DNA of 64,000 nucleotides. It comes from Rubrivivax sp. (lineage in GTDB: Bacteria; Pseudomonadota; Gammaproteobacteria; Burkholderiales; Burkholderiaceae_C). Position 1 is the stretch's first letter; every line of letters begins with the position of its first letter. The translations under genes were made by a program, and so were the position numbers. The notes under the pieces are model-generated. The model saw only the letters and a list, made by a program, of their open reading frames with translations, was not told where the DNA came from and searched no databases. Positions 1 through 64,000 of this stretch are shown here, one piece after another. The DNA is taken from positions 62,001 to 126,000 of the forward strand of contig JAEUPB010000075.1 of NCBI GenBank assembly GCA_016789955.1, written 5' to 3'.

Positions 1-1032
1 GGCCTCGGTGAGCGCCACGATGGGCCGCGCGATCGCGCGGCTCACGCCGAAGGCGACGGCGATGGTCAGCAGCGCCACGCCGCCCAGCAGCACCGCGAAC
101 ACCAGCGCGGTCGAGCGCACCGGGGCCAGCGCCTCCTGCAACGGCACCAGCACCAGCAGCTGCCAGCCGAAGCCGTCGAAGCCGGCGTAGCCGTGCGCGC
201 GGCCCACGCCCACCAGCATCGGTTCGCCCAAGGCGCCGGGCAGCGGCGGCCTGGCCTGCGCAGCGGCGCCGCCGTCGGCGGCCGGCGCGGCATGGGCGGC
301 GAGGTCTTCCGTGAGCCGCGGCAGCAGCTCCAGCAGCCGCCGCGAGCCGGCCACCATGCGCCCGCGGTTGTCCAGCAGCGCCACCAGCCGCCCGCCGGGG
401 CCGGCGTTGGCCGCCTCGTCCAGCCGGCGGTCGACCTGGCTCCAGTCCATGCGCAGCTGCAGCTCGCCGAGATCGCCGCCGCCGAAGGCCGACGGGATCG
501 GCGTGCGCAGCACGAGGCTGGCGCCGTCGTCGCCGGGCACGGTCTGCGGCAGCGCCAGCGAGACCGGCGTGCCGGCCAGCGTCACCGCCTGCCAGTGGCG
601 CAGCGCGGCCGCGCCGGCGGCCTTCTCGCCGATGCCCGCCGGGCGGCTGGCGGCCACCACGCGGCCCTGGCGGTCCACCGCGGCCAGCTCGCGGTACAGC
701 CCGCCGTAGCCGGCCGCCAAGCGTTCGAGGAAGCCCGACAGGCGCTTGTCGACGTCGCCCACCTGCAGGTCCTGCATCACCTCGATGCGGCGCCAGGTGG
801 CGGCGTTCTGCAGCCGCTCGTACATCAGCTTCGTCAGGTCGGCGCCCACGGCCTCGGCCTGCGCCTGCAGGCCCTGCTCGATCTCGTTGCGCAGCACGCC
901 GCTGACGCGGTCGAAGGCCAGCAGCGCCAGCAGCATCGAAGGCAGCAGGCCCACGAGCAGGCAGGCCAGCAGCAGCGTCTTGCGGATCGTCAAGGGAGAG
1001 GGGGCGGGCAGAGCCGGGCGGGGGCCCGGCAT
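1..1032 (-). CDS. Membrane sensor with periplasmic Cache-like domain and HAMP start (partial, 3' end outside window)
   Basis: An open frame of 344 codons runs off the left edge. An N-terminal membrane segment (about residues 19-40, rich in Leu) is followed by a ~255-residue extracytoplasmic region, a second membrane segment (about 300-322), and the start of a HAMP linker (SRAIARPIVALTEA). This is the architecture of chemoreceptors, sensor kinases and diguanylate cyclases; the output domain lies outside the window, so the class is unknown. ATG at 1032 is chosen because GGAG sits ten bases upstream; an in-frame TTG at 993 is the alternative. The gene is divergent from the porin/PstS-like pair, which suggests a shared sensing function (inference). 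Confidence 0.75.
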   Translation of the reverse strand, partial: MPGPRPALPAPSPLTIRKTLLLACLLVGLLPSMLLALLAFDRVSGVLRNEIEQGLQAQAEAVGADLTKLMYERLQNAATWRRIEVMQDLQVGDVDKRLSGFLERLAAGYGGLYRELAAVDRQGRVVAASRPAGIGEKAAGAAALRHWQAVTLAGTPVSLALPQTVPGDDGASLVLRTPIPSAFGGGDLGELQLRMDWSQVDRRLDEAANAGPGGRLVALLDNRGRMVAGSRRLLELLPRLTEDLAAHAAPAADGGAAAQARPPLPGALGEPMLVGVGRAHGYAGFDGFGWQLLVLVPLQEALAPVRSTALVFAVLLGGVALLTIAVAFGVSRAIARPIVALTEA

Positions 1033-1120
1033 ACTTGTTGCACTCCGGCCTCCCTGCGCCGCGAGCCGCACGCAACGGGCGTGGCGGGACGTCGAGCCAG
1101 GAAGCGGAGGTCGGAGGATT

Positions 1121-2296
1121 ATGAGGAGGTCGCTGCACGGGCTGGTCACCCTGGCGTGGTCGCTGGCCTGCGCTGCGGTGCAGGCGCAGGCGCCGGATGC
1201 CGACGGCTGGCAGTACGAGGCCGGCCGCGGCCTGCGCCACGAGGCGGCCGGGCTGACGCTGGGCGGCTACGTCACCGGCGAGCTGCAGAAGCCCAGCAAC
1301 GACTCGTCGCAGGCGCGCATCAGCCACGTCAGCGTGTTCCTCTGGTGGGAGCCCACCGACGCGCTGAAGGTGTTCGGCGAGATCGACCAGGAGAACGTGG
1401 TGGCCCGCGTGCGCGAGCGCGGCCGGTTCGAAGACCGCGCCGAGCGTCGCGCCTCACTGGAGCGGCTGTACGCCACCTGGACGATCGACGATGCGCTGGT
1501 GCTGCGCGGCGGCAAGTTCCTCACGCCCGTGGGCCGCTGGAACCAGCGCCACGCCGACCCGCTGACGTGGACGCCCAGCCGCCCGCTGCTGACGCGCACC
1601 GTCCACCCGCAGAACGTGACCGGCGTGATGGCCTCGGGCACCCTGACGCCCGCCGGGCAGCCGCTGGAGTACGCGCTGTATGCCTCCAACGGTGCCGAGT
1701 GGGCGCCCGATCCGCGGCAGGACCTGTTCAGCACCGTGCGCGGCCTGCGCGCCGTGCTGCCGGTGGGCGCGGCGTGGCAGTTCGGCGTGTCGTACGCCCG
1801 CTACGAGCAGCGAGGCTCGCGCGAGCCTCGCGAGCTGCAGGGCGCCGACCTGCGCTGGGCCGCGGCCGGCTGGGAGGTGAGCGCCGAGTGGCTGCGCACG
1901 GCCGCCGTGAACCCGGCGCCGCCGTTCGGACCCGGTGGCGGAGGAGGCTTCGGCACCACCGGCAACCCGTTCGGGGGCGGCGGGACGTTCACGACGGCGG
2001 CCGTGGTGCCCGGCCCCGCGCCGCTGCCGCGCGACCCCGGCACGCCGCCGCTGGCGCTGCCCACACAGGGGGCCTGGGTGCAGGCGGTGGCGCCGCTGTG
2101 GCCGCAGTGGTTCGCCGTGGTCCGCGTCGAGCGCGTGCGCGACACCTCGTCGGTGGACAAGGTGCGCCAGGACACCGCGGGCCTCGTGTGGCGGCCCACG
2201 GCGATGGTCACGCTCAAGCTCGAGCGCCAGCACACCCGCGGCCGCAGCGACCTCGCGGCCGATGCATGGGCGATGTCGGCGAGCGTGCTGTTCTGA
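1121..2296 (+). CDS. Porin-like outer membrane beta-barrel protein
   Basis: 391 residues. A signal peptide (RRSLHGLVTLAWSLACAAVQAQA) precedes alternating amphipathic strands with Tyr/Trp/Arg girdles and the motif GGKFLTPVGRWNQRHADPLTW, typical of phosphate-selective or general porin-like proteins; the chain ends in an aromatic residue (SASVLF), as outer membrane barrels do. A Gly-rich insertion (PFGPGGGGGFGTTG) around residue 275 looks like a flexible surface or periplasmic loop. GGAGG before ATG 1121 supports the start. The next gene begins on the stop codon (TGATG), so the two are co-translated. Substrate unknown. Confidence 0.75.
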   Translation: MRRSLHGLVTLAWSLACAAVQAQAPDADGWQYEAGRGLRHEAAGLTLGGYVTGELQKPSNDSSQARISHVSVFLWWEPTDALKVFGEIDQENVVARVRERGRFEDRAERRASLERLYATWTIDDALVLRGGKFLTPVGRWNQRHADPLTWTPSRPLLTRTVHPQNVTGVMASGTLTPAGQPLEYALYASNGAEWAPDPRQDLFSTVRGLRAVLPVGAAWQFGVSYARYEQRGSREPRELQGADLRWAAAGWEVSAEWLRTAAVNPAPPFGPGGGGGFGTTGNPFGGGGTFTTAAVVPGPAPLPRDPGTPPLALPTQGAWVQAVAPLWPQWFAVVRVERVRDTSSVDKVRQDTAGLVWRPTAMVTLKLERQHTRGRSDLAADAWAMSASVLF

Positions 2297-2769
2297 TGCT
2301 GACGCCCAGGGCACGCCGCCGGCTGCGGGCGCTGGTGATCGCGGCCGCGGGCGCGATCGCCTGCACGCTGCTGCCCGCGCGCGCGCCCGCCGCCGCCGTG
2401 CTGGTGATCACCGCGCCGGGCAGCGAGCCGGCCGCCATCACCAGCGACGAGCTGGCGCTGGTCTATCGCCGCCAGAAGACGCTGGTCGATGGCACCCGCG
2501 TGCAGCCGGTGAACCTGCCGGCCGCGCACCCGCTGCGGCGCTGGTTCTCCCAGCAGGTTCTGGGCCAGCCGCCGGAGGCGATGGAAGGCTACTGGCGCGA
2601 CCTCTACTTCAACGGCGTGGTGCCGCCGTTCGTGCTGGCTTCCGAGGAAGCGGTGATCCGCTTCGTGGCCAGCACGCCCGGGGCGATCGGTTACGTGTCG
2701 GCCTGCCCGGGCGACAAGCGCGTGCGCGTGCTGATGCAGCTCGACGGTGGCCCGCCGTGCCCCCGCTGA
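2296..2769 (+). CDS. Short PstS-like periplasmic binding protein
   Basis: 157 residues with a signal peptide ending around PARAPAAA. The body (ITSDELALVYRRQKTLVDG, then VNLP, a RRWFSQQVLGQ segment, and a C-terminal GAIGYVS) matches the short phosphate ABC transporter substrate-binding-like proteins of betaproteobacteria, about half the length of true PstS. The ATG overlaps the porin stop by one base. No pst transporter genes follow, so a sensory or accessory role with the divergent membrane sensor is more likely than transport (inference). Confidence 0.7.
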   Translation: MLTPRARRRLRALVIAAAGAIACTLLPARAPAAAVLVITAPGSEPAAITSDELALVYRRQKTLVDGTRVQPVNLPAAHPLRRWFSQQVLGQPPEAMEGYWRDLYFNGVVPPFVLASEEAVIRFVASTPGAIGYVSACPGDKRVRVLMQLDGGPPCPR

Positions 2770-2972
2770 TGCGCTGATCCGCCGCGCGCTGCAGCCTGCG
2801 CGCGATCCCTGCAAGTTTTGTCGCCACGATCTGCAGCCGCTGCAGCGCTTGTCGCGACTTTCGGCGTGCGCAGCCGGCCCGCAGCGCCGTTCCACGAGGG
2901 CCCGGGTGCATGGCATGACGCTTGCGGAAGAGGTGGTCGGGATCCCACTTCCACAGTCATCAGGAGTTGCAC

Positions 2973-3764
2973 ATGCCCAATCCCAGGGGCCCTTCCGGCC
3001 AGCCTCCCGTCGCCGACACCGCGCGTGCCGAGCCGACGCCCCCCACCATCGCCGAGGCCGTCGACAAGGCCTACGCGCGCTACGACGCCAACGCCGACGG
3101 CGCGCTGACGCTGGCCGAGCTGCTCGCGGTGATCGATGCCGACGGCACGCACACCGAAGTCGCCGAGCGTGCCGCGGCCACGGTGACGGCCGCAGACACC
3201 AGCGGCGACCAGTCCCTGAGCAAGGCCGAGGTCACCGCGCTGATCACCAAGCTCGACACCGACGGCGACGGCCTGCTCGAACGCAGTGACCGCTCGGCCA
3301 CCGGCGCCGACACCACGGCCTTCGAGCTGGCCAGCGTGCTGCTGTTCGCGCGCGGCCTGCACGGTGGCCCGGGGAGTGGCGGCCCGCGCGGCGACGGCAT
3401 CGAGCGCACGGTGATCGACGCGGTGGACAGCCTGTTCACCCGCTACGACGCCGACACCAGCACGACGATCTCGCTGTCGGAGGTGCTGGCGGCGCTCGAC
3501 CCCAACGGCACCCGCACCGACCTCGACGCGAGGGTCACCTCGCTGTTCACCGCGGTGGACAGCAACGGCGACGCGGCGCTGTCGCTGGCCGAGATCACCG
3601 CCGTCGTGGCGCAGTTCGACACCGACGGCGACGGCACGATCGAGCGCGGCGAGCACCCCGCGGCCGATGCCGGCGACGCGGTGCAGCTGATCGGCATCCT
3701 GATGCACGGTGGGCACGGGCCACACGGCGGGCACGGGCCGGACACCGACACCGGCGCGGTATGA
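2973..3764 (+). CDS. EF-hand calcium-binding protein with His/Gly-rich tail
   Basis: 263 residues carrying six EF-hand-type loops: DANADGALTLAE, DTSGDQSLSKAE, DTDGDGLLERSD, DADTSTTISLSE, DSNGDAALSLAE and DTDGDGTIERGE. The fourth loop is degenerate (Asp then Thr/Ser ligands). The arrangement is two sets of three, as if duplicated, split by a Gly-rich linker near residues 135-145. The C terminus is HGGHGPHGGHGPD, a possible metal-binding tail. No signal peptide is obvious. AGGAG before ATG 2973 fixes the start over an in-frame ATG at 2922. The stop codon overlaps the start of a 21-residue micro-ORF. Confidence 0.8.
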   Translation: MPNPRGPSGQPPVADTARAEPTPPTIAEAVDKAYARYDANADGALTLAELLAVIDADGTHTEVAERAAATVTAADTSGDQSLSKAEVTALITKLDTDGDGLLERSDRSATGADTTAFELASVLLFARGLHGGPGSGGPRGDGIERTVIDAVDSLFTRYDADTSTTISLSEVLAALDPNGTRTDLDARVTSLFTAVDSNGDAALSLAEITAVVAQFDTDGDGTIERGEHPAADAGDAVQLIGILMHGGHGPHGGHGPDTDTGAV

Positions 3765-3826
3765 GCGCGCCGGGCCGCTCCCAAGCGCGAATCCCGGAGT
3801 GCGCAGCACGAAGGGTCGTCCAATGA
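3761..3826 (+). CDS. Micro-ORF cassette copy 1 (21 residues, [12 protein letters not shown] family)
   Basis: Encodes [20 protein letters not shown] plus Q. The ATG overlaps the EF-hand gene stop (ATGA) and its own stop overlaps the ATG of copy 2 (ATGA). The repeat unit is 62 bases. AAGGG lies seven bases before the next ATG. Compared with copies 2 and 3, the first 12 codons differ at three third-codon positions only, all synonymous, which argues for translation. I do not recognise the peptide. Confidence 0.55.
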   Translation: MSAPGRSQARIPECAARRVVQ

Positions 3827-3888
3827 GCGCGCCGGGCCGCTCCCAGGCGCGAATCCCGGGCCACGACATGCGCAGGGTCGTCCGATGA
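3823..3888 (+). CDS. Micro-ORF cassette copy 2 (21 residues, [12 protein letters not shown] family)
   Basis: Encodes [20 protein letters not shown] plus R, directly after copy 1 with a 62-base period. It starts and stops by ATGA overlap, the last one with the DUF4397 gene. CAGGG lies a few bases before the downstream ATG, so the cassette supplies that gene's ribosome binding site. The C-terminal half has diverged from copy 1 except for the RRVV end. Confidence 0.55.
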   Translation: MSAPGRSQARIPGHDMRRVVR

Positions 3889-5213
3889 GCGCAGAGGGTG
3901 TGACGGCAATCGATCGCCGCCGCGCCCTCGCCACCCTGGCCACATGGGTGGGCGGGGCGGCGGGGACCGCTGCCTTGCCCGGCTGCGGTGGCGGGGGCAG
4001 CAGCGGTTCATCCGGCAGCACGCGCATGCGGGCACTGAACCTCACGAGCGACCTGCCGTCGATCGACCTGCTCACCGACGACACCAACCGCTACGCCGCG
4101 CTGGCCTCCGCCACGATGTCGGACTACCTGAGCTTCGACGCCGCCACGGTGGCGCTGAAGGTGCGCCGCGCGGGCGACGCCACGCAGCTCTACAGCAGCA
4201 GCTTCGTGCTGGCCAAGGACGAGGTCTACACCGCGGTGGTGTGGGGCCGCGAGACCTCGCTGCGCGTGCACACGCTGCCCGAGGATGCGGTGGACACCGA
4301 CATCACCGACGGCGCCGCGCGGCTGCGCGTGTTCAACGCGACCATCGATGCCGGCTCGCTCGACGTGTACGTCACGTCGGCCACCGCCGACATCGCCGAG
4401 AGCGCGGCGCTGCAGTCGGCGCTGGCCGGCGGCACGCTGGGCAGCTACCGCGACCTGTCGGCCGGCACCTTCCGGCTGCGCGTCACCGGCGCCGGCGACC
4501 CCACCGACCTGCGGCTGGACGTGTCCTCCTTCGTGCTGGCCAACCGCAAGCACGCGACGCTCGTCATCACCGCGGGCGCCAGCGGCGTGCTGGTCGACGG
4601 CGTGCTGATCCCGCTGCAGGGCACGGCCACGGTGATGAAGAACACGCAGGCGCGGGTGCGCGTGGTGGCCGGCGTGGCCGGCGCGGGCAACGTCGCGGTG
4701 ACGGTGGGCGGCCAGGTGGTGGCTGGCGGCTACCGGTCGCCCACGGTGGGCCCGTACACGCGGGTCACGGCCGGCACCGTCGACGTGGTGGTGCGTCTGG
4801 ATGGCGGATCGCCGAGCACCGCGTCGCTGACGCTCGTGCCCGGCACCGACTACACGCTGCTGGTGACGGGCAGCGCCGGCGCGGCGCGGCTGCAGCCGCT
4901 CACCGACGACAACCGCGTGCCGGTCACGGCCAGCCGCGCCAAGGTGCGGCTGGTGCACGGCGTGGCGGGGCTCGACCCGCTGACGCTCTCGGTGGACTAC
5001 CTGCCGGTGGCCACCGACCTCGCCGAAGGCGCCGCGTCGACGCCGGCCACGCTGGCCAGCAGCGCGGCCGCGCGGGTCGACGTGACGGCCGCCTCGGCCG
5101 CGCAGCCGGTGTACAGCGTCGACAGCGTGAACCTGCAGACCGGCTCGGTTTACACGGTGTTCGTGCTGGGCGGCAATACCGCGCCGACGGGGGTGATCCG
5201 CAAGGAGCGGTGA
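3885..5213 (+). CDS. DUF4397-type lipoprotein
   Basis: 442 residues. The N terminus has twin arginines (DRRRALATLATWVGG) and a lipobox (ALPGC), then a Gly/Ser linker, so it is probably a lipoprotein, perhaps Tat-exported. The rest is a series of beta-rich modules of the DUF4397 kind, each with a line such as ARLRVFNATIDAGSLDVYVT or KVRLVHGVAGLDPLTLSVD and a closing VYTVFVLG-type strand. Function of the family is unknown; a surface or adhesive role is often guessed. ATG 3885 overlaps the stop of micro-ORF copy 2, so it is coupled to the EF-hand gene. Confidence 0.75.
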   Translation: MSAEGVTAIDRRRALATLATWVGGAAGTAALPGCGGGGSSGSSGSTRMRALNLTSDLPSIDLLTDDTNRYAALASATMSDYLSFDAATVALKVRRAGDATQLYSSSFVLAKDEVYTAVVWGRETSLRVHTLPEDAVDTDITDGAARLRVFNATIDAGSLDVYVTSATADIAESAALQSALAGGTLGSYRDLSAGTFRLRVTGAGDPTDLRLDVSSFVLANRKHATLVITAGASGVLVDGVLIPLQGTATVMKNTQARVRVVAGVAGAGNVAVTVGGQVVAGGYRSPTVGPYTRVTAGTVDVVVRLDGGSPSTASLTLVPGTDYTLLVTGSAGAARLQPLTDDNRVPVTASRAKVRLVHGVAGLDPLTLSVDYLPVATDLAEGAASTPATLASSAAARVDVTAASAAQPVYSVDSVNLQTGSVYTVFVLGGNTAPTGVIRKER

Positions 5214-5231
5214 CGCATCGGTCGCGAACAA

Positions 5232-5249
5232 GTGACTCTTCGCAGTCAC
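5232..5249 (+). terminator. Hairpin downstream of DUF4397 gene
   Basis: GTGACT and AGTCAC form a perfect six-base stem around CTTCGC, 19 bases after the stop codon. There is no T-run, so this is only a possible terminator or transcript-end stabiliser. Confidence 0.25.
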
Positions 5250-5373
5250 GTGTCGCGCGTCCCGAATCGACCAATTCACACTTTCCCAGCGAGCGCGGGT
5301 GCCGGCGCCGCGCGGGCCTCAGGTCGCAGGCCCCGGCACCGATGTCCTCCCCCAGAAGCAACAGGGGGGCTCG

Positions 5374-6927
5374 ATGACAGTGCGGTTGTCCATCCACAAG
5401 CGGCTGCTGATCTTCAGCGTGATGGCCGTGTGTTTCGTGCTGATGCTCGGGGCCGTGGGCCACGAGGCCGTGCGCCGCTTGTCGGACACGCGCGACGCGA
5501 TCACCGAGAGCGTGGTGGCGATGAAGTCGCAGATGCAGGCCGACATGATGCACGACGCGCTGCGCGCCGACGTGCTGCGTGCGCTGCTCGCCGGCAGCCG
5601 CCGCGATGCCGCTGCCCAACCCGAGGTGACGCGCGAACTCGCCGAGCACCTGAAGGACTTCCGGGAGTCGCTGGCCGCGCTCGACCAGGCCGGCGTGGAC
5701 GCCGAGATCCGTGCCGCGGCCACGCAGGTGCGGCCGGCGCTGGAGGCCTATGCCAAGGCGGCCACCGACGTGGTGGGGCTGGCGTGGAGCGACAACGAGC
5801 GCGCACTGACGCAATGGCCGGCTTTCCAGGCCGCCTTCACGAGCCTCGAAGGGGCCATGGAGAAGCTCGGCGACCTCGTCGAGCGCAATGCCAAGGCGCA
5901 GCGCGAGGCGAGCGAGGGCACGTCGGTGTGGGCGCGGCGCTTCATCGTCGGCGCCGTGGTCCTGGCCGCGGTGATCATGGTCGGCGTGGGCTCGGCGATC
6001 GGCCGGCGCGTCTCGCGGCCGCTGCAGGAGGCCGTGCGCATGGCCGAGGCGGTGGCCGCGGGCGACCTGTGCGCGCATGCCGGGGCCGGCAGCGCCGCCC
6101 AAGGCCACGACGAGATCGCGCAGCTGATGGCCGCGCTGGCCACGATGAACGAATCGCTGTCGCGCATCGTCGGTCGCGTGCGCGACGGCAGCGACTCGAT
6201 CGCCACCGGCTCCGGCGAGATCGCGTCGGGCAACGGCGACCTGAGCCGCCGCACCGAGCAGCAGGCCGCCAGCCTGCAGCAGACGGCCGCCTCGATGGAG
6301 CAGATCAACAGCGCCGTGCAGTCGAGCACCGCGGCGGCCAGGCGTGCGCACGAGCGCGCGGCCACCGCCCGCGAGGCCGCGGCGCGCGGCGGCGAGGTGG
6401 TGGGCCGCGTCACGCAGACGATGGCCGAGATCAGCGAGGGCTCGCGCCGCATCGCCGAGATCACCGGCGTCATCGACGGCATCGCGTTCCAGACCAACAT
6501 CCTCGCGCTCAACGCTGCGGTCGAGGCGGCGCGCGCCGGCGAGCATGGCCGCGGGTTCGCGGTGGTGGCCTCGGAAGTGCGGGCGCTGGCCCAGCGCAGC
6601 GCGCAGGCGGCGCGCGAGATCAAGGCGCTGATCGGCCGCAGCGTCGAGCAGGTCGAGCAGGGCGCCACGTTGGCGCAGGACGCCGGCCGCGCCATCGCCG
6701 ACATCGTCACCGAGGCCGAGCGCGTGGACGCGCTGATCGGCGAGATCAGCCACACCGCGGGCGAGCAGGGCCGCGGCTTCGAGCAGATCAACGCCGCGAT
6801 GCACGAGCTGGACCGCACCACGCAGCAGAATGCCGCCGCGGTGGAGGAGACGGCCGCTGCGGCCGAGAGCCTGCGCCGGCAGTCGCAGGACCTGGCCGAG
6901 CTGGTGCGGGTGTTCCGGCTGGCGTGA
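5374..6927 (+). CDS. Methyl-accepting chemotaxis protein
   Basis: 517 residues. TM1 is near residues 9-28, a periplasmic helical region runs to about 185, TM2 is at about 190-212, then a HAMP domain ([22 protein letters not shown]) and the cytoplasmic signalling hairpin with the near-invariant tip [20 protein letters not shown]. It ends LVRVFRLA without a CheR-docking pentapeptide. ATG 5374 follows a G-rich SD (CAGGGGGG); an in-frame ATG at 5299 would add 25 residues of no recognisable character. No che genes are nearby. The ligand is unknown; the helical periplasmic part suggests a four-helix-bundle sensor. Confidence 0.93.
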
Positions 6928-6987
6928 ACGCCTCGGCTTGACATCGGTCGTGCCGGCCGCGGCCGGCCTCGGCTACGCTCGGCGGCG

Positions 6988-7695
6988 ATGTCGCCCGACG
7001 CGCAGTCCATCCTCGAGTACCTGGGGCAGGCCCACGCGGTGCGCGCGGGCCTCGATGCCGATGCGGCGCTGGCGGCGCGCGTGCGGGCCGTCAAGCACTA
7101 CCAGAACCGCCGCTTCGAGCGCACCTACGCCGACCAGATGGCCGCGCCCGACACCGCGGCGGCAGCGCGCTTCTTCCTCACCGACCTCTACGGCACGCAG
7201 GACTACACCGAGCGCGACACGCAGTTCGGCCGCATCGTGCGGCCGCTGGACAAGCTGTTCCCGGCCGAGGTCGTGCGCACGGTGCGCGACCTGGCCGAGC
7301 TGCACGCGCTCTCGGAGACGCTGGACCGGCGCATGGGCGAGGCGCTGGCCACCGATCGGCCGGATGCCCGCGCGTACGTCGCGGCCTGGTGCGCGGTGGG
7401 CGAGCCGGCCTCGCGCGAGCGCCAGATCGCGCTGATGTCGGTCGTGGGCGGCGCGCTCGTGCACTACACGCGCAACCCGTGGCTGCGCCGAAGCCTGCAC
7501 CTGATGCGCGGTCCGGCGCGCCTCGCCGGGCTGGCCGCGCTGCACGGCTTCCTCGAGCGCGGCTACGACACCTTCGCGGCGATGCGCGCGCCGCAGGCAT
7601 TCCTGGACACCATCGCGGCGCGCGAGCGTGTGCTGGCGGCCGAGCTGTACGCGCGCCCCGAGCCGCCACCGGCGGTGCTGACCGAGGCGGCCTGA
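6988..7695 (+). CDS. FFLEELY-motif family protein (FFLTDLY variant)
   Basis: 235 residues, helical, soluble. It contains [24 protein letters not shown] near residue 60, the hallmark of the proteobacterial FFLEELY family, here with EE replaced by TD. Function of the family is unknown. It stands alone, 60 bases after the chemoreceptor and ahead of the luciferase-like gene. Confidence 0.7.
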
Positions 7696-7759
7696 TCACA
7701 GCTTCCGAGCCGTTCGCCCTGTGCCCGCCTCGGCCGTCGCGCGCAGGCATCATCCGCAC

Positions 7760-8758
<999 letters not shown>

Positions 8759-8781
8759 CCGGCACGCCAGGACGCCCCGCG

Positions 8782-9693
8782 ATGGCGAGCGTGCTCGTGC
8801 TCGGCGGCACGGTCTTCGTCGGCCGCCACATCGTGCAGGCGCTGGCGGCGGCCGGGCACCGGGTGACGGTCTTCAACCGCGGCGTCACGCCGGCTGGCGA
8901 CCTGCCCGCCGCGGCCCGCCTGCGCGGCGACCGCGACCTCGGCGACGCCGGCCTCGCGGCCCTCGACGGTGATGCAACGTGGGACGCCTGCGTCGACGTC
9001 AGCGGCTACCGGCCCGAGGCCGTGCGGGCCAGTGCCCAGCGGCTCGCCAAGCGCGTCGAGCGATATGTGTACGTGTCGGCCGTGATGACCTACGGCACGC
9101 CGCCGCACGGGCCGGTCGACGAGTCCTTCCCCGTCGTCGACCCCGCGCCCGCAGGCACCGCTGAGATCGACGGCCGCACCTACGGCCCGCTCAAGGTGGC
9201 CTGCGAGCGCGTCGTGCACGCGGTGTACGGTCCTCGCGCGACGGTGCTGCGCCCGCAGGTCATCGTCGGCCCCGGCGACGGCTGGCCGCGCTACGCCGAG
9301 TGGGCGCGGCGCGCGCTGCGCTCGCGGCGGGGCGAACCCTTCGCCGCACCCGGCGACGGCCGCACGATGCTGCAGGTGATCGACGTGCGCGACCTGGCGC
9401 GCTTCGTGGTCACGGTGGTGGAGCGGCACGCGGTCGGCACCTACAACCTGGCCGGCCCGCGCATCGACTGGCAGACCTTCGTCGGCCTGCTGGGCGCGCG
9501 GAACGTGCGCTGGACACCGGTGCCCGGCGACGACATCGACCTCGACACGTGGCCCTTGTACCGCCCGCCCGGGCACCCGCTGGCGGCCCTGATGCACATC
9601 GATGCGAGCCGTGCGCAGGCAGCTGGCCTCGTGCTCACCGATCCGGCGGTGACGGCGCGCGACGTGCTCGCAAGCTTGGAGTCAAGCGCATGA
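8782..9693 (+). CDS. NAD-dependent epimerase/dehydratase family protein
   Basis: 303 residues. The N-terminal Rossmann motif [22 protein letters not shown] and a YGPLKVACE segment (Tyr-x3-Lys) mark an extended short-chain dehydrogenase. [16 protein letters not shown] and the late [12 protein letters not shown] are usual for sugar-nucleotide-type or related reductases in this family. Substrate unknown. The TGA stop lies inside ATGA, the start of micro-ORF copy 3. Confidence 0.82.
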
Positions 9694-9755
9694 GTGCGCC
9701 GGGCCGCTCCCAAGCACGAATCCCGGAACCCGCAGGGTGGAGGGTTGCCTCATGA
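9690..9755 (+). CDS. Micro-ORF cassette copy 3 (21 residues, [12 protein letters not shown] family)
   Basis: Encodes [20 protein letters not shown] plus S. It begins on the epimerase stop (ATGA) and ends on the start of the DUF456 gene (ATGA), again exactly 62 bases from ATG to ATG. GGAGG at its 3' end is the SD of the downstream gene. It lies 5.9 kb from copies 1 and 2 between unrelated genes, so the unit appears to be mobile or recurrently inserted between cistrons. Confidence 0.55.
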
Positions 9756-10237
9756 GTGCCGACATCGCCTGGTGGATCGCGGCCTTCGCGCTGATGGCCG
9801 TGGGCCTCGCGGGCCTGGTGCTGCCGGTGATTCCCGGCACGCCGCTGCTGTTCGCCGGCTTCTGGCTGGCGGCGTGGATCGACGGCTACGCGAAGGTCGG
9901 CGGGGTCACGCTGGGGGTGCTGGGCGTGCTGGCGCTGCTGGCATGGGTCGTCGACTACGTGGCTGCGGCAGCGGGCGTGAAGCGGGTCGGCGCCAGCGGG
10001 CAGGCCGTGGCCGGCGCGCTGGTCGGCGCGGTGCTGGGCCTGGCCGGCGGCGTGGTCGGGCTCGTCGTCGGCCCCATCGCCGGTGCGGCGGTGGGAGAGT
10101 GGATCGCCCGCCGCGATGCCCGGCAGGCGATGCGCGCGGGCCTGGCGGCCGGGCTCGGGTTCGTCATCGCGGTGGCGGCCAAGCTCGGGCTGGCGGTGGC
10201 GATGCTGGCGGTGTTCGCGGCGGCCTGGCTGCTCTGA
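9752..10237 (+). CDS. DUF456 family membrane protein
   Basis: 161 residues, four to five predicted membrane segments. VLPVIPGTPLLFAGFWLAAW near residue 25 and the later Gly-rich stretch with GPIAGAAVGEW are the DUF456 signature. Function unknown. ATG 9752 has a GGAGG eight bases upstream and is chosen over GTG 9737. It is coupled to the epimerase gene through the 62-bp micro-ORF cassette and converges on the transporter operon. Confidence 0.8.
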   Translation: MSADIAWWIAAFALMAVGLAGLVLPVIPGTPLLFAGFWLAAWIDGYAKVGGVTLGVLGVLALLAWVVDYVAAAAGVKRVGASGQAVAGALVGAVLGLAGGVVGLVVGPIAGAAVGEWIARRDARQAMRAGLAAGLGFVIAVAAKLGLAVAMLAVFAAAWLL

Positions 10238-10242
10238 CGGGG

Positions 10243-11030
<788 letters not shown>

Positions 11031-11034
<4 letters not shown>

Positions 11035-12149
11035 GGCGACAGCAGCTTGCCCACGCGCACGAGCGTCGTGCCCGCCACCTGCGCGATGCGCTGCCCCGGC
11101 CGCGCCCAGCGCACCGGGGTCGTGGCGTACAGGCGCCCCCCGCCGCGCGTGACCAGCGGCGTGATGCGGCCGTCGTCGATGTCGACGAGATCGGCCACGG
11201 TGTCGCCCGGCTGCAGGTCGTCGCCCACGCGCTGGCGCAGCACGAGGACGCCGGCCTTCGGTGCGGTGATCGGCTCCGACGCAGCCAGCGGCGTCGGCGC
11301 GCACAGCGGGGCCGGCAGCGGCGCCGGATCGCCCGCCACGACGCCGCGGCGGCGCAGGAACTCGACGATCGCGTCGGCGTCCTGCGCGGCCAGCGCGTGG
11401 TGGGTGTCGGCCTGCCCGCGCAGCTCCACCGTGGTGGCGAAGCAGCCCAGCGGCGGCGCGGCCAGCGGGTGGTGCTGCTGCAGCGCCAGCCACGGCCGCG
11501 TGCAGGCCTCGTCGAACGGCGAGTCGCCCGACTCGGTGGCCAGCAGCACGGCCTGCGCACCCAGCAGCGCGCCCAGCTCCGCGGCCAGGTCGACCTGCGG
11601 CGTCAGCGCGTAGAGGTGCATCACGGCCTCGCCGTCGCAATGCAGGTCGAGCACCACGTCGGCGCCGATCGCGACCTGCAGCAGCCGCCGCTTCAGGTCC
11701 TGCGTGGTGCCGACGGCCGGCAGCGCCGCGGCTGCCTCGCGCAGCACGTCGCGCACGAGCGCGGTGTCGACGCCGGCACGGCCCGTCAGGCGCGGGCCGG
11801 CGCGCTGCAGCACCGCCTCGCACAGGTCGGCATAGCCGCGGTTGAAGTTGACGCCGTCGCGCAGGTCGAAGCGGCCGTACGGCTGGTCCAGCACGCGCTG
11901 CGCCAGGCCCACCGGATTGGCGCACGGCACGAGACTCACGCTGCCGCGCAGCTGGCCTTGGGCCTCGAGCGCCGCGAGGCGGTGCGCCAGCGCCTGCGCC
12001 ACCAGCAGCGGCGGGATCTCGTCGGCATGCAGCGCGGCCTGGATCGCCGCGCGCGGGCCGGCGCCGCCCTCGTCCCCGTAGTGCAGCACACGCAGCTGCT
12101 GCCGCAGGCCGGGGGAGTCGGAGGCGAGGTCGATCAGTTCGGTGCGCAT
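11031..12149 (-). CDS. Succinylglutamate desuccinylase/aspartoacylase-like metallohydrolase (AotO-like)
   Basis: 372 residues. The zinc-ligand motif HADE (His41, Glu44) and LHCD, with FNRGY between, identify the M14-like AstE/AspA family. A C-terminal beta-rich part (GDDLQPGDTVADLVDIDDG) is usual for the longer members. Its place between the permease and ATPase genes matches aotO of Pseudomonas, whose role is not settled; deacylation of imported N-acyl amino acids is possible. Four-base overlap with the ATPase gene. Confidence 0.85.
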
Positions 12150-12189
12150 CGGATTTCGTTCGAATGTCGGACAGGGCGGTTCGGACCGT

Positions 12190-12879
12190 TCAGGCCGGGC
12201 GCGCCAGGTGCCGCAGCCAGCGGCGCTCGAACAGCCGGAAGGTGCCCACCAGCGTGAACGTGAGCCCGAAGTAGATCACCGCCGCGACGCCGAAGCCCTC
12301 CACCGGCAGCAGGTGGTTGGCGTAGACGTCGCGCGCCACGCGTGTCACGTCCACCAGCGTCACCGTGCTGGCGATGGACGTGGCGTGCATCAGCGTGACG
12401 ACCTCGTTGCCCAGCTGCGGCAGCGCGCGGCGCAGCGCCGCGGGCAGCAGCAGCCGGCGATACAGCGTCCAGCCTTCGAGGCCGTAGGCGCGCGCTGCTT
12501 CGATCTCGCCGGCCGGCGTGGCGCGCAGCGCGCCGGCCAGGATCTCGGTGGTGTACGCGCCGGTGTTGGCGGTGAAGGCCAGCCAGGCGCAGAACCAGGG
12601 CTCGCGCAGCAGCGGCCAGGCGGCGCTCTCGCGCACGGCATCGAACTGCGCCAGGCCGTAGTAGACGAGGAACAGCTGCACCAGCAGCGGCGTGCCGCGC
12701 AGCACGTAGGTGTAGAGGCCGACCGGCCGCGAGAGCCACGCGCGGCGCGACACGCGCGCCACCGCCAGCGGCACCGCGATCACGAAGCCCGCGGCCAGGC
12801 TCGAGCCCAGCAGCGCCAGGCACACCACCAGGCCCTGCCAGAACTCGGGCAGGCTGGCGGCGATCACCTCCCAGTCCAT
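12190..12879 (-). CDS. Amino acid ABC transporter permease (HisM/AotM type)
   Basis: 229 residues, about five membrane segments. The permease-ATPase coupling (EAA) loop reads EIEAARAYGLEGWTLYRRLLLP. YTYVLRGTPLLVQLFLVYYG is the usual N-terminal block of His/Glu/Gln permeases. It begins 13 bases after the partner permease gene. Confidence 0.9.
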   Translation of the reverse strand: MDWEVIAASLPEFWQGLVVCLALLGSSLAAGFVIAVPLAVARVSRRAWLSRPVGLYTYVLRGTPLLVQLFLVYYGLAQFDAVRESAAWPLLREPWFCAWLAFTANTGAYTTEILAGALRATPAGEIEAARAYGLEGWTLYRRLLLPAALRRALPQLGNEVVTLMHATSIASTVTLVDVTRVARDVYANHLLPVEGFGVAAVIYFGLTFTLVGTFRLFERRWLRHLARPA

Positions 12880-12892
12880 CGCGCCAGGCCCT

Positions 12893-13585
12893 TCAGAAGT
12901 GCACCCGCTGCACGCCCAGCGAGTAGCGCCGTTCGAGCCAGGCCAGCGCCGCGATCGACACCGTGGTGATGCCCAGGTACAGCAGCGCCACCGCGGCGTA
13001 GAAGGTGAACGGTTCGCGCGTGGAGGCGGCGGCGAGTTCGGCGCGGTGCACCATGTCGTCCAGCCCGATCACCGACACCAGCGCGGTGGCCTTCACCAGC
13101 ACCAGCCAGTTGTTGGTGAAGCCGGGGATCGCGTGGCGCACCATCTGCGGCAGCACGATGCGGCGCACCAGCAGCGCGTGCGAGTACCCGCAGGCCAGCG
13201 CCGCGTCGACCTGCCCGCGCGGGATGGCCAGGATCGCGCCGCGGAAGGTCTCGGCCAGGTAGGCGCCGTAGACGAAGCCGATCGTCAGCACGCCGGCCGC
13301 GAACGGCGGCACCTCCGGCGGCTGCGTGGCGCCGGCCCATTCGGCCACCGCGTTCAGTGCGTACTGCCCGCCGTAGAACACGAACAGCATCAGCACCAGC
13401 TCGGGCAGGCCACGGATCAGCGTCGTGTAGATGTCGGCCAGCCAGCGCAGCGGCCGCGCGCCGTAGAGCCGTGCCAGCGCCCCGGCCAGCCCGAACACGC
13501 AGGCGATGGCCAGCGAGGCCGCGGCCACGGCGAGCGTGGAGCCCAGGCCCTGGAGGATGGCGGGGGCGTAGCCGTGCAGCAGCAT
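12893..13585 (-). CDS. Amino acid ABC transporter permease (HisQ/AotQ type)
   Basis: 230 residues, first gene of the minus-strand transporter operon. It has the block YTTLIRGLPELVLMLFVFYGG and the EAA loop QVDAALACGYSHALLVRRIVLP. No periplasmic binding protein precedes it, unlike the aotJQMOP order; the nearest candidate is at 25980-26798. Confidence 0.9.
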   Translation of the reverse strand: MLLHGYAPAILQGLGSTLAVAAASLAIACVFGLAGALARLYGARPLRWLADIYTTLIRGLPELVLMLFVFYGGQYALNAVAEWAGATQPPEVPPFAAGVLTIGFVYGAYLAETFRGAILAIPRGQVDAALACGYSHALLVRRIVLPQMVRHAIPGFTNNWLVLVKATALVSVIGLDDMVHRAELAAASTREPFTFYAAVALLYLGITTVSIAALAWLERRYSLGVQRVHF

Positions 13586-13604
13586 CGGTTGCGCGGCCGG
13601 CCGT

Positions 13605-14105
13605 TCAGACGTCTGCCGCGTCGGCCGCGCCCGTCGCGATGGCCGCCACGCGCCGCTCCACGTCCTGCCGCAGCTGCTTGCGCACCGCTGCGGCCGCGTG
13701 GCGCCGCTTCGCCTCGGGCGTGAACGGCCGCAGCGGCGGCACGGCCACCGGCCTGCGCTCGTCGTCCACCGCCACCATCGTGAAGAAGCAGCTGTTGACG
13801 TGGCGCGTGGTCTGCGAGCGGATGTCCTGCGCCACCACCTTGATGCCGACCTCCATCGACGACGTGCCGGTGTGGTTCACCGACGCGAGGAAGGTCACCA
13901 GTTCGCCCACGTGCACCGGCTGGCGGAACATCACCTGGTCCACCGACAGCGTGACCACGTATCGCGCGGCGTAGCGGCTGGCGCAGGCGTAGGCGACCTG
14001 GTCGAGCAGCTTGAGGATGGTGCCGCCGTGCACGTTGCCGGCGAAGTTGGCCGTGTCGGGCGTCATCAGCACGGTCATCGTCAGCTGGTGCGCGGGCAGG
14101 TCCAT
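13605..14105 (-). CDS. Acyl-CoA thioesterase (hotdog fold, YciA/BFIT-like)
   Basis: 166 residues. NFAGNVHGGTILKLLDQVAYACASRYA is the hotdog helix with the catalytic Asp/Gly region of YciA-type acyl-CoA thioesterases. VTLSVDQVMFRQPVHVGELVTF and a C-terminal Arg/Ala-rich helix follow. It hydrolyses acyl-CoA to free acid and CoA. Nineteen bases upstream of the transporter operon on the same strand. Confidence 0.88.
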   Translation of the reverse strand: MDLPAHQLTMTVLMTPDTANFAGNVHGGTILKLLDQVAYACASRYAARYVVTLSVDQVMFRQPVHVGELVTFLASVNHTGTSSMEVGIKVVAQDIRSQTTRHVNSCFFTMVAVDDERRPVAVPPLRPFTPEAKRRHAAAAVRKQLRQDVERRVAAIATGAADAADV

Positions 14106-14188
14106 CGCGGCGGAGCTTTCGTGAGGGCGGCACGGGCTGGCCGCGGGCGCATCGTAGCGCCCGAAGTCCTTGCATCCGGCCGCCTAAG

Positions 14189-14485
14189 ATGCGCCGCATG
14201 CGGCACGGGATCGGGGTCGGACTGCTGGTGGCGGCCGTGGTGGTCGGGACGCTGTCGGCCCGATCGCTGCAACGCACCCGCGGATTCGACGGCTACCTCG
14301 GCTTGATGGGGCTGGTCGCGGCGCTGGGCCTGGGCATCGTGGGCTTGATCGTGCTCTCGCGATCGTCCAATCGCGTGGTGTCCGTCATCGGCACCGGGCT
14401 GCTGGTGCTGCTGCTGGCCGGCAACCTGGTCATGAAGTGCGCTGACGGCGATCTGCCGTTCTGCAGCCGATCGGCCCGGCGGTGA
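14189..14485 (+). CDS. Small membrane protein, unknown
   Basis: 98 residues (or 95 from a second ATG at 14198). Three hydrophobic helices (IGVGLLVAAVVVGTL, LGLMGLVAALGLGIVGLIVL, VIGTGLLVLLLAGNLVM) and a C-terminal tail with two cysteines. I do not recognise it. Divergent from the thioesterase and overlapped (GTGA) by the next gene. Confidence 0.6.
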   Translation: MRRMRHGIGVGLLVAAVVVGTLSARSLQRTRGFDGYLGLMGLVAALGLGIVGLIVLSRSSNRVVSVIGTGLLVLLLAGNLVMKCADGDLPFCSRSARR

Positions 14486-14925
14486 GCCGGCCCGCGCGCA
14501 TGCCCGCACGCCCCGGCGCCTACGCAATCAAGGCCGCGCTGGCCGACCCCGGCGCGGCGGTGTTCGAGCTGCAGGCGCAGAAGACGATGTACGGCGGCAA
14601 GCACGTCGCCGCAGGCGACACTGTCTACGTGTTCCACAGCGAGAACGGCGGTGGCACCGGGCTCGTGGCCCGAGGGGTCGTCGTCGCCGCCGAGCCGGTG
14701 CCGCCACGGCCCGGCATCGAGCGCCGGACGCCGTGCGTGCACGTCACGGTGCGCTGCACCGCGCGCGCCCGGCGGCCGCTCGGGCGGCGCGAGCTCAAGC
14801 CCCACGCCGACTGGGACGACGGCCGCCCGGAGACCGAGCTGAACTTCAAGTTCTACCGGCAGGCCACCGACAAGATCGTCGGCCTGTCCGTGGGGGCCGC
14901 GGCGTTTCTCGACGGCTGCTTCTGA
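14482..14925 (+). CDS. Small soluble protein, possibly PUA/EVE-like, unknown
   Basis: 147 residues. GDTVYVFHSENGGGTGLVARGVVV resembles the beta strand block of EVE/PUA-fold nucleic acid-binding proteins, but I do not recognise the family with certainty. Near the C terminus NFKFYRQATDKIVGLS is well structured. GTG 14482 overlaps the upstream stop; ATG 14500 is a possible alternative start. Confidence 0.55.
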   Translation: MSRPARMPARPGAYAIKAALADPGAAVFELQAQKTMYGGKHVAAGDTVYVFHSENGGGTGLVARGVVVAAEPVPPRPGIERRTPCVHVTVRCTARARRPLGRRELKPHADWDDGRPETELNFKFYRQATDKIVGLSVGAAAFLDGCF

Positions 14926-15007
14926 GGAACTCCCGCGGTCGCCCCCGTCCGGTTGCCGGCCGATGGTGCAGTGAACGACTCGGGTACTCGGGTTAACCCT
15001 TGCTCGC

Positions 15008-15021
15008 TTGCGCTTGATCAA
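15008..15021 (+). promoter_or_regulatory. Possible FNR/ANR-type anaerobox
   Basis: TTGCGCTTGATCAA matches eight of ten fixed positions of TTGAT-N4-ATCAA, 65 bases before the oxidoreductase start. A palindrome GGGTTAACCC (14990-14999) and a doubled ACTCGGGT lie just upstream. Anaerobic control would suit the downstream enzyme, but the match is imperfect. Confidence 0.35.
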
Positions 15022-15085
15022 GTCCCCTCGGCGCCATCGGATCACCCTTGCACGAAGGTTCACACCCGACGCGGAGGGATGGCTC

Positions 15086-17641
15086 ATGAGGCTGACTCGC
15101 AGAACCTTCATCATGGCGTCCGGCGCCTCGGCGGCCTGGATGGCCGCCGGATGCGCCACCGCCCCCGAGCCGCTGCACGCGGCGCTCGTGCCGCGCAAGG
15201 CCGGCCCGAGCAGCCCGGCGCCCGGCGAGTGGGTGGCCAGCACCTGCCAGGGCTGCACGCAGTGGTGCGCGATCCAGATCTTCGTGCAGGGCGGCCGTGC
15301 GACGCGCGTGCGCGGCAACCCCTTGAGCAAGACCAACCACGGCTACGTCTGCCCGCGCGGGCACATGATCCCGCAGCAGGTCTACGACCCCGACCGCATC
15401 AAGGTGCCGATGAAGCGCACCAACCCCGCCAAGGGCCGCGGCATCGACCCGAAGTTCGTGCCGATCACCTGGGACGAGGCGCTGGACACCGTGGCCGAGC
15501 GGATGATCGCGCTGCGCAGGGCCGGCGAGCCGCAGGCCTTCGTCTACATGCGCGGGCGCTATTCGCCGACGTCGACCGACCTGCTCTACGGCACGCTGCC
15601 CAAGGTGTTCGGCACGCCGAACTACTTCTCGCACAGCGCGATCTGCGCCGAGGCCGAGAAGATGGGCCCCGGTCTGACGCAGGGGTTCTTCGGATACCGC
15701 GACTACGACCTCGAGAAGACCCAGTGCCTGGTGCTGTGGGGCACCGACCCGCTGGCGTCCAACCGCATGGTGCCCAACACCATCCACCGCTTCCACGAGA
15801 TCGCCGCGCGCGGCACCGTGATCGCCGTGGACCCACGCTTGTCCAACGTCGCGGCCAAGGCGCACGAGTGGCTGCCGGTCAACCCGGGCACCGATGGGGC
15901 GCTGGCCGGCGCGATCGCGCACGTGCTGCTGGTGGAAGGCCTGTGGAACCGCGAGTTCGTCGGCGACTTCAAGGACGGCCGCAACCTGTTCGTGGCCGGA
16001 CGCACCGTCGACGAGGCCGCCTTCGCCGAGAAGGAGACCAGCGGGCTCCTGAAGTGGTGGAACCTCGAGCTCAAGGACCGCACGCCCGCGTGGGCCGAGA
16101 AGGAGACGCTGATCCCGGCGGCGCAGATCGTGCGCGTGGCCCGCGCGATGGGCAAGGCGGCCCCGCGCACCATCGTCTGGATGGGCCCTGGCGTGGCGAT
16201 GAGCCCGCGCGGCACCTACGCCGCGATGGCGGTGCACGCGCTCAACGGCCTCGTCGGCTCGATCGACGTCGAGGGCGGCGTGTGGCAGAGCCCGAGCGGC
16301 CCGCCGCTGGCGCCGTTCCCGAAGTCCGACGCCTACGTCGACGACCTGGCCAAGAACGCCGGCAAGGGCCGCAAGCTCGACGGCCGCGGCGCCAAGGACA
16401 TGCCGGCGATGATGAACGCGGTGCCCGGCAGCGGCGTCGTCACGAACAACGTCGCCAACGGCATGCTGAAGGACCCGGGCGCGGTCAAGGTGTTCATGGC
16501 CTCCTGGGCCAACTTCAACTTCTCCTGCACCGGCGCCGACCGCTGGGACCGCGCGATGGCCCGCGTGCCGTTCTTCGTGCACCTGGTGACCAACCCCTCG
16601 GAGATGACGCAGTTCGCCGACATCGTGCTGCCGTCGACCTTCAACTCCGCCGAGGGCTGGTCGATCGTCACGAACATGGGCAACGGCCATGCCTACGCGT
16701 CGATCCAGCAGGGCGCGGTCAAGCGCCTGTGGGACGTGAAGCAGGAAGAGACCGAGGTCATGTGGCTGCTGGCCGAGAAGCTCAAGGCCCGGGGCTTCCC
16801 GAACCTGCACGACTACTACGCGAAGGAGTTCAAGGATCCCGAGACTGGCAAGCCACCCACCACGGCGCTGGAGTTCGCCCAGATCGCGGTGAAGATGACC
16901 AGCGCGCCCATCTGGAAGGCCAAGGAGCCGCTGAAGGGCGACGCCCCGGTCAACGGATGGGCCGAGTACCGGGCCCGCGGCATGTTCAGCGGGGCGAAGT
17001 ACACGCTGAGGAAGGGCTGGGGCGGCAAGTTCGCCACCGTGACGAAGCGCTTCGAGTTCTACAGCGAGACGCTGAAGAAGGGCCTGCTCGAGCACGCGAA
17101 GAAGCACGACAGCACGGTCGACGACATCCTCGCGGTGACCGGCTACACCGCGCGCGGCGAGCTCGCCTTCGTGCCGCACTACGAGGTGCCCAAGCGCCAC
17201 GGCAGCGTGGTCGACTACCCGTTCACCTTCGTCGACTACAAGTCGCGTCTGAACCGCGAGGGCCGCTCGGCCAACCTGCCCTGGTACCAGGAGTTCAAGA
17301 AGGTCGACCCGGGCGACGTGTCGTGGGGCGACGTGATCAAGATGAACCCGCGCGACGGCGCGCGGCTGGGCCTGAAGACCGGCGACACGGTCAAGGTCAC
17401 GTCGCCGGGCGGCTCGATGACCACGCAGCTCAAGCTGTGGGAGGGCGTGCGGCCCGGCACCGTGGCCAAGTGCTACGGCCAGGGCCACTGGGCCTACGGG
17501 CGAGTGGCTGCCGCCGACTACGCCAAGGCGATGCCCAAGGGCGGCAACAACAACGAGATCCTCGTCGACGACTACGACCGGCTCAGCGGTGCCACGGCGC
17601 GAAACGGCGGGTTCACCGGCGTGCGGATCCAGAAGGCCTGA
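15086..17641 (+). CDS. Tat-exported molybdopterin oxidoreductase, ArrA/SrdA/PsrA-like catalytic subunit
   Basis: 851 residues. A Tat motif (LTRRTFIMASG) and a possible lipobox (MAAGC) open the chain. Cys54, 57, 61 and 89 (CQGCTQWC...C) bind a [4Fe-4S] cluster. RGRYSPTSTDLLYG and SHSAICAEAEK (Cys187 as probable molybdenum ligand) are the substrate-site blocks of the arsenate respiratory reductase clade, which also includes selenate and polysulfide/thiosulfate reductases. The C-terminal MGD-binding domain (GDTVKVTSPGG) is intact. It forms an operon with the Fe-S subunit (11-base gap) and a TorD chaperone. No ars genes and no NrfD/PsrC membrane anchor are nearby, so the substrate is not settled. 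ATG 15086 has GGAGG upstream. Confidence 0.87.
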   Translation: MRLTRRTFIMASGASAAWMAAGCATAPEPLHAALVPRKAGPSSPAPGEWVASTCQGCTQWCAIQIFVQGGRATRVRGNPLSKTNHGYVCPRGHMIPQQVYDPDRIKVPMKRTNPAKGRGIDPKFVPITWDEALDTVAERMIALRRAGEPQAFVYMRGRYSPTSTDLLYGTLPKVFGTPNYFSHSAICAEAEKMGPGLTQGFFGYRDYDLEKTQCLVLWGTDPLASNRMVPNTIHRFHEIAARGTVIAVDPRLSNVAAKAHEWLPVNPGTDGALAGAIAHVLLVEGLWNREFVGDFKDGRNLFVAGRTVDEAAFAEKETSGLLKWWNLELKDRTPAWAEKETLIPAAQIVRVARAMGKAAPRTIVWMGPGVAMSPRGTYAAMAVHALNGLVGSIDVEGGVWQSPSGPPLAPFPKSDAYVDDLAKNAGKGRKLDGRGAKDMPAMMNAVPGSGVVTNNVANGMLKDPGAVKVFMASWANFNFSCTGADRWDRAMARVPFFVHLVTNPSEMTQFADIVLPSTFNSAEGWSIVTNMGNGHAYASIQQGAVKRLWDVKQEETEVMWLLAEKLKARGFPNLHDYYAKEFKDPETGKPPTTALEFAQIAVKMTSAPIWKAKEPLKGDAPVNGWAEYRARGMFSGAKYTLRKGWGGKFATVTKRFEFYSETLKKGLLEHAKKHDSTVDDILAVTGYTARGELAFVPHYEVPKRHGSVVDYPFTFVDYKSRLNREGRSANLPWYQEFKKVDPGDVSWGDVIKMNPRDGARLGLKTGDTVKVTSPGGSMTTQLKLWEGVRPGTVAKCYGQGHWAYGRVAAADYAKAMPKGGNNNEILVDDYDRLSGATARNGGFTGVRIQKA

Positions 17642-17652
17642 AGGAGCCTCTC

Positions 17653-18450
17653 ATGACACGACTCGGAATGGTCATCGACCTCGCCCGCTGCGTGGGCTGC
17701 GGCGCCTGCGCCTTCGCCTGCAAGGCCGAGAACAACACCCGCACGCGCGAGCACGGCCAGAGCTTCAACTGGGCCGACTTCGTGATGCACACCGAAGGCA
17801 CCTTCCCCGACGTGCGCCACGTCGTGATGCCGGTGCTGTGCAACCACTGCTCCGACGCGCCGTGCATCAAGGTCTGCCCCGGCAATCCGAAGAAGGCCGG
17901 GCCGGGCAAGCCGTACAAGGCGCTGTACAAGACCCCCGAAGGCATCACGCTGCACGACCCCGAGCTGTGCGTGGGCTGCGGCGACTGCCAGAAGAGGTGC
18001 CCGTACAGCCACGAGAAGCTCGACGACGCGAGCCTCGACGGCCGCACGTACAGCGTGATCAGCCTCAACCCGGCCGACGACGAGCCGCAGCCCTACTGGG
18101 CCGACAAGGCCTCGGTCATCCCCGGCTGCACCGCCTCCGGCGCCGAGACCGCGGCCAGGGCGGGCACACGCACGCCCGCGATGAACGCGTGGAAGGGCAG
18201 CGACCTGCAGCCGGTGCGCAGCGACGACGTGATCGAGAAGTGCACCTTCTGCTACCACCGCGTGCTCAACGGGCTGCAGCCGGCCTGCGTGGAGGTGTGC
18301 CCGTCGCAGGCGCGCATCTTCGGCGACCAGGACGACCCGGCGAGCCGGATCTCGCAGGTGCTGAAGACGCAGAAGTCGTTCCGGCTGAAGGAGGAGGCCG
18401 GCACGCGGCCCAACGTGCACTACATCGGCACGTACAGTCCGCGCGGCTGA
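17653..18450 (+). CDS. Four-cluster 4Fe-4S electron transfer subunit, ArrB/DmsB type
   Basis: 265 residues. Four cysteine groups are visible: CVGCGACAFAC, CNHCSDAPCIKVC, CVGCGDCQKRC and CTFCYHRVLNGLQPACVEVC. The ending LKEEAGTRPNVHYIG resembles ArrB. It passes electrons between the quinone side and the molybdopterin subunit. No Tat signal of its own, so export with the catalytic subunit is likely. AAGGAG precedes ATG 17653. Confidence 0.9.
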   Translation: MTRLGMVIDLARCVGCGACAFACKAENNTRTREHGQSFNWADFVMHTEGTFPDVRHVVMPVLCNHCSDAPCIKVCPGNPKKAGPGKPYKALYKTPEGITLHDPELCVGCGDCQKRCPYSHEKLDDASLDGRTYSVISLNPADDEPQPYWADKASVIPGCTASGAETAARAGTRTPAMNAWKGSDLQPVRSDDVIEKCTFCYHRVLNGLQPACVEVCPSQARIFGDQDDPASRISQVLKTQKSFRLKEEAGTRPNVHYIGTYSPRG

Positions 18451-18457
18451 GGCGCCG

Positions 18458-19138
18458 GTGGCATCGACCGTGCACGCCGTGACGAACCGGGTCCCCGGGG
18501 CCGCGACGACCCTCGAGCGCGAGCGGGCGCTGGCGCGCGAGGACCTGTGCCGCTTCCTGTCGGCCTGCTTCTACGAGCCGACGCCGATGTTCGCCGAGGA
18601 GCGCCTGTTCGAGTCGATGCTGCGCGCCTCGCGACAGATCGACCCGGAACTCGCCGAGCGGGTGCGCGCACTGGGCGAGGCCTACGCCGCCGAGGATTCG
18701 CAGGCGCTGCTGGTGGACCACACGCGGCTCTTCCTCGGGCCGATCCAGCCGCGCGCGCAGCCGTACGGGTCGGTCTGGCTCGGCGGGGAGCCCACGCTGA
18801 TGCAGGACTCGACGATGGCAGTGATCGAGCTGTATCGCGAAGGCGGCTTCGAGATCGACGACGAGTTCCGCGACCTGCCCGACCACGTGTCCGTCGAGCT
18901 CGAGTTCCTGTACGTGCTGAACTTCCGCGAGAACCAGGCCGTTCGGGCCGGCGACGCCGCGGCTGTCGAGGCGGTGGCGGCGCTGCGCCGCAGGTTCCTC
19001 GCGGAGCACCTCGGCGCCTGGATCGGGCGCTTCGCCGACGCGTTGCGCCAGGGCGCCGAGACGGCCTTCTACCGCGAGCTGGCCGGCGTGGTGCAACTGT
19101 GGGTCCGGCGCAGCGCGGAGGTCGACACACCGCAGTGA
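18458..19138 (+). CDS. TorD/DmsD-family molybdoenzyme chaperone
   Basis: 226 residues, all helical. LCRFLSACFYEPTP, DHTRLFLGPIQPRAQPYGSVWL and the late DHVSVELEFLYVL are the family blocks (the E-P-x(6)-D-H type motif here as LPDHVSVELEFL). It assists cofactor insertion and Tat proofreading of the adjacent oxidoreductase. GTG start seven bases after the Fe-S subunit stop; SD weak. Confidence 0.85.
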   Translation: MASTVHAVTNRVPGAATTLERERALAREDLCRFLSACFYEPTPMFAEERLFESMLRASRQIDPELAERVRALGEAYAAEDSQALLVDHTRLFLGPIQPRAQPYGSVWLGGEPTLMQDSTMAVIELYREGGFEIDDEFRDLPDHVSVELEFLYVLNFRENQAVRAGDAAAVEAVAALRRRFLAEHLGAWIGRFADALRQGAETAFYRELAGVVQLWVRRSAEVDTPQ

Positions 19139-19199
19139 CCTCCGGCGTCCACGCCGGCGAACGCGCGCCGCGCCGGACGGGCCGACCCGCCCGTTGGCG

Positions 19200-20525
19200 C
19201 TAGCGGAACAGCCGCATGCGCCGGCGGGCCGGCACGGGCGCCGTGCCGTGGCCCTCCCAGCGTTCGCGCAGCTGTGCGGCCATGCCGCGCGGCACCTTGC
19301 CGGTGAGCGCCAGTGCCGGGCGCCGCGCCAGCATCGCCGCATAGCGGGTGCGCAGGTCCTCGGGCGTCAACCGCCGGGTGCCTTCGAGCCAGCGCTCGAT
19401 CGGCGTCACCGAGCCGCGCGCCAGCAGCTCGAGCGCGGCGTCCTCGGCCAAGCGACTGGGATCTTCGGCCGCACGCAGCCGGCGCACGACGAGCTGCTGG
19501 CGCCCACGCTCGAAGTCGTCGGCGTCCACGGCGCGCGCGTGCGCCTGCAGCAGCCGCAGCACCTCGCCGCTGGCCTCGTGCACCTGCGCGGGCGCGGTGG
19601 ACGCCTCCACGACGAACTGACCGCAGCTCTCGAACTGGTCGGCCGCGCAGGCTGCGTAGTACAGCAGCGCGCGGCGCTCGCGCAGCTCGTCCATCAGCGG
19701 CGAGCCCATGCCCTCGCCGAACACCGCGGCGGCCAGCGCCGCGCCGGGGTCGGCCTCGGCCAGCGAGGGCAGCGGGAAGCCCATCACGAGATGGGTCTGC
19801 ACGCTGCCGGGCAGGTCGCGCGACTTCACGCCGCCGTGCCACACCGGGGCCTCCAGCCGTGCCGGCTCGCCGGGCGGCGCATCTGCGAAGGCGCGAACCG
19901 AGGCTTCGCGCAGGCGCTTCGGATCGAAGCCGCCGGCGGCCACGACGACGATGTTGGGCGCGGTGAAGCGCTCGCGCACCAGCGCCAGCAGCTGCTCGCG
20001 CGTGTGGCGCTCGACGAGCCGCCGTTCGCCGATCACCGGCCGCGCCACCGCATGCAGGCCCCAGCTCGCCGAGTCGAACAGCTTGAAGGCGGTGGCCATC
20101 GGATCGTCGTCGACCTCGGTCATCTCATGCAGCAGCACCTGCCGCTCGCGCTCGACCTCGTCGGCGGGGAAGGTGGAGTGCAGCACCAGGTCGGCGAGCT
20201 GCGCCACGAACTCCGGCACGTGCTCTCCCAGGCCGCGCAGGTGCAGCGCGAGGTGGTCCTTGTCGGTGTGCGCATTGGCCTCGGCCCCCAAGCGCTCGGC
20301 ATCGCGGTTGATGCGCCGGGCATCGCGGCCGTGCGTGCCCTTGAACAGCATGTGCTCGACGAAGTGCGTCAGCCCGGCCTGCGGGCGTGTCTCGTGCGCG
20401 CTGCCGCCGCGCACGTAGACGCTCACCGCCGCAGTGCGCAGGTGCGGCAGCGGCAGCGCCAGCACGCGCACGCCGTTGGGCAGTACGTGCAGGACCGTCG
20501 AAGAGGTCGAGGAGGACTCCGCCAT
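19200..20525 (-). CDS. M16 family zinc metallopeptidase
   Basis: 441 residues. The inverted zinc motif HFVEH (His54, Glu57, His58) is followed by a third-ligand region ERERQVLLHEM. The second M16 half (VMGFPLPSLAEADPGAALAAAVFGEGMGSPL) lacks zinc ligands, as in PqqL/processing-peptidase pairs. No signal peptide. Convergent with the chaperone gene. Confidence 0.9.
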   Translation of the reverse strand: MAESSSTSSTVLHVLPNGVRVLALPLPHLRTAAVSVYVRGGSAHETRPQAGLTHFVEHMLFKGTHGRDARRINRDAERLGAEANAHTDKDHLALHLRGLGEHVPEFVAQLADLVLHSTFPADEVERERQVLLHEMTEVDDDPMATAFKLFDSASWGLHAVARPVIGERRLVERHTREQLLALVRERFTAPNIVVVAAGGFDPKRLREASVRAFADAPPGEPARLEAPVWHGGVKSRDLPGSVQTHLVMGFPLPSLAEADPGAALAAAVFGEGMGSPLMDELRERRALLYYAACAADQFESCGQFVVEASTAPAQVHEASGEVLRLLQAHARAVDADDFERGRQQLVVRRLRAAEDPSRLAEDAALELLARGSVTPIERWLEGTRRLTPEDLRTRYAAMLARRPALALTGKVPRGMAAQLRERWEGHGTAPVPARRRMRLFR

Positions 20526-20555
20526 CCCCCCATTGTGGGTCGTCGCTGCGACCGG

Positions 20556-21398
20556 TCAGCGCGTGGGCAGCCCCCAGATCAGGGCCACCGCGAACAGCGC
20601 CGTCCAGGCGGCCGCCAGCAGCCACACCGCGGCGGTGGGCAGCCGCCCCGCGCGGGCCCCCAGCAGCACCGCCAGCGGCAGCACCTGCTCGGCGTGGATG
20701 CCGATGAAGTGCGCCGGCCGCAGGTCTCCGCCGGACAGCGACCAGCCCGCCAGCGGCACCGAGGCGCCCGCCACCGCATCGGGCGGCTGCAGCCCGCCCA
20801 GCAGCATGCCGGCGCCGGCGCCGAGCACGAAGGTCAGCACCAGCCCGAACTGCACCGCCAGCCGCAGCGCCGCCGGGCGCGACGGGTCGGCATGCCGGCG
20901 CAGCTGCCACGCCAGCATCGGCTGCGTGGCGGTGAGCACCATCGCGCCGATGCCCATCAGGGTGTACATCGTGCCGTGGAAGGCGTCGCCCACGTTGTAG
21001 TGCGAGGCCTGGCCCAGCGCAGCCTGCAGCGCGATGTAGACGAACTCGAAGCTGCCGCTGGCGATCACCAGCGCAACGATCCAGCGCACCGCGCGGCTGT
21101 TCCGCTGTTCCGGCAGCAGGTGGCCGATGAACCACGCGGTGGTCCAGGCCAGCACCGCGATCGACAGCGCGAACTTCATCGGCTTGATCCACACGCTGGC
21201 GCCGCGCAGTTCGCGCGGGTCCAGCCCCGCGGCCAGCGCCATCGGCAGCAACAGCAGCAGCAGCGCCGCGCCGTACCGCGCGAGCACGGGCTGGCGGCCG
21301 TGCAGGGCTTGCCAGGCGCGGCGCCAGGCCGGCGCATCGCCCGAGGCAAGGGCCGGGGCGGCGGCGGGTGGAGGGGTGCGGGCGGCGAGCGTGTCCAT
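20556..21398 (-). CDS. Polytopic membrane protein, unknown
   Basis: 280 residues with about seven hydrophobic helices, including WIKPMKFALSIAVLAWTTAWFIG, SFEFVYIALQAALG and a His-containing PAHFIGIHAEQVLPLAVLLG. The conserved look of these His/Asn-containing helices suggests a real family, but I cannot name it. ATG 21398 is chosen because upstream codons are proline/arginine-rich. It may be co-transcribed with the ABA4-like gene upstream and so lie under the TetR regulator. Confidence 0.65.
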   Translation of the reverse strand: MDTLAARTPPPAAAPALASGDAPAWRRAWQALHGRQPVLARYGAALLLLLLPMALAAGLDPRELRGASVWIKPMKFALSIAVLAWTTAWFIGHLLPEQRNSRAVRWIVALVIASGSFEFVYIALQAALGQASHYNVGDAFHGTMYTLMGIGAMVLTATQPMLAWQLRRHADPSRPAALRLAVQFGLVLTFVLGAGAGMLLGGLQPPDAVAGASVPLAGWSLSGGDLRPAHFIGIHAEQVLPLAVLLGARAGRLPTAAVWLLAAAWTALFAVALIWGLPTR

Positions 21399-21445
21399 GC
21401 GGGGCTCCGGTGGTCGTGGCGGGTGGGGAGGAGTGGGCGGCGGCC

Positions 21446-21913
21446 TCACGCGGCCAGGGCTGTGGCGGCGACCTGCCGACCGCGCAGCGCCTGCACCACG
21501 GCGTGCGCCAGCAGCCCGGCCGGGCCGAACAGGAAGGTCAGCGCCAGCAGCGGCAGCACGGCGGCGTGCGGCAGGCCCGAGGCGCCGGCACGCTCGGCGA
21601 TCCAGGTGCCGACGAAGAGGTCGAACGCGAGGTAGTGCAGCCAGCCGGCGGCCAGCAGCTCGGGCCGGGCCAGCAGCTTCTGCACCTCGGCCAGCGAGCC
21701 GTAGCCGCCGTCGCCCATGCCCTGCGTGGCGAACAGCAGCACGTACGGCACGGCCAGCACCAGCGGCAGCACGCGGCCGGCGAGGCGACGCGCCCACACG
21801 GCGCGCGCCGTTCCGTACGGCGACAGCGCGAGCGCCAGCCAGCCGACGAGCGCCAGCGCATTTCCGGCCTGGAACGCGGCGTCGGGTGGGAGGACGGAGG
21901 AGGGCAGGGTCAT
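21446..21913 (-). CDS. ABA4-like (DUF4281) membrane protein
   Basis: 155 residues, four membrane helices. FDLFVGTWIAERA and LTFLFGPAGLLAH match ABA4-like proteins, named for a plant factor in neoxanthin formation; the bacterial role is unknown. Divergent from a TetR regulator with a paired operator between them. Confidence 0.8.
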   Translation of the reverse strand: MTLPSSVLPPDAAFQAGNALALVGWLALALSPYGTARAVWARRLAGRVLPLVLAVPYVLLFATQGMGDGGYGSLAEVQKLLARPELLAAGWLHYLAFDLFVGTWIAERAGASGLPHAAVLPLLALTFLFGPAGLLAHAVVQALRGRQVAATALAA

Positions 21914-21949
21914 CGTGGGCTCCGGTCGAGCGGGAATCGAGGCGGATAT

Positions 21950-21998
21950 TTGAACAGCGTTCAGATGCACGATAACGGCGCATCTGAACACTGTCAAG
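21950..21998. promoter_or_regulatory. Paired TetR-type operator in divergent promoter region
   Basis: TTGAACAGCGTTCAGATGC and GCATCTGAACACTGTCAAG form a large inverted repeat with an 11-base spacer. Each arm contains its own near-palindrome (TGAAC-N3-GTTCA, and TGAAC-N3-GTCA with one base missing). Placement between divergent genes is typical of TetR autoregulation. Confidence 0.6.
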
Positions 21999-22043
21999 CT
22001 ACACTGCGATGGCGTCATCCGCCGTTGCCTGCCGGCGCTCCCC

Positions 22044-22760
22044 GTGACCCGAGACCCGCCCCGCATGGTCCGCCGAACCCCACCCGCACCCGCGCCTCGC
22101 GAGACCTACCACCATGGCGACCTGCGGGCTGCGCTGATCGATGCCACCGAGGCGCTGCTGGCCGAGCGCGGCCTCGAGGGCTTCTCGCTGCGCGAGGTGG
22201 CGCGCCGCTCGGGCGTCTCGCCGGCCGCGCCGGCGCACCACTTCGGCGATGCGCACGGGCTGCTGGCGGAGGTGGCGCGCCTGGCCTTCGAAGGCCTCAC
22301 GGCGGCGCTGGAGGCGGGCAACGCGCGCGGCGGCAGCGATGCGCTGGCCCGGCTTCGCGAGCAGGGCATCGGTTACGTGGACTTCGCGATGCGCCACCCC
22401 GGCCGCTTCGGGCTGATGTTCCAGGGCGAGCTGCGCAAGGACACGACGCTGCTGCAGGCCGCCAATGGCACCTTCGGCGTGCTGGAGCGCGGCGTGCGCG
22501 ACTTCTACGGGGTGCCCGCCGGCACGCCGCTGAGCCCGGCGCAGTGGCAGGCGCTGCTGGGCGTCTGGTCGGTGGTGCACGGCTACGCGCACCTGGCGCT
22601 GGCCGGCCGCTTCGACCTCTTCGCCGCAGGGGGCCAGCGCCGGCAGCTGCTGCAGACGGTGCTGCCTGGCCTGCTGCAGCAGCACCTCGAAGGGCTGCGG
22701 GCGGTCGCAGCGGCTGCGCCGGACGCGCCCCGCCCCGCGGGCCGGCGGCGTGCGCGCTGA
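22044..22760 (+). CDS. TetR/AcrR family transcriptional regulator
   Basis: 238 residues from GTG 22044, or 231 from ATG 22065. The helix-turn-helix region YHHGDLRAALIDATEALLAERG...FSLREVARRSGVSPAAPAHHFGD is characteristic. The C-terminal domain (GYVDFAMRHPGRFGLMFQGE) is of the TetR_C_13/WHG type. Likely represses the divergent ABA4-like and membrane-protein genes and itself. Confidence 0.9.
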   Translation: MTRDPPRMVRRTPPAPAPRETYHHGDLRAALIDATEALLAERGLEGFSLREVARRSGVSPAAPAHHFGDAHGLLAEVARLAFEGLTAALEAGNARGGSDALARLREQGIGYVDFAMRHPGRFGLMFQGELRKDTTLLQAANGTFGVLERGVRDFYGVPAGTPLSPAQWQALLGVWSVVHGYAHLALAGRFDLFAAGGQRRQLLQTVLPGLLQQHLEGLRAVAAAAPDAPRPAGRRRAR

Positions 22761-22815
22761 CGGTGGCCACGCAGGCCCGATCTCGTCCATCATCGCGTCG
22801 AACGTTGCCCGTGCC

Positions 22816-23232
22816 ATGAACGACGCCACCTCCCCACTCGTCGCGCTGCCTGGCGCCGACTACTTCCGCGCGCTCGAAGCCGAGCGCACGCGAGCCCTCG
22901 TCGATCGCGACGTGGCGGCCATCCGCCGGTTGCACGCACCCGACTACGAGCTGATCAGCGTGCCCGGCCGCGTGATGAGCCTCGAGCGCTACCTGTCGCT
23001 GATGGCCCGGGACGTGTTCTACGCGGGCTGGGAGCACGGGCCGATGCGGGTGCAGATCGGCGCCGACATGGCCGCCGTGCGCTATCCGGCGAAGATCACC
23101 TTCCCCTCGGGTCGCATCGTCGAGTGCTGGCACACCGACCTGTACGCACGCCGCGCCGGCGCCTGGGTGGCGACCTGGTCGCAGGCCACGCAGATGCCGC
23201 CGGCGGATCCGCCGCCGGGCGGTGCGGTCTGA
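22816..23232 (+). CDS. NTF2-like (SnoaL-type) protein
   Basis: 138 residues. ERTRALVDRDVAAIRRLHAPDYELISVPGR and the C-terminal WHTDLYARRAGAWVATWSQATQ are the cone-fold pattern of NTF2-like/DUF4440 proteins. Enzymatic role unknown. The stop overlaps the start of the next gene (TGATG). Confidence 0.75.
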   Translation: MNDATSPLVALPGADYFRALEAERTRALVDRDVAAIRRLHAPDYELISVPGRVMSLERYLSLMARDVFYAGWEHGPMRVQIGADMAAVRYPAKITFPSGRIVECWHTDLYARRAGAWVATWSQATQMPPADPPPGGAV

Positions 23233-23561
23233 TGAGCGCCGACATCCTCGACACCGAACTCGTCTCCGGCATCAGCGTGTTCTTCGCGCTGATCTTCTAC
23301 GCGCCGCTGGGCGTCGTCGCGATCGGCTTCTGGTGCTACAGCGCGTTCGCCCGGCGCAGCGTGCTGACCGTGGCCAAGGTGCTGAGCACGCTGTGGCTGC
23401 TGGCGTGCATCCCGGCGGCGCTGATGATCCTGATGGGATACGCCTTCAACTCCGCCAAGATGAGCCCGCTGATCGTGATCCCGCTGTGGGTGCTGCTCGG
23501 GCTGGCCGTGCTGTGGCTGCCCGTGGGGCTGCGGGTGGTCTTCCGCATCCGCCCGGTGTAG
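23232..23561 (+). CDS. Small membrane protein, unknown
   Basis: 109 residues, three membrane helices (ISVFFALIFYAPLGVVAIGFW, VLSTLWLLACIPAALMILMGY, VIPLWVLLGLAVLWLPVGL). Translationally coupled to the NTF2-like gene. I do not recognise it. Confidence 0.6.
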   Translation: MSADILDTELVSGISVFFALIFYAPLGVVAIGFWCYSAFARRSVLTVAKVLSTLWLLACIPAALMILMGYAFNSAKMSPLIVIPLWVLLGLAVLWLPVGLRVVFRIRPV

Positions 23562-23580
23562 CGCGCCCGCCCGCCTGCCG

Positions 23581-24090
23581 ATGCTCATCCTCGAGACGCC
23601 GCGACTGCGGCTGCGCCATCTCGAGCCGGCCGACCTGCCCGCGCTCGCGGCCCTGTACGCCGACCCCGAGATCCGCCGCTACTACCCCGACGGCAAGCGC
23701 ACGCTGGCCGAGACGCAGGCCGAGCTCGAATGGTTCCAGCACGGGCACCCGCAGCACCCGGAACTCGGCCTGTGGGCCGTGGTGGACAGGCACAGCGGCG
23801 AGTTCGTCGGCCGCTGCGGCCTGCTGCCGTGGCAGATCGACGGCCGCCCGGAGGTCGAACTGGCCTACCTGATCGACAAGCGTCGCTGGGGCCGGGGCCT
23901 GGCGCCCGAAGCGTCGCTGGGCATCATCGACCATGCCCGCGACCGGCTCGGGCTGCAGCGGCTGATCTGCCTGATCACGCCCGGCAACCAGGCGTCTGCG
24001 CGCGTGGCCGAGAAGGTGGGCATGCGGATGGAGCGCGAGTACACCGACGAGTTCGGGCCGTGCCACATCTATGGCCGCTCGCTGGCATGA
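23581..24090 (+). CDS. GNAT family N-acetyltransferase (RimJ/RimL type)
   Basis: 169 residues. TPRLRLRHLEPADLPALAAL at the N terminus and the acetyl-CoA-binding stretch VELAYLIDKRRWGRGLAPEA, then NQASARVAEKVGMRME, are the RimJ-like pattern. Acceptor unknown. Confidence 0.88.
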   Translation: MLILETPRLRLRHLEPADLPALAALYADPEIRRYYPDGKRTLAETQAELEWFQHGHPQHPELGLWAVVDRHSGEFVGRCGLLPWQIDGRPEVELAYLIDKRRWGRGLAPEASLGIIDHARDRLGLQRLICLITPGNQASARVAEKVGMRMEREYTDEFGPCHIYGRSLA

Positions 24091-24161
24091 CCGCCTCACG
24101 CCAGGCCCGCGCTGATCTCCGGTAAGGTGCCGGGCACCGCAGCTCGCCGCTGGAAGTCACG

Positions 24162-24572
24162 ATGGACCCTCGCATCAGCATCGTCACGCTCGGCGTCTCC
24201 GACCTGGCCCGCAGCACGGCCTTCTACCGCGACGCCTTCGGCCTGCCGCTGCTCGCCGACAAGAGCAGCGACGGCATCTCGTTCTTCGAGGTCAACCGCG
24301 GGTCGCTGTGGCTGGCGCTGTACCCGCGCCACCTGCTGGCCGAGGACGCCGGCGTCGAGGACCGCCCGGGCAGCTTCGCCGGCGTCACGCTCGCGCACAA
24401 CGTGCGCAGCAAGGCCGACGTGCAGGCGCTGTTCGACGCCGTCGTGCGCGCCGGCGCGCGGCCGGTCAAGCCGCCGCAGGATGTCTTCTGGGGCGGGCAC
24501 AGCTCGTACGTGGCCGACCCCGACGGCTTCCTGTGGGAGATCGCGTTCAACCCGTACTCGTGGATCGAGTAG
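24162..24572 (+). CDS. VOC superfamily protein (glyoxalase/bleomycin resistance fold)
   Basis: 136 residues. VTLGVSDLARSTAFYRDAFGLPL and the C-terminal YVADPDGFLWEIAFNP with metal-ligand Glu mark a VOC fold protein of the Glo-EDI-BRP type. Substrate unknown. Confidence 0.87.
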   Translation: MDPRISIVTLGVSDLARSTAFYRDAFGLPLLADKSSDGISFFEVNRGSLWLALYPRHLLAEDAGVEDRPGSFAGVTLAHNVRSKADVQALFDAVVRAGARPVKPPQDVFWGGHSSYVADPDGFLWEIAFNPYSWIE

Positions 24573-24644
24573 GCCTGGGCCTGGCAGGGGCGTCCGCTAG
24601 CATTTCCGTCCCCTGTCTGCCACGGCGTTGCCGCCGCTCCTGCG

Positions 24645-25127
24645 ATGACCACGCCGACACCGCTCCTGCTCCGTGCTTCGGCCCTCGCGGGCCAGGCGCG
24701 GCCGTTCTCGCATCCGTGGAACCCGAACTCCGCGGTGGCGATGACCTTCCTGGGGCGCGCGCTGGGCCTCAAGCGCACGGGCGTGAACCTGGCCCGCGTC
24801 GCGCCCGGCAAGGAGTCGTTCCTGCCGCATGCGCACCATCGCGAGGAGGAGTGGGTCTACATCCTCTCGGGGCGGGGCATCGCGGAGATCGACGGCGCCG
24901 ATCACGAGGTGGGGCCCGGCGACTTCATGGCCTTCCCGGTGCCGTCGGTGGTGCACCACCTGCGCAATCCGTTCGACGAAGAACTCGTCTACCTGATGGG
25001 CGGCGAGAACCTCGACGTCGAGATCGAGGACTTTCCCAGCGTGGGCAAGCGCATGGTGCGGCGCGGCGACCAGGTCGACGTGTACCCGCTCGCGGCGCCG
25101 AAGCCGGCCCCGCCGGGTGGCGCCTGA
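24645..25127 (+). CDS. Cupin domain protein
   Basis: 160 residues. The cupin metal motif PHAHHREEEWVYILSGRG (His, His, Glu) and second motif GPGDFMAFPVPSVVHHL (His) are intact. Close to the YlbA/RmlC-like small cupins; function unknown. Confidence 0.85.
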   Translation: MTTPTPLLLRASALAGQARPFSHPWNPNSAVAMTFLGRALGLKRTGVNLARVAPGKESFLPHAHHREEEWVYILSGRGIAEIDGADHEVGPGDFMAFPVPSVVHHLRNPFDEELVYLMGGENLDVEIEDFPSVGKRMVRRGDQVDVYPLAAPKPAPPGGA

Positions 25128-25282
25128 CCGGCCCGCGGCGCCGTGACGTCGAGCCGCCGCCTCGCCCGATGACCCGGCTGTTCACCGTCGGGTTTCCGGT
25201 GCTCGAGGCGGGCCATTCGGCGTTCATCGACACCTCCCCTGAGATGCGTGCGGGCCGGCAGATCGCGCCCGGCCGTCGACTC

Positions 25283-25302
25283 TGTATTTCAATTGCAATA
25301 CA
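25283..25302. promoter_or_regulatory. Operator/promoter of toxin-antitoxin pair
   Basis: TGTATTTCAATTGCAATACA is a near-perfect palindrome and a sharp AT-rich island in this GC-rich region. TACAAT (25299-25304) is a -10 candidate overlapping it. The antitoxin ATG begins only six bases further on and has no SD. Confidence 0.55.
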
Positions 25303-25310
25303 ATTTCCGC

Positions 25311-25619
25311 ATGAGCCGATCCGCCACCTTGCCTCCCATCCGCGTCGCTCCCGAGACCAAGGCCAGCCTGGAGGCCGTGCTGCGGGAAGGCGAGTCGCTG
25401 ACGCAGTTCATCGAGAGCGCGGTGTGCCGGGAGGTGGAGTTCCGCGCCGAGCAGAGGGCCGCCGTGTCCCGAGCCGGCAAGGCACTGCACGCTGCTGACA
25501 GTGGACAGGGGCTGATGACGGCCGATGAACTGATGGCGGGCATGCAGCAGCGAGCCAAGGTGGCGCAGCAGCGCATACGCGCGGCAGTGGCGTCCAAGGG
25601 CAAGCGGGCCGAGAGGTGA
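25311..25619 (+). CDS. Ribbon-helix-helix antitoxin (YlcI/YnfO or ParD-like)
   Basis: 102 residues. LPPIRVAPETKASLEAVLREGESLTQFIESAV is a ribbon-helix-helix DNA-binding unit. The C-terminal helical tail would wrap the toxin. No SD precedes ATG 25311 and the -10 candidate lies six bases away, so the transcript may be leaderless. The stop overlaps the toxin start (GTGA). Confidence 0.8.
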   Translation: MSRSATLPPIRVAPETKASLEAVLREGESLTQFIESAVCREVEFRAEQRAAVSRAGKALHAADSGQGLMTADELMAGMQQRAKVAQQRIRAAVASKGKRAER

Positions 25620-25936
25620 GCAACCGGTATCGGGTTGTTCCTACCGTCAGTTTCCAGCAGGACATCGAGCGCCTTGAAGAGCACATCATCCTGCGGGAGC
25701 TGGCCAGCAACACGCCTGACGACACCTGCATCTTTCGATTCCTGGAGGCCTTGGAGCGCGCGCTGGGGATCCTCTCCTTCGCGCCGCACACCTGTCGGCG
25801 ATGCGAGCAGCACAGGGCGCTTCGAGAGCTGATCGTCCCGTTCGGCCATGGCGGGTGTGTCGTGCTCTTCGCCATCCGCGACCTCGACGTCGTCTTGCTC
25901 GCTGCGAGAGACCAGCACGAGCACGACTACCGCTGA
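25616..25936 (+). CDS. RelE/ParE family toxin
   Basis: 106 residues. VSFQQDIERLEEHI at the N terminus, a central helix pair, and the C-terminal strands HRALRELIVPFGHGGCVVLFAI and DLDVVLLAARDQHEHDY are the ParE/RelE fold. Acts on gyrase or on ribosome-bound mRNA in characterised members; which applies here is unknown. GTG start coupled to the antitoxin. Confidence 0.83.
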   Translation: MSNRYRVVPTVSFQQDIERLEEHIILRELASNTPDDTCIFRFLEALERALGILSFAPHTCRRCEQHRALRELIVPFGHGGCVVLFAIRDLDVVLLAARDQHEHDYR

Positions 25937-25979
25937 AGGCAGGCGTGGCCGGCTTCAGCGGAAGGGATGGGCCGCCGAC

Positions 25980-26798
25980 CTACGGCTTCTTCGCCCCATC
26001 GGCGCCGTAGATGTCGAAGGCGAAGTACTTGTCCTGGATCTTCTTGTAGCTGCCGTCGGCGCGGATCGCCGCGATGGCGCCGTTGAGCGACTTGCGCAGC
26101 GTGTCGTCGCCCTTGCGCACCGCGATGCCCGCGCCGTCGCCGAAGAATGCGGGGTCGGTGTAGAACGGGCCGTGGAAGCGGAAGCCCTTGCCCGCGGGCG
26201 TCTTCAGGAAGCCGATGTCGCCGGCCACCACGTCCACCAGCGTGGCGTCGAGCCGGCCGCTCTTCAGGTCGAGGAACACCTCGTCCTGCTTGGCGTAGCG
26301 CACGATCGTGCTCTGCTTGAAGGTCGCGGTGGCGTAGCGGTCGTGGATGGTGGTGCGCTGCACGCCGATCTTCCTGCCTTTCAGCCCCGCGGGCGAGATG
26401 TCGAGCTCCACGCCTTCGCGGATCATCATGCGGGCCGGCGTGTTGTAGTAGCGCTCGGTGAAGTCGACGTTCTTGCGCCGCTCCGGCGTGATCGACATCG
26501 AGGCGACGATGGCGTCGATCTTCTTCGCGCGCAGCGCCGGGATCAGCGCGTCGAACTCCGACTGCACCAGCTCGCAGCTCGCCTTGATGCGCTCGCACAG
26601 CGCCCGCGCGATGTCGATGTCGAAGCCCTTGAGCTTGCCGTCCGTGCCGATCTCGGAGAAGGGCGGGTAGGCGCCTTCGACGCCGATGCGCAGCGGGGTC
26701 TGCGCGGTGGCCTGCGCCGCTGCCTGTGTCGCGGCGGCGACGGTCAGCGCGGCGAGCAGCGACGTGCCGAGGAGGCGGGCGAAGGAAGGCAAGGGCAT
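25980..26798 (-). CDS. Polar amino acid ABC transporter periplasmic binding protein (HisJ/ArgT/AotJ-like)
   Basis: 272 residues with a signal peptide ending near TQAAAQA. LRIGVEGAYPPFSEIGTDGKLKGFD, DALIPALRAKKIDAIVASMSITPER and the GRLDATLVDVVAG block are the SBP_bac_3 signature of lysine/arginine/ornithine/histidine-binding proteins. It stands alone, without permease or ATPase genes, and may serve the orphan Q-M-O-P operon at 10.2-13.6 kb (inference). GGAG precedes ATG 26798. Confidence 0.9.
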   Translation of the reverse strand: MPLPSFARLLGTSLLAALTVAAATQAAAQATAQTPLRIGVEGAYPPFSEIGTDGKLKGFDIDIARALCERIKASCELVQSEFDALIPALRAKKIDAIVASMSITPERRKNVDFTERYYNTPARMMIREGVELDISPAGLKGRKIGVQRTTIHDRYATATFKQSTIVRYAKQDEVFLDLKSGRLDATLVDVVAGDIGFLKTPAGKGFRFHGPFYTDPAFFGDGAGIAVRKGDDTLRKSLNGAIAAIRADGSYKKIQDKYFAFDIYGADGAKKP

Positions 26799-26950
26799 GG
26801 CGAGCTCCACGAGGCGAGGGCGCCAGTATCGCCGTCGCGGGCCCGCATCCCGGGGGGCGGCGTACGCCGGTCCCGGCCGCCGGGCTTGCATCGGCCGGGC
26901 CTGCCCCCAGGTGTCCCGTTCGGCCTCGATCGGCCGGAGCCGAGGTGACG

Positions 26951-27781
26951 ATGGACGGAGCGCTGGCGCCCGTGCTGCTGACCGTGGGGGCGCTCGTGGC
27001 GCTGGCGTGGCCGCTGGCCGGGCCGCTGCACCGCCGCTGGCGCCGGGCCCGGCTGGCGCGGCAGCCGTTCCCGCATGCGTGGCGCACGATCCTGCGCCGC
27101 CGCGTGCCGCTGCTGCGGCGCCTTCCGGCCGACCTGCGGCTGCAGTTGCACGCGCTGGTGCAGCGCTTCGTGGCCGAGGTGCCGGTGATCGGCTGTGCCG
27201 GGCAGGAGATCGACGACGAGGTGCGCGTCGTGATCGCCGCGCAGGCCTGCCTGCTGCTGCTCAACCGCGGCGGCGGCTTCGAGGGGCTGCGCGAGGTGCT
27301 GGTGTACCCCGGTGCCTTCGCCGTGCAGCACGTGCGCACCGGGCCCGACGGCGTGCAGCACGACGAGCGTCGCGCGCTGGCCGGCGAGTCGCACGGGCGC
27401 GGCGCGCTGGTGCTCTCGTGGCAGGACGTGCTCGACGGCGCGGCCGATCCGTCGGACGGGCACAACGTGGTCATCCACGAGTTCGCGCACCGGCTCGACC
27501 AGGACCACGGCCCCGCCAACGGCGCGCCGTGGCTGGGGCCGCGCCGCGGCTACGCGCAGTGGTCGCGCGTGCTCGGGGCCGAGTACGCAGCGCTGCGGGC
27601 GCGCGTGGAGGCGGGTGTGGAGGGCCTGATTCCCGCCTACGGCGCGATCGACGCGGCCGAGTTCTACGCCGTGGTCTCCGAGCTGTACTTCGAGCGGCCC
27701 ATCGAACTGCGCGCGGCGCACCCGGCGCTGTATGCCCAACTGCGGCAGGCGTACCGCACCGATCCCGCGGCGTGGCAGTGA
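26951..27781 (+). CDS. M90 family zinc metallopeptidase (MtfA-like)
   Basis: 276 residues. A membrane segment opens the chain, then PFPHAWRTILRRRVPLLRRLP and the zinc motif VIHEFAHRLDQ (HExxH) with a downstream Glu in AEFYAVVSELYFERP. This is the MtfA/DUF980 family; E. coli MtfA binds the Mlc repressor and has peptidase activity. Unlike MtfA it has an N-terminal membrane anchor, common in betaproteobacteria. Confidence 0.88.
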   Translation: MDGALAPVLLTVGALVALAWPLAGPLHRRWRRARLARQPFPHAWRTILRRRVPLLRRLPADLRLQLHALVQRFVAEVPVIGCAGQEIDDEVRVVIAAQACLLLLNRGGGFEGLREVLVYPGAFAVQHVRTGPDGVQHDERRALAGESHGRGALVLSWQDVLDGAADPSDGHNVVIHEFAHRLDQDHGPANGAPWLGPRRGYAQWSRVLGAEYAALRARVEAGVEGLIPAYGAIDAAEFYAVVSELYFERPIELRAAHPALYAQLRQAYRTDPAAWQ

Positions 27782-27891
27782 GAGGCGGCCAGGCGCCGCG
27801 AACCGCAACCAACGCAACGATTGAATCGTCGTCCGCTGCCGACTTCGCGCCGACACTGGGCGTCCACCCGAGAGACGCTCCGCGCCCCGCC

Positions 27892-28263
27892 ATGCCCGCC
27901 CGCCATCGCCCGCAGCCCCTGGCCGCCCATGCCTGCCGCGTCGTGCACCGCGACGACCGCGGCACCCGCATCGCCCTGACCCTCGCCGCGCCGGGCGGCG
28001 TGCGGGTGGAGTTCGAGATCGCGCCCGGTCTGGCAGAGCGGCTGGCCTACGCGTTGCACCACGCGTGCCGCTGCGCGGCGGTGGATCCGGCGGCGTTCGG
28101 CGACGACCTCGTCTACCGCGCCGACGATGCACATCTGCGCTTCGATGCGACCACGGGCTCCGGCGAACTGACGTTCAGCTCTCGCCAGTGCTTCCCGATG
28201 CGCGTGCGCCTGGGGCTGAACGAGCTGATCGGGCTCCGGCAGCGGCTGGGCAGGGTGGCGTGA
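27892..28263 (+). CDS. Small soluble protein, unknown
   Basis: 123 residues, beta-rich, no signal or membrane segment. The most regular parts are RIALTLAAPGGVRVEFEIAPG and MRVRLGLNELIGLRQRLG. I do not recognise it. Convergent with the IclR gene with only 17 bases between. Confidence 0.55.
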   Translation: MPARHRPQPLAAHACRVVHRDDRGTRIALTLAAPGGVRVEFEIAPGLAERLAYALHHACRCAAVDPAAFGDDLVYRADDAHLRFDATTGSGELTFSSRQCFPMRVRLGLNELIGLRQRLGRVA

Positions 28264-28280
28264 GGCTCGAGGCGCCGGTG

Positions 28281-29072
28281 TCAGGCGGCCAACGCTGATC
28301 GGCGCCGGAACAGGCTCGACGCCGTGCTGAGCCCTGCCAGCTCGCGCGCGGTCTCCACCAGCGCGCCGCCCAGCTGCTTCATGCGTGCGTCGTCGAGCCG
28401 CACCGAAGGGCCGGCGATGGTCACCACGCCGATCGCGACGCCCTGCACGACGACCGGCGCCGCCATCGCCGACATGGCCGGCGCGAACACCTCGACGATG
28501 GTGGCGTAGCCGCGCTTGCGCGCCGCCTGCACGTAGGCGAGCAGCGCCTTCACGGTGGTCGGCGCCTTGGGGCCGTAGGCGGCAGGCGCTCCGAAGCCCT
28601 GGCGCGCCACCTTCTGCAGCGCCGCCTCGTCGGAGAGCGTCGACAGCCACGCGTGCCCGGCCGCGCTGCACGACAGGCGCACGGAGAGGCCCATGTCGGG
28701 GTCGTAGCGCAGGCCCCGCGTGGCCCCCTGCGCCTTGGCGACGAAGACCAGCTCCTCGCCATCGACGATGGCCAGCCGCACCAGTTCGGCAGACTCCTGC
28801 GCCAGGCGGTCGAGTGCCGGCTGCGCGACGTCCACCACGCCCGAGTTGCCCAGGTAGCCGAGGCCGAGCGCGGCCAGCTTGAGGGTGAGCCCGTAGTCGC
28901 CCTGGCCGCGCAACTGGCGCACGTAGCCGCTGCGCACCAGCTCCGAGAGCAGGCGGTGGGCCGCGCTGAGCGGCACGGCCAGCGCCGTGGCGATGTCCGA
29001 CAGCGGTGCGCCTTCGGGGCGGCCCGCCAGGTGCTCGAGCACCGCGAGGCCGCGTTCGATCTGGGTGGCCAT
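28281..29072 (-). CDS. IclR family transcriptional regulator
   Basis: 263 residues. N-terminal winged helix (QIERGLAVLEHLAGRPEGAPLSDIATAL...AHRLLSELVRSGYV) and the IclR effector domain (GLSVRLSCSAAGHAWLSTLSDEA, VGVVTIAGPSVRLDD-like). Divergent from a TRAP binding protein, AroQ and SMP-30 genes, which it probably controls; IclR members often govern aromatic, quinate or shikimate catabolism. Confidence 0.92.
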   Translation of the reverse strand: MATQIERGLAVLEHLAGRPEGAPLSDIATALAVPLSAAHRLLSELVRSGYVRQLRGQGDYGLTLKLAALGLGYLGNSGVVDVAQPALDRLAQESAELVRLAIVDGEELVFVAKAQGATRGLRYDPDMGLSVRLSCSAAGHAWLSTLSDEAALQKVARQGFGAPAAYGPKAPTTVKALLAYVQAARKRGYATIVEVFAPAMSAMAAPVVVQGVAIGVVTIAGPSVRLDDARMKQLGGALVETARELAGLSTASSLFRRRSALAA

Positions 29073-29105
29073 GACGTCGCGGATCGTAGCTGCTGCGCTA
29101 AGTGT

Positions 29106-29129
29106 TTTCCATGTTGGAAAGACTTTCCA
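29106..29129. promoter_or_regulatory. IclR-type operator
   Basis: TTTCCA-TGT-TGGAAA-GAC-TTTCCA: three alternating half-sites spaced by three bases, giving two overlapping palindromes, between the divergent IclR and TRAP genes. TGGAAA/TTTCCA half-sites are the known IclR pattern. Confidence 0.6.
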
Positions 29130-29171
29130 CTCTGCCGATGATGCGACCCCCGCCCCTGCCGGAGTGCCCCC

Positions 29172-30179
29172 ATGCGCCGCCCCTTCATCGCCCTCGCCGT
29201 GCTCGCCGCCTGCGGCCTCTCGCTGCCGGCCACCGCCCAGGACATCCAGGAGCGGACGATCCGCTTCGGCCACCTCAACAACACCGACCATCCCACCAGC
29301 ACCGGCGTCAGGAAGTTCGCCGAGATCGTGGCCGCGAAGAGCGGCGGCAAGATCAAGGTGCAGGAGTTCGCCAGCAGCCAGCTCGGCAACGAACTGCAGC
29401 AGCAGTCGGCCATGCAGGGCGGCGTGCAGGAGATGTTCGTCGCGTCGACCACCTCGCTGGCCGGGGTCGTCAAGGAGTTCGGCGTCTTCGACTTCCCGTT
29501 CCTGTTCAGCAATTCGAACCAGGCCGATGCGATGGTCGATGGCCCGCTGGGCAAGATGCTCGCCGGCAGGCTGGCCGAGAAGGGCATCGTCATCCTCGGC
29601 TTCTTCGATCTCGGCGCGCGCAACGTCACCAACAGCAAGCGGCCCATCACCAGGGCCGAAGACCTCGACGGCCTGAAATTGCGCGTGATCCCGAACCCGG
29701 TGTTCCTCGATACCTTCAAGACCTTCAAGGCCAACCCGGTGCCGATGGCCTTTGCCGAGCTCTTCGGCGCGCTGGAGAGCAAGGCCGTGGACGGGCAGGA
29801 GAACCCGTACTCGGTGATCCTGTCGAACAAGTTCTACGAGGTGAACAAGTACGTCAGCGCGACGAACCACGTCATCGCGATGAACCCCGTGCAGATCAGC
29901 AAGCGCTTCTGGGACCGGCTCTCTCCCGCCGAGCAGAAGCTGCTGCAGGACGCCGTGATCGAGGCGCAGACCTTCCAGCGCACCGTCAGCCGCGAGGCGG
30001 CGAGCAAGGCGCTCGTCGAGCTCAAGGCCAAGGGCATGCAGTTCAACGAGATCGCCCCGGCCGAGATGGCGCGCATGCGCGCGGCCGTGAAGCCCGTGCA
30101 CGACAAGTTCGCCGCCTCGTACGACCCCGCGGTGATGACGCTCTTCCGGAGCGAGCTCGAGCGCGTCGCCAAGCTCTGA
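29172..30179 (+). CDS. TRAP transporter periplasmic binding protein (DctP family)
   Basis: 335 residues, signal peptide ending LPATAQA-like (SLPATAQD). IRFGHLNNTDHPTSTGVRKFAEIV, LKLRVIPNPVFLDTFKTFKANPVPM (with the conserved Arg that binds the carboxylate) and FGALESKAVDGQENP are the DctP signature. The membrane subunits DctQ/DctM are not in the cluster. AroQ follows after four bases, so a cyclic carboxylate such as quinate or shikimate is a reasonable ligand guess. Confidence 0.9.
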   Translation: MRRPFIALAVLAACGLSLPATAQDIQERTIRFGHLNNTDHPTSTGVRKFAEIVAAKSGGKIKVQEFASSQLGNELQQQSAMQGGVQEMFVASTTSLAGVVKEFGVFDFPFLFSNSNQADAMVDGPLGKMLAGRLAEKGIVILGFFDLGARNVTNSKRPITRAEDLDGLKLRVIPNPVFLDTFKTFKANPVPMAFAELFGALESKAVDGQENPYSVILSNKFYEVNKYVSATNHVIAMNPVQISKRFWDRLSPAEQKLLQDAVIEAQTFQRTVSREAASKALVELKAKGMQFNEIAPAEMARMRAAVKPVHDKFAASYDPAVMTLFRSELERVAKL

Positions 30180-30183
30180 CCCC

Positions 30184-30642
30184 ATGCTGCAGCTGCTGGT
30201 CCTGCACGGACCCAACCTCAACCTGTTCGGCCGGCGCGAGCCGCACATCTACGGGCGCACCACGCTGGCCGAGATCGACACACGGCTGCGCGATCTGGCC
30301 GGCGAACTCGGCGTGGGCCTGGAGATCTTCCAGTCCAACCACGAGGGCGCGCTCATCGACAAGCTGCACGAGCGCATCGACACCGCGGCCGGCGCGCTGG
30401 TGAACCCGGCCGGCCTCACCCAGCACGGCGTGCCGCTGCACGACGCGATCAAGGCGATGCCGTTCCCGGTGATCGAGGTGCACATGAGCAACATCGCCGC
30501 GCGTGAGGCCTGGCGGGCGCACTCGATCATCTCGCCGGCCGTGCGCGGCACCGTGCAGGGCCTGGGCTGGCGCTCGTACACGGCCGCGTTGCGCGCGCTG
30601 GCCGAGATGGCCGCCGAAACGGCCGCAGGTGCCGGTAGCTGA
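30184..30642 (+). CDS. aroQ: Type II 3-dehydroquinate dehydratase
   Basis: 152 residues. LVLHGPNLNLFGRREPHIYG (catalytic Tyr region, Arg), FQSNHEGALID, LVNPAGLTQHG and VIEVHMSNIAAREAWRAHS with catalytic His are family-defining. It interconverts 3-dehydroquinate and 3-dehydroshikimate. Its position behind a TRAP binding protein under an IclR regulator suggests a catabolic copy rather than the biosynthetic one. Confidence 0.93.
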   Translation: MLQLLVLHGPNLNLFGRREPHIYGRTTLAEIDTRLRDLAGELGVGLEIFQSNHEGALIDKLHERIDTAAGALVNPAGLTQHGVPLHDAIKAMPFPVIEVHMSNIAAREAWRAHSIISPAVRGTVQGLGWRSYTAALRALAEMAAETAAGAGS

Positions 30643-30672
30643 GTCGTCCGCGCCGGTCGGGTGAGGGCGCTG

Positions 30673-31575
30673 ATGGACATCCGCTGCGTGGCGCCTTCCG
30701 AGGACATCCTCGGCGAGACCCCGCTGTGGTGCGAGCAGACGCAGTGCCTGCTGTGGATCGACATCGACCGCGCCACGCTGCACCGGGCCCACCTCGCCCA
30801 CTTGGCCGGTGGCCGGCGCGACACCTTCCGCTTCGGCGCCCGCCACCTCGGCGGGCTGGCGCTGTGCCACGAGCCCGGCCGCGTGGTGCTTGCGCTCGAC
30901 ACGGCCGTGCATGTGTTCGACCCGGGCGCAGGGCAGCTCGAACTGCTGGCCGAGGTGGAACCCGCCGCGCTGGGCACCCGGCTCAACGACGGGCGTTGCG
31001 ACGCGAGCGGCAACCTCTGGATCGGCACGATGGACAACGGCCTCGCGGCGCCGGCCGGATCGTTCTACCGGATCGGCGCCGACGGAAGCGTGGCGCGGCA
31101 GTTCGGCGACGTCATCGTCTCCAACACCGTGGCCCTCTCGCCCGACCAGCGCACGCTGTACTTCTCCGACACCCGCCGCTACCTGACCTGGGCCTTCGAC
31201 GTGGATACCGGCAGCGGCACGCTCGCGAACCGCCGCATCTTCGTGGACCATCGCGCACGGCGTGAACGCCCCGACGGCGCCTGCGTCGACAGCGCAGGGG
31301 CGCTATGGGTGGCCATCTTCGCGGGTGCGCGGGTGGACCGCTACACCGCCGATGGACGCCTCGATCGCAGCATCGCGCTGCCGGTGACGAACCCGACCTG
31401 CGTGTGTCTCGGCGGGCCGGAGTACCGGACGCTGTTCATCACCACGGCGCGGAAGTTCCTCGATGCGGGTACGCTGGAGCGCGAGCCGCTGGCGGGATCG
31501 GTGTTGGCGGTCGAGGTGGAGGTGGCGGGGCTGCCCGAGAAGCGGTTCGGAGTGGTTGGCCAGTGCGCAACGTGA
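30673..31575 (+). CDS. SMP-30/gluconolactonase family protein
   Basis: 300 residues. Six-bladed propeller metal ligands: GETPLW (Glu), LNDGRCDASGNLWIGTMD (Asn, Asp), VSNTVALSPDQRTLYFSDT (Asn) and PDGACVDSAGALWVAIF (Asp). Hydrolyses sugar or other lactones in characterised members. ATG 30673 is preferred (GAGGG upstream) over GTG 30661. Third gene of the IclR-linked cluster. Confidence 0.87.
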   Translation: MDIRCVAPSEDILGETPLWCEQTQCLLWIDIDRATLHRAHLAHLAGGRRDTFRFGARHLGGLALCHEPGRVVLALDTAVHVFDPGAGQLELLAEVEPAALGTRLNDGRCDASGNLWIGTMDNGLAAPAGSFYRIGADGSVARQFGDVIVSNTVALSPDQRTLYFSDTRRYLTWAFDVDTGSGTLANRRIFVDHRARRERPDGACVDSAGALWVAIFAGARVDRYTADGRLDRSIALPVTNPTCVCLGGPEYRTLFITTARKFLDAGTLEREPLAGSVLAVEVEVAGLPEKRFGVVGQCAT

Positions 31576-31608
31576 CATCTGGTTCACCTCGTGCGGCACT
31601 GCGGGTGC

Positions 31609-32487
31609 TCATGTGGATGCTCCGAGCTTGTCCTGGGTCTTCATGTCGAAGTCGGTCGCGTCGTGGCGCTCGTGCAGTTGGCTCGACGGCTGGCCGAACG
31701 TTCGGTTCACCATGCGGCCGCGCTTCACCGCCGGGCGCTGCGCGATCTGGTCGGTCCAGCGCAGCACGTTGGCATAGGTCTGGACCTGGAGGAACTCGCC
31801 CGCACCGTAGAGCTGGCCCTTGACCAGCGTGCCGTACCACGGCCAGACCGCCATGTCGGCGATGGTGTAGTGCTCGCCGGCGAGAAATGGATGCTCGGCC
31901 AGGTGCCGGTCGAGCACGTCGAGCTGGCGCTTCACCTCCATCGCGTAGCGGTCGATCGCGTATTCGATCTTGCTCGGCGCGTAGGCGTAGAAGTGCCCGA
32001 AGCCGCCGCCCAGGAAGGGCGCGCTGCCCATCTGCCAGAACAGCCACGACAGGCACTCCGCGCGCGCGGCGCCGTCAGCCGGCAGGAAGGCGCCGCCGAA
32101 CTTCTCCGCCAGGTAGATCAGGATCGCACCCGACTCGAACACACGCACCGGCACCGGGCCGCTGCGGTCGACGAGCGCAGGGATCTTCGAGTTCGGGTTG
32201 GCGGCGACGAAGCCGCTGCCGAACTGCTCACCCTCGTTGATGCGCACCAGCCAGGCGTCGTACTCAGCGCCCGAGTGTCCGAGCGCGAGCAGTTCCTCGA
32301 GCATCACCGTCACCTTGACCCCGTTCGGAGTTCCGAGCGAATACAGCTGCAGCGGATGGCGCCCGACCGGCAGGGCCTTGTCGTGCGTCGCGCCGGCGAT
32401 CGGCCGGTTGATGTTCGCGAAGCGGCCGCCGCTGGCCTTGTTCCAGGTCCAGACGGCTGGCGGGGTGTAGTCGGACGGGTCGGTCAT
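31609..32487 (-). CDS. yghU: Glutathione-dependent disulfide-bond oxidoreductase, YghU type
   Basis: 292 residues. YTPPAVWTWNKASGGRFANINRPIAGATHDK is the YghU N terminus, followed by a GST thioredoxin fold (LYSLGTPNGVKVTVMLEELL, NPNSKIPALVD, VFESGAILIYLAEKFG) and helical C-terminal domain. Binds two glutathiones and reduces disulfides. ATG 32487 overlaps the upstream DOPA dioxygenase-like gene stop. Confidence 0.92.
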   Translation of the reverse strand: MTDPSDYTPPAVWTWNKASGGRFANINRPIAGATHDKALPVGRHPLQLYSLGTPNGVKVTVMLEELLALGHSGAEYDAWLVRINEGEQFGSGFVAANPNSKIPALVDRSGPVPVRVFESGAILIYLAEKFGGAFLPADGAARAECLSWLFWQMGSAPFLGGGFGHFYAYAPSKIEYAIDRYAMEVKRQLDVLDRHLAEHPFLAGEHYTIADMAVWPWYGTLVKGQLYGAGEFLQVQTYANVLRWTDQIAQRPAVKRGRMVNRTFGQPSSQLHERHDATDFDMKTQDKLGAST

Positions 32488-32846
32488 GAGGTCAGTGCGG
32501 CCAGGTTCAACGTGTGGGAGCGACCGAGCCAGAGCGCACCGTCGCGGTGGTCGCGCAGCTCGTCGCCGGTGTTGGGGTGGATGAAGACGTCGAGCGCGCC
32601 GTGGTTCAGCGTCAGCCAGCCGACGACATGTGCGAAGTCGGCCTGCGTGATCGCGAGCTGGTAGCTCCACATCGGGTGCGGGCCGACCGGCTTCTCGTGG
32701 AAGCGTCCCATCTCCATGCGGCCGGTCAGCTCGGCATGGATGACCTCGCGCAGCGCCCAGGCGGCATCGCGGCTGGCGGAGTCGAAGTAGACGTGGGCGT
32801 GCCAGCTGTCGATGGCGGAAGGGTCGACCGCGTTGGAGGTTTTCAT
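32484..32846 (-). CDS. DOPA 4,5-dioxygenase family protein
   Basis: 120 residues. SWHAHVYFD (His ligands), RFHEKPVGPHPMWSYQLAI and LDVFIHPNTGDELRDHRDGALWLG are the conserved blocks of the DOPA_dioxygen family of small extradiol-like enzymes. The bacterial substrate is unknown. Coupled by ATGA to yghU. Confidence 0.88.
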   Translation of the reverse strand: MKTSNAVDPSAIDSWHAHVYFDSASRDAAWALREVIHAELTGRMEMGRFHEKPVGPHPMWSYQLAITQADFAHVVGWLTLNHGALDVFIHPNTGDELRDHRDGALWLGRSHTLNLAALTS

Positions 32847-32881
32847 GATCGGGCACAGTACGAACGCGCGCCGATGCTACG

Positions 32882-32902
32882 AGCCTCCGCCGAACGGAGG
32901 CT
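32882..32902 (-). terminator. Hairpin between RTX gene and DOPA dioxygenase-like gene
   Basis: AGCCTCCG and CGGAGGCT form an eight-base stem with a five-base loop, about 100 bases downstream of the RTX gene. No T-run follows on either strand. Confidence 0.3.
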
Positions 32903-32999
32903 GAACGAGTCTCCCATCGAGTTGAGGGCTGCGTCGGCGGATGGCCGAACCAGTGGAGCGGCCGCTGATGAGCACACTCGGGCGCCGCGCGGCCTTCCA

Positions 33000-34688
33000 T
33001 CAGACCCCGAAGTCGGTGCCGATCAACGTCACCATCGTGCCGTCCTCGATGCCCGCGTCGAAGACGTTGGCCGGCACGTCGTTGAACACCGCGATGGCGG
33101 TCCAGCCGCTGGCCGCGGTGTTCGCGTAGAGCACGACGTCGCTGCCTGACGCGGCCACGAACAGCTGCTCCTCGAGGTCGATCGGCGCCATGCCGCCGGC
33201 GAAGAAGCCGCGGCTGAAGACCAGCTGGTCGTGGTACGGATTGAATCCGTTGACGGTGTCGAAGCCGGTGTGCCCCGACAGCCAGCGCAGCTGCTGGTCG
33301 CCCACCGTCAGGTTGATCGTGTCGTTGCCGGTGCCCCCGATGATGATGTCGTCGCCGCTGGCCTGGATCGTGTCGTTGCCGGCGGCGCCGTCGAGCGTGT
33401 CGTTGCCGTTGCCGCCGTTCAGCGTGTCGTTGCCGTTCTCGCCGAACAGCTGGTCGTTGCCGTCGCTGCCGTAGAGGAAGTCGTTGCCTTCGCCGCCGCG
33501 CAGCATGTCGTGGCCGTCACCGCCGACCAGCGTGTCGTTGCCGTCCTGGCCATGCAGCGTGTCGTTGCCGCCCTCGCCATCGAAGGTGTCGTTGCCATCG
33601 GCCCCGTAGGCGTGGTCGTTGCCGCCGCCCAGGTCGGCGGTGTTGGCCGCGCTGTTGCCCAGGAACGTGTCGCCACCGTTGCCGAGGCGGAAGACCTCCA
33701 GGTTCTGGAAGGTGTCGGTGCTGGAGGAGCCGACCACGAAGCCGGAGCCGTTGGCGTTGAAGACGACCGTGGTGGCCCACATTCCGCTGAAGTCACCCGT
33801 GTCGGTGCCCGCACCGCCATCGATGATGTCGTCATCGGGGCCGCCGATGATCAGGTCGTTGCCGCCCATGCCGTTGAGGACGTCGGGGCCGGCGCCGCCG
33901 TCGAGCTTCTCGTTGGCGTTGCCGCCGACGATGATGTCGTGGCCGTCCTGGCCGTAGCCCTCGCCGTCCTCGCCGATGAACAGCGTGTCGTCGCCATCGT
34001 TGCCGTACAGCTTGTTGAAGCCGCCTTCGCCGTACAGCCAGTCGTCGTGGTCGCCGCCGTAGAGGTCGTCGTTGCCGGCGCCGCCGAGCATGGTGTCCTG
34101 GCCGGTGCCGCCGAACAGGTCATCGTTGCCGTCGTCGCCGTAGATCTCGTCGTTGCCGCTGTCGCCGCGGATGACGTCGTTGCCGCCGTTGCCGTGGAGC
34201 GTGTCGTTGCCGCCGCGCCCGTCGATGTCGTCATTGCCGTCCATGCCCGCGAGGTGGTTCGCCACGGATGACCCGCGAAGGATGTCGGCCTGGTTGGAGG
34301 CGTAGATGTTCTCGATGCTCACCAGGTAGTCGACGCGCCCCAGGTCGAACATGCCGGGGCTGGTGGAGTAGCCCATGGCATACGCGCGGCCGTACGAGGG
34401 GTCGTAGGCCAGGTCCACGACCATGCCGGCGTTGGACTGCGCGTAGAACACGGTGTCGGTGCCGGAGCCGCCGTCGAAGAGATCGGCACCGCCGTAGTCC
34501 CGGTTGGCGCCCAGTCCGCTCTCTCCGAAGAAGGTGTCGTTGCCTCCGTGGCCGTAGAGGTAGGTGTTGTGGAAGACCTTGTTGGTGTGGGCGGGTATCG
34601 AGACGAGGTTGGCCTGATCGACCAGATCGTCGTCGCCTGTGCCGCCGTGGACGATGGCGGTGTTGGCATTGGGTGCGGGGATGCTCAT
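33000..34688 (-). CDS. RTX (hemolysin-type calcium-binding) repeat protein
   Basis: 562 residues. Two blocks of glycine-rich nonapeptides (GGxGNDxLxG) are separated by a non-repeat segment (TGDFSGMWATTVVFNANGSG) near residue 300. No N-terminal signal peptide. The last 90 residues are repeat-free and end TLIGTDFGV, an Asp followed by hydrophobic residues, as in type I secretion substrates. No type I secretion genes are in the window. Probably secreted; binds calcium; biological role unknown. Confidence 0.9.
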   Translation of the reverse strand: MSIPAPNANTAIVHGGTGDDDLVDQANLVSIPAHTNKVFHNTYLYGHGGNDTFFGESGLGANRDYGGADLFDGGSGTDTVFYAQSNAGMVVDLAYDPSYGRAYAMGYSTSPGMFDLGRVDYLVSIENIYASNQADILRGSSVANHLAGMDGNDDIDGRGGNDTLHGNGGNDVIRGDSGNDEIYGDDGNDDLFGGTGQDTMLGGAGNDDLYGGDHDDWLYGEGGFNKLYGNDGDDTLFIGEDGEGYGQDGHDIIVGGNANEKLDGGAGPDVLNGMGGNDLIIGGPDDDIIDGGAGTDTGDFSGMWATTVVFNANGSGFVVGSSSTDTFQNLEVFRLGNGGDTFLGNSAANTADLGGGNDHAYGADGNDTFDGEGGNDTLHGQDGNDTLVGGDGHDMLRGGEGNDFLYGSDGNDQLFGENGNDTLNGGNGNDTLDGAAGNDTIQASGDDIIIGGTGNDTINLTVGDQQLRWLSGHTGFDTVNGFNPYHDQLVFSRGFFAGGMAPIDLEEQLFVAASGSDVVLYANTAASGWTAIAVFNDVPANVFDAGIEDGTMVTLIGTDFGV

Positions 34689-34877
34689 GACGTTTCCTGT
34701 GCAAGGTGGTTGGAACGGAGGCCCGGAGTGCCGAGGCGCCGGGCCGTGGGCCTTCGGTGCGCCTCGGACTCGAGCCGTGCCGCCATGGTGTCGGCGCAGG
34801 CGTCGGCTGTCGTCAGCGCAGCGTCGGATTCGCGTTGGATGAGCGATGTGGACCCCGCGTGCCCGACACTCGCGGGC

Positions 34878-35696
34878 ATGCACTCCGACGTCCTGGCGCT
34901 GGCGCCGTGGCTGCTGGCCTATGCGGCCACCGGCGCCTTCATCGGCTTCCTCGCCGGGCTGCTGGGCATCGGCGGCGGCATGACGCTGGTGCCGGTGCTG
35001 GCGGCGATGTTCACCGCGCAGCAGCTAGCGCCCGGGCACACGGTGCACCTGGCGCTGGGCACGGGCATGGCGTCGATCCTGTTCACCTCCACCGCCAGCG
35101 TGCGCGAGCATCATCGGCTGGGCGGCGTGGACTGGGCCATCGTCCAGCGGCTCGGCCCCGGCATGGTGGCCGGCACGCTGATGGCCACCGCGCTCTCGGG
35201 CTACGTGCCGCAGCGCGCGCTGGCGCTGGCCTTCGCGGTGATCGTGTGCGCCGGCGCCACGCAGATCTGGCTCGGCCGCAAGCCCTCGGCGGCGCGCACG
35301 CTGCCGGGCACGCCGGCGCTGGTGGCGGTGGGGTTGGCGATCGGCGTGGTGTGCGGCGTGGTGGCGGCCGGCGGCGCGTTCCTCACCGTGCCGTTCATGC
35401 TGTTCTGCGGCGTGCCGATGATCAACGCCATCGGCACCGGCGCCGCGCTGGGCCTGCCGGTGGCGCTGATCGGCACGCTCGGCTACGTGTGGAGCGGCTC
35501 GGGCGTGCCGGGGCTGCCGCAGCTCGCGGTGGGCTTCGTGCACGTGCCGGCGCTGTTGGCGCTGGTGGCCGGCAGCGTGATCACCGCGCCACTGGGCGCG
35601 CGTGCCGCGCACCGGCTGCCGGTGGCCACGCTGAAGCGTGTGTTCGCCGGGCTGCTGTACGTGCTGGCGGCGAAGATGCTGTTCACGTATTGGTGA
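34878..35696 (+). CDS. TauE/SafE family anion exporter
   Basis: 272 residues, about eight membrane helices. GFLAGLLGIGGGMTLVPVLAAMF and its inverted partner VVAAGGAFLTVPFMLFCGVP are the duplicated family motif. Exports sulfite, sulfonates or related organic anions in characterised members. Divergent from the RTX gene. Confidence 0.9.
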   Translation: MHSDVLALAPWLLAYAATGAFIGFLAGLLGIGGGMTLVPVLAAMFTAQQLAPGHTVHLALGTGMASILFTSTASVREHHRLGGVDWAIVQRLGPGMVAGTLMATALSGYVPQRALALAFAVIVCAGATQIWLGRKPSAARTLPGTPALVAVGLAIGVVCGVVAAGGAFLTVPFMLFCGVPMINAIGTGAALGLPVALIGTLGYVWSGSGVPGLPQLAVGFVHVPALLALVAGSVITAPLGARAAHRLPVATLKRVFAGLLYVLAAKMLFTYW

Positions 35697-35714
35697 GGCT
35701 TTGCGATCAGCCGA

Positions 35715-37328
35715 TCAGTACAGGCGGATCGCGGTGTCGAAGTGCCAGGTGCGGCGGATCTCGATCACGTCGTAGTCGGCGGAGAGCGCCGGTGAGAACG
35801 GCGGATAGGGTGCCAGGCCCTCGATCGTGCGGCGGATCGTCTCGTCGACCTCGGGCACGCCACTGCCGGTGACGAAGGTCACCGACTCGACGCTGCCATC
35901 GCGCCGCAGCGCCACCGTGACCAGCGGCCGCGTGTGCGGGCGTGCGGCGATCTCGCGCACCTTCTCCGGCGACAGGTTGAGCTGGATGCGCCGCTCCCAG
36001 GCCTCGGCGTACAGCAGCAGCGCGGCGTTGGTGTCGTAGCGCCCCAGCAGGCGGCCCCGGCGCGCGCTGCTCCACGACGAGGGGCGGTTGTCCTGCTGCC
36101 GCGCGGCATCGCGGCGGGCGGCTTCCTCGTCGAGCTGCCGGCCGATCGCGCGGCGGGCGGCCTCGCGGCGTTCGTCGTCGTCCTTCAGGGCCTGCGCGCG
36201 GGCGGCTGCCTGGCGGGCTGCTTCCTGCCGTGCGGCCTCCTGGCGAGCGGCTTCCTGGCGAGCGGCCTCTTGGCGGGCTGCTTCTTGGCGGGCTGCTTCT
36301 TGGCGGGCTGCCTCTTGGCGGGCTGCCTCCTGGCGAGCGGCCTCCTGGCGAGCGGCCTCTTGGCGAGCGGCCTCTTGGCGAGCGGCCTCTAGGCGAGCGG
36401 CCTCTAGGCGCGCTGCCTCTTGCCGCGCTGCTTCCTGTCGAGCCGCCTCCAACCGAGCGGCCTCCTGACGCGCGGCTTCGAGTCGAGCCGTCTCGTTGCG
36501 AGCGGTCTCTTCCCGAAGCGCTTCGGCGCGGGACGCCTCTGCCCGCGCTGTCTCAGCACGCGCCGTTTCGGCCCGAGCGGCCTCGGCTCGTGCGGCCTCG
36601 GCTCGTGCGGCCTCGGCCCGAGCGGCCTCGGCTCGCGCGGCCTCGGCTCGCGCGGCTTCTGCTCGCGCGGCTTCTGCTCGCGCGGCTTCCACCCGCGCCG
36701 CCTCCGCCTGCGCCAGACGTCGACGCGCCTCCAGCTCCAGGCGGGCGAGGCGGGCGCGGTCGGCGCTGTCGTCCACCGGCCGGGTGTCGATCGGCGCGGG
36801 GGCAGGGGGGCGCACGGGCCGCGGTTCGACCGGCACCGGGTTCGATGCCGGTGGGGCCGCGGCCACCGCCGTGGAGGGCAGCGCGGCGACGGGCGGCACG
36901 GTCCAGGCCGGCGCGTCCAGCCGGTCGAGGGCCATCCGCGGTGCTTCGGCCAGGGCCGCCGAAGGCAGGGCGGGCATCGCCGCATCGGGCGCCGGTGCCT
37001 CGGGCACTGCGGCAGGAGCCGGAGCCGGCTCGGCAGGCGCGGCGTCAGCGGCTTCCTGCGGCGCCGTCTCCGCCGCGGGCTTCGGCGGTGCCGCAGCAGC
37101 GGATCGTGCCGCGGGTGGCTCCGGCGCTGGCGGGGCCGCCACTGCCGCCTCGGCCGCCTCAGGCACCCGCTCGGGCGCCGGCATCAGCACCGCGCGCAGG
37201 TCCGGCACCTCGATGCGCCGTTCCTGCCACGGCAGTGCGAGGCCCGGGAGCCCCGAGCCATCGCCGCCGAACGCGAGGCTCAGCACCAGCGTGTGCACGA
37301 GCATCGAGACGATCACGGCCATCGCCAT
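35715..37328 (-). CDS. TonB/TolA-like energy transducer with long Ala-Arg-Glu helix
   Basis: 537 residues from ATG 37328 (GGAG upstream); a TTG at 37451 would add 41 Pro-rich residues. One membrane helix ([19 protein letters not shown]), a Pro/Ala-rich periplasmic stretch to about residue 180, then about 170 residues of five-residue repeats (EAARA, later EAARQ) forming a single long charged helix as in TolA, and a TonB C-terminal domain ([30 protein letters not shown]...). It spans the periplasm to act on the outer membrane. Convergent with the TauE gene. Confidence 0.85.
36205..36715. repeat. 15-bp tandem repeats coding [10 protein letters not shown]
   Basis: About 30 copies of a 15-base unit (minus-strand sense GAGGCCGCTCGCCAG and variants) inside the TolA-like gene. 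The 3' half is nearly homogeneous (EAARQ) and the 5' half more varied ([15 protein letters not shown]). The period is a multiple of three, so copy-number change alters helix length without frameshift. Confidence 0.85.
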
Positions 37329-37539
37329 GCGCTCGGGCTCCGCGTCGAACGGGCGCAGCGGCGGCACGGTGGTGATCGCGGGCCGCCCGGCCCGGGGCTT
37401 CGGCGGCCGGGGGAGCGGCGGCCGCGCGGCGCGGGGCGTCTTCGGCTTCAACGCCGCGAGGCGGCCGGCGGCTGCGGGCAGGGCATGGTCGCGGATTGTC
37501 CACGGCGCTGTGCTACACCACCGCTCCCGTTGCCCTTCG

Positions 37540-38589
37540 ATGCATCCCATGCCCACGCCGATCGACCTGCGCTCCGACACCGTGACCCGCCCCACCGCCC
37601 CGATGCGCGCCGCGATGGCCGCCGCCGAGGTGGGCGACGACCAGTACGGCGAGGACCCCACCACGAACCGGCTGCAGGCCCGTTGCGCCGAACTGCTGGG
37701 CAAGGAGGCCGCGCTGTGGCTGCCCACCGGCACCATGGCCAACCAGGTGGCGCTGCGCACGCTGACGCGCCCCGGCGACGAGGTGGTGATCTGTCGCGAG
37801 GCGCACGTGGGCTGGCACGAGCTCGGCGGCGCCGCGGCCAACGCCGGCGTGCAGATCCACGAGATCGGCCAGGGCGGCCTGTTCGACGCCGATGCGCTGC
37901 GCGCCGCGGTGAAGCCGCGCAACTTCCCGATCTTCCCGACCACCTCGCTGGTGGCGGTGGAGAACACGCACAACCGCGCCGGCGGCATCGTGGTGCCGCA
38001 GGCCACCGTGCGGCAGGTGTGCGCCACCGCGCGCGAGCTGGGCCTGGCGACCTTCCTCGACGGCGCGCGGCTGTGGAACGCGAGCGTGGCCGGCGGGCTG
38101 CCGGTGCACGAGCTGGCGGCCCCCTTCGACCTGGTGGCGGTGGCCTTCAGCAAGGGGCTGGGTGCACCCGGCGGCGCGCTGCTGGCCGGCCCGCGAGCCA
38201 CGATCACCGCGGCGCACCGGCACCGCCACCGGATGGGCGGTGCGATGCGGCAGAACGGCGTGTTCACGGCCGCGGCGCTGCACGGGCTCGATCACCACCT
38301 CGCCCGCCTGCCCGAAGACCACGCGAACGCCCGCGCCTTCGCCGAGCGGCTGGTGGCCGGCGCGCCCGTCGTGCTCGACCTGGCCACCGTGCAGACGAAC
38401 ATCGTCGTGTTCCACCTGCCCGCGGCCGTGCCCATCGACGCGCCCACGCTGAGTGCCCGCGCACGCGAGCACGGCGTGCTCGTCAACGCCTTCGGCCCGC
38501 GCACCGTGCGCGCGGTGACGCACCTGGACGTGGACCGCGCCGGCTGCGTGCAGGCGGCCGACGTGCTGGTGGCGCTGCTGGCGCGCTGA
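37540..38589 (+). CDS. ltaE: Low-specificity L-threonine aldolase
   Basis: 349 residues (346 if ATG 37549 is used). [34 protein letters not shown] is the family start; [32 protein letters not shown] and [15 protein letters not shown] (PLP lysine) follow. Splits L-threonine or L-allo-threonine to glycine and acetaldehyde. Confidence 0.92.
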
Positions 38590-38618
38590 CGCGAATGCGC
38601 GAAGACGCGTCCGGGCCG

Positions 38619-39161
38619 CTACGGCGAGGCCTGGATGGTCAGCACGCGCATCGAGCGCACGACCGTGGTGGCGGCCGCAGCCTCGCTGTCGGTGACGTTG
38701 TGCAGCGCGTACGACGCGACCAGCGGCCCGCGCACCAGCACGCCGGCCGACACAGGCAGCAGCCGCTGGTCGTTCGCGCCGGCAGGACGCGAGCAGCTCG
38801 CGGTGGCGCCGCCGCGCTCGAGTGCGCGCTGGTCGACGGTGGTGCCGATGCCCTCGCAGGCGCGGCTCGCGGCCAGCTCGCGCGCGGCATCGGCGCGCGG
38901 GTCGGCCGACGCGCGGGGCATCAGCCTGGGCACCAGGTGCAGCTGCGTGCTGCCGGGTTCGCGCGCCGTCAGCCGCAGCAGCGTGGTCCGCGAGGTGTTG
39001 GCGTCGATGCTGGCGTCGACGTACCAGCCGGCCGGCACCTCGGCCTCCAGGTACACGCCGTAGGCCAGCGGCCAGCGCTGCGTCTGCACCGGTTGCGGCC
39101 CCGCGCAGGCCGCGAGCAGCAGCAGAGGTAGGCAGGGAAGGGCGCGCAAGGGCAGGGGCAT
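38619..39161 (-). CDS. Lipoprotein, unknown
   Basis: 180 residues. LPLLLLAACAG is a lipobox signal peptide. The mature part is beta-rich (GVYLEAEVPAGWYVDASID, STQLHLVPRLMP) with two further cysteines that may pair. I do not recognise it. It is the last gene in line of the minus-strand signalling island but is separated from the methyltransferase by a strong hairpin. Confidence 0.6.
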   Translation of the reverse strand: MPLPLRALPCLPLLLLAACAGPQPVQTQRWPLAYGVYLEAEVPAGWYVDASIDANTSRTTLLRLTAREPGSTQLHLVPRLMPRASADPRADAARELAASRACEGIGTTVDQRALERGGATASCSRPAGANDQRLLPVSAGVLVRGPLVASYALHNVTDSEAAAATTVVRSMRVLTIQASP

Positions 39162-39199
39162 GGTGGCTGGATGGCGGCAGAGACGCGCCGATCATAGGC

Positions 39200-39227
39200 A
39201 GGGCGTGCCGACTGCGCGGCACGCCCT
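39200..39227 (-). terminator. Strong hairpin after methyltransferase gene
   Basis: AGGGCGTGCCG and CGGCACGCCCT form an 11-base perfect stem around ACTGCG, 38 bases past the methyltransferase stop. No T-run follows, as is common in GC-rich genomes. Confidence 0.5.
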
Positions 39228-39264
39228 GGGCGACAGGCCGTGTGCAGGCACCGACCGCCGGGGG

Positions 39265-40071
39265 TCAAGCCCGCGTCACCACGATCTCTGCGTAGTCGCT
39301 GGCGATCAGCAGCCGGTCGGCGCCGCCGCGGTTCAGGCGGTTCATCAGCTCGGTGAGGTCGGCCGTGAGCGCCGCGCCCTTGTCGGCGTCCAGCGCCGCG
39401 TAGGCCTTGTGCACCGGGCCGTACCAGGTGCGGAACACGTCGATGAAGTGCGCCGGCGAACGGTAGCGGAAGTTGAACACCTTGGGCGCCACCGTGATCG
39501 CCGCGGCGCTGTCGCCGAAGAGCTGGCGCACATGGGCTTCCACGCCCCACAGCGCCGGCGACAGCGCGCCGGCCGGCGGCGGCAGGTGGCGGCCCAGCGT
39601 CTTGAAGAGCTGGCCGATGAAGCCGTCGGGCGTCCAGTTGGCCATGCCGATGCGTCCGCCCGAGCGGCACACGCGCGCCATCTCGGAGGCGGAGGCCGCG
39701 TGGTCGGGCGCGAACATCACGCCGAAGGTGGAGACCACCGCGTCGAAGCTGGCGTCGGCGAACGGCAGCGCCTCGACGTCGGCGACCTGGAACATCACCG
39801 GCAGCCGCTCGGCGCGGGCCCGCTCGGCACCGCGTTCGAGCAGCGTGCCCACGTAGTCGGTGGAGGTGACCTGCGCGCCGCGGCGGGCGGCGGCCAGCGT
39901 CGCGTTGCCATTGCCGGCGGCCACGTCGAGCACGCGCTCGTCGGGGTACAGGTCGCAGGCCTCGGCGAGCGATTCGCCGACGATCTGCAGCGTGGTGCCG
40001 ATGACGGCGTAGTCGCCGCTGGCCCAGGCGGCCTGCTGGCGGTTCTTCAGGGCGGTGAGGTCGAGGGTCAT
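39265..40071 (-). CDS. Class I SAM-dependent methyltransferase
   Basis: 268 residues. RVLDVAAGNGNATLAAARRGAQVTSTDY is motif I with the acidic residue; FQVADVEALPFADASFDAVVSTFGVMF and MARVCRSGGRIGMANW are later Methyltransf_11/UbiE-type motifs. A C-terminal domain (FNFRYRSPAHFIDVFRTWYGPVHKA) is common in methyltransferases found beside ECF sigma or regulator genes. Substrate unknown. A 30-bp promoter motif shared with the PAP2-type gene lies 51 bases before ATG 40071. Confidence 0.88.
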   Translation of the reverse strand: MTLDLTALKNRQQAAWASGDYAVIGTTLQIVGESLAEACDLYPDERVLDVAAGNGNATLAAARRGAQVTSTDYVGTLLERGAERARAERLPVMFQVADVEALPFADASFDAVVSTFGVMFAPDHAASASEMARVCRSGGRIGMANWTPDGFIGQLFKTLGRHLPPPAGALSPALWGVEAHVRQLFGDSAAAITVAPKVFNFRYRSPAHFIDVFRTWYGPVHKAYAALDADKGAALTADLTELMNRLNRGGADRLLIASDYAEIVVTRA

Positions 40072-40122
40072 GGGGAGCTTTCCGGTGGAGGGGTGCGCGC
40101 AGCGAACCTGCGCATCGGTTCC

Positions 40123-40152
40123 ATCGGAAAGCCGCGGCGGGAAGCGACACCG
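40123..40152 (-). promoter_or_regulatory. ECF-type promoter motif, copy A (before methyltransferase)
   Basis: Sense strand: CGGTGTCGCTTCCCGCC, then GCGGCTTT, then CCGAT. Read as TGTCGC, 17 bases, CGAT, it has ECF -35/-10 layout. It is identical to copy B at 28 of 30 positions. The distance to the start codon is 51 bases. Confidence 0.65.
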
Positions 40153-40181
40153 GCCGAGGCGAGACGCGCGGCGGCGACTCG

Positions 40182-40562
40182 TCAGTTGGCGAAGTGGTAG
40201 CGCACCGCGCCCAGCGACAGAGCGAACACGTAGCCGTACAGGAAGCGGTCGATGCGCAGCCGCCGCTGGCCGCGACGCTCGCGCCAGGTGCCCAGTGCCG
40301 ACATGCACAGCCCCACCGCGATCGGCGTGACCATCAGGTTGACGAAGCGCAGCGGCCCCGGCGCGATGAAGTGCGTGCGGAACACCAGCAGCGACAACCC
40401 GCCCACGATCGCGCCGAACACCGTGTAGCCCACCGCGGCGAACCAGGGGCTCGGTTCCTTGCGGAACGGCTCGGCCACCGAGCGCAGGCCCAGCTCGACG
40501 AGCAGCTCGCCGAACAGCTGCAGCACGAATTCGGCGATCAGTTCGAACAGGAACTCGAGCAT
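40182..40562 (-). CDS. Small membrane protein, unknown
   Basis: 126 residues. An amphipathic acidic N-terminal helix (MLEFLFELIAEFVLQLFGELL), then two membrane helices (GYTVFGAIVGGLSLLVF and FVNLMVTPIAVGLCMSALG) and a basic C terminus. I do not recognise it. Lies between the subtilase and the methyltransferase on the same strand. Confidence 0.65.
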   Translation of the reverse strand: MLEFLFELIAEFVLQLFGELLVELGLRSVAEPFRKEPSPWFAAVGYTVFGAIVGGLSLLVFRTHFIAPGPLRFVNLMVTPIAVGLCMSALGTWRERRGQRRLRIDRFLYGYVFALSLGAVRYHFAN

Positions 40563-40662
40563 CGGCGGTGCGGCCGGCAGGCCATCGGCGGCGGATGGCC
40601 GCGAGGCTACCGCGTCGGCGGGGTCGAGTGTCAGCGCCGGGCACGCCGTTCGGGCGCGCGCT

Positions 40663-42009
40663 TCAGGCCGCAGCGGGCTCCTTCACGAGCCCGATGGGCA
40701 GCGGCGCGGTGACGAGCGCGTGCACGTCGAGGACCCCGGTGCCGAACTCGCCCGGCTGCCAGACGCCCGGCCGCTGCTTCGTGCTGCGCACCAATTCGCG
40801 AAACGCCGCCACGCGTTGCCAGGGCTGCGCGTAGGCCGCGGCGATCTCGGCCCCACGGTGCGCGAGCCACAGCGCCGCAGCACCGGTGGTGATGGCGGTG
40901 GCGTAGGAGGTGCCGTCGCCGGTGCCGGTCCACTCCGGCTGGTTGCCCGGCAGCATGCTGGCGCGGCGCACGCCGTCGGCCGGCCCGCTCATGTCGACCG
41001 CAGGCCCGTGCGCGCTCTTGCTCCAGAAGGTCCAGTCGGCCGGGCCCCTGGGCACCACGCCGGCCACCGCGATCGTGCGCGGCAGGCACGCCGGCGCGAC
41101 GACGTCGTGCACGATCTGTCCGGCCGCGCAGACGAGGATCACGCCGGCCTCGTAGGCGAGGTCGATCGCGCGCCGGAGCTCCTTCTGGATCGGCAGCGGC
41201 AGGCCCACCAGGCGCGTGAGCACGCCCAGGCTGACGTTGATCACGCCGACGTTGCACTGCTCGACGAGGTGGCGCACGGCCTGCGCGAACTCCAGCTGCG
41301 CGTGGTTGATCGCGACGTGGTTGGCGATGCGCACCGGCACCAGCGGCACCTTGGGCGCCACGCCGTAGAAGCCGCCCTGCGGTGCCGTGGGGGCGTGCCC
41401 GCAGATCGTGCTCGCGGTGCGCGTGCCGTGGCCGTCCATCTGGAACGACAGCGGGTCCAGGCCCTGGCCCGGGCCCGGGTCGTTCTGCGACGGGTCGGCC
41501 GGCGGCGCGAAGAAGGTCCCGGCGAGCGCCTGCAGGATCCACGGCGCCCCGGGGAACCCGAACGCCGGGTGCAGCGTATAGCCGGTGTCGATGTGGCCGA
41601 CGCGCACCGTGCCCCAGGCGATCTGGTCAGGGCCGTTCATCAGCGCCCACGCCCGCGCCACACCGGTACGCTCGAGGTGCCAGTCGCGCTGGCCCGGTGG
41701 TGGCGGCGGTGCGGCTGCTGGCGCGGCGGGTGCCGCGGCCGGGCCCGCGCGCGTGCGCGCCTCGCGCATCGCCAGCGACTCGGCGTCTGACACCAGCACG
41801 GCGGTGACGACGCCGGCCCGGTGCAGGATGGCGCGCCGCCCGGCTTCGCCGTACTCGATTTCCAGGGCAGCGGCAGTGCTGGCCGGCAGCAGCGCCCAGG
41901 GCGCATCGAGGGCATCCAGGCCGATGTCCAGGCCGGGCAGGTACTCGGCCAGCACCTGGCGTGCGCGCGGCAGTGCGCCGGGCTCGAGTTGCAGCTTGAG
42001 GTCGTGCAT
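40663..42009 (-). CDS. S8 (subtilisin-like) serine peptidase without signal peptide
   Basis: 448 residues. Catalytic triad in order: VGHIDTGY (Asp), DGHGTRTAS (His), GDGTSYATAI (Ser), with the oxyanion Asn region VINVSLGV. The first 110 residues are not a signal peptide; they end in an Ala/Pro linker (PAAAPAAPAAAPPPPPG). So the enzyme is predicted cytoplasmic or exported by other means. It directly follows the kinase gene (107 bases) on the same strand. Target unknown. Confidence 0.88.
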   Translation of the reverse strand: MHDLKLQLEPGALPRARQVLAEYLPGLDIGLDALDAPWALLPASTAAALEIEYGEAGRRAILHRAGVVTAVLVSDAESLAMREARTRAGPAAAPAAPAAAPPPPPGQRDWHLERTGVARAWALMNGPDQIAWGTVRVGHIDTGYTLHPAFGFPGAPWILQALAGTFFAPPADPSQNDPGPGQGLDPLSFQMDGHGTRTASTICGHAPTAPQGGFYGVAPKVPLVPVRIANHVAINHAQLEFAQAVRHLVEQCNVGVINVSLGVLTRLVGLPLPIQKELRRAIDLAYEAGVILVCAAGQIVHDVVAPACLPRTIAVAGVVPRGPADWTFWSKSAHGPAVDMSGPADGVRRASMLPGNQPEWTGTGDGTSYATAITTGAAALWLAHRGAEIAAAYAQPWQRVAAFRELVRSTKQRPGVWQPGEFGTGVLDVHALVTAPLPIGLVKEPAAA

Positions 42010-42116
42010 GGGTGTGGTCCTCCGAGTGCGCTGGACACTACGACAACCGGGACTGCACGCCGTCCCCATCCTGGAGGACGCGCGAAGTGCGCGGGTGTGG
42101 GCCTGGCGGCGCCGGA

Positions 42117-44747
<2,631 letters not shown>

Positions 44748-44790
44748 GGGGCCGCTACGTTACCGCGCGCCGGGTGTGCGCGTCAGGTGC

Positions 44791-46017
44791 TCACAAGTCG
44801 CCCTGCAGCCACTTCGCAGCGGCGAGCTGCCCGATGCGGCGGCCCATCTCGGAGGCGACGTCGACAGAGGTGCGGTAGTGGATGCCGGCCCAGACGCGGG
44901 CGTCGCCCACCTCGCGCAGGAAGTCCTCCAGCGAGCTCCAGCGCCGCACCGCGCCCTGCGCCGACGGGCTGGTGGTGGCGATGGGCGCCTGCAGTGCTCG
45001 CGTGCCGAGCTCGGCCTGCAGCACGCCGACCAGCGCGCCGGCCAGGATGCCGTGGCCGCTCGGGTACTCGGGGTGCGGCGGACTGTCGAGCAGCGAGTTC
45101 CAGCCGGCGTCGCGCACGGTGGCGTCGTTCCCGTCGGCGTCGCCGTTGCGGATGGCCGTGACCGGGCGCCAGTGGGCATGGTGGTACTTGGCGTCCCACA
45201 CGGCGATCAGGGCGTCGTCCATCGCCTGCGCCACGGCAGCGTACAAGCGGGCGTTGCGCATCAGGTCGCGCCCGGGCTGCTCGGCAGCCGAGCGCAGCAC
45301 GCCGTGGTAGATGGCCGGCAGCGAGTACTCCCAGAAGCGCGCAGCGTCGGTCTGCGCCGCGGTGCGCTGGGTGCTGGCGCGCGCGCCGACGAGCTTCACC
45401 TCGTTGTAGTCGCGCGCCCAGGCGTCGCTCGCCAGCGCCGGGGGCGGCGCGGGCCGGAACTGCGACGGGCTGGACAGCAGCCACGGGCGGCGCTGCGCCC
45501 ATTGCGGCACCGCCGCGGCGGCGGTGGGCACCCAGGCACCCGCCGCCGCGTGCGGTCGATAGGTCTCGGGCGTGGCGGCGCCGTCGTCCTTGCGTGCCGC
45601 GAGCACGGCGGCCGCGGCCTGTTCACCGGCGGCGATGCCCGCCGCCTTGGCCGGGCCGTCGGCGATGCGCGACAGCGCGGCCTGCGCCGCGGCCTCGATG
45701 GCGGCGCGCTGCTGTGGCACCAGGGCCGCGAGCACCGTCCGGTGCGCCGCGGCCACCGCGGCCTCGGCGGCACCGGGCTGTGCGCGCACGGCCTGCAGCG
45801 CATCGTGGGCGGCGGTCTGCACGATCGCCACGGTGCGCACCGCCGGCGGCGTGCCCATGCGCGACTCGTGGAGGATCTCGCCGGTCTTGGCGTTCCATTC
45901 GGTGATGGCGTCGGCACGGGCCGTGGGCGCGACGAGCAGCGCGAGTGGCACGGCCGCGAGCATCGGGGTGAGCCAGGCCGCCGCGGCGTGCGGCGTGCGG
46001 GGAGCTTGCAGGGACAT
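44791..46017 (-). CDS. PAP2/vanadium haloperoxidase-like acid phosphatase
   Basis: 408 residues with a signal peptide (PLALLVAPTARA). KYHHAHWRPVTAIR, PEYPSGHGI and RVWAGIHYRTSVD are the three active-site motifs of the vanadium-haloperoxidase/PAP2 superfamily (Lys-Arg, Ser-Gly-His, Arg-His). Either a phosphatase or a haloperoxidase; the periplasm is the likely site. ATG 46017 (GGAG upstream) is preferred to ATG 46050, and gives nearly the same promoter-to-start distance as the methyltransferase gene. Forty-three bases upstream of the kinase gene. Confidence 0.87.
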   Translation of the reverse strand: MSLQAPRTPHAAAAWLTPMLAAVPLALLVAPTARADAITEWNAKTGEILHESRMGTPPAVRTVAIVQTAAHDALQAVRAQPGAAEAAVAAAHRTVLAALVPQQRAAIEAAAQAALSRIADGPAKAAGIAAGEQAAAAVLAARKDDGAATPETYRPHAAAGAWVPTAAAAVPQWAQRRPWLLSSPSQFRPAPPPALASDAWARDYNEVKLVGARASTQRTAAQTDAARFWEYSLPAIYHGVLRSAAEQPGRDLMRNARLYAAVAQAMDDALIAVWDAKYHHAHWRPVTAIRNGDADGNDATVRDAGWNSLLDSPPHPEYPSGHGILAGALVGVLQAELGTRALQAPIATTSPSAQGAVRRWSSLEDFLREVGDARVWAGIHYRTSVDVASEMGRRIGQLAAAKWLQGDL

Positions 46018-46071
46018 CGGGATCTCCGGTTCGGCGGGCGCCTGCGCCATGCAGGGCCTCGTGCCGGAGAG

Positions 46072-46101
46072 ATCGCAAAGCCGGGGCGGGAAGCGACACC
46101 G
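46072..46101 (-). promoter_or_regulatory. ECF-type promoter motif, copy B (before PAP2-type gene)
   Basis: Sense strand: CGGTGTCGCTTCCCGCC, then CCGGCTTT, then GCGAT; TGTCGC-N17-CGAT. It differs from copy A at two positions only (G/C swaps). It lies 54 bases before ATG 46017, immediately downstream of the ECF sigma gene. Confidence 0.65.
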
Positions 46102-46110
46102 CCGCGCGTG

Positions 46111-46704
46111 TCAATCCTTCATCGTGTGATGCAGGAACAGGCGCGCCTTGGCCCAGTCGCGCTGCACGGTGCGCGACGAGACCCCGCGCATCTCGGCGAT
46201 CTGGTTGAACTCGAAGCCGCAGAAGAACTTCAGCTCCACGAGTTCGGCCAGCGCCGGCTCGGCCACCGCCAGCGCGTCGAGCGCGTCGCCCAGCGGCACG
46301 AGATCGTCTGCCTGCGCCACCGACTCGGCAGTGACGGTGTCCAGCGTCGTCAGGTGGAACTCGCCGCCGCGCTTGAGCGCGCGGCGCTCGCGCACGTAGT
46401 CGATGATCAGCCCGCGCATCGCCCGCGCGGCGTAGGCGAAGAAGCGCGCGCGGTCGGGGAAGGCCACCTCGCGCTGCGAGAGCTGCAGGTAGGCCTCGTG
46501 CAGCAGCGTGGTGGCGCCCAGCGTGAGGTGGCTGGCGTTGACGTGCAGCTGCCGCCGCGCCAGCCGGTGCAGTTCGCGGTACAGCGCGGTGAACAGCTCC
46601 GGCGTGGCCGCGGTCTCGCCGCGCTCGACGGCCGCGAGCGCTTTCGCGACGGCGGCCGATTCGGCGTCGTCGGCGGGCGGTTCAGGTCGCGGGGTGAAGG
46701 CCAC
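46111..46704 (-). CDS. ECF RNA polymerase sigma factor (kinase-associated, TIGR02999/ECF43-like)
   Basis: 197 residues from GTG 46704; an in-frame ATG at 46776 would overlap the upstream gene. Region 2: ELFTALYRELHRLARRQLHVNASHLTLGATTLLHEAYLQLS and FFAYAARAMRGLIIDYVRERRALKRGG. Region 4: ELVELKFFCGFEFNQIAEMRGVSSRTVQRDWAKARLFL. These fit the TIGR02999 group, whose members sit beside Ser/Thr kinases and lack an anti-sigma gene, as here. Probably reads the 30-bp promoter motifs (inference). Confidence 0.88.
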   Translation of the reverse strand: MAFTPRPEPPADDAESAAVAKALAAVERGETAATPELFTALYRELHRLARRQLHVNASHLTLGATTLLHEAYLQLSQREVAFPDRARFFAYAARAMRGLIIDYVRERRALKRGGEFHLTTLDTVTAESVAQADDLVPLGDALDALAVAEPALAELVELKFFCGFEFNQIAEMRGVSSRTVQRDWAKARLFLHHTMKD

Positions 46705-46733
46705 GGTGGCGCGATTCTGCGCGTCGATCGGCG

Positions 46734-47708
46734 TCAATCCAACTGGATGCCGGCCTCGCGGATCACGCGGCCCCATTTCTCGTTGTCACGCTGCACCCAC
46801 TCCAGCACTTCTTCCGGGCTGGAGCCCAGCAGCTCGGTGCCGTGCGGCTCGATGCGTGCGGACACCGTGGCGTCCTGCAGCGTGCGCCTCAGCAGCACGT
46901 TGATGCGGTCCACCAGCGGTCGCGGCGTGCCCGGCGGCCCGTACATCGCGTACCACGTCGTGTACTCGAAGCCGGGGATGGTGGCCGACATCAGCGGCAG
47001 CGAGCGCGTGGCCGGCGAGCGGCTCGGCGCGGTGGCGGCGATCACGCGCACCAGGCCCTTGTCGGCCAGTCCCTGCAGCGAGGGCAGGCTGCTGAACATC
47101 GCGCCGACCTGGCCCGACGCGAGGTCGTTCACCGCGCCCGAGCTGCCCTTGTACGGCACGTGCAGCACGTCGGTGCGGGTGAGCGCCTTGAACATCTCCA
47201 TCGCCAGGTGCGCGGTGCCGCCGGTGCCGGCCGACGCGAAGCTCACGCGTCCCGGCTGCGCGCGGGCCAGCTCCACCAGTTCCTTGACGTTGGCGACCGG
47301 CAGCCTGGCCGACACCACGAGCACATGCGCGCCGGTGGAGACCATCGACACCGGCCGCAGCCGCGCGAGCTGGTCGGCGCCGCCGGCCTTCGACAGCAGC
47401 GGCTGCAGCACCACGTTGCCCAGTGCCGGCATGTACAGCGTGTGGCCGTCGGGCTCGGCGCGCGAGATCAGTGCCAGCGCCGGCAGCCCGAGACCGCCGC
47501 CCTGGTTCTCGATGACGAACGGCTGTCCGGTGTCGGCCGAGAGCTTCTGCGCCAGTTCGCGCGCCACCACGTCGGCCGGGCCGCCGGCGGCATAGGGCAC
47601 GATGATCTTCACGGCCTTCGACGGCCACGGGGCCTGGGCGCGGACGGCGAGGGGCAGGGCTGCCACGATGGTGGCGAGCAGCGTGCGGCGGGTGGGGCAG
47701 GCGTTCAC
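46734..47708 (-). CDS. Bug/TctC family tripartite tricarboxylate transporter binding protein
   Basis: 324 residues with a signal peptide (RRTLLATIVAALPLAVRAQA). VKIIVPYAAGGPADVVAREL, HVPYKGSSGAVNDLASGQVGAMF and WYAMYGPPGTPRPLVDRIN are the Bug signature; ligand unknown, often a carboxylate. GTG start. Ends 29 bases before the ECF sigma start on the same strand, so read-through is possible. Confidence 0.92.
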   Translation of the reverse strand: MNACPTRRTLLATIVAALPLAVRAQAPWPSKAVKIIVPYAAGGPADVVARELAQKLSADTGQPFVIENQGGGLGLPALALISRAEPDGHTLYMPALGNVVLQPLLSKAGGADQLARLRPVSMVSTGAHVLVVSARLPVANVKELVELARAQPGRVSFASAGTGGTAHLAMEMFKALTRTDVLHVPYKGSSGAVNDLASGQVGAMFSSLPSLQGLADKGLVRVIAATAPSRSPATRSLPLMSATIPGFEYTTWYAMYGPPGTPRPLVDRINVLLRRTLQDATVSARIEPHGTELLGSSPEEVLEWVQRDNEKWGRVIREAGIQLD

Positions 47709-47789
47709 GGGCGTGTCTCGACGGGACGGGGCGGCGCCATCGTAGACCCGCCGCAGGCCGCACCGGTGTCGGCCCGGCGCGCCCGCCGT

Positions 47790-47935
47790 TCAGCGATCGC
47801 GCCAGGCCAGCGCCATCGCAGGGGCGACCAGCGCGAACTGCGGCAGCGTGAACGTAGGTGTCGTGGAAGGCCACGAGGTGCCAGACGAAGCCCGTCGCGA
47901 AGGTCGCTGTCGCTTGCACTGTGCAAGGGAGATGA
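47790..47935 (-). pseudogene. Possible membrane-protein relic
   Basis: One frame reads FATGFVWHLVAFHDTY and another continues FTLPQFALVAPAMALAW to a stop, as if a small membrane protein had lost its start and suffered a frameshift. The family is not recognised. It lies between the divergent Bug and HxlR genes. Confidence 0.25.
47913..47927. promoter_or_regulatory. Palindrome upstream of HxlR gene
   Basis: CTTGCACTGTGCAAG is a perfect 7+1+7 palindrome, 38 bases before the HxlR start; likely its autoregulatory operator. Confidence 0.45.
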
Positions 47936-47965
47936 ACCCGGAACCGCGCCGCCGCAACTGCTAGC

Positions 47966-48406
47966 ATGACCCGCATGCGCAGAAGTCAAGCCCGGGCACG
48001 CCGGTCGGGGTGCCCGATCGGCATCGCGCTGGACAGCGTCGGCGACCCCTGGACGCTGCTGGTCGTGCGCGACCTGATGTTCAAGGGCGCCACCGCCTTC
48101 CACGACTTCCAGCACGCCGGCGAGGGCATCGCCACCAACGTGCTCAGCGACCGGCTGGCGCGGCTGGAGGCCGCCGGCATCGTCGACAAGGCGCCCGACC
48201 CCGCCGACGCGCGGCGCCATGTGTACCGGCTCACCGCCAAGGGCATGGACCTGGGCCCGGTGCTGGTGGAGCTGGTGCTGTGGGCCGCCCGCCATGAGCG
48301 GACCGACGCACCGGCCGCAGTCGTGAAGGCGATGCGGCACGACCGCGACGCCTTCCTGGCGGAGGTGCGCGCGGGGTGGCGTGCCGCGCGGCGCAAGGCG
48401 AGGTAG
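47966..48406 (+). CDS. HxlR family transcriptional regulator
   Basis: 146 residues. CPIGIALDSVGDPWTLLVVRDLMFKGATAFHDFQHAGEGIATNVLSDRLARLEAAGIV is the HxlR winged helix with an N-terminal Cys that could sense redox or electrophiles. Eight bases before the bciA-like gene, which it may control. Confidence 0.9.
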   Translation: MTRMRRSQARARRSGCPIGIALDSVGDPWTLLVVRDLMFKGATAFHDFQHAGEGIATNVLSDRLARLEAAGIVDKAPDPADARRHVYRLTAKGMDLGPVLVELVLWAARHERTDAPAAVVKAMRHDRDAFLAEVRAGWRAARRKAR

Positions 48407-48413
48407 GCGGGGG

Positions 48414-49412
48414 ATGTCCGGAACACCTGCTCCGACGGCAGCGCCCGCCACCCGCGTGCTGCTGCTCGGCGGCACCGGCACGATCGGCCGCGCGACGGCG
48501 CGTGCGCTGGTGGCACGGGGGCATGCGGTGCTGGCGCCGGTGAGGCCTGCCTCGCGGCGCTTCGAGCTGGCCGGCGTGCAGTGGAGCGAGGTCGATCTCG
48601 CCGCCGACCCCGACGCCGCGCGCACGCTGCTGCGCGAGACGTCCTGCGACGCCGTGGTGTCGTGCCTGGCCTCGCGCACCGGTGCGCCGGCCGACGCGTG
48701 GGCCGTCGACCACGCGGTGCACGGCCGCTGGCTGCGGGCCGCGCGCGAGACCGGCGTGCCGCGCTGGCTGCAGCTCTCCGCGATCTGCCTGCAGAAGCCG
48801 CGGCTCGTGTTCCAGCACGCCAAGCTCGCCTTCGAGGAGGAGCTGCGCGGCTCCGGTCTCGCGTGGAGCATCGTGCGGCCCACGGCCTACTTCAAGTCAC
48901 TGTCGGGTCAGGTCGACCGGGTGCGCGCCGGGCGGCCGTTCCTCGTGTTCGGCGACGGCACGCTCACCGCCTGCAAGCCGATCGCCGACGAGGACCTGGC
49001 CGAGTACCTGGCCGATCGGCTCGCCGAACCCGCGAGCGCCGGACAGGTGCTGCCGATCGGCGGCCCGGGGCCGGCGCTCACGCCGCGCGACCAGGCGCGC
49101 CTGTTGCAGGATCTGCTGGGCCGGCCGGTGCCGCTGAAGCACGTGCCGGTGGCGATGATGGACGCGATCTGCGCCGGCCTGGGCCTGGCGGCGCGGCTCG
49201 TGCCGCCGCTGGCGGCCAAGGCCGAGTTCGCGCGCATCGGCCGCTACTACGCCACCGAGTCGATGCTGGTGTGGGACTCTTCCGCCGGCCGCTACGACGC
49301 ACACGCCACGCCGTCCACCGGCGCGCGCACGTTGGCCGACCACTACGCTGCGCTGCTGGCCGGGCGGGCCGTGCACGAGCGCGGCGAGCACGCGGTGTTC
49401 AACCAGCCGTGA
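48414..49412 (+). CDS. bciA: Divinyl (bacterio)chlorophyllide 8-vinyl reductase
   Basis: 332 residues. RVLLLGGTGTIGRATARALVARGH is the NADPH-binding Rossmann start. The blocks LSAICLQKPRLVFQHAKLAFEEEL, SIVRPTAYFKSLSGQVDRV, LVFGDGTLTACKPIADEDL and FARIGRYYATESMLVWD are those I associate with BciA/DVR enzymes, which reduce the C8 vinyl group in (bacterio)chlorophyll synthesis. No other photosynthesis genes are in the window. Follows an HxlR regulator. Confidence 0.85.
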   Translation: MSGTPAPTAAPATRVLLLGGTGTIGRATARALVARGHAVLAPVRPASRRFELAGVQWSEVDLAADPDAARTLLRETSCDAVVSCLASRTGAPADAWAVDHAVHGRWLRAARETGVPRWLQLSAICLQKPRLVFQHAKLAFEEELRGSGLAWSIVRPTAYFKSLSGQVDRVRAGRPFLVFGDGTLTACKPIADEDLAEYLADRLAEPASAGQVLPIGGPGPALTPRDQARLLQDLLGRPVPLKHVPVAMMDAICAGLGLAARLVPPLAAKAEFARIGRYYATESMLVWDSSAGRYDAHATPSTGARTLADHYAALLAGRAVHERGEHAVFNQP

Positions 49413-49429
49413 GCGAACCCAGGATGCCC
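49410..49429 (+). repeat. Possible end fragment of the inverted-repeat element
   Basis: TGAGCGAACCCAGGATGCCC matches the terminal arm of the element at 51518-51784 (TGAACGAACCCAGGATGCCC in its right-arm complement) at 19 of 20 bases. It begins on the bciA stop codon. No matching second arm is seen nearby. Confidence 0.4.
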
Positions 49430-49443
49430 CTGAGGGACCGGGG

Positions 49444-50085
49444 TCAGGCCGCTCGTGTGCGGCGCCCCGCATAGCCCAGCGCGGCGATGCCCAGCCCCGC
49501 CAGCGCCCAGGGTGCCGGCTCGGGCACGGCGACCACGCGGCCTCTCACCACGACGCCGACGTACGAGCCGTCGGGCCCTCGCGGGGCGAGCGCCGCGAAC
49601 CTGCCCAGCCCGCCGAACTCGTCGGAGACGGAGATCGGCCAGTAGCCGGCGGTGGGCTGGATCGTCGCCAGCTGCAGGAAGTACGTGCCGTCCAGGAACT
49701 GGTAGGCGTTGCTCGCCGCACCCGCCGGCAGGCCGAGGATCGGGACGCCCGTGGCGTCGGTGGAGAAGTAGCTCAGCAACGCCGCGCCGCCCGCCGCCAC
49801 GGCCATCGTGCCGGCGAACGCGTGGTCGTAGCTGCCGCCGGACGCCGCCATGCGGATGGATTGGATCGAGTTGTTGAGGTAGGTCTGCGCGATGAGATCG
49901 TCGGCGCCGTTGTCCACCGTCACGGTCAGCACGCCGTGCGTCCCATAGGTCGCCGGGCTGCCGTCGAGCACGGTCCAGTCGGGAAGCTCGAAGCGGAAGG
50001 TGACGGGCGCAGCAGCCGCCGGTTGAAGCGAGGCGAGGCCGAGCGCGAGCGCCGCAGCCACCATGTGCCTGGATGCCGTCTTCAT
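49444..50085 (-). CDS. PEP-CTERM sorting-domain protein
   Basis: 213 residues. Signal peptide ending PAAAAP, a beta-rich body and a C-terminal sorting signal: VPEP, a hydrophobic helix (APWALAGLGIAALGY) and AGRRTRAA. Such proteins are cut and anchored by exosortase and are linked to exopolysaccharide production. No exosortase here. Confidence 0.88.
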   Translation of the reverse strand: MKTASRHMVAAALALGLASLQPAAAAPVTFRFELPDWTVLDGSPATYGTHGVLTVTVDNGADDLIAQTYLNNSIQSIRMAASGGSYDHAFAGTMAVAAGGAALLSYFSTDATGVPILGLPAGAASNAYQFLDGTYFLQLATIQPTAGYWPISVSDEFGGLGRFAALAPRGPDGSYVGVVVRGRVVAVPEPAPWALAGLGIAALGYAGRRTRAA

Positions 50086-50267
50086 GGTCGATCTCCCTTC
50101 GGGTGATTGGTGGAAACCCTAGTGTGCGCGCAGGTGCGGGCCCTGGCTCGATGGGCGATCACGGCGCTCGGGATACCGGCCGCGGGGCGCTGCGGGCCGG
50201 GTGGCGGCTGCCAGGGCCGACAATGGGCGCCGCGGGCAGGTTCCGCGCCCGATCCCACCGAGTGCCC

Positions 50268-50744
50268 ATGACCGACGCACCCTCCATCGACCCCGCCGAG
50301 CGTGCCACGCTCGAGATCAGCCTGCCGTCGGCGATGGAGCTGTGCAAGCTCGGCCTGGCCACGATGATCGACATCCGCCAGACCTTCGAGCTGGAGGTGA
50401 AGGGCACGATCCCCGACACCGTGCACATCCCGATGTTCGAGGTCAAGCGCATGCTCGGCGACTCGCTGAACGAGCAGGAGCAGGAGATACTCGATGCCGG
50501 CATGCCCAAGGACATCGACGCGAAGACCTTCTTCACGCTGATCAACAAGCTGCACCACGCGCGCGACCACCTGCTGCTGTGCATCTGCAACAGCGGCCGC
50601 CGCAGCCTCGCCGCCGCGTCGCTGCTGCGCTCGCTGGGCTACCCGAAGGCGCTGTCGGTGGCTGGCGGGTTCCAGGCGTGGAAGAAGCTGCAGCCGGCGG
50701 CGGGTGCGCCGGCGCCGACTGCGGCCCCCGCCACCGGCTCGTGA
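50268..50744 (+). CDS. Rhodanese-like domain protein
   Basis: 158 residues. MIDIRQTFELEVKGTIPDTVHIP and the active-site loop CNSGRRSLAAASLLRSLGY with Cys and AGGFQAWKK are single-domain rhodanese features. An internal insertion (NEQEQEILDAGMPKDIDAKTFF) is unusual. Sulfur-transfer partner unknown. Fifteen bases before the AhpD-like gene. Confidence 0.87.
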   Translation: MTDAPSIDPAERATLEISLPSAMELCKLGLATMIDIRQTFELEVKGTIPDTVHIPMFEVKRMLGDSLNEQEQEILDAGMPKDIDAKTFFTLINKLHHARDHLLLCICNSGRRSLAAASLLRSLGYPKALSVAGGFQAWKKLQPAAGAPAPTAAPATGS

Positions 50745-50759
50745 TCGGGGAGGGTCGGC

Positions 50760-51164
50760 ATGTCCACCGTCACGCTGCCTGCCGACCCCGAGGCCGATCC
50801 GCGCGTGCGGGCGGTGTTCGACGACATTCGCGCCACGCGCAAGACCGACTACGTCAACAACCTCTGGCGCGCGCTGGCCTTCGACCCGGCGCTGCTCGAG
50901 CAGACGTGGGCCGACGTGAAGCGGCTGATGGCCGCGCCCACGCTGCTGGACCCGCTGACCAAGGAGATGGTCTACATCGCGGTGTCGATCGCCAACGCCT
51001 GCAGCTACTGCGTGCACTCGCACACCGCCGCGGCGCGCGCCAAGGGCATGACCGATGCGCAGCATGCCGAGCTGCTGGCGATCGTGGCGCTGGCGGCGAA
51101 GACCAACCACCTCGCCAACGGGCTGCAGCTGCCGGTGGATGCCGCGTTCGACAGGGGGGCCTGA
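50760..51164 (+). CDS. Carboxymuconolactone decarboxylase/AhpD-like protein
   Basis: 134 residues. CSYCVHSHTAAARAKGMTDAQ carries the CxxC and His of AhpD-type peroxidase-linked proteins. Short and helical, likely multimeric. Likely co-transcribed with the rhodanese-like gene. Confidence 0.88.
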   Translation: MSTVTLPADPEADPRVRAVFDDIRATRKTDYVNNLWRALAFDPALLEQTWADVKRLMAAPTLLDPLTKEMVYIAVSIANACSYCVHSHTAAARAKGMTDAQHAELLAIVALAAKTNHLANGLQLPVDAAFDRGA

Positions 51165-51247
51165 GACCTCGGCCCGGGATCGGCGCGTCGGACGCATCCA
51201 GGCCGTCGGAGTTCCTCTTGGTCGGCGCCGGTGACCGCGAGGTCACG

Positions 51248-51517
51248 GTGGGTGTGGCCGTGAAGCACCTCGCGAGCCCGGGCTGCTGGGTGGCGCTCGC
51301 GCCCTGTGCCCTGGCGCAGCGGGAGGTGTTCGATCTCGGCGGGCTCGGCAGCCCCTCCACCGGCCGCGCGGCGGCCACGACGGGCGATGCCGGCGAAACC
51401 GTCGCCATCGATGTGCGGCAGCTCTGGTTCGCGCTGTGGCTGGTGTGGCTGGTGGTGTTTCTCGTGCGGCGCGAACGCCGCGGCAACGGTCGCGCGCAGG
51501 ACTCGCCGGACGAGTGA
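51248..51517 (+). CDS. Possible small membrane protein, weak call
   Basis: 89 residues from GTG 51248 (or 85 from GTG 51260). A C-terminal membrane helix QLWFALWLVWLVVFLV followed by RRERRG is convincing as a stop-transfer segment. The N-terminal part is less so, and no SD is seen. The stretch 51165-51247 holds nothing I can assign. Confidence 0.35.
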   Translation: MGVAVKHLASPGCWVALAPCALAQREVFDLGGLGSPSTGRAAATTGDAGETVAIDVRQLWFALWLVWLVVFLVRRERRGNGRAQDSPDE

Positions 51518-51784
51518 GAAGCTGTGAACGAACCCAGGGTGCCCGCGCCGGGGTGGCCAAGGGCCCTGGGCAAGGCGCGTCGCGACGCCCGGGCTGACCG
51601 CCCGGGCGAGCGGCGCAACACCGCGCAGGGCCCTTGGGTACCCCGGCCCTCCGGGTTGCCCCCGGGAACACGCCCACTCCGTGTTGCAAATGCTCGCCGT
51701 GCCACCCGGCACGGCTGCGCTTTGCGCCTCGATTGGGCGCGTTCCCGGGGGCAACGCGGGCATCCTGGGTTCGTTCACAGCTTC
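51518..51784. repeat. 267-bp nested inverted-repeat element
   Basis: Outer arms of 30 bases (51518-51547 and 51755-51784) pair with one G-T wobble; they begin GAAGCTGTGAACGAACCCAG. Inside are two further hairpins: one pairs GCCGGGGT...AAGGGCCCTG with its complement about 80 bases on (20 of 22), the other pairs GTTGCCCCCGGGAAC with GTTCCCGGGGGCAAC and holds a smaller GCCGTGCC/GGCACGGC hairpin. As RNA it would form a three-way junction. No transposase. It lies between convergent genes. Confidence 0.8.
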
Positions 51785-51797
51785 TGAGCCTGCGGGC

Positions 51798-52346
51798 CTA
51801 CCGTGCCGGGAACCGGGCCGCGCGGTCCTCCAGCGGCAGCGCCAGTGCGTTGGTGAGCGTGCTCACCGTGCGGTAGCAGCCGGCGAGCAGCAGCAGCTCG
51901 AGCAGCGCGGGTTCGGTGTACGCGGCGTGCAGCTCGCGCCACAGCGGCTCGCCGATCGTGCAGGTGTCGAGCAGCTCGTCGCACAGGCGGATCAGCAGCC
52001 GGTCGTCGTCGCTCCAGCAGGGGTCGCCGGCATCGCCGTGCACGAGCGACGCGAGCTGCGCCGCGGTGAGGCCGACGCGCTCGCCGAACAGGGCCACGTG
52101 CACGCCCCATTCGTACTCGGAGCGGCAGCGCGCGGTGGTGCGGTCGATGACGATCTCGCGCTGCCGCAATGCGAGGTGGCCGCGGTCGAGCAGGCCGCCG
52201 GCGAAGAACTTCCCGAACAGCCGCTCGTCGCGCGCCAGCGTGGTGAACAGGCGCAGCGGCGGCATGCCCGGGGGCATGGTGCGGGCCAGCCAGGCCTGGA
52301 CCGTGGCGGCGTAGGGCGGTTCGGCCGGGGCGATGCGGGCGTTCAT
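51798..52346 (-). CDS. Carboxymuconolactone decarboxylase family protein
   Basis: 182 residues. REIVIDRTTARCRSEYEWGVHVALFGERVGLT carries the Cys-x4-Glu-Trp-x2-His pattern of the longer CMD-like proteins, which lack the CxxC of AhpD. Divergent from an HxlR-type regulator, with two operator-like palindromes between. Confidence 0.85.
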   Translation of the reverse strand: MNARIAPAEPPYAATVQAWLARTMPPGMPPLRLFTTLARDERLFGKFFAGGLLDRGHLALRQREIVIDRTTARCRSEYEWGVHVALFGERVGLTAAQLASLVHGDAGDPCWSDDDRLLIRLCDELLDTCTIGEPLWRELHAAYTEPALLELLLLAGCYRTVSTLTNALALPLEDRAARFPAR

Positions 52347-52363
52347 GCGGGGATGCCTGGATT

Positions 52364-52397
52364 GCTATGAAGTTGATAGCAGCATAGACTTGATGCT
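52364..52397. promoter_or_regulatory. Two adjacent palindromes in divergent promoter
   Basis: GCTAT-N7-ATAGC followed directly by AGCAT-N7-ATGCT, ending at the ATG of the HxlR-type gene. An AT-rich island between divergent genes; probable HxlR operators that overlap the translation start. Confidence 0.5.
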
Positions 52398-52763
52398 ATG
52401 AAAAGTAAAGCACCGTCCCCGCGCATCGACCAGCCGGTGCGCGGCTCGCGCAGCGGGCGCCCCGTCATGGTGGTGCTCGACCTGCTCGGCCGGCGCAGCA
52501 CGCTGCGGCTGCTGTGGGAGCTGCGCGACGGGCAGGCGCTGACCTTCCGGGCGCTGCAGCAGGCGGCCGACACCAACCCCGGCGTGCTCAACACGCGCCT
52601 GGCCGAACTGCGCGAGTCGGCCCTCGTCGGGCACGACGGCGAGGGCTACCGGCTCACGCCTTGGGGCCACGAGCTCGTCGAGGCGCTCGGCCCGCTGTCG
52701 GCCTGGTCCGAACGTTGGGCCGCCGCTCAGCGACGCGCGGCGCGCAAGGAGGCGGCCGCGTGA
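52398..52763 (+). CDS. HxlR-type winged-helix regulator
   Basis: 121 residues. VVLDLLGRRSTLRLLWELRDGQALTFRALQQAADTNPGVLNTRLAELRESALV is HxlR-like but lacks the usual N-terminal Cys. The stop overlaps the start of a methyltransferase gene. Confidence 0.85.
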   Translation: MKSKAPSPRIDQPVRGSRSGRPVMVVLDLLGRRSTLRLLWELRDGQALTFRALQQAADTNPGVLNTRLAELRESALVGHDGEGYRLTPWGHELVEALGPLSAWSERWAAAQRRAARKEAAA

Positions 52764-53506
52764 TGGCCGGGGAAGGCGCGCGGCCGACCACGGTGGCCGA
52801 GCACTACGCGAACCACCTCGCGTCGGTGTACGAGTGGATGGCCGGTGGCTCCGAGACGGCATTCGCGCAGGGTGCGGCCGACGTGGCCGCGCACCTCGGG
52901 CGCACCCGGCACGCCGTCGACCTGGGCGCCGGCTTCGGCATGCACGCCATCCCGCTGGCGCGGGCCGGTGCGCGCGTGCTGGCGCTCGATGAGTCGGAGC
53001 TGTTGCTGGCCTCGCTCGCGCGCAACGGCGCGGGCCTGCCGGTGCAGGCCCTGCACGCCGACCTCACGGGTTTCGCGCGGCACCTGTCCGAACGGCCCGA
53101 CCTGATCCTGTGCATGGGCGACACGCTCACGCACCTGGCGAGCCCGGAACAGGTTCGACAGCTGCTGCACGACGCGGCGCAGGCGCTGGCGCCCGGCGGC
53201 ACCTTCCTCGCGACGTTCCGCGACTACCGCCGGCTGCCGGAGCGCGAAGCCCGCTTCATCCCCGTGCGCAGCGACGACCACCGCATCCTGAGCTGCTTCC
53301 TCGAGGAACTGCCCGCGCATGTGCGCGTGCACGACGTGCTGCACGAACGCGCAGGCGACGGCTGGCACATGCGCGTGAGCAGCTACCTGAAGCTGCGGCT
53401 GGACCCGGATCATGTGTCGACCTGGATCGCCGACGCCGGCCTGCGCGGCGCGATCGGGCCCGGGCCTCGCGGCATGCTCCGCCTGCACGCCAGCGCCCCC
53501 GGGTGA
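52763..53506 (+). CDS. Class I SAM-dependent methyltransferase
   Basis: 247 residues. HAVDLGAGFGMHAIPLARAGARVLALDES (motif I and acidic loop), PDLILCMGDTLTHL and ALAPGGTFLATFRDY. AAGGAGG lies upstream, and ATG 52763 overlaps the regulator stop (TGATG). Substrate unknown. Confidence 0.88.
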   Translation: MAGEGARPTTVAEHYANHLASVYEWMAGGSETAFAQGAADVAAHLGRTRHAVDLGAGFGMHAIPLARAGARVLALDESELLLASLARNGAGLPVQALHADLTGFARHLSERPDLILCMGDTLTHLASPEQVRQLLHDAAQALAPGGTFLATFRDYRRLPEREARFIPVRSDDHRILSCFLEELPAHVRVHDVLHERAGDGWHMRVSSYLKLRLDPDHVSTWIADAGLRGAIGPGPRGMLRLHASAPG

Positions 53507-53570
53507 CCCAGCGATGCTGCCGGGCGAGCGCGGATTGCCAGCGCCCGCCCGAGCCCCTATACCCCGCGCC

Positions 53571-53741
53571 ATGGACACGCCGCTCGCCAACGGTCAGATC
53601 GTCGCCGCCGCCTGCCTGTACGCGTTTGCCGCCATCGCGCTGCTGGGCGGGCTACCTCGCGCCCGAGCTGGCGCTGCCGTGGGTGCTGGTGCTGGCGCAC
53701 CATCAGCGGCCCATGGCGTGAGCCGGACGGGATGCGTCTGA
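53571..53741 (+). pseudogene. Small membrane protein, possibly frameshifted
   Basis: MDTPLANGQIVAAACLYAFAAIALLGG reads as a start and membrane helix, then the frame turns Arg/Ala-rich. In another frame the same DNA continues YLAPELALPWVLVLAHHQ to a stop, which looks like the true continuation. One-base indel or assembly error; family unknown. Confidence 0.3.
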
Positions 53742-53748
53742 CGCCGCG

Positions 53749-54288
53749 ATGCCGATCGTCGTCTTCACCGGGGGCCCCGGCGCCGGCAAGACCACGGTGC
53801 TGGCCGAACTGGCGCGCTTGGGCCACGCCACGATGCCCGACGCCGCACGGGAGATCATCGCGGAGCGTCGGCGGCGCGGGCTGCCGCCGCGGCCCGACCC
53901 GGCCGCGTTCGCGAGCGACGCGCTGGCTCGCGAGCTCGCGGCCTACGCCGACGGCCTGCGGTGCAGCGGCTGGTCGTTCCACGAGCGCGGCGTCGTGGAC
54001 GCGGCGGGCCTGGCGCTGGAGAGCGGGGTGCTGACGCCCGACGAGGCCGAGGCGCTCGTGGAGCGTCATCCGGTCCATCGGCCGGTGTTCGTGTTCCCGC
54101 CGTGGCAGGCCATCTACCGCCGCGACGACGAGCGCGACCAGGACTGGGACGAGGCCGTGGCCGTGCACGGCCGCATCGTGCGCTGGTACGCCGACTGCGG
54201 CTACGCGCTGCACCAGGTACCGTGCGCCGATCCGGCCACCCGTGCCCGACACGTGCTGCAGGTGCTCGGCGCCTTCGATCCGCACTGA
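53749..54288 (+). CDS. AAA-type P-loop ATPase/kinase
   Basis: 179 residues. Walker A FTGGPGAGKTT, then PDAAREIIAERRRRGLPPRPDP and FHERGVVDAAG. This is the AAA_28 family of small nucleoside/phosphoryl-transfer-like ATPases. Function unknown. Confidence 0.85.
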   Translation: MPIVVFTGGPGAGKTTVLAELARLGHATMPDAAREIIAERRRRGLPPRPDPAAFASDALARELAAYADGLRCSGWSFHERGVVDAAGLALESGVLTPDEAEALVERHPVHRPVFVFPPWQAIYRRDDERDQDWDEAVAVHGRIVRWYADCGYALHQVPCADPATRARHVLQVLGAFDPH

Positions 54289-54521
54289 ACGCCGCGTCGC
54301 GTGAGCGGGGCCAGGCCGGCGGCCTCGGCCGCGACCGACGAGGTCTCGCTCGACCGCAGGCCGATGTCGCGCAGCGCGTCGGCGTCCAGGGCGGCGAGCG
54401 CGGCTTGCGTGTCGCGCTGCGCGCGCAGGCGCTGCCGGTGCGCGCGCCAGGCCAGCAGCCGGATGCGCAGGGTGTTCCACAGCAGGTGGAAGGTGGAGGA
54501 GAGGGCGAGAGCGTTGTGCAT
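54201..54521 (-). CDS. DUF1127 domain protein
   Basis: 106 residues; the DUF1127 part is residues 12-60 (LLWNTLRIRLLAWRAHRQRLRAQRDT...LAALDADALRDIGL). The C-terminal 45 residues overlap the ATPase gene antisense by 88 bases and look unrelated to the family, so the true end may have been lost. AGGA precedes ATG 54521. DUF1127 proteins are small RNA- or regulator-linked factors. Confidence 0.75.
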   Translation of the reverse strand: MHNALALSSTFHLLWNTLRIRLLAWRAHRQRLRAQRDTQAALAALDADALRDIGLRSSETSSVAAEAAGLAPLTRRGVQCGSKAPSTCSTCRARVAGSAHGTWCSA

Positions 54522-54708
54522 GTCCGTTCCTAGTGAAGGGGGCGGACTGTGCGGGGGGCGGCGTTCCGCCAGCGTTCCGCGCGCTCGAGCGGCGCTGCCC
54601 TGGGCGCAGCGCGATCGGCCGCGCAGCTCGGCCAGCAGAAGCCGCCGCCAGCGGCCCGGCGCGTGCTTCAATCCTGGCCATGACGATGGGTGAGCCGAGG
54701 AAGCTGCC

Positions 54709-55425
54709 GTGACCTGGTCGATCCTGGCGCGTGACGACACGGGCCGCGTCGGCGTGGCCATCGCGAGCCGTTTCTTCGCCGTGGGCGGGCTGTGCGTGGC
54801 CAGCCGCGGCGGCGTGGGCATCGTGGCCACGCAGGCGCTGTGCAACCCGACGTACGGGCCGAGCGCGCTGGCGCTGCTGGCCACCGGCCGCAGTGCCGCC
54901 GAGGTGGTGCGCGAGCTGACCGCCGCCGACGGCGGCGCCTCGCAGCGGCAGCTGCACGTGCTGCCGTGGAACGGCCCCGCCGCCGCGCACACCGGTGCCG
55001 ACTGCATCGACTGGTGCGGCCACCTGCTGCACGACGACTGCAGCGTGGCCGGCAACATGCTTGCCAGCGAGTCGGTGATCACCGAGACCGCGCGCATCTT
55101 CCACGCGACGGCCGGGCGGCCGCTGGCCGTGCGGCTGCTGCGCGCGCTGCAGGCCGGCGACGCCGCCGGCGGCGACAAGCGCGGCCGGCAGTCGGCGGCG
55201 CTGCGTGTGCAGCACGGCGAGGACTACCCCGAGCTCGACCTGCGCGTGGACGACAACGAGCAGCCTTTCCTCGAACTCGAGCGTCTGCACGCCAAGAGCC
55301 TGGAGCGCTTCCAGGCCTTCGCCTCGTGCCTGCCGACGCGCGCGCGGCCCGATGGCGTGCTCGACCGCACCGAGATCGAAGCCGAGATCGACCGATTCCT
55401 GAAGCAACGGAGCCCGACCGCATGA
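54709..55425 (+). CDS. DUF1028 family protein (Ntn-hydrolase-like)
   Basis: 238 residues. TWSILARDDTGRVGVAIASRFFAVGG, GVGIVATQALCNPTYGP and GNMLASESVITETARIF are the DUF1028 blocks. GTG start. Its stop overlaps the start of the peptide-binding protein gene (ATGA); such linkage with peptide transport suggests amide or peptide hydrolysis (inference). Confidence 0.88.
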   Translation: MTWSILARDDTGRVGVAIASRFFAVGGLCVASRGGVGIVATQALCNPTYGPSALALLATGRSAAEVVRELTAADGGASQRQLHVLPWNGPAAAHTGADCIDWCGHLLHDDCSVAGNMLASESVITETARIFHATAGRPLAVRLLRALQAGDAAGGDKRGRQSAALRVQHGEDYPELDLRVDDNEQPFLELERLHAKSLERFQAFASCLPTRARPDGVLDRTEIEAEIDRFLKQRSPTA

Positions 55426-56942
55426 ACCCGTCCCTGAAGCAGATCGCCCTGGCCGCCGCATGGCTGGCCGCCGCCGCCGCGCACGCGCAGACCCTGCCGG
55501 CGCTGCGCGTGGGCCTGGCCGAAGACCCCGACGTGCTCGACCCGACGCTGGCGCGCACCTTCGTCGGACGCATCGTGTTCGGTGCGCTGTGCGACAAGCT
55601 CGTCGACGTCGACGAGAAGCTCAACATCGTGCCGCAGCTCGCGCTGAGCTGGCAGTGGTCGGCCGACAGCAAGGCGCTGACGATGAAGCTGCGCCCGGGC
55701 GTGACCTTCCACGACGGCGAGAAGCTCGACGCCGCGGCGGTGAAGTTCAACATCGAGCGCCACAAGACGATGCCGGGCTCCAACCGCCGCGGCGAGCTGG
55801 CGCCGGTGACCGGCGTCGACGTGGTCGACCCGCTGACGGTGCGGCTGAACCTGTCGGCGCCGTTTGCGCCGCTGCTGGCGGCCCTCTCCGACCGTGCCGG
55901 CATGATGGTGAGCCCCAAGGCCGCCGCGGCGGCCGGCGACAAGTTCGGCACGAAGCCCGTGTGCAGCGGCCCGTTCAGATTCGCCGAGCGCGTGGCGCAG
56001 GACCGCATCGTGCTCGAGCGCTACGACGGCTACTGGGCGCCGCAGTCGGTGGGCTTCTCGAAGATCACCTACACGCCGATCCCCGACGCCACGGTGCGGC
56101 TGGCCAACCTGAAGAGCGGGCAGCTCGACTTCATCGAGCGCGTGGCCTCGTCGGACTTCGAGAAGCTCAAGGCCGACAAGCGCCTGAAGACCGCCAGCAT
56201 CACCGAGATCGGCTACCAGGGGCTGACCATCAACGTCGGCAAGAGCGAGCGCGCGCAGGCCACGCCGCTGGGTCGCGACCCGCGCGTGCGCGAGGCGCTG
56301 GAACTCGCCATCGACCGCCAAGGCCTGGCGCAGGTGGTGATGGACAACGAGGCGCAGGTGGGCAACCAGTGGGTGGCGCCGAGCAACTCCTGGTACGCCA
56401 AGACCTCGCCGGTGCCCAAGCGCGATGTGGAGAAGGCGCGCGCTCTGCTGAAGGCCGCGGGCACGCCGAAGGTGAGCTTCACGCTGCTGGCGCCCACCAC
56501 GTCGGACGCGCAGCGGCTGGCCCTCGTGATCCAGGCGATGACGCGCGACGCCGGCTTCGACGTGAAGATCCAGGCCGCCGAGTTCGCCACCAGCCTGAAC
56601 ATGGCCGACAAGGGCGACTTCGAGGCGTACGCGCTGGCGTGGAGCGGCCGCCCCGACCCCGACGGCAACCTGTTCAGTTTCCACGGCTGCAAGCAGCCGC
56701 TGAACTACGCCGGCTACTGCGACGCCGAGACCGACGCGCTGCTGGCGAAGTCGCGCGAGCAGCGCGACCCGGCCGAGCGCCGCAGGACCTTCGAGCAGAT
56801 CGCCGCGCGCGTGGGCCAGGCGCGGCCGGTGATCTACCTGTACCACCGCAACTGGTTGTGGGCCTACAGCGGCAAGCTCACCGGCGTGCGCGCGGTGCCC
56901 GACGGGTTGCTGCGGGTGCAGGGCTTGAAACTCGGATCCTGA
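55422..56942 (+). CDS. Peptide/nickel-type ABC transporter binding protein (SBP_bac_5)
   Basis: 506 residues, signal peptide ending AAAAAHAQ. LRVGLAEDPDVLDPTLARTFVGRIVFGALCDKLVD, LTMKLRPGVTFHDGEKLDAAAVKFNIER and LKSGQLDFIERV are family 5 features. Its permease genes lie 1 kb downstream, separated by an unrelated gene. Confidence 0.92.
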   Translation: MNPSLKQIALAAAWLAAAAAHAQTLPALRVGLAEDPDVLDPTLARTFVGRIVFGALCDKLVDVDEKLNIVPQLALSWQWSADSKALTMKLRPGVTFHDGEKLDAAAVKFNIERHKTMPGSNRRGELAPVTGVDVVDPLTVRLNLSAPFAPLLAALSDRAGMMVSPKAAAAAGDKFGTKPVCSGPFRFAERVAQDRIVLERYDGYWAPQSVGFSKITYTPIPDATVRLANLKSGQLDFIERVASSDFEKLKADKRLKTASITEIGYQGLTINVGKSERAQATPLGRDPRVREALELAIDRQGLAQVVMDNEAQVGNQWVAPSNSWYAKTSPVPKRDVEKARALLKAAGTPKVSFTLLAPTTSDAQRLALVIQAMTRDAGFDVKIQAAEFATSLNMADKGDFEAYALAWSGRPDPDGNLFSFHGCKQPLNYAGYCDAETDALLAKSREQRDPAERRRTFEQIAARVGQARPVIYLYHRNWLWAYSGKLTGVRAVPDGLLRVQGLKLGS

Positions 56943-57062
56943 CGCTCGCGGCGGCGGGCGTTCTGTCGGCGCCCGCCTACGCGGCTGCCCGGCGGCCTCC
57001 GATGGCTGCGCGGACCGGTGCTGCCGACACTGCCTTCGTCCCATCCACGAAGGAGATCCGCG

Positions 57063-57869
57063 ATGCAGACCCCGACTTCCCGCCTGATGGCCGCCGCGCT
57101 GGCGGCGTCCACGCTCGCGCTGGCCGGCGGCGCGCAGGCCGCCGCCCGCTTCTACGAGGACGAAGGCTTCCGCGGCCGCTCGATCGTCGTCCAGCGGGCC
57201 GACGGCGACTTCCGCACCGAGGCGTTCAACGATCGCGCCTCGTCGGTGATCGTGAGCGGCCGGCCCTACCAGCTGTGCGAGCACGCCGACTTCGGCGGCC
57301 GCTGCATCGTGCTGCAGCCCGGCGAATACCGCTCGCTGTGGCGGCTGGGTTTCGACGACCGCATCTCGTCGGCCCGGGCGCTGCGCGCGGGTGCGCGTTA
57401 CGACGACCCTTCGTACCGGCCCGGCAACGCCAATGGCGACTACCGGCGCCGCTCCGGCGAGCGGCTGTTCCGCGCCGACGTGGTGGCCGTGCGCGCCGTG
57501 GGCGGCACGCCGGAACAGCGCTGCTGGATCGAGCGAGAGGAACTCCCGCGTGACCGCCGCGATGCCGTGCCCGGCGCCGTGATCGGTGCGGTGGTGGGCG
57601 GCATCCTCGGCCACCAGGTGGGCGGCGGGTCCGGGCGCGACCTGGCCACCATCGCCGGCGTGGTCGGCGGCGCGGCCGTGGGCGCCAACGTGGGCCGCGG
57701 CGACGCCGAGACCCGCGAGGTGCGCCGCTGCGAGACGGTGTCTTCGCAATGGCGCACCCAGTTCTACGACGTGACCTACCGCTTCCAGGGCCGCGAGCAC
57801 CACGTGCAGCTCGCCCAGCCGCCGGGCGACACCATCCTCGTGAACCGAGACGGCGAGCCGCGCGCCTGA
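57063..57869 (+). CDS. Beta/gamma-crystallin-like and glycine-zipper protein
   Basis: 268 residues. Signal peptide to about residue 27 (LALAGGAQA). Residues 30-110 carry a crystallin-like pair (ARFYEDEGFRGRSIVVQ, LCEHADFGGRCIVLQPGEY). A glycine zipper (GAVIGAVVGGILGHQVGGGSG) near 175 matches the Rick_17kDa/2TM outer membrane family. AAGGAG before ATG 57063. Lies inside what would otherwise be a peptide-ABC operon. Confidence 0.85.
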   Translation: MQTPTSRLMAAALAASTLALAGGAQAAARFYEDEGFRGRSIVVQRADGDFRTEAFNDRASSVIVSGRPYQLCEHADFGGRCIVLQPGEYRSLWRLGFDDRISSARALRAGARYDDPSYRPGNANGDYRRRSGERLFRADVVAVRAVGGTPEQRCWIEREELPRDRRDAVPGAVIGAVVGGILGHQVGGGSGRDLATIAGVVGGAAVGANVGRGDAETREVRRCETVSSQWRTQFYDVTYRFQGREHHVQLAQPPGDTILVNRDGEPRA

Positions 57870-57968
57870 TCGCGTGAATGAGCGCGGTGCAGCGTGCGCT
57901 GCACCGCCGGCGGGGCACGGCGCAGGGCCCCGCCGCACCCCCCATCCGGCGCGGCGAGAATCCGCCGC

Positions 57969-58913
57969 GTGATCGACTTCCTCGTCAAGCGTCTCGCGAG
58001 CATCGCGCCCACGCTGCTGTTCGTCTCGATGCTGATCTTCGGGCTGCAGCAGCTGCTGCCCGGAGATCCCGCGAAGATCCTCGCCGGCGAGGACCAGGAC
58101 CCGGCCGTCATCGCGCACCTGCGCGAGAAGCTGCACCTCGACGAGCCGCTGCCGGTGCGCTACCTGCTCTGGATGCGCGGCGTGCTGCAGGGCGACCTGG
58201 GCGAGTCGGTGCGCACGCAGCAGCCCGTGCTCGAGCTGTTGCTGCAGAAGCTGCCGGTCACGGTGGAGCTGGCGCTGCTGGCGTTCGCCATCGCGCTCGT
58301 GATCGGCATCCCGCTGGGCATCGCGTCGGCGGTGGGGCGCGGCCGCTGGTGGGACGCGCTGGCCAACGCGCTCGCGCTGTGGGGCATCTCCACGCCGAAC
58401 TTCTGGCTCGGCATCCTGATGATCCTGCTGTTCTCGGTGCAGCTCGGCTGGCTGCCGGCGTCGGGCTACGTGAGCCCGTTCGAGGACCTGGGCGCCAATC
58501 TCGCGTCGATGATCATGCCGGCCTTCGTGCTGGGCAACGCGCTGGCGGCGGTGCTGATGCGCCACACGCGCAGCGCGATGCTGCAGGTGCTGGCCAGCGA
58601 CTACGTGACCACCGCGCGCAGCAAGGGCCTGGCCGAGCGCGTGGTGGTGCTGCGCCACGCGCTGCGCAACGCGCTGACGCCGATCATCACGCTGGGCGCG
58701 CTGGAACTCGGCACGCTGCTGTCGGGCGCGGTGCTCACCGAGCAGGTGTTCACCATCCCCGGCTTCGGCAAGCTGATCGTCGACTCGGTCTTCAACCGCG
58801 ACTACGCGGTGGTGCAGGGCGTGGTGCTGGTCACCGCCACCGCCTACGTCACGCTCAGCCTGCTGGCGGACCTGGCCTACCTCGCCGCGAACCCGCGGCT
58901 GCGCACACCATGA
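57969..58913 (+). CDS. Peptide ABC transporter permease (DppB/GsiC type)
   Basis: 314 residues. IDFLVKRLASIAPTLLFVSMLIFGLQQLLPGDPAKIL, later VLASDYVTTARSKGLAERVVVLRHALRNALTPIIT (EAA loop). GTG start. Four-base overlap with the partner permease gene. No ATPase genes follow. Confidence 0.92.
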   Translation: MIDFLVKRLASIAPTLLFVSMLIFGLQQLLPGDPAKILAGEDQDPAVIAHLREKLHLDEPLPVRYLLWMRGVLQGDLGESVRTQQPVLELLLQKLPVTVELALLAFAIALVIGIPLGIASAVGRGRWWDALANALALWGISTPNFWLGILMILLFSVQLGWLPASGYVSPFEDLGANLASMIMPAFVLGNALAAVLMRHTRSAMLQVLASDYVTTARSKGLAERVVVLRHALRNALTPIITLGALELGTLLSGAVLTEQVFTIPGFGKLIVDSVFNRDYAVVQGVVLVTATAYVTLSLLADLAYLAANPRLRTP

Positions 58914-59794
58914 GCGCCGTCGCGACCGCCGCCCCGGCGGCGCACGTCCCCGTCTCGGCCGGCCCGTGGCGCCGCGCGACCCGCAAGCTGCTGCGCCGGC
59001 GCGGCGCGATGTTCGGCCTGTTCGTCGTCGCGGCATTCGTGCTGCTGGCGCTGGCCGCGCCGTGGATCTCGCCGCACGACCCGGTGGCCACCGACTGGGG
59101 CGCGATCCGCAAGGCGCCCACCGCGGCGCACTGGTTCGGCACCGACGAGATCGGCCGCGACGTGCTCTCGCGCGTGGTGTGGGGCACGCAGGCGTCGCTG
59201 ATGGCCGGCGTGGTGTCGGTGTCGATCAGCCTGCTGCTGGGCGTGCCGATCGGCATCCTGGCGGGTTTCGCGGGCGGCTGGATCGACGTGCTGGTGTCGC
59301 GGCTGACCGATGCCTTCCTGGCCTGCCCGTTCCTGATCCTGGCCATCGCGATGGCGGCGTTCCTCGGCCCGAGCCTCACGAACGCGATGATCGCCATCGG
59401 CGTGTCGGCCACGCCGATCATCGTGCGCGTGACGCGGGCGCAGGTGCTGGTGATGAAGGCGGAGGACTACGTGGAGTCGGCGCGCGCGCTGGGTGCCACG
59501 CCGCTGCGCGTGGCGGTCCGCCACGTGCTGCCGAACGCCGCGGCGCCGATCGTCGTGCAGGCGACGCTCGCGATCGCGGCGGCTGTGATCGCCGAGGCCA
59601 GCCTGTCGTTCCTGGGCCTGGGGCAGCAGCCACCCGCACCGAGCTGGGGCAGCATGCTGAACACCGCGAAGAACTACGTCGACAGCGCGCCGTGGATGGC
59701 CGTGTGGCCGGGCGGCGCGATCTTCCTGCTGGTGCTGGCCTTCAACCTGCTGGGCGACGGGCTGCGCGACGCGCTGGACCCGAAGCAGCTCTGA
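58910..59794 (+). CDS. Peptide ABC transporter permease (DppC/GsiD type)
   Basis: 294 residues. PWISPHDPVATDWGAIRKAPTAAHWFGTDEIGRDVLSRVVWG is the DppC N-terminal block; EDYVESARALGATPLRVAVRHVLPNAAAP is the EAA loop. Confidence 0.92.
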   Translation: MSAVATAAPAAHVPVSAGPWRRATRKLLRRRGAMFGLFVVAAFVLLALAAPWISPHDPVATDWGAIRKAPTAAHWFGTDEIGRDVLSRVVWGTQASLMAGVVSVSISLLLGVPIGILAGFAGGWIDVLVSRLTDAFLACPFLILAIAMAAFLGPSLTNAMIAIGVSATPIIVRVTRAQVLVMKAEDYVESARALGATPLRVAVRHVLPNAAAPIVVQATLAIAAAVIAEASLSFLGLGQQPPAPSWGSMLNTAKNYVDSAPWMAVWPGGAIFLLVLAFNLLGDGLRDALDPKQL

Positions 59795-59830
59795 CCCGGT
59801 GCTGCGCGGCGGGGCGAATCCACCGGCCCC

Positions 59831-60628
59831 TCACTGCCCGCCGAACTTGTAGTCGGTCTTGGCGGCCTTGCGCAGCGAGTCCTGGAACTCCTGGATCTTG
59901 CCCTGCTCGAGGCGCTGCTTGATCTGGCCCTTGACCTCGTCGAAGCCGGGGAAAGGCGCGTCGCGGGTGTCGTCGAGCTGGATGATGTGGAAGCCGAACT
60001 GCGTCTTCACCGGCGTCTCGGTCATCTCGCCCTTCTTCAGCCCGGCCATGGCCTTGCCGAACTCGGGCACGTAGGCGTCGGGCTTGGCCCAGTCGAGGTC
60101 GCCGCCGTTGGCGCCGGACCCGGGGTCCTTGCTGTTCTTCTTGGCCAGTTCGTCGAACTTGGCGCCGCCCTTGATCTGCGCGATCAGCGCCTTGGCCTCG
60201 TCTTCCTTCTCCACGAGGATGTGGCGCGCCTTGTACTCGGTGCCGGTGGCCTGCGCCTTGAACTTGTCGTACTCGGCCTTGGCGTCGGCGTCGCTGACAG
60301 GGTTCTTCTTGCGGTAGTCCTCGATCAGCTCGCCGATCAGGATGCTCTGGCGCGCCAGCGCGAGCTTGGCCTGGTAGTCGGGCGTGCCCTGCAGGCCGCG
60401 GCGCTCGGCTTCCTGCGCGAAGATCTCGCGCATCACCACCTCGTCGCGGGCGCGGCCCATCATCTCCTGCGGCACCTTCTGGCCGCCGCGCTCGGCCTGC
60501 TGGATGAGCAGGTCCAGCCGCGACTTCGGCACCGGCTTGCCGTTGACGATGGCGATGTTCTGCGCGTATGCCGGCACGGCGAGCGATGCGGCGGCCACGG
60601 TCAGGGCGGCCAGGAGGGACTTGTTCAT
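59831..60628 (-). CDS. Periplasmic parvulin-type peptidyl-prolyl isomerase
   Basis: 265 residues. Signal peptide ending VPAYAQ. A SurA-like N-terminal chaperone helix region, then a parvulin domain (YKARHILVEKEDEAKALIAQIKGGAKFDELAKKNSKDPGSGANGGDLDW...KTQFGFHIIQLDD). Assists folding of exported proteins. Upstream of the BolA and MsrB genes, read from 61.4 kb downward. Confidence 0.92.
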   Translation of the reverse strand: MNKSLLAALTVAAASLAVPAYAQNIAIVNGKPVPKSRLDLLIQQAERGGQKVPQEMMGRARDEVVMREIFAQEAERRGLQGTPDYQAKLALARQSILIGELIEDYRKKNPVSDADAKAEYDKFKAQATGTEYKARHILVEKEDEAKALIAQIKGGAKFDELAKKNSKDPGSGANGGDLDWAKPDAYVPEFGKAMAGLKKGEMTETPVKTQFGFHIIQLDDTRDAPFPGFDEVKGQIKQRLEQGKIQEFQDSLRKAAKTDYKFGGQ

Positions 60629-60688
60629 GCGGGAGAAGCCTCGAGGAGAGCGCCGGCCGGAACGGTGCCGGCGGCGGCGCGGGGCGGT

Positions 60689-60967
60689 TCAGGTGGGTTC
60701 GCCGGGGGCGCGGGCCACGATGGCCAGCGCATGGATGCCCTGCGGTTGCAAGGGGCCGAGAGCATCATAAACGACGCGATGCCGCGCCGGCCTCGAAAGC
60801 CCGGTGAAGCGCTCGCTGGTCACGCGCACCGTGTAGTGGCCGCCTTCGCGGGCGCCGGCATGGCCGGCGTGCAGGTGGCTGTCGTCGATGACTTCCAGCG
60901 CCTGCGGCGCGAGCGTGTCGCGCAGGCGGGCCTCGATGCCGGCGCGGGAGAGCCACGGCGCGGTCAC
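60689..60967 (-). CDS. BolA family protein
   Basis: 92 residues. [46 protein letters not shown] is the BolA core. The GTG start overlaps the msrB stop (GTGA). Confidence 0.92.
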
Positions 60968-61383
60968 TTCGGCTCCTCAAAGTCGATGGCGGCGGAGTTG
61001 ATGCAGTAGCGCTCGCCGGTGGGCTCCGGGCCGTCGGGGAACACGTGGCCCAGGTGCGAGCCGCAGCGGTGGCAGCGCACCTCCACGCGCACCATGCCGT
61101 GGGTGCGGTCTTCGACCCGCTCGATCACGGTGCTGTTCACGGGCGCCCAGTAGCTCGGCCAGCCGCAGCCGGCGTCGAACTTCGTGCCCGACTCGAACAG
61201 CACTTCGCCGCAGCCCACGCAGCGGTAGCGGCCGTCGTCCCAGTGGTCCCAGTAGCGGCCGGTGAAGGCACGCTCGGTGGCGGCCTGGCGCGCCACCTGG
61301 TACTGCATCGGGTCGAGCTGCGCGCGCCATTCGGCGTCGGTCTTGTGTACGGGATAGCGGGGATCGTCGTGGTCGTGCGGCAT
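60964..61383 (-). CDS. msrB: Peptide-methionine (R)-S-oxide reductase
   Basis: 139 residues. Two zinc CxxC pairs (CVGC, CHRC), [11 protein letters not shown], and the catalytic Cys in ERYCINS near the C terminus. Repairs oxidised methionine. First gene of msrB-bolA-ppiC in order of transcription. Confidence 0.95.
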
Positions 61384-61550
61384 GGGCAGTGCCGGCGCAG
61401 GCCGGCGGAAATGCGGATGGGTGCGAGATTGTCCGGCCCGCCACTTGTCGCCTCGGTGACAGGGCTTTCGGGTAGTCCCTGTACGAAGGGGCTCGCGGCA
61501 TCCGCTACCGTGCCGCGTTCGTTGGACCCCCCAGATCCGGAGACACGCTC

Positions 61551-62777
61551 ATGCATCCCACGCGCCGTTCGATCGCCGCCGCCGCAGTCCTGGCCCTGAC
61601 GGCCGCATCGTCCCACGCCCAGCAGGGCCAGACGGTGAAGGTCGCCTTCATCGACCCGCTGTCGGGCCCGTTCGCCAACGTCGGCCAGAACCAGCTCAAG
61701 AGCTGGCAGTTCATCGCCGACGAGATGGGCAAGAACGCCGCCGGCGTGAAGTTCGAGTTCGTGCCCTTCGACAACAAGGGCTCCCCGCAGGACAGCCTGA
61801 CCGCGCTGAAGAGCGCGATCGACCAGGGTATCCGCTACGTGGTGCAGGGCAACGGCTCGGGCGCGGCCGCCGCCATCCTCGACGGCGTGGCCAAGCACAA
61901 CGAGCGCAACCCCGGCAAGGAGCTCGTCTACCTGAACTACGCCGCGGTGGACCCCTCGCTCACCAACGAGCGCTGCAACTACTGGCACTTCCGGCTCGAC
62001 GCCGACACGTCGATGAAGATGGAGGCGCTGACCGACTTCATGAAGGACCAGCCGGTCAAGGCGGTCTACCTGATCAACCAGAACTACGCGCACGGCCAGC
62101 AGGTCTCGAAGTACTTCCGCGACACCATGGCGCGCAAGAAGCCCGACGTGAAGATCGTCGGCGACGACCTGCACCCGATCGGCCAGGTGAAGGACTTCGC
62201 GCCCTACGTGGCCAAGATCAAGGCCTCGGGCGCCGACTCGGTGGTCACCGGCAACTGGGGCCAGGACCTGACGCTGCTGATCAAGGCGGCCAAGGACGCC
62301 GGCCTCACCGCGAACCTCTACACGTACTACGCCGGCGTCAGCGGCACGCCCACCGCGCTGGCGGCGGGCGTGGGCGGCAAGGTGCGCGTGGTGGCCTACA
62401 GCCACAACGGCCTGCCCGATCCGGTGAAGACGCTGCAGAACAAGTTCAAGGGCAAGTTCAACGACGACTGGTACACCGGCGCCACCTACAACGGACTGAT
62501 GATGCTGGCCACCGCGATGGCGCAGGCCAAGAGCACCGACCCGGTGAAGGTGGCCGCGGCGATGGAGGGCCTGAAGTTCAAGGGCTTCCAGGGCGAGGTG
62601 GAGATGCGCAAGGCCGACCACCAGCTGCAGCAGGGCCTTTACATCAGCGAGTGGCGCAAGGCCGACGCGAAGGTGCCCTACTCTGTGGAGAACACCGGCT
62701 GGAACTTCCAGGAGGTCAAGGCGATCCCGGCCTACGTGGCGAGCACGCCCACGTCGTGCCAGATGAAGCGCCCGTGA
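61551..62777 (+). CDS. Branched-chain amino acid ABC transporter binding protein (LivK type)
   Basis: 408 residues. Signal peptide ending ASSHAQQ. VKVAFIDPLSGPFANVGQNQLKSWQFIADEMG is the Peripla_BP_6 start; PVKAVYLINQNYAHGQQVSKYFRD and GNWGQDLTLLIKAAKDAGL follow. First gene of a liv operon running off the right edge. Confidence 0.92.
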   Translation: MHPTRRSIAAAAVLALTAASSHAQQGQTVKVAFIDPLSGPFANVGQNQLKSWQFIADEMGKNAAGVKFEFVPFDNKGSPQDSLTALKSAIDQGIRYVVQGNGSGAAAAILDGVAKHNERNPGKELVYLNYAAVDPSLTNERCNYWHFRLDADTSMKMEALTDFMKDQPVKAVYLINQNYAHGQQVSKYFRDTMARKKPDVKIVGDDLHPIGQVKDFAPYVAKIKASGADSVVTGNWGQDLTLLIKAAKDAGLTANLYTYYAGVSGTPTALAAGVGGKVRVVAYSHNGLPDPVKTLQNKFKGKFNDDWYTGATYNGLMMLATAMAQAKSTDPVKVAAAMEGLKFKGFQGEVEMRKADHQLQQGLYISEWRKADAKVPYSVENTGWNFQEVKAIPAYVASTPTSCQMKRP

Positions 62778-62793
62778 TCCTGCCGCACCCGCG

Positions 62794-63828
62794 GTGGATC
62801 TCTCGTACTTCCTGATCTCGCTGCTCAACGGCCTGTCCAACGGGCTGTTGCTGTTCATGCTCGCGTCGGGCCTGACGCTCATCTTCAGCATGATGGGCGT
62901 GCTGAACTTCGCCCACGCGAGCTTCTACATGGTGGGCGCCTACCTCGCCTACACGGTGACGCAGGCGATCGGCTTCTGGTGGGGCCTGCTGCTGGCGCCG
63001 CTGCTGGTGGGCGCGATGGGTGCGGCCTTCGAGCGCCACGCGCTGCGCCGCGTGCACAAGTTCGGCCACGTGCCCGAGCTGCTGATCACGTTCGGGCTGT
63101 CGTACATCGCGCTCGAGCTGGTGCAGCTGATCTGGGGCCGCCAGGCGCTGAACTTCCAGCCGCCGGAGTCGCTGCGCGGCTCGCTGTTCACCATCGTCGA
63201 GCTGCCCGCGTCGGCCGGCGGCCTGGGCGTGGCGATGGGCGAGAAGCCCGACGCCTGCGCCAGCGTGGCCGGTGCCATCTGCACCACCTTCCCCGAGTTC
63301 CGCGCCTTTGGCATGGCGGTGGCGGTGGGCATGCTGGTGGCGGTGTGGCTGCTGCTGACGCGCACGCGCATCGGCCTCGTGATCCAGGCAGCGCTGACGC
63401 ACCCCGAGATGGTCGAGGCGCTCGGCCACAACGTGCCGCGCGTGTTCATGATGGTGTTCGGCGGCGGCACCGCGCTGGCGGCGCTGGCCGGCGTGATCGG
63501 TGGCGCGCTGCGCGTGACCGAGCCGTCGATGGCGCTGGCCGTGGGCGCGCAGGTGTTCGCGGTGATCGTGATCGGCGGCATGGGGTCGCTGGCCGGCGCC
63601 TTCATCGCCTCGGTGGGGCTGGGCGTGATCGAGTCGTTCGCGGTGGGCAGCGATCGTTCCATCGCCGACTTCCTGGCGTGGCTGGACGTGGCCGTCACGC
63701 CACAGACCTTCGGCTACGCAGTGTGGAGCGTCAAGCTCAGCCAGATCGCCGCGATCCTGCCGTTCCTGCTGCTGGTGCTGATCCTGATCTTCCGGCCCAA
63801 GGGCCTGCTCGGCACGCGAGAGGGCTGA
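62794..63828 (+). CDS. Branched-chain amino acid ABC transporter permease (LivH type)
   Basis: 344 residues. LLNGLSNGLLLFMLASGLTLIFSMMGVLNFAHASFYMVGAYLAY is the LivH block; VIVIGGMGSLAGAFIASVGLGVIE the second. A short insertion after helix five (VELPASAGGLGVAMGEKPDACASVAGAIC) distinguishes this betaproteobacterial subgroup. GTG start. Confidence 0.93.
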   Translation: MDLSYFLISLLNGLSNGLLLFMLASGLTLIFSMMGVLNFAHASFYMVGAYLAYTVTQAIGFWWGLLLAPLLVGAMGAAFERHALRRVHKFGHVPELLITFGLSYIALELVQLIWGRQALNFQPPESLRGSLFTIVELPASAGGLGVAMGEKPDACASVAGAICTTFPEFRAFGMAVAVGMLVAVWLLLTRTRIGLVIQAALTHPEMVEALGHNVPRVFMMVFGGGTALAALAGVIGGALRVTEPSMALAVGAQVFAVIVIGGMGSLAGAFIASVGLGVIESFAVGSDRSIADFLAWLDVAVTPQTFGYAVWSVKLSQIAAILPFLLLVLILIFRPKGLLGTREG

Positions 63829-63833
63829 ACGGC

Positions 63834-64000
63834 GTGGCGCTGAACAAGGGACGCTGGATCGTCTGGGGCTGCTACGCGCTGGTGCTGGCGGTGGCGCCGC
63901 TGCTGTTCACCAGCAGCCTGGCGCAGACGATGCTCTCGCAGATGGGCATCGCGATCATCGCGTGCCTGGCCTTCAACATGCTGCTCGGGCAGGGCGGCAT
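63834..64000 (+). CDS. Branched-chain amino acid ABC transporter permease (LivM type), partial
   Basis: First 55 codons only, GTG start five bases after the LivH stop. LAQTMLSQMGIAIIACLAFNMLLGQGG is the LivM N-terminal block. Continues beyond the window. Confidence 0.85.
   Translation, partial: MALNKGRWIVWGCYALVLAVAPLLFTSSLAQTMLSQMGIAIIACLAFNMLLGQGG

Follow-up and report, generated by a model that had tools for sequence, protein, structure and literature searches.

The EF-hand/DUF4397 locus

The window analyzed here, a 64,000-nt stretch of a Rubrivivax sp. genome, carries a tandem pair of 62-bp units (3761-3822 and 3823-3884) between an EF-hand gene and a DUF4397 gene. TRF recovered the pair with a period of 62, 2.1 copies and a score of 185, and the two units are 97% identical over their first 37 nt. 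Their borders are marked by three ATGA tetranucleotides (3761-3764, 3823-3826, and 3885-3888), and the frames at 3761-3826 and 3823-3888, here termed relay frames, each consist of 21 codons (ATG plus 20) followed by a TGA within the next ATGA. An earlier note on this DNA had described the two units, their 21-codon frames and the three consecutive ATGA junctions exactly, and our coordinates, the TRF result and the flanking genes agree with it. The features of the locus, together with a third copy elsewhere in the window, are as follows:

2973..3764, + strand: EF-hand gene, 263 aa; stop codon TGA (3762-3764) inside the left ATGA
3761..3822, + strand: first 62-bp unit (unit 1), with its left NTGA at 3761-3764; covariance model, 89 bits
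3761..3826, + strand: relay ORF 1, 21 codons, stop in the second ATGA; from the sequence and family-wide frame statistics
3762..3791, + strand: hairpin 1 of unit 1, pairing 3762-3768 with 3785-3791 and an inner GGG (3772-3774) with CCC (3780-3782); from covariation
3793..3815, + strand: hairpin 2 of unit 1, pairing GTGC (3799-3802) with GCAC (3806-3809) and CCC (3793-3795) with GGG (3813-3815); covarying columns 41-47 and 40-48
3811..3815, + strand: SD-like AAGGG, part of the element, lying upstream of the 3823 start; from family SD counts
3823..3884, + strand: unit 2 of the 62-bp element; covariance model, 72.9 bits
3823..3888, + strand: relay ORF 2, 21 codons, stop in the third ATGA; from the sequence and the family-wide frame statistics
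3885..5213, + strand: DUF4397 gene, 442 aa, start in the third ATGA; Pfam DUF4397 5.9e-38, codon-model frame +0
9690..9755, + strand: third window copy of the element, a single unit; covariance model, 82.7 bits

The EF-hand gene matched Pfam EF-hand_1 (3.9e-16) and was placed in frame +0 by the codon model, with 281 open codons. Hairpin 1 of unit 1 is a GAA variant with imperfect outer pairs and is not the predicted minimum-energy fold of the unit, while the GGG that closes hairpin 2 is part of the SD. The third copy likewise runs from NTGA to NTGA with an open 21-codon frame, and its two co-directional flanking genes are both in frame +0 by the codon model. An empty counterpart of the EF-hand/DUF4397 site was not found among 19 congener loci, in which the DUF4397 gene was present in 15 and an EF-hand match in none of the fetched stretches. 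The window also holds other tandem repeats: 27-nt arrays at 33312-34241, with a period that we take to be that of RTX-type nonapeptide repeats; two 15-nt arrays, possibly coding, at 36198-36509 (20.8 copies) and 36535-36704 (11.3 copies); and a 27-nt unit at 43702-43763 (2.3 copies, 100% matches).

Copy number and distribution of the element

Using a covariance model built from 17 units of the same genome, we found 30 copies of the element in that genome at E<1e-9. BLAST with the window pair returned 14 matches there, of which 12 begin at the first base of the query and two at the second. The flanking genes differ among the 12 sites that were inspected in this genome. A genus-level search gave matches in 27 of 41 genomes, the present one included, with 0 to 77 copies per genome. 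Across the family, the covariance model matched 179 of 299 genomes at E<=0.001, many of them weakly, and across the order 5 of 150 genomes at E<=1e-6, two of which belong to the same family and one of which is the genome studied here. A pattern scan of named genomes yielded at least 118 stretches, with titles including Rubrivivax, Ideonella, Leptothrix, Piscinibacter, Methylibium, and others; since the pattern begins with TGAG, the left NTGA was partly selected in that scan and the right NTGA was not. The earlier note had suggested seeking the 62-bp unit in relatives and placing it relative to stop and start codons, and doing so produced many copies, mostly running from NTGA to NTGA. Tandem arrays made up 43 of 181, which is the figure to use for tandem frequency, 80 further regions having been chosen mostly for their tandem look (these included L403 and L404, which were fetched for the L022 site described below and omitted from its analysis).

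No match to Rfam 15 was obtained for the whole window at gathering thresholds or for 3600-4050 at E up to 5, and plasmid and phage records gave no match to the element at the E limits used. The 62-bp element is an interspersed repeat and not a peptide gene family. One copy (L200) was seen in a metagenome-assembled genome titled Rhodanobacter, by transfer or mis-binning. A second palindromic repeat was noticed at L017, L013, and L004 (C87, C74, and C97 of the present genome, G000); it has GCCGGGCCGCTCCCAAG in common with the element, its stems are different and it has no NTGA ends.

Placement at stop/start overlaps and empty sites

We collected 232 distinct copies of the element with a core HMM that does not include the NTGA ends. 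NTGA was present at both ends in 202 copies, 169 of them at 62 bp and 22 at 63 bp. Coding of the flanks was then read with the codon model in 208 arrays drawn from 239, omitting 14 without a right NTGA, two without a left NTGA, and 15 near a sequence end or containing N. Both coding tests, one for an upstream gene that ends in the left NTGA and one for a downstream gene that starts at the right NTGA, were passed in 150 of the 208; the remaining 58 passed one test only (25 and 25) or neither (8). Control pairs of NTGA spaced 62 nt apart passed both tests in 7 of 99 cases. An SD-like 4-mer stood upstream of the right NTG in 216 of 223 arrays, compared with 114 of 223 for the left NTG and 12% for any NTGA. 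Start codons were mostly ATG on the left (132/163) and mostly GTG on the right (97/163), a bias that is expected if the left NTGA belongs to the target and the right NTGA to the element.

Empty sites were available for three loci, and a 4-nt NTGA stop/start overlap was found in 41 of 42 of them (two by a lenient CTG). At ftsW-murG, for which the loci are those of the best 30 of 60 genomes, the overlap occurred in 13 of 14 insert-free loci. It occurred in 22 of 22 at the L022 site (two with the lenient CTG) and in 6 of 6 at hutC-hutD; at both of these sites the loci were picked as top-scoring hits to a joined-flank query, a choice that favors insert-free sites. A filled site reads GCATGA-[58 nt]-RTGA against GCATGA when empty. 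Since empty sites are NTGA overlaps and filled copies add an RTGA, the element enters directly after NTGA, bringing its own SD and RTGA. NTGA-to-NTGA placement, the empty sites and the element's own SD are direct observations.

Maintenance of the reading frame

Among copies of 62 bp, the frame opened at the left NTGA stops on the right NTGA in 168 of 169. The earlier note's remark that start, stop, frame, and SD are preserved together thus holds for most of the element family, the right SD counts above included. By length, 295 distinct units fell into 237 of 2 mod 3, 52 of 0 mod 3 and 6 of 1 mod 3, counts that are inflated by subfamilies. The 52 units of 0 mod 3 are mainly 60- and 63-bp subfamilies, nearly all of which read in frame into the next gene with no stop at the junction. 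A stop earlier than the right NTGA was seen in 9 of the 295 units, and in four of these it lies at codon 21, giving a TGATG overlap. The earlier note had held that copies with frameshifts, internal stops, or no preference for ATGA junctions would speak against its reading: shifted lengths and earlier stops do occur, in the minority just given, whereas the preference for NTGA is very strong.

Tandem arrays in which an inner NTGA has been lost give the most stringent test: the outer NTGA was still reached in frame in 13 of 16 (p=1.2e-4 against 1/3). Twelve of the 13 do so through a 63- or 60-bp unit before the loss and one through a chain, and three arrays fail; the 16 omit arrays in which an outer NTGA is missing, e.g., L205, in which two inner NTGA are lost at 62-bp spacing. 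Loss of the inner NTGA was observed at 4 of 56 junctions following 2 mod 3 units and at 13 of 46 following 0 mod 3 units (p=0.0066). In single units, in-frame stops were fewer than expected (5 vs. 12.8, p=0.012), but control frame 1 had a deficit too (11 vs. 19.2, p=0.03), and avoidance of in-frame stops in single units is only suggestive. Indel events taken from pairwise alignment were dropped as independent counts because they proved too ambiguous. On these comparisons of sequence, it is the frame, rather than the peptide, that is conserved in the element.

Hairpins and the encoded peptide

In 165 gap-free, distinct 62-bp units, the most strongly covarying columns, near neighbors set apart, were 41-47 and 40-48 (hairpin 2), followed by 7-26 (hairpin 1). 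Two-sided changes were counted in 40 cells vs. 5.6 in shuffles (95 copies from 80 named loci); the alignment behind this count was fitted to the structure, while the mutual information of the 165 units was not. Mean entropy by codon position in the 165 units was 0.288/0.523/0.471, so that position 2 varies most, and the pattern of purifying selection on amino acids, with third positions freest, was not seen. Codons 3-9 are almost as constant at their third positions as elsewhere (entropy no higher than 0.28). The usual residues are R/H/C at codon 14 and A/V at codon 16, and the bases of both codons covary in a manner that preserves the stem. The relay peptides matched no Pfam family.

Since codon position 2 is the most variable and two hairpins covary, the peptide is not what is conserved, and the recurring MSAPGRSQA(L/R)IP is best understood as a side effect of hairpin conservation. 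The earlier note had taken the conserved peptide to be the point of the cassettes, a view that the entropies, the stem-preserving changes at codons 14 and 16 and the Pfam result do not bear out. Folding energies were not unusual, with z of 0.70, 1.23, and 0.32 for the window copies and a lowest value of -1.14 among eight, and the consensus fold is not the predicted minimum-energy fold of the window copies. The hairpins may act at the RNA or the DNA level.

Insertions in the dcw cluster

The ftsW-murG junction is an insertion hot spot, with inserts of several unrelated repeats in 16 of 30 genomes (the present one included). In 15 of these 16 inserts a single frame runs from the ftsW ATGA to the murG start, and in the other there is a two-step chain; unrelated inserts carry unrelated peptides yet behave alike. 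Reading the junctions by an overlap-chain walk in the dcw clusters of 52 genomes, again including our own, we found an intact stop-start chain in 21 of 21 inserts at ftsW-murG and 11 of 11 at murG-murC. Elsewhere in the cluster the chain was intact in 5 of 8 inserts at mraY-murD, 4 of 7 at murD-ftsW, 2 of 4 at ftsL-ftsI, 2 of 4 at ftsI-murE, and 1 of 1 at murE-murF. The ddl-ftsQ junction, at which overlap is not the norm, was counted apart and had an intact chain in 0 of 17. Exceptions comprised three broken chains, five out of frame, and inserts without an overlapping start at mraY-murD (3) and ddl-ftsQ (16). Excluded from these counts were 35 rows of "in-frame fusion", most of which look like variable N-termini; a few, L432, L456, and L414 for example, could be true in-frame insertions.

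Independence cannot be assumed for related inserts: 46 inserts sort into 11 sequence clusters, and there are 15 distinct relay patterns at ftsW-murG. The chain was kept in 28% of random-length shuffles and in 40% of real inserts given a random deletion of 0-2 nt, compared with 68% of same-length shuffles and 38 of 46 reverse-complemented inserts. Since same-length shuffles and reverse complements often keep the chain, the trait that is kept is length modulo 3 and not the absence of stops; an open frame alone says little in DNA so rich in G+C. The statement in the earlier note that this is not a usual intergenic repeat stands, the stop-start chain being real, general, and apparently selected.

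Several inserts have features of their own. At ftsW-murG, several terminate in a duplicate of the final ~24 nt of ftsW, including its SD and ATGA. L266 carries a 541-nt repeat cluster at the same junction, read as one 183-codon frame with a repeated PFGLSLSKP that ends in TGATG on murG. At murG-murC, 28-codon relay frames occur once and twice (L407, L434, and others); they begin much like the murC N-terminus, which would fit a duplication of the murC start along with the insert.

Alternative explanations

Three other readings of the element were weighed. If each unit were a gene for a small, basic 21-residue peptide that has its own function, multiplied in tandem and scattered to other sites, then the retention of an open frame together with its start, stop, and SD across nearly all copies of 62 bp would follow directly. 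Such genes would hardly be expected to vary most at codon position 2, to hold the third positions of codons 3-9 nearly fixed, or to swap the amino acids at codons 14 and 16 while the bases covary; moreover, members of the 60- and 63-bp subfamilies are fused to the gene that follows, inserts of other origin that code for other peptides form the same kind of chain at ftsW-murG, and the peptides have no Pfam match. We regard this explanation as very improbable. Little more can be said for a structured mRNA regulator of operons, controlling processing or translation with the relay frame as an incidental feature. Two covarying hairpins, the SD inside hairpin 2 and a core conserved at the nucleotide level are what such a regulator would have, but the folding energies are ordinary, Rfam gave no match, the flanking genes differ at the 12 sites of the present genome, and frame compensation has no place in the scheme; we think it highly unlikely as well.

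The element could also be an ordinary REP-type palindrome mobilized by a RAYT (Y1) transposase, with the NTGA borders serving as a cleavage motif only and the open frame a consequence of G+C-rich sequence. Covarying hairpins and interspersed, polymorphic copies agree with this, and the 68% of same-length shuffles that stay open make openness weak evidence against it. Placement at stop/start overlaps, the compensated frames of the arrays, and the 15 relay patterns at ftsW-murG are not predicted by it, and matches to the transposase itself were few. PF01797 (Y1_Tnp) was found in only 3 of 17 genomes (G122, G361, and a borderline match in G021), and it was not found in the present genome (79.6% complete) or in G011, which is 99% complete and has 77 copies; a RAYT/Y1 mobilizer was rejected as a candidate. 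This reading is, in our judgment, unlikely.

A proposed relay model for the 62-bp element

We favor, with a probability of roughly 0.8, the interpretation that the 62-bp element is a non-autonomous, hairpin-bearing mobile repeat that acts as a relay mini-cistron and maintains translational coupling in operons. The element would insert immediately 3' of the NTGA in an overlapping stop/start pair, leaving the upstream gene its stop, and the original start codon (with its SD where present) would then open the 21-codon relay frame inside the element. The 3' end would supply a new SD and RTGA, such that the relay frame stops on the new start of the displaced gene. Ribosomes finishing the upstream gene would reinitiate on the relay frame and again on the downstream gene, and insertion would do little to disturb translational coupling or the protection from polarity, with the relay peptide as a by-product. 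Tandem copies could form because the RTGA that the element brings is itself a sequence of the target type. With the SD paired to CCC in hairpin 2, translation of the relay frame may open the SD and thereby gate downstream initiation. Site polymorphism and copy number indicate that the element spreads or is lost. From the sequence evidence we infer that ribosomes read the relay frame, that selection acts on coupling, that the element spreads by transposition-like insertion, and that hairpin 2 gates initiation.

A broader proposal is more tentative, and we would put it somewhat below an even chance. Selection on stop/start coupling may be strong in this group of Burkholderiales, such that intercistronic insertions of any origin (the 62-bp element, other palindromic repeats, the 541-nt cluster) persist only as chains of overlapping relay mini-cistrons. 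The 62-bp element would then be a specialized, self-contained relay with a hairpin-held SD, delivered to NTGA overlaps by a putative mobilizing machinery.

Relation to known systems and significance

The closest parallel in habit is with the MIRUs of mycobacteria, described as apparently mobile repeats that insert at start codons with an ORF coupled at -4 nt spacing (PMC12548453, a 2025 review citing Supply et al., 1997), and as having no dyad symmetries and small ORFs that overlap both neighboring ORFs in the same direction (PMC4473831). Going by those descriptions, the 62-bp element is similar in being dispersed, multi-copy, and sometimes tandem (the 43 of 181 arrays above), with a small co-directional ORF that overlaps both neighboring ORFs at its ends. 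As compared by description only, it differs in its two covarying hairpins, where MIRUs are described as lacking dyad symmetry, and in its phylum; for the element we also document empty sites and frame compensation. Since it has dyad symmetry and comes from a different phylum, the element works like a MIRU yet is not filed as one.

REP/BIME sequences are dispersed short intergenic palindromes, some of them close to stop codons (PMC12306157). The element shares with REP/RAYT systems the form of a dispersed palindromic stem-loop, and differs from them in its open frame and RBS, its position in stop/start overlaps and the absence of Y1_Tnp from 14 of 17 genomes; whereas REP sequences seldom overlap coding sequence, it overlaps coding sequence at both ends, at the stop of the upstream gene and at the start of the downstream one, in the 150 of 208 arrays that passed both coding tests. 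Termination-reinitiation at ATGA and TGATG overlaps is established for gene pairs (Huber et al., 2019; PMC6728339). The overlap geometry of those pairs is alike and their mechanism is the one that we propose for the element, the difference being that a mobile insertion re-forms the overlap at each of its ends. The TAACTGA repeats of Beggiatoaceae (PMC4679880) are dispersed heptamers near start codons with a possible translational role; they place a stop in each of three frames and mostly lack an SD. Both kinds of repeat lie dispersed next to start codons; of the two, only the 62-bp element has a relay frame. We found no report of such an element in Burkholderiales in the open-licence literature.

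To our knowledge, the weight that the very common ATGA gene overlaps carry in vivo is still poorly known. The natural insertions described here amount to a replicated evolutionary test, in which length modulo 3, compensated frames, and mini-cistron chains point to coupling as the trait that is kept. They also add a widespread mobile element with a MIRU-like habit and REP-like hairpins from outside the mycobacteria, and they caution that 21-codon frames of this kind need not be peptide genes. Finally, the element offers a natural, portable coupling module.
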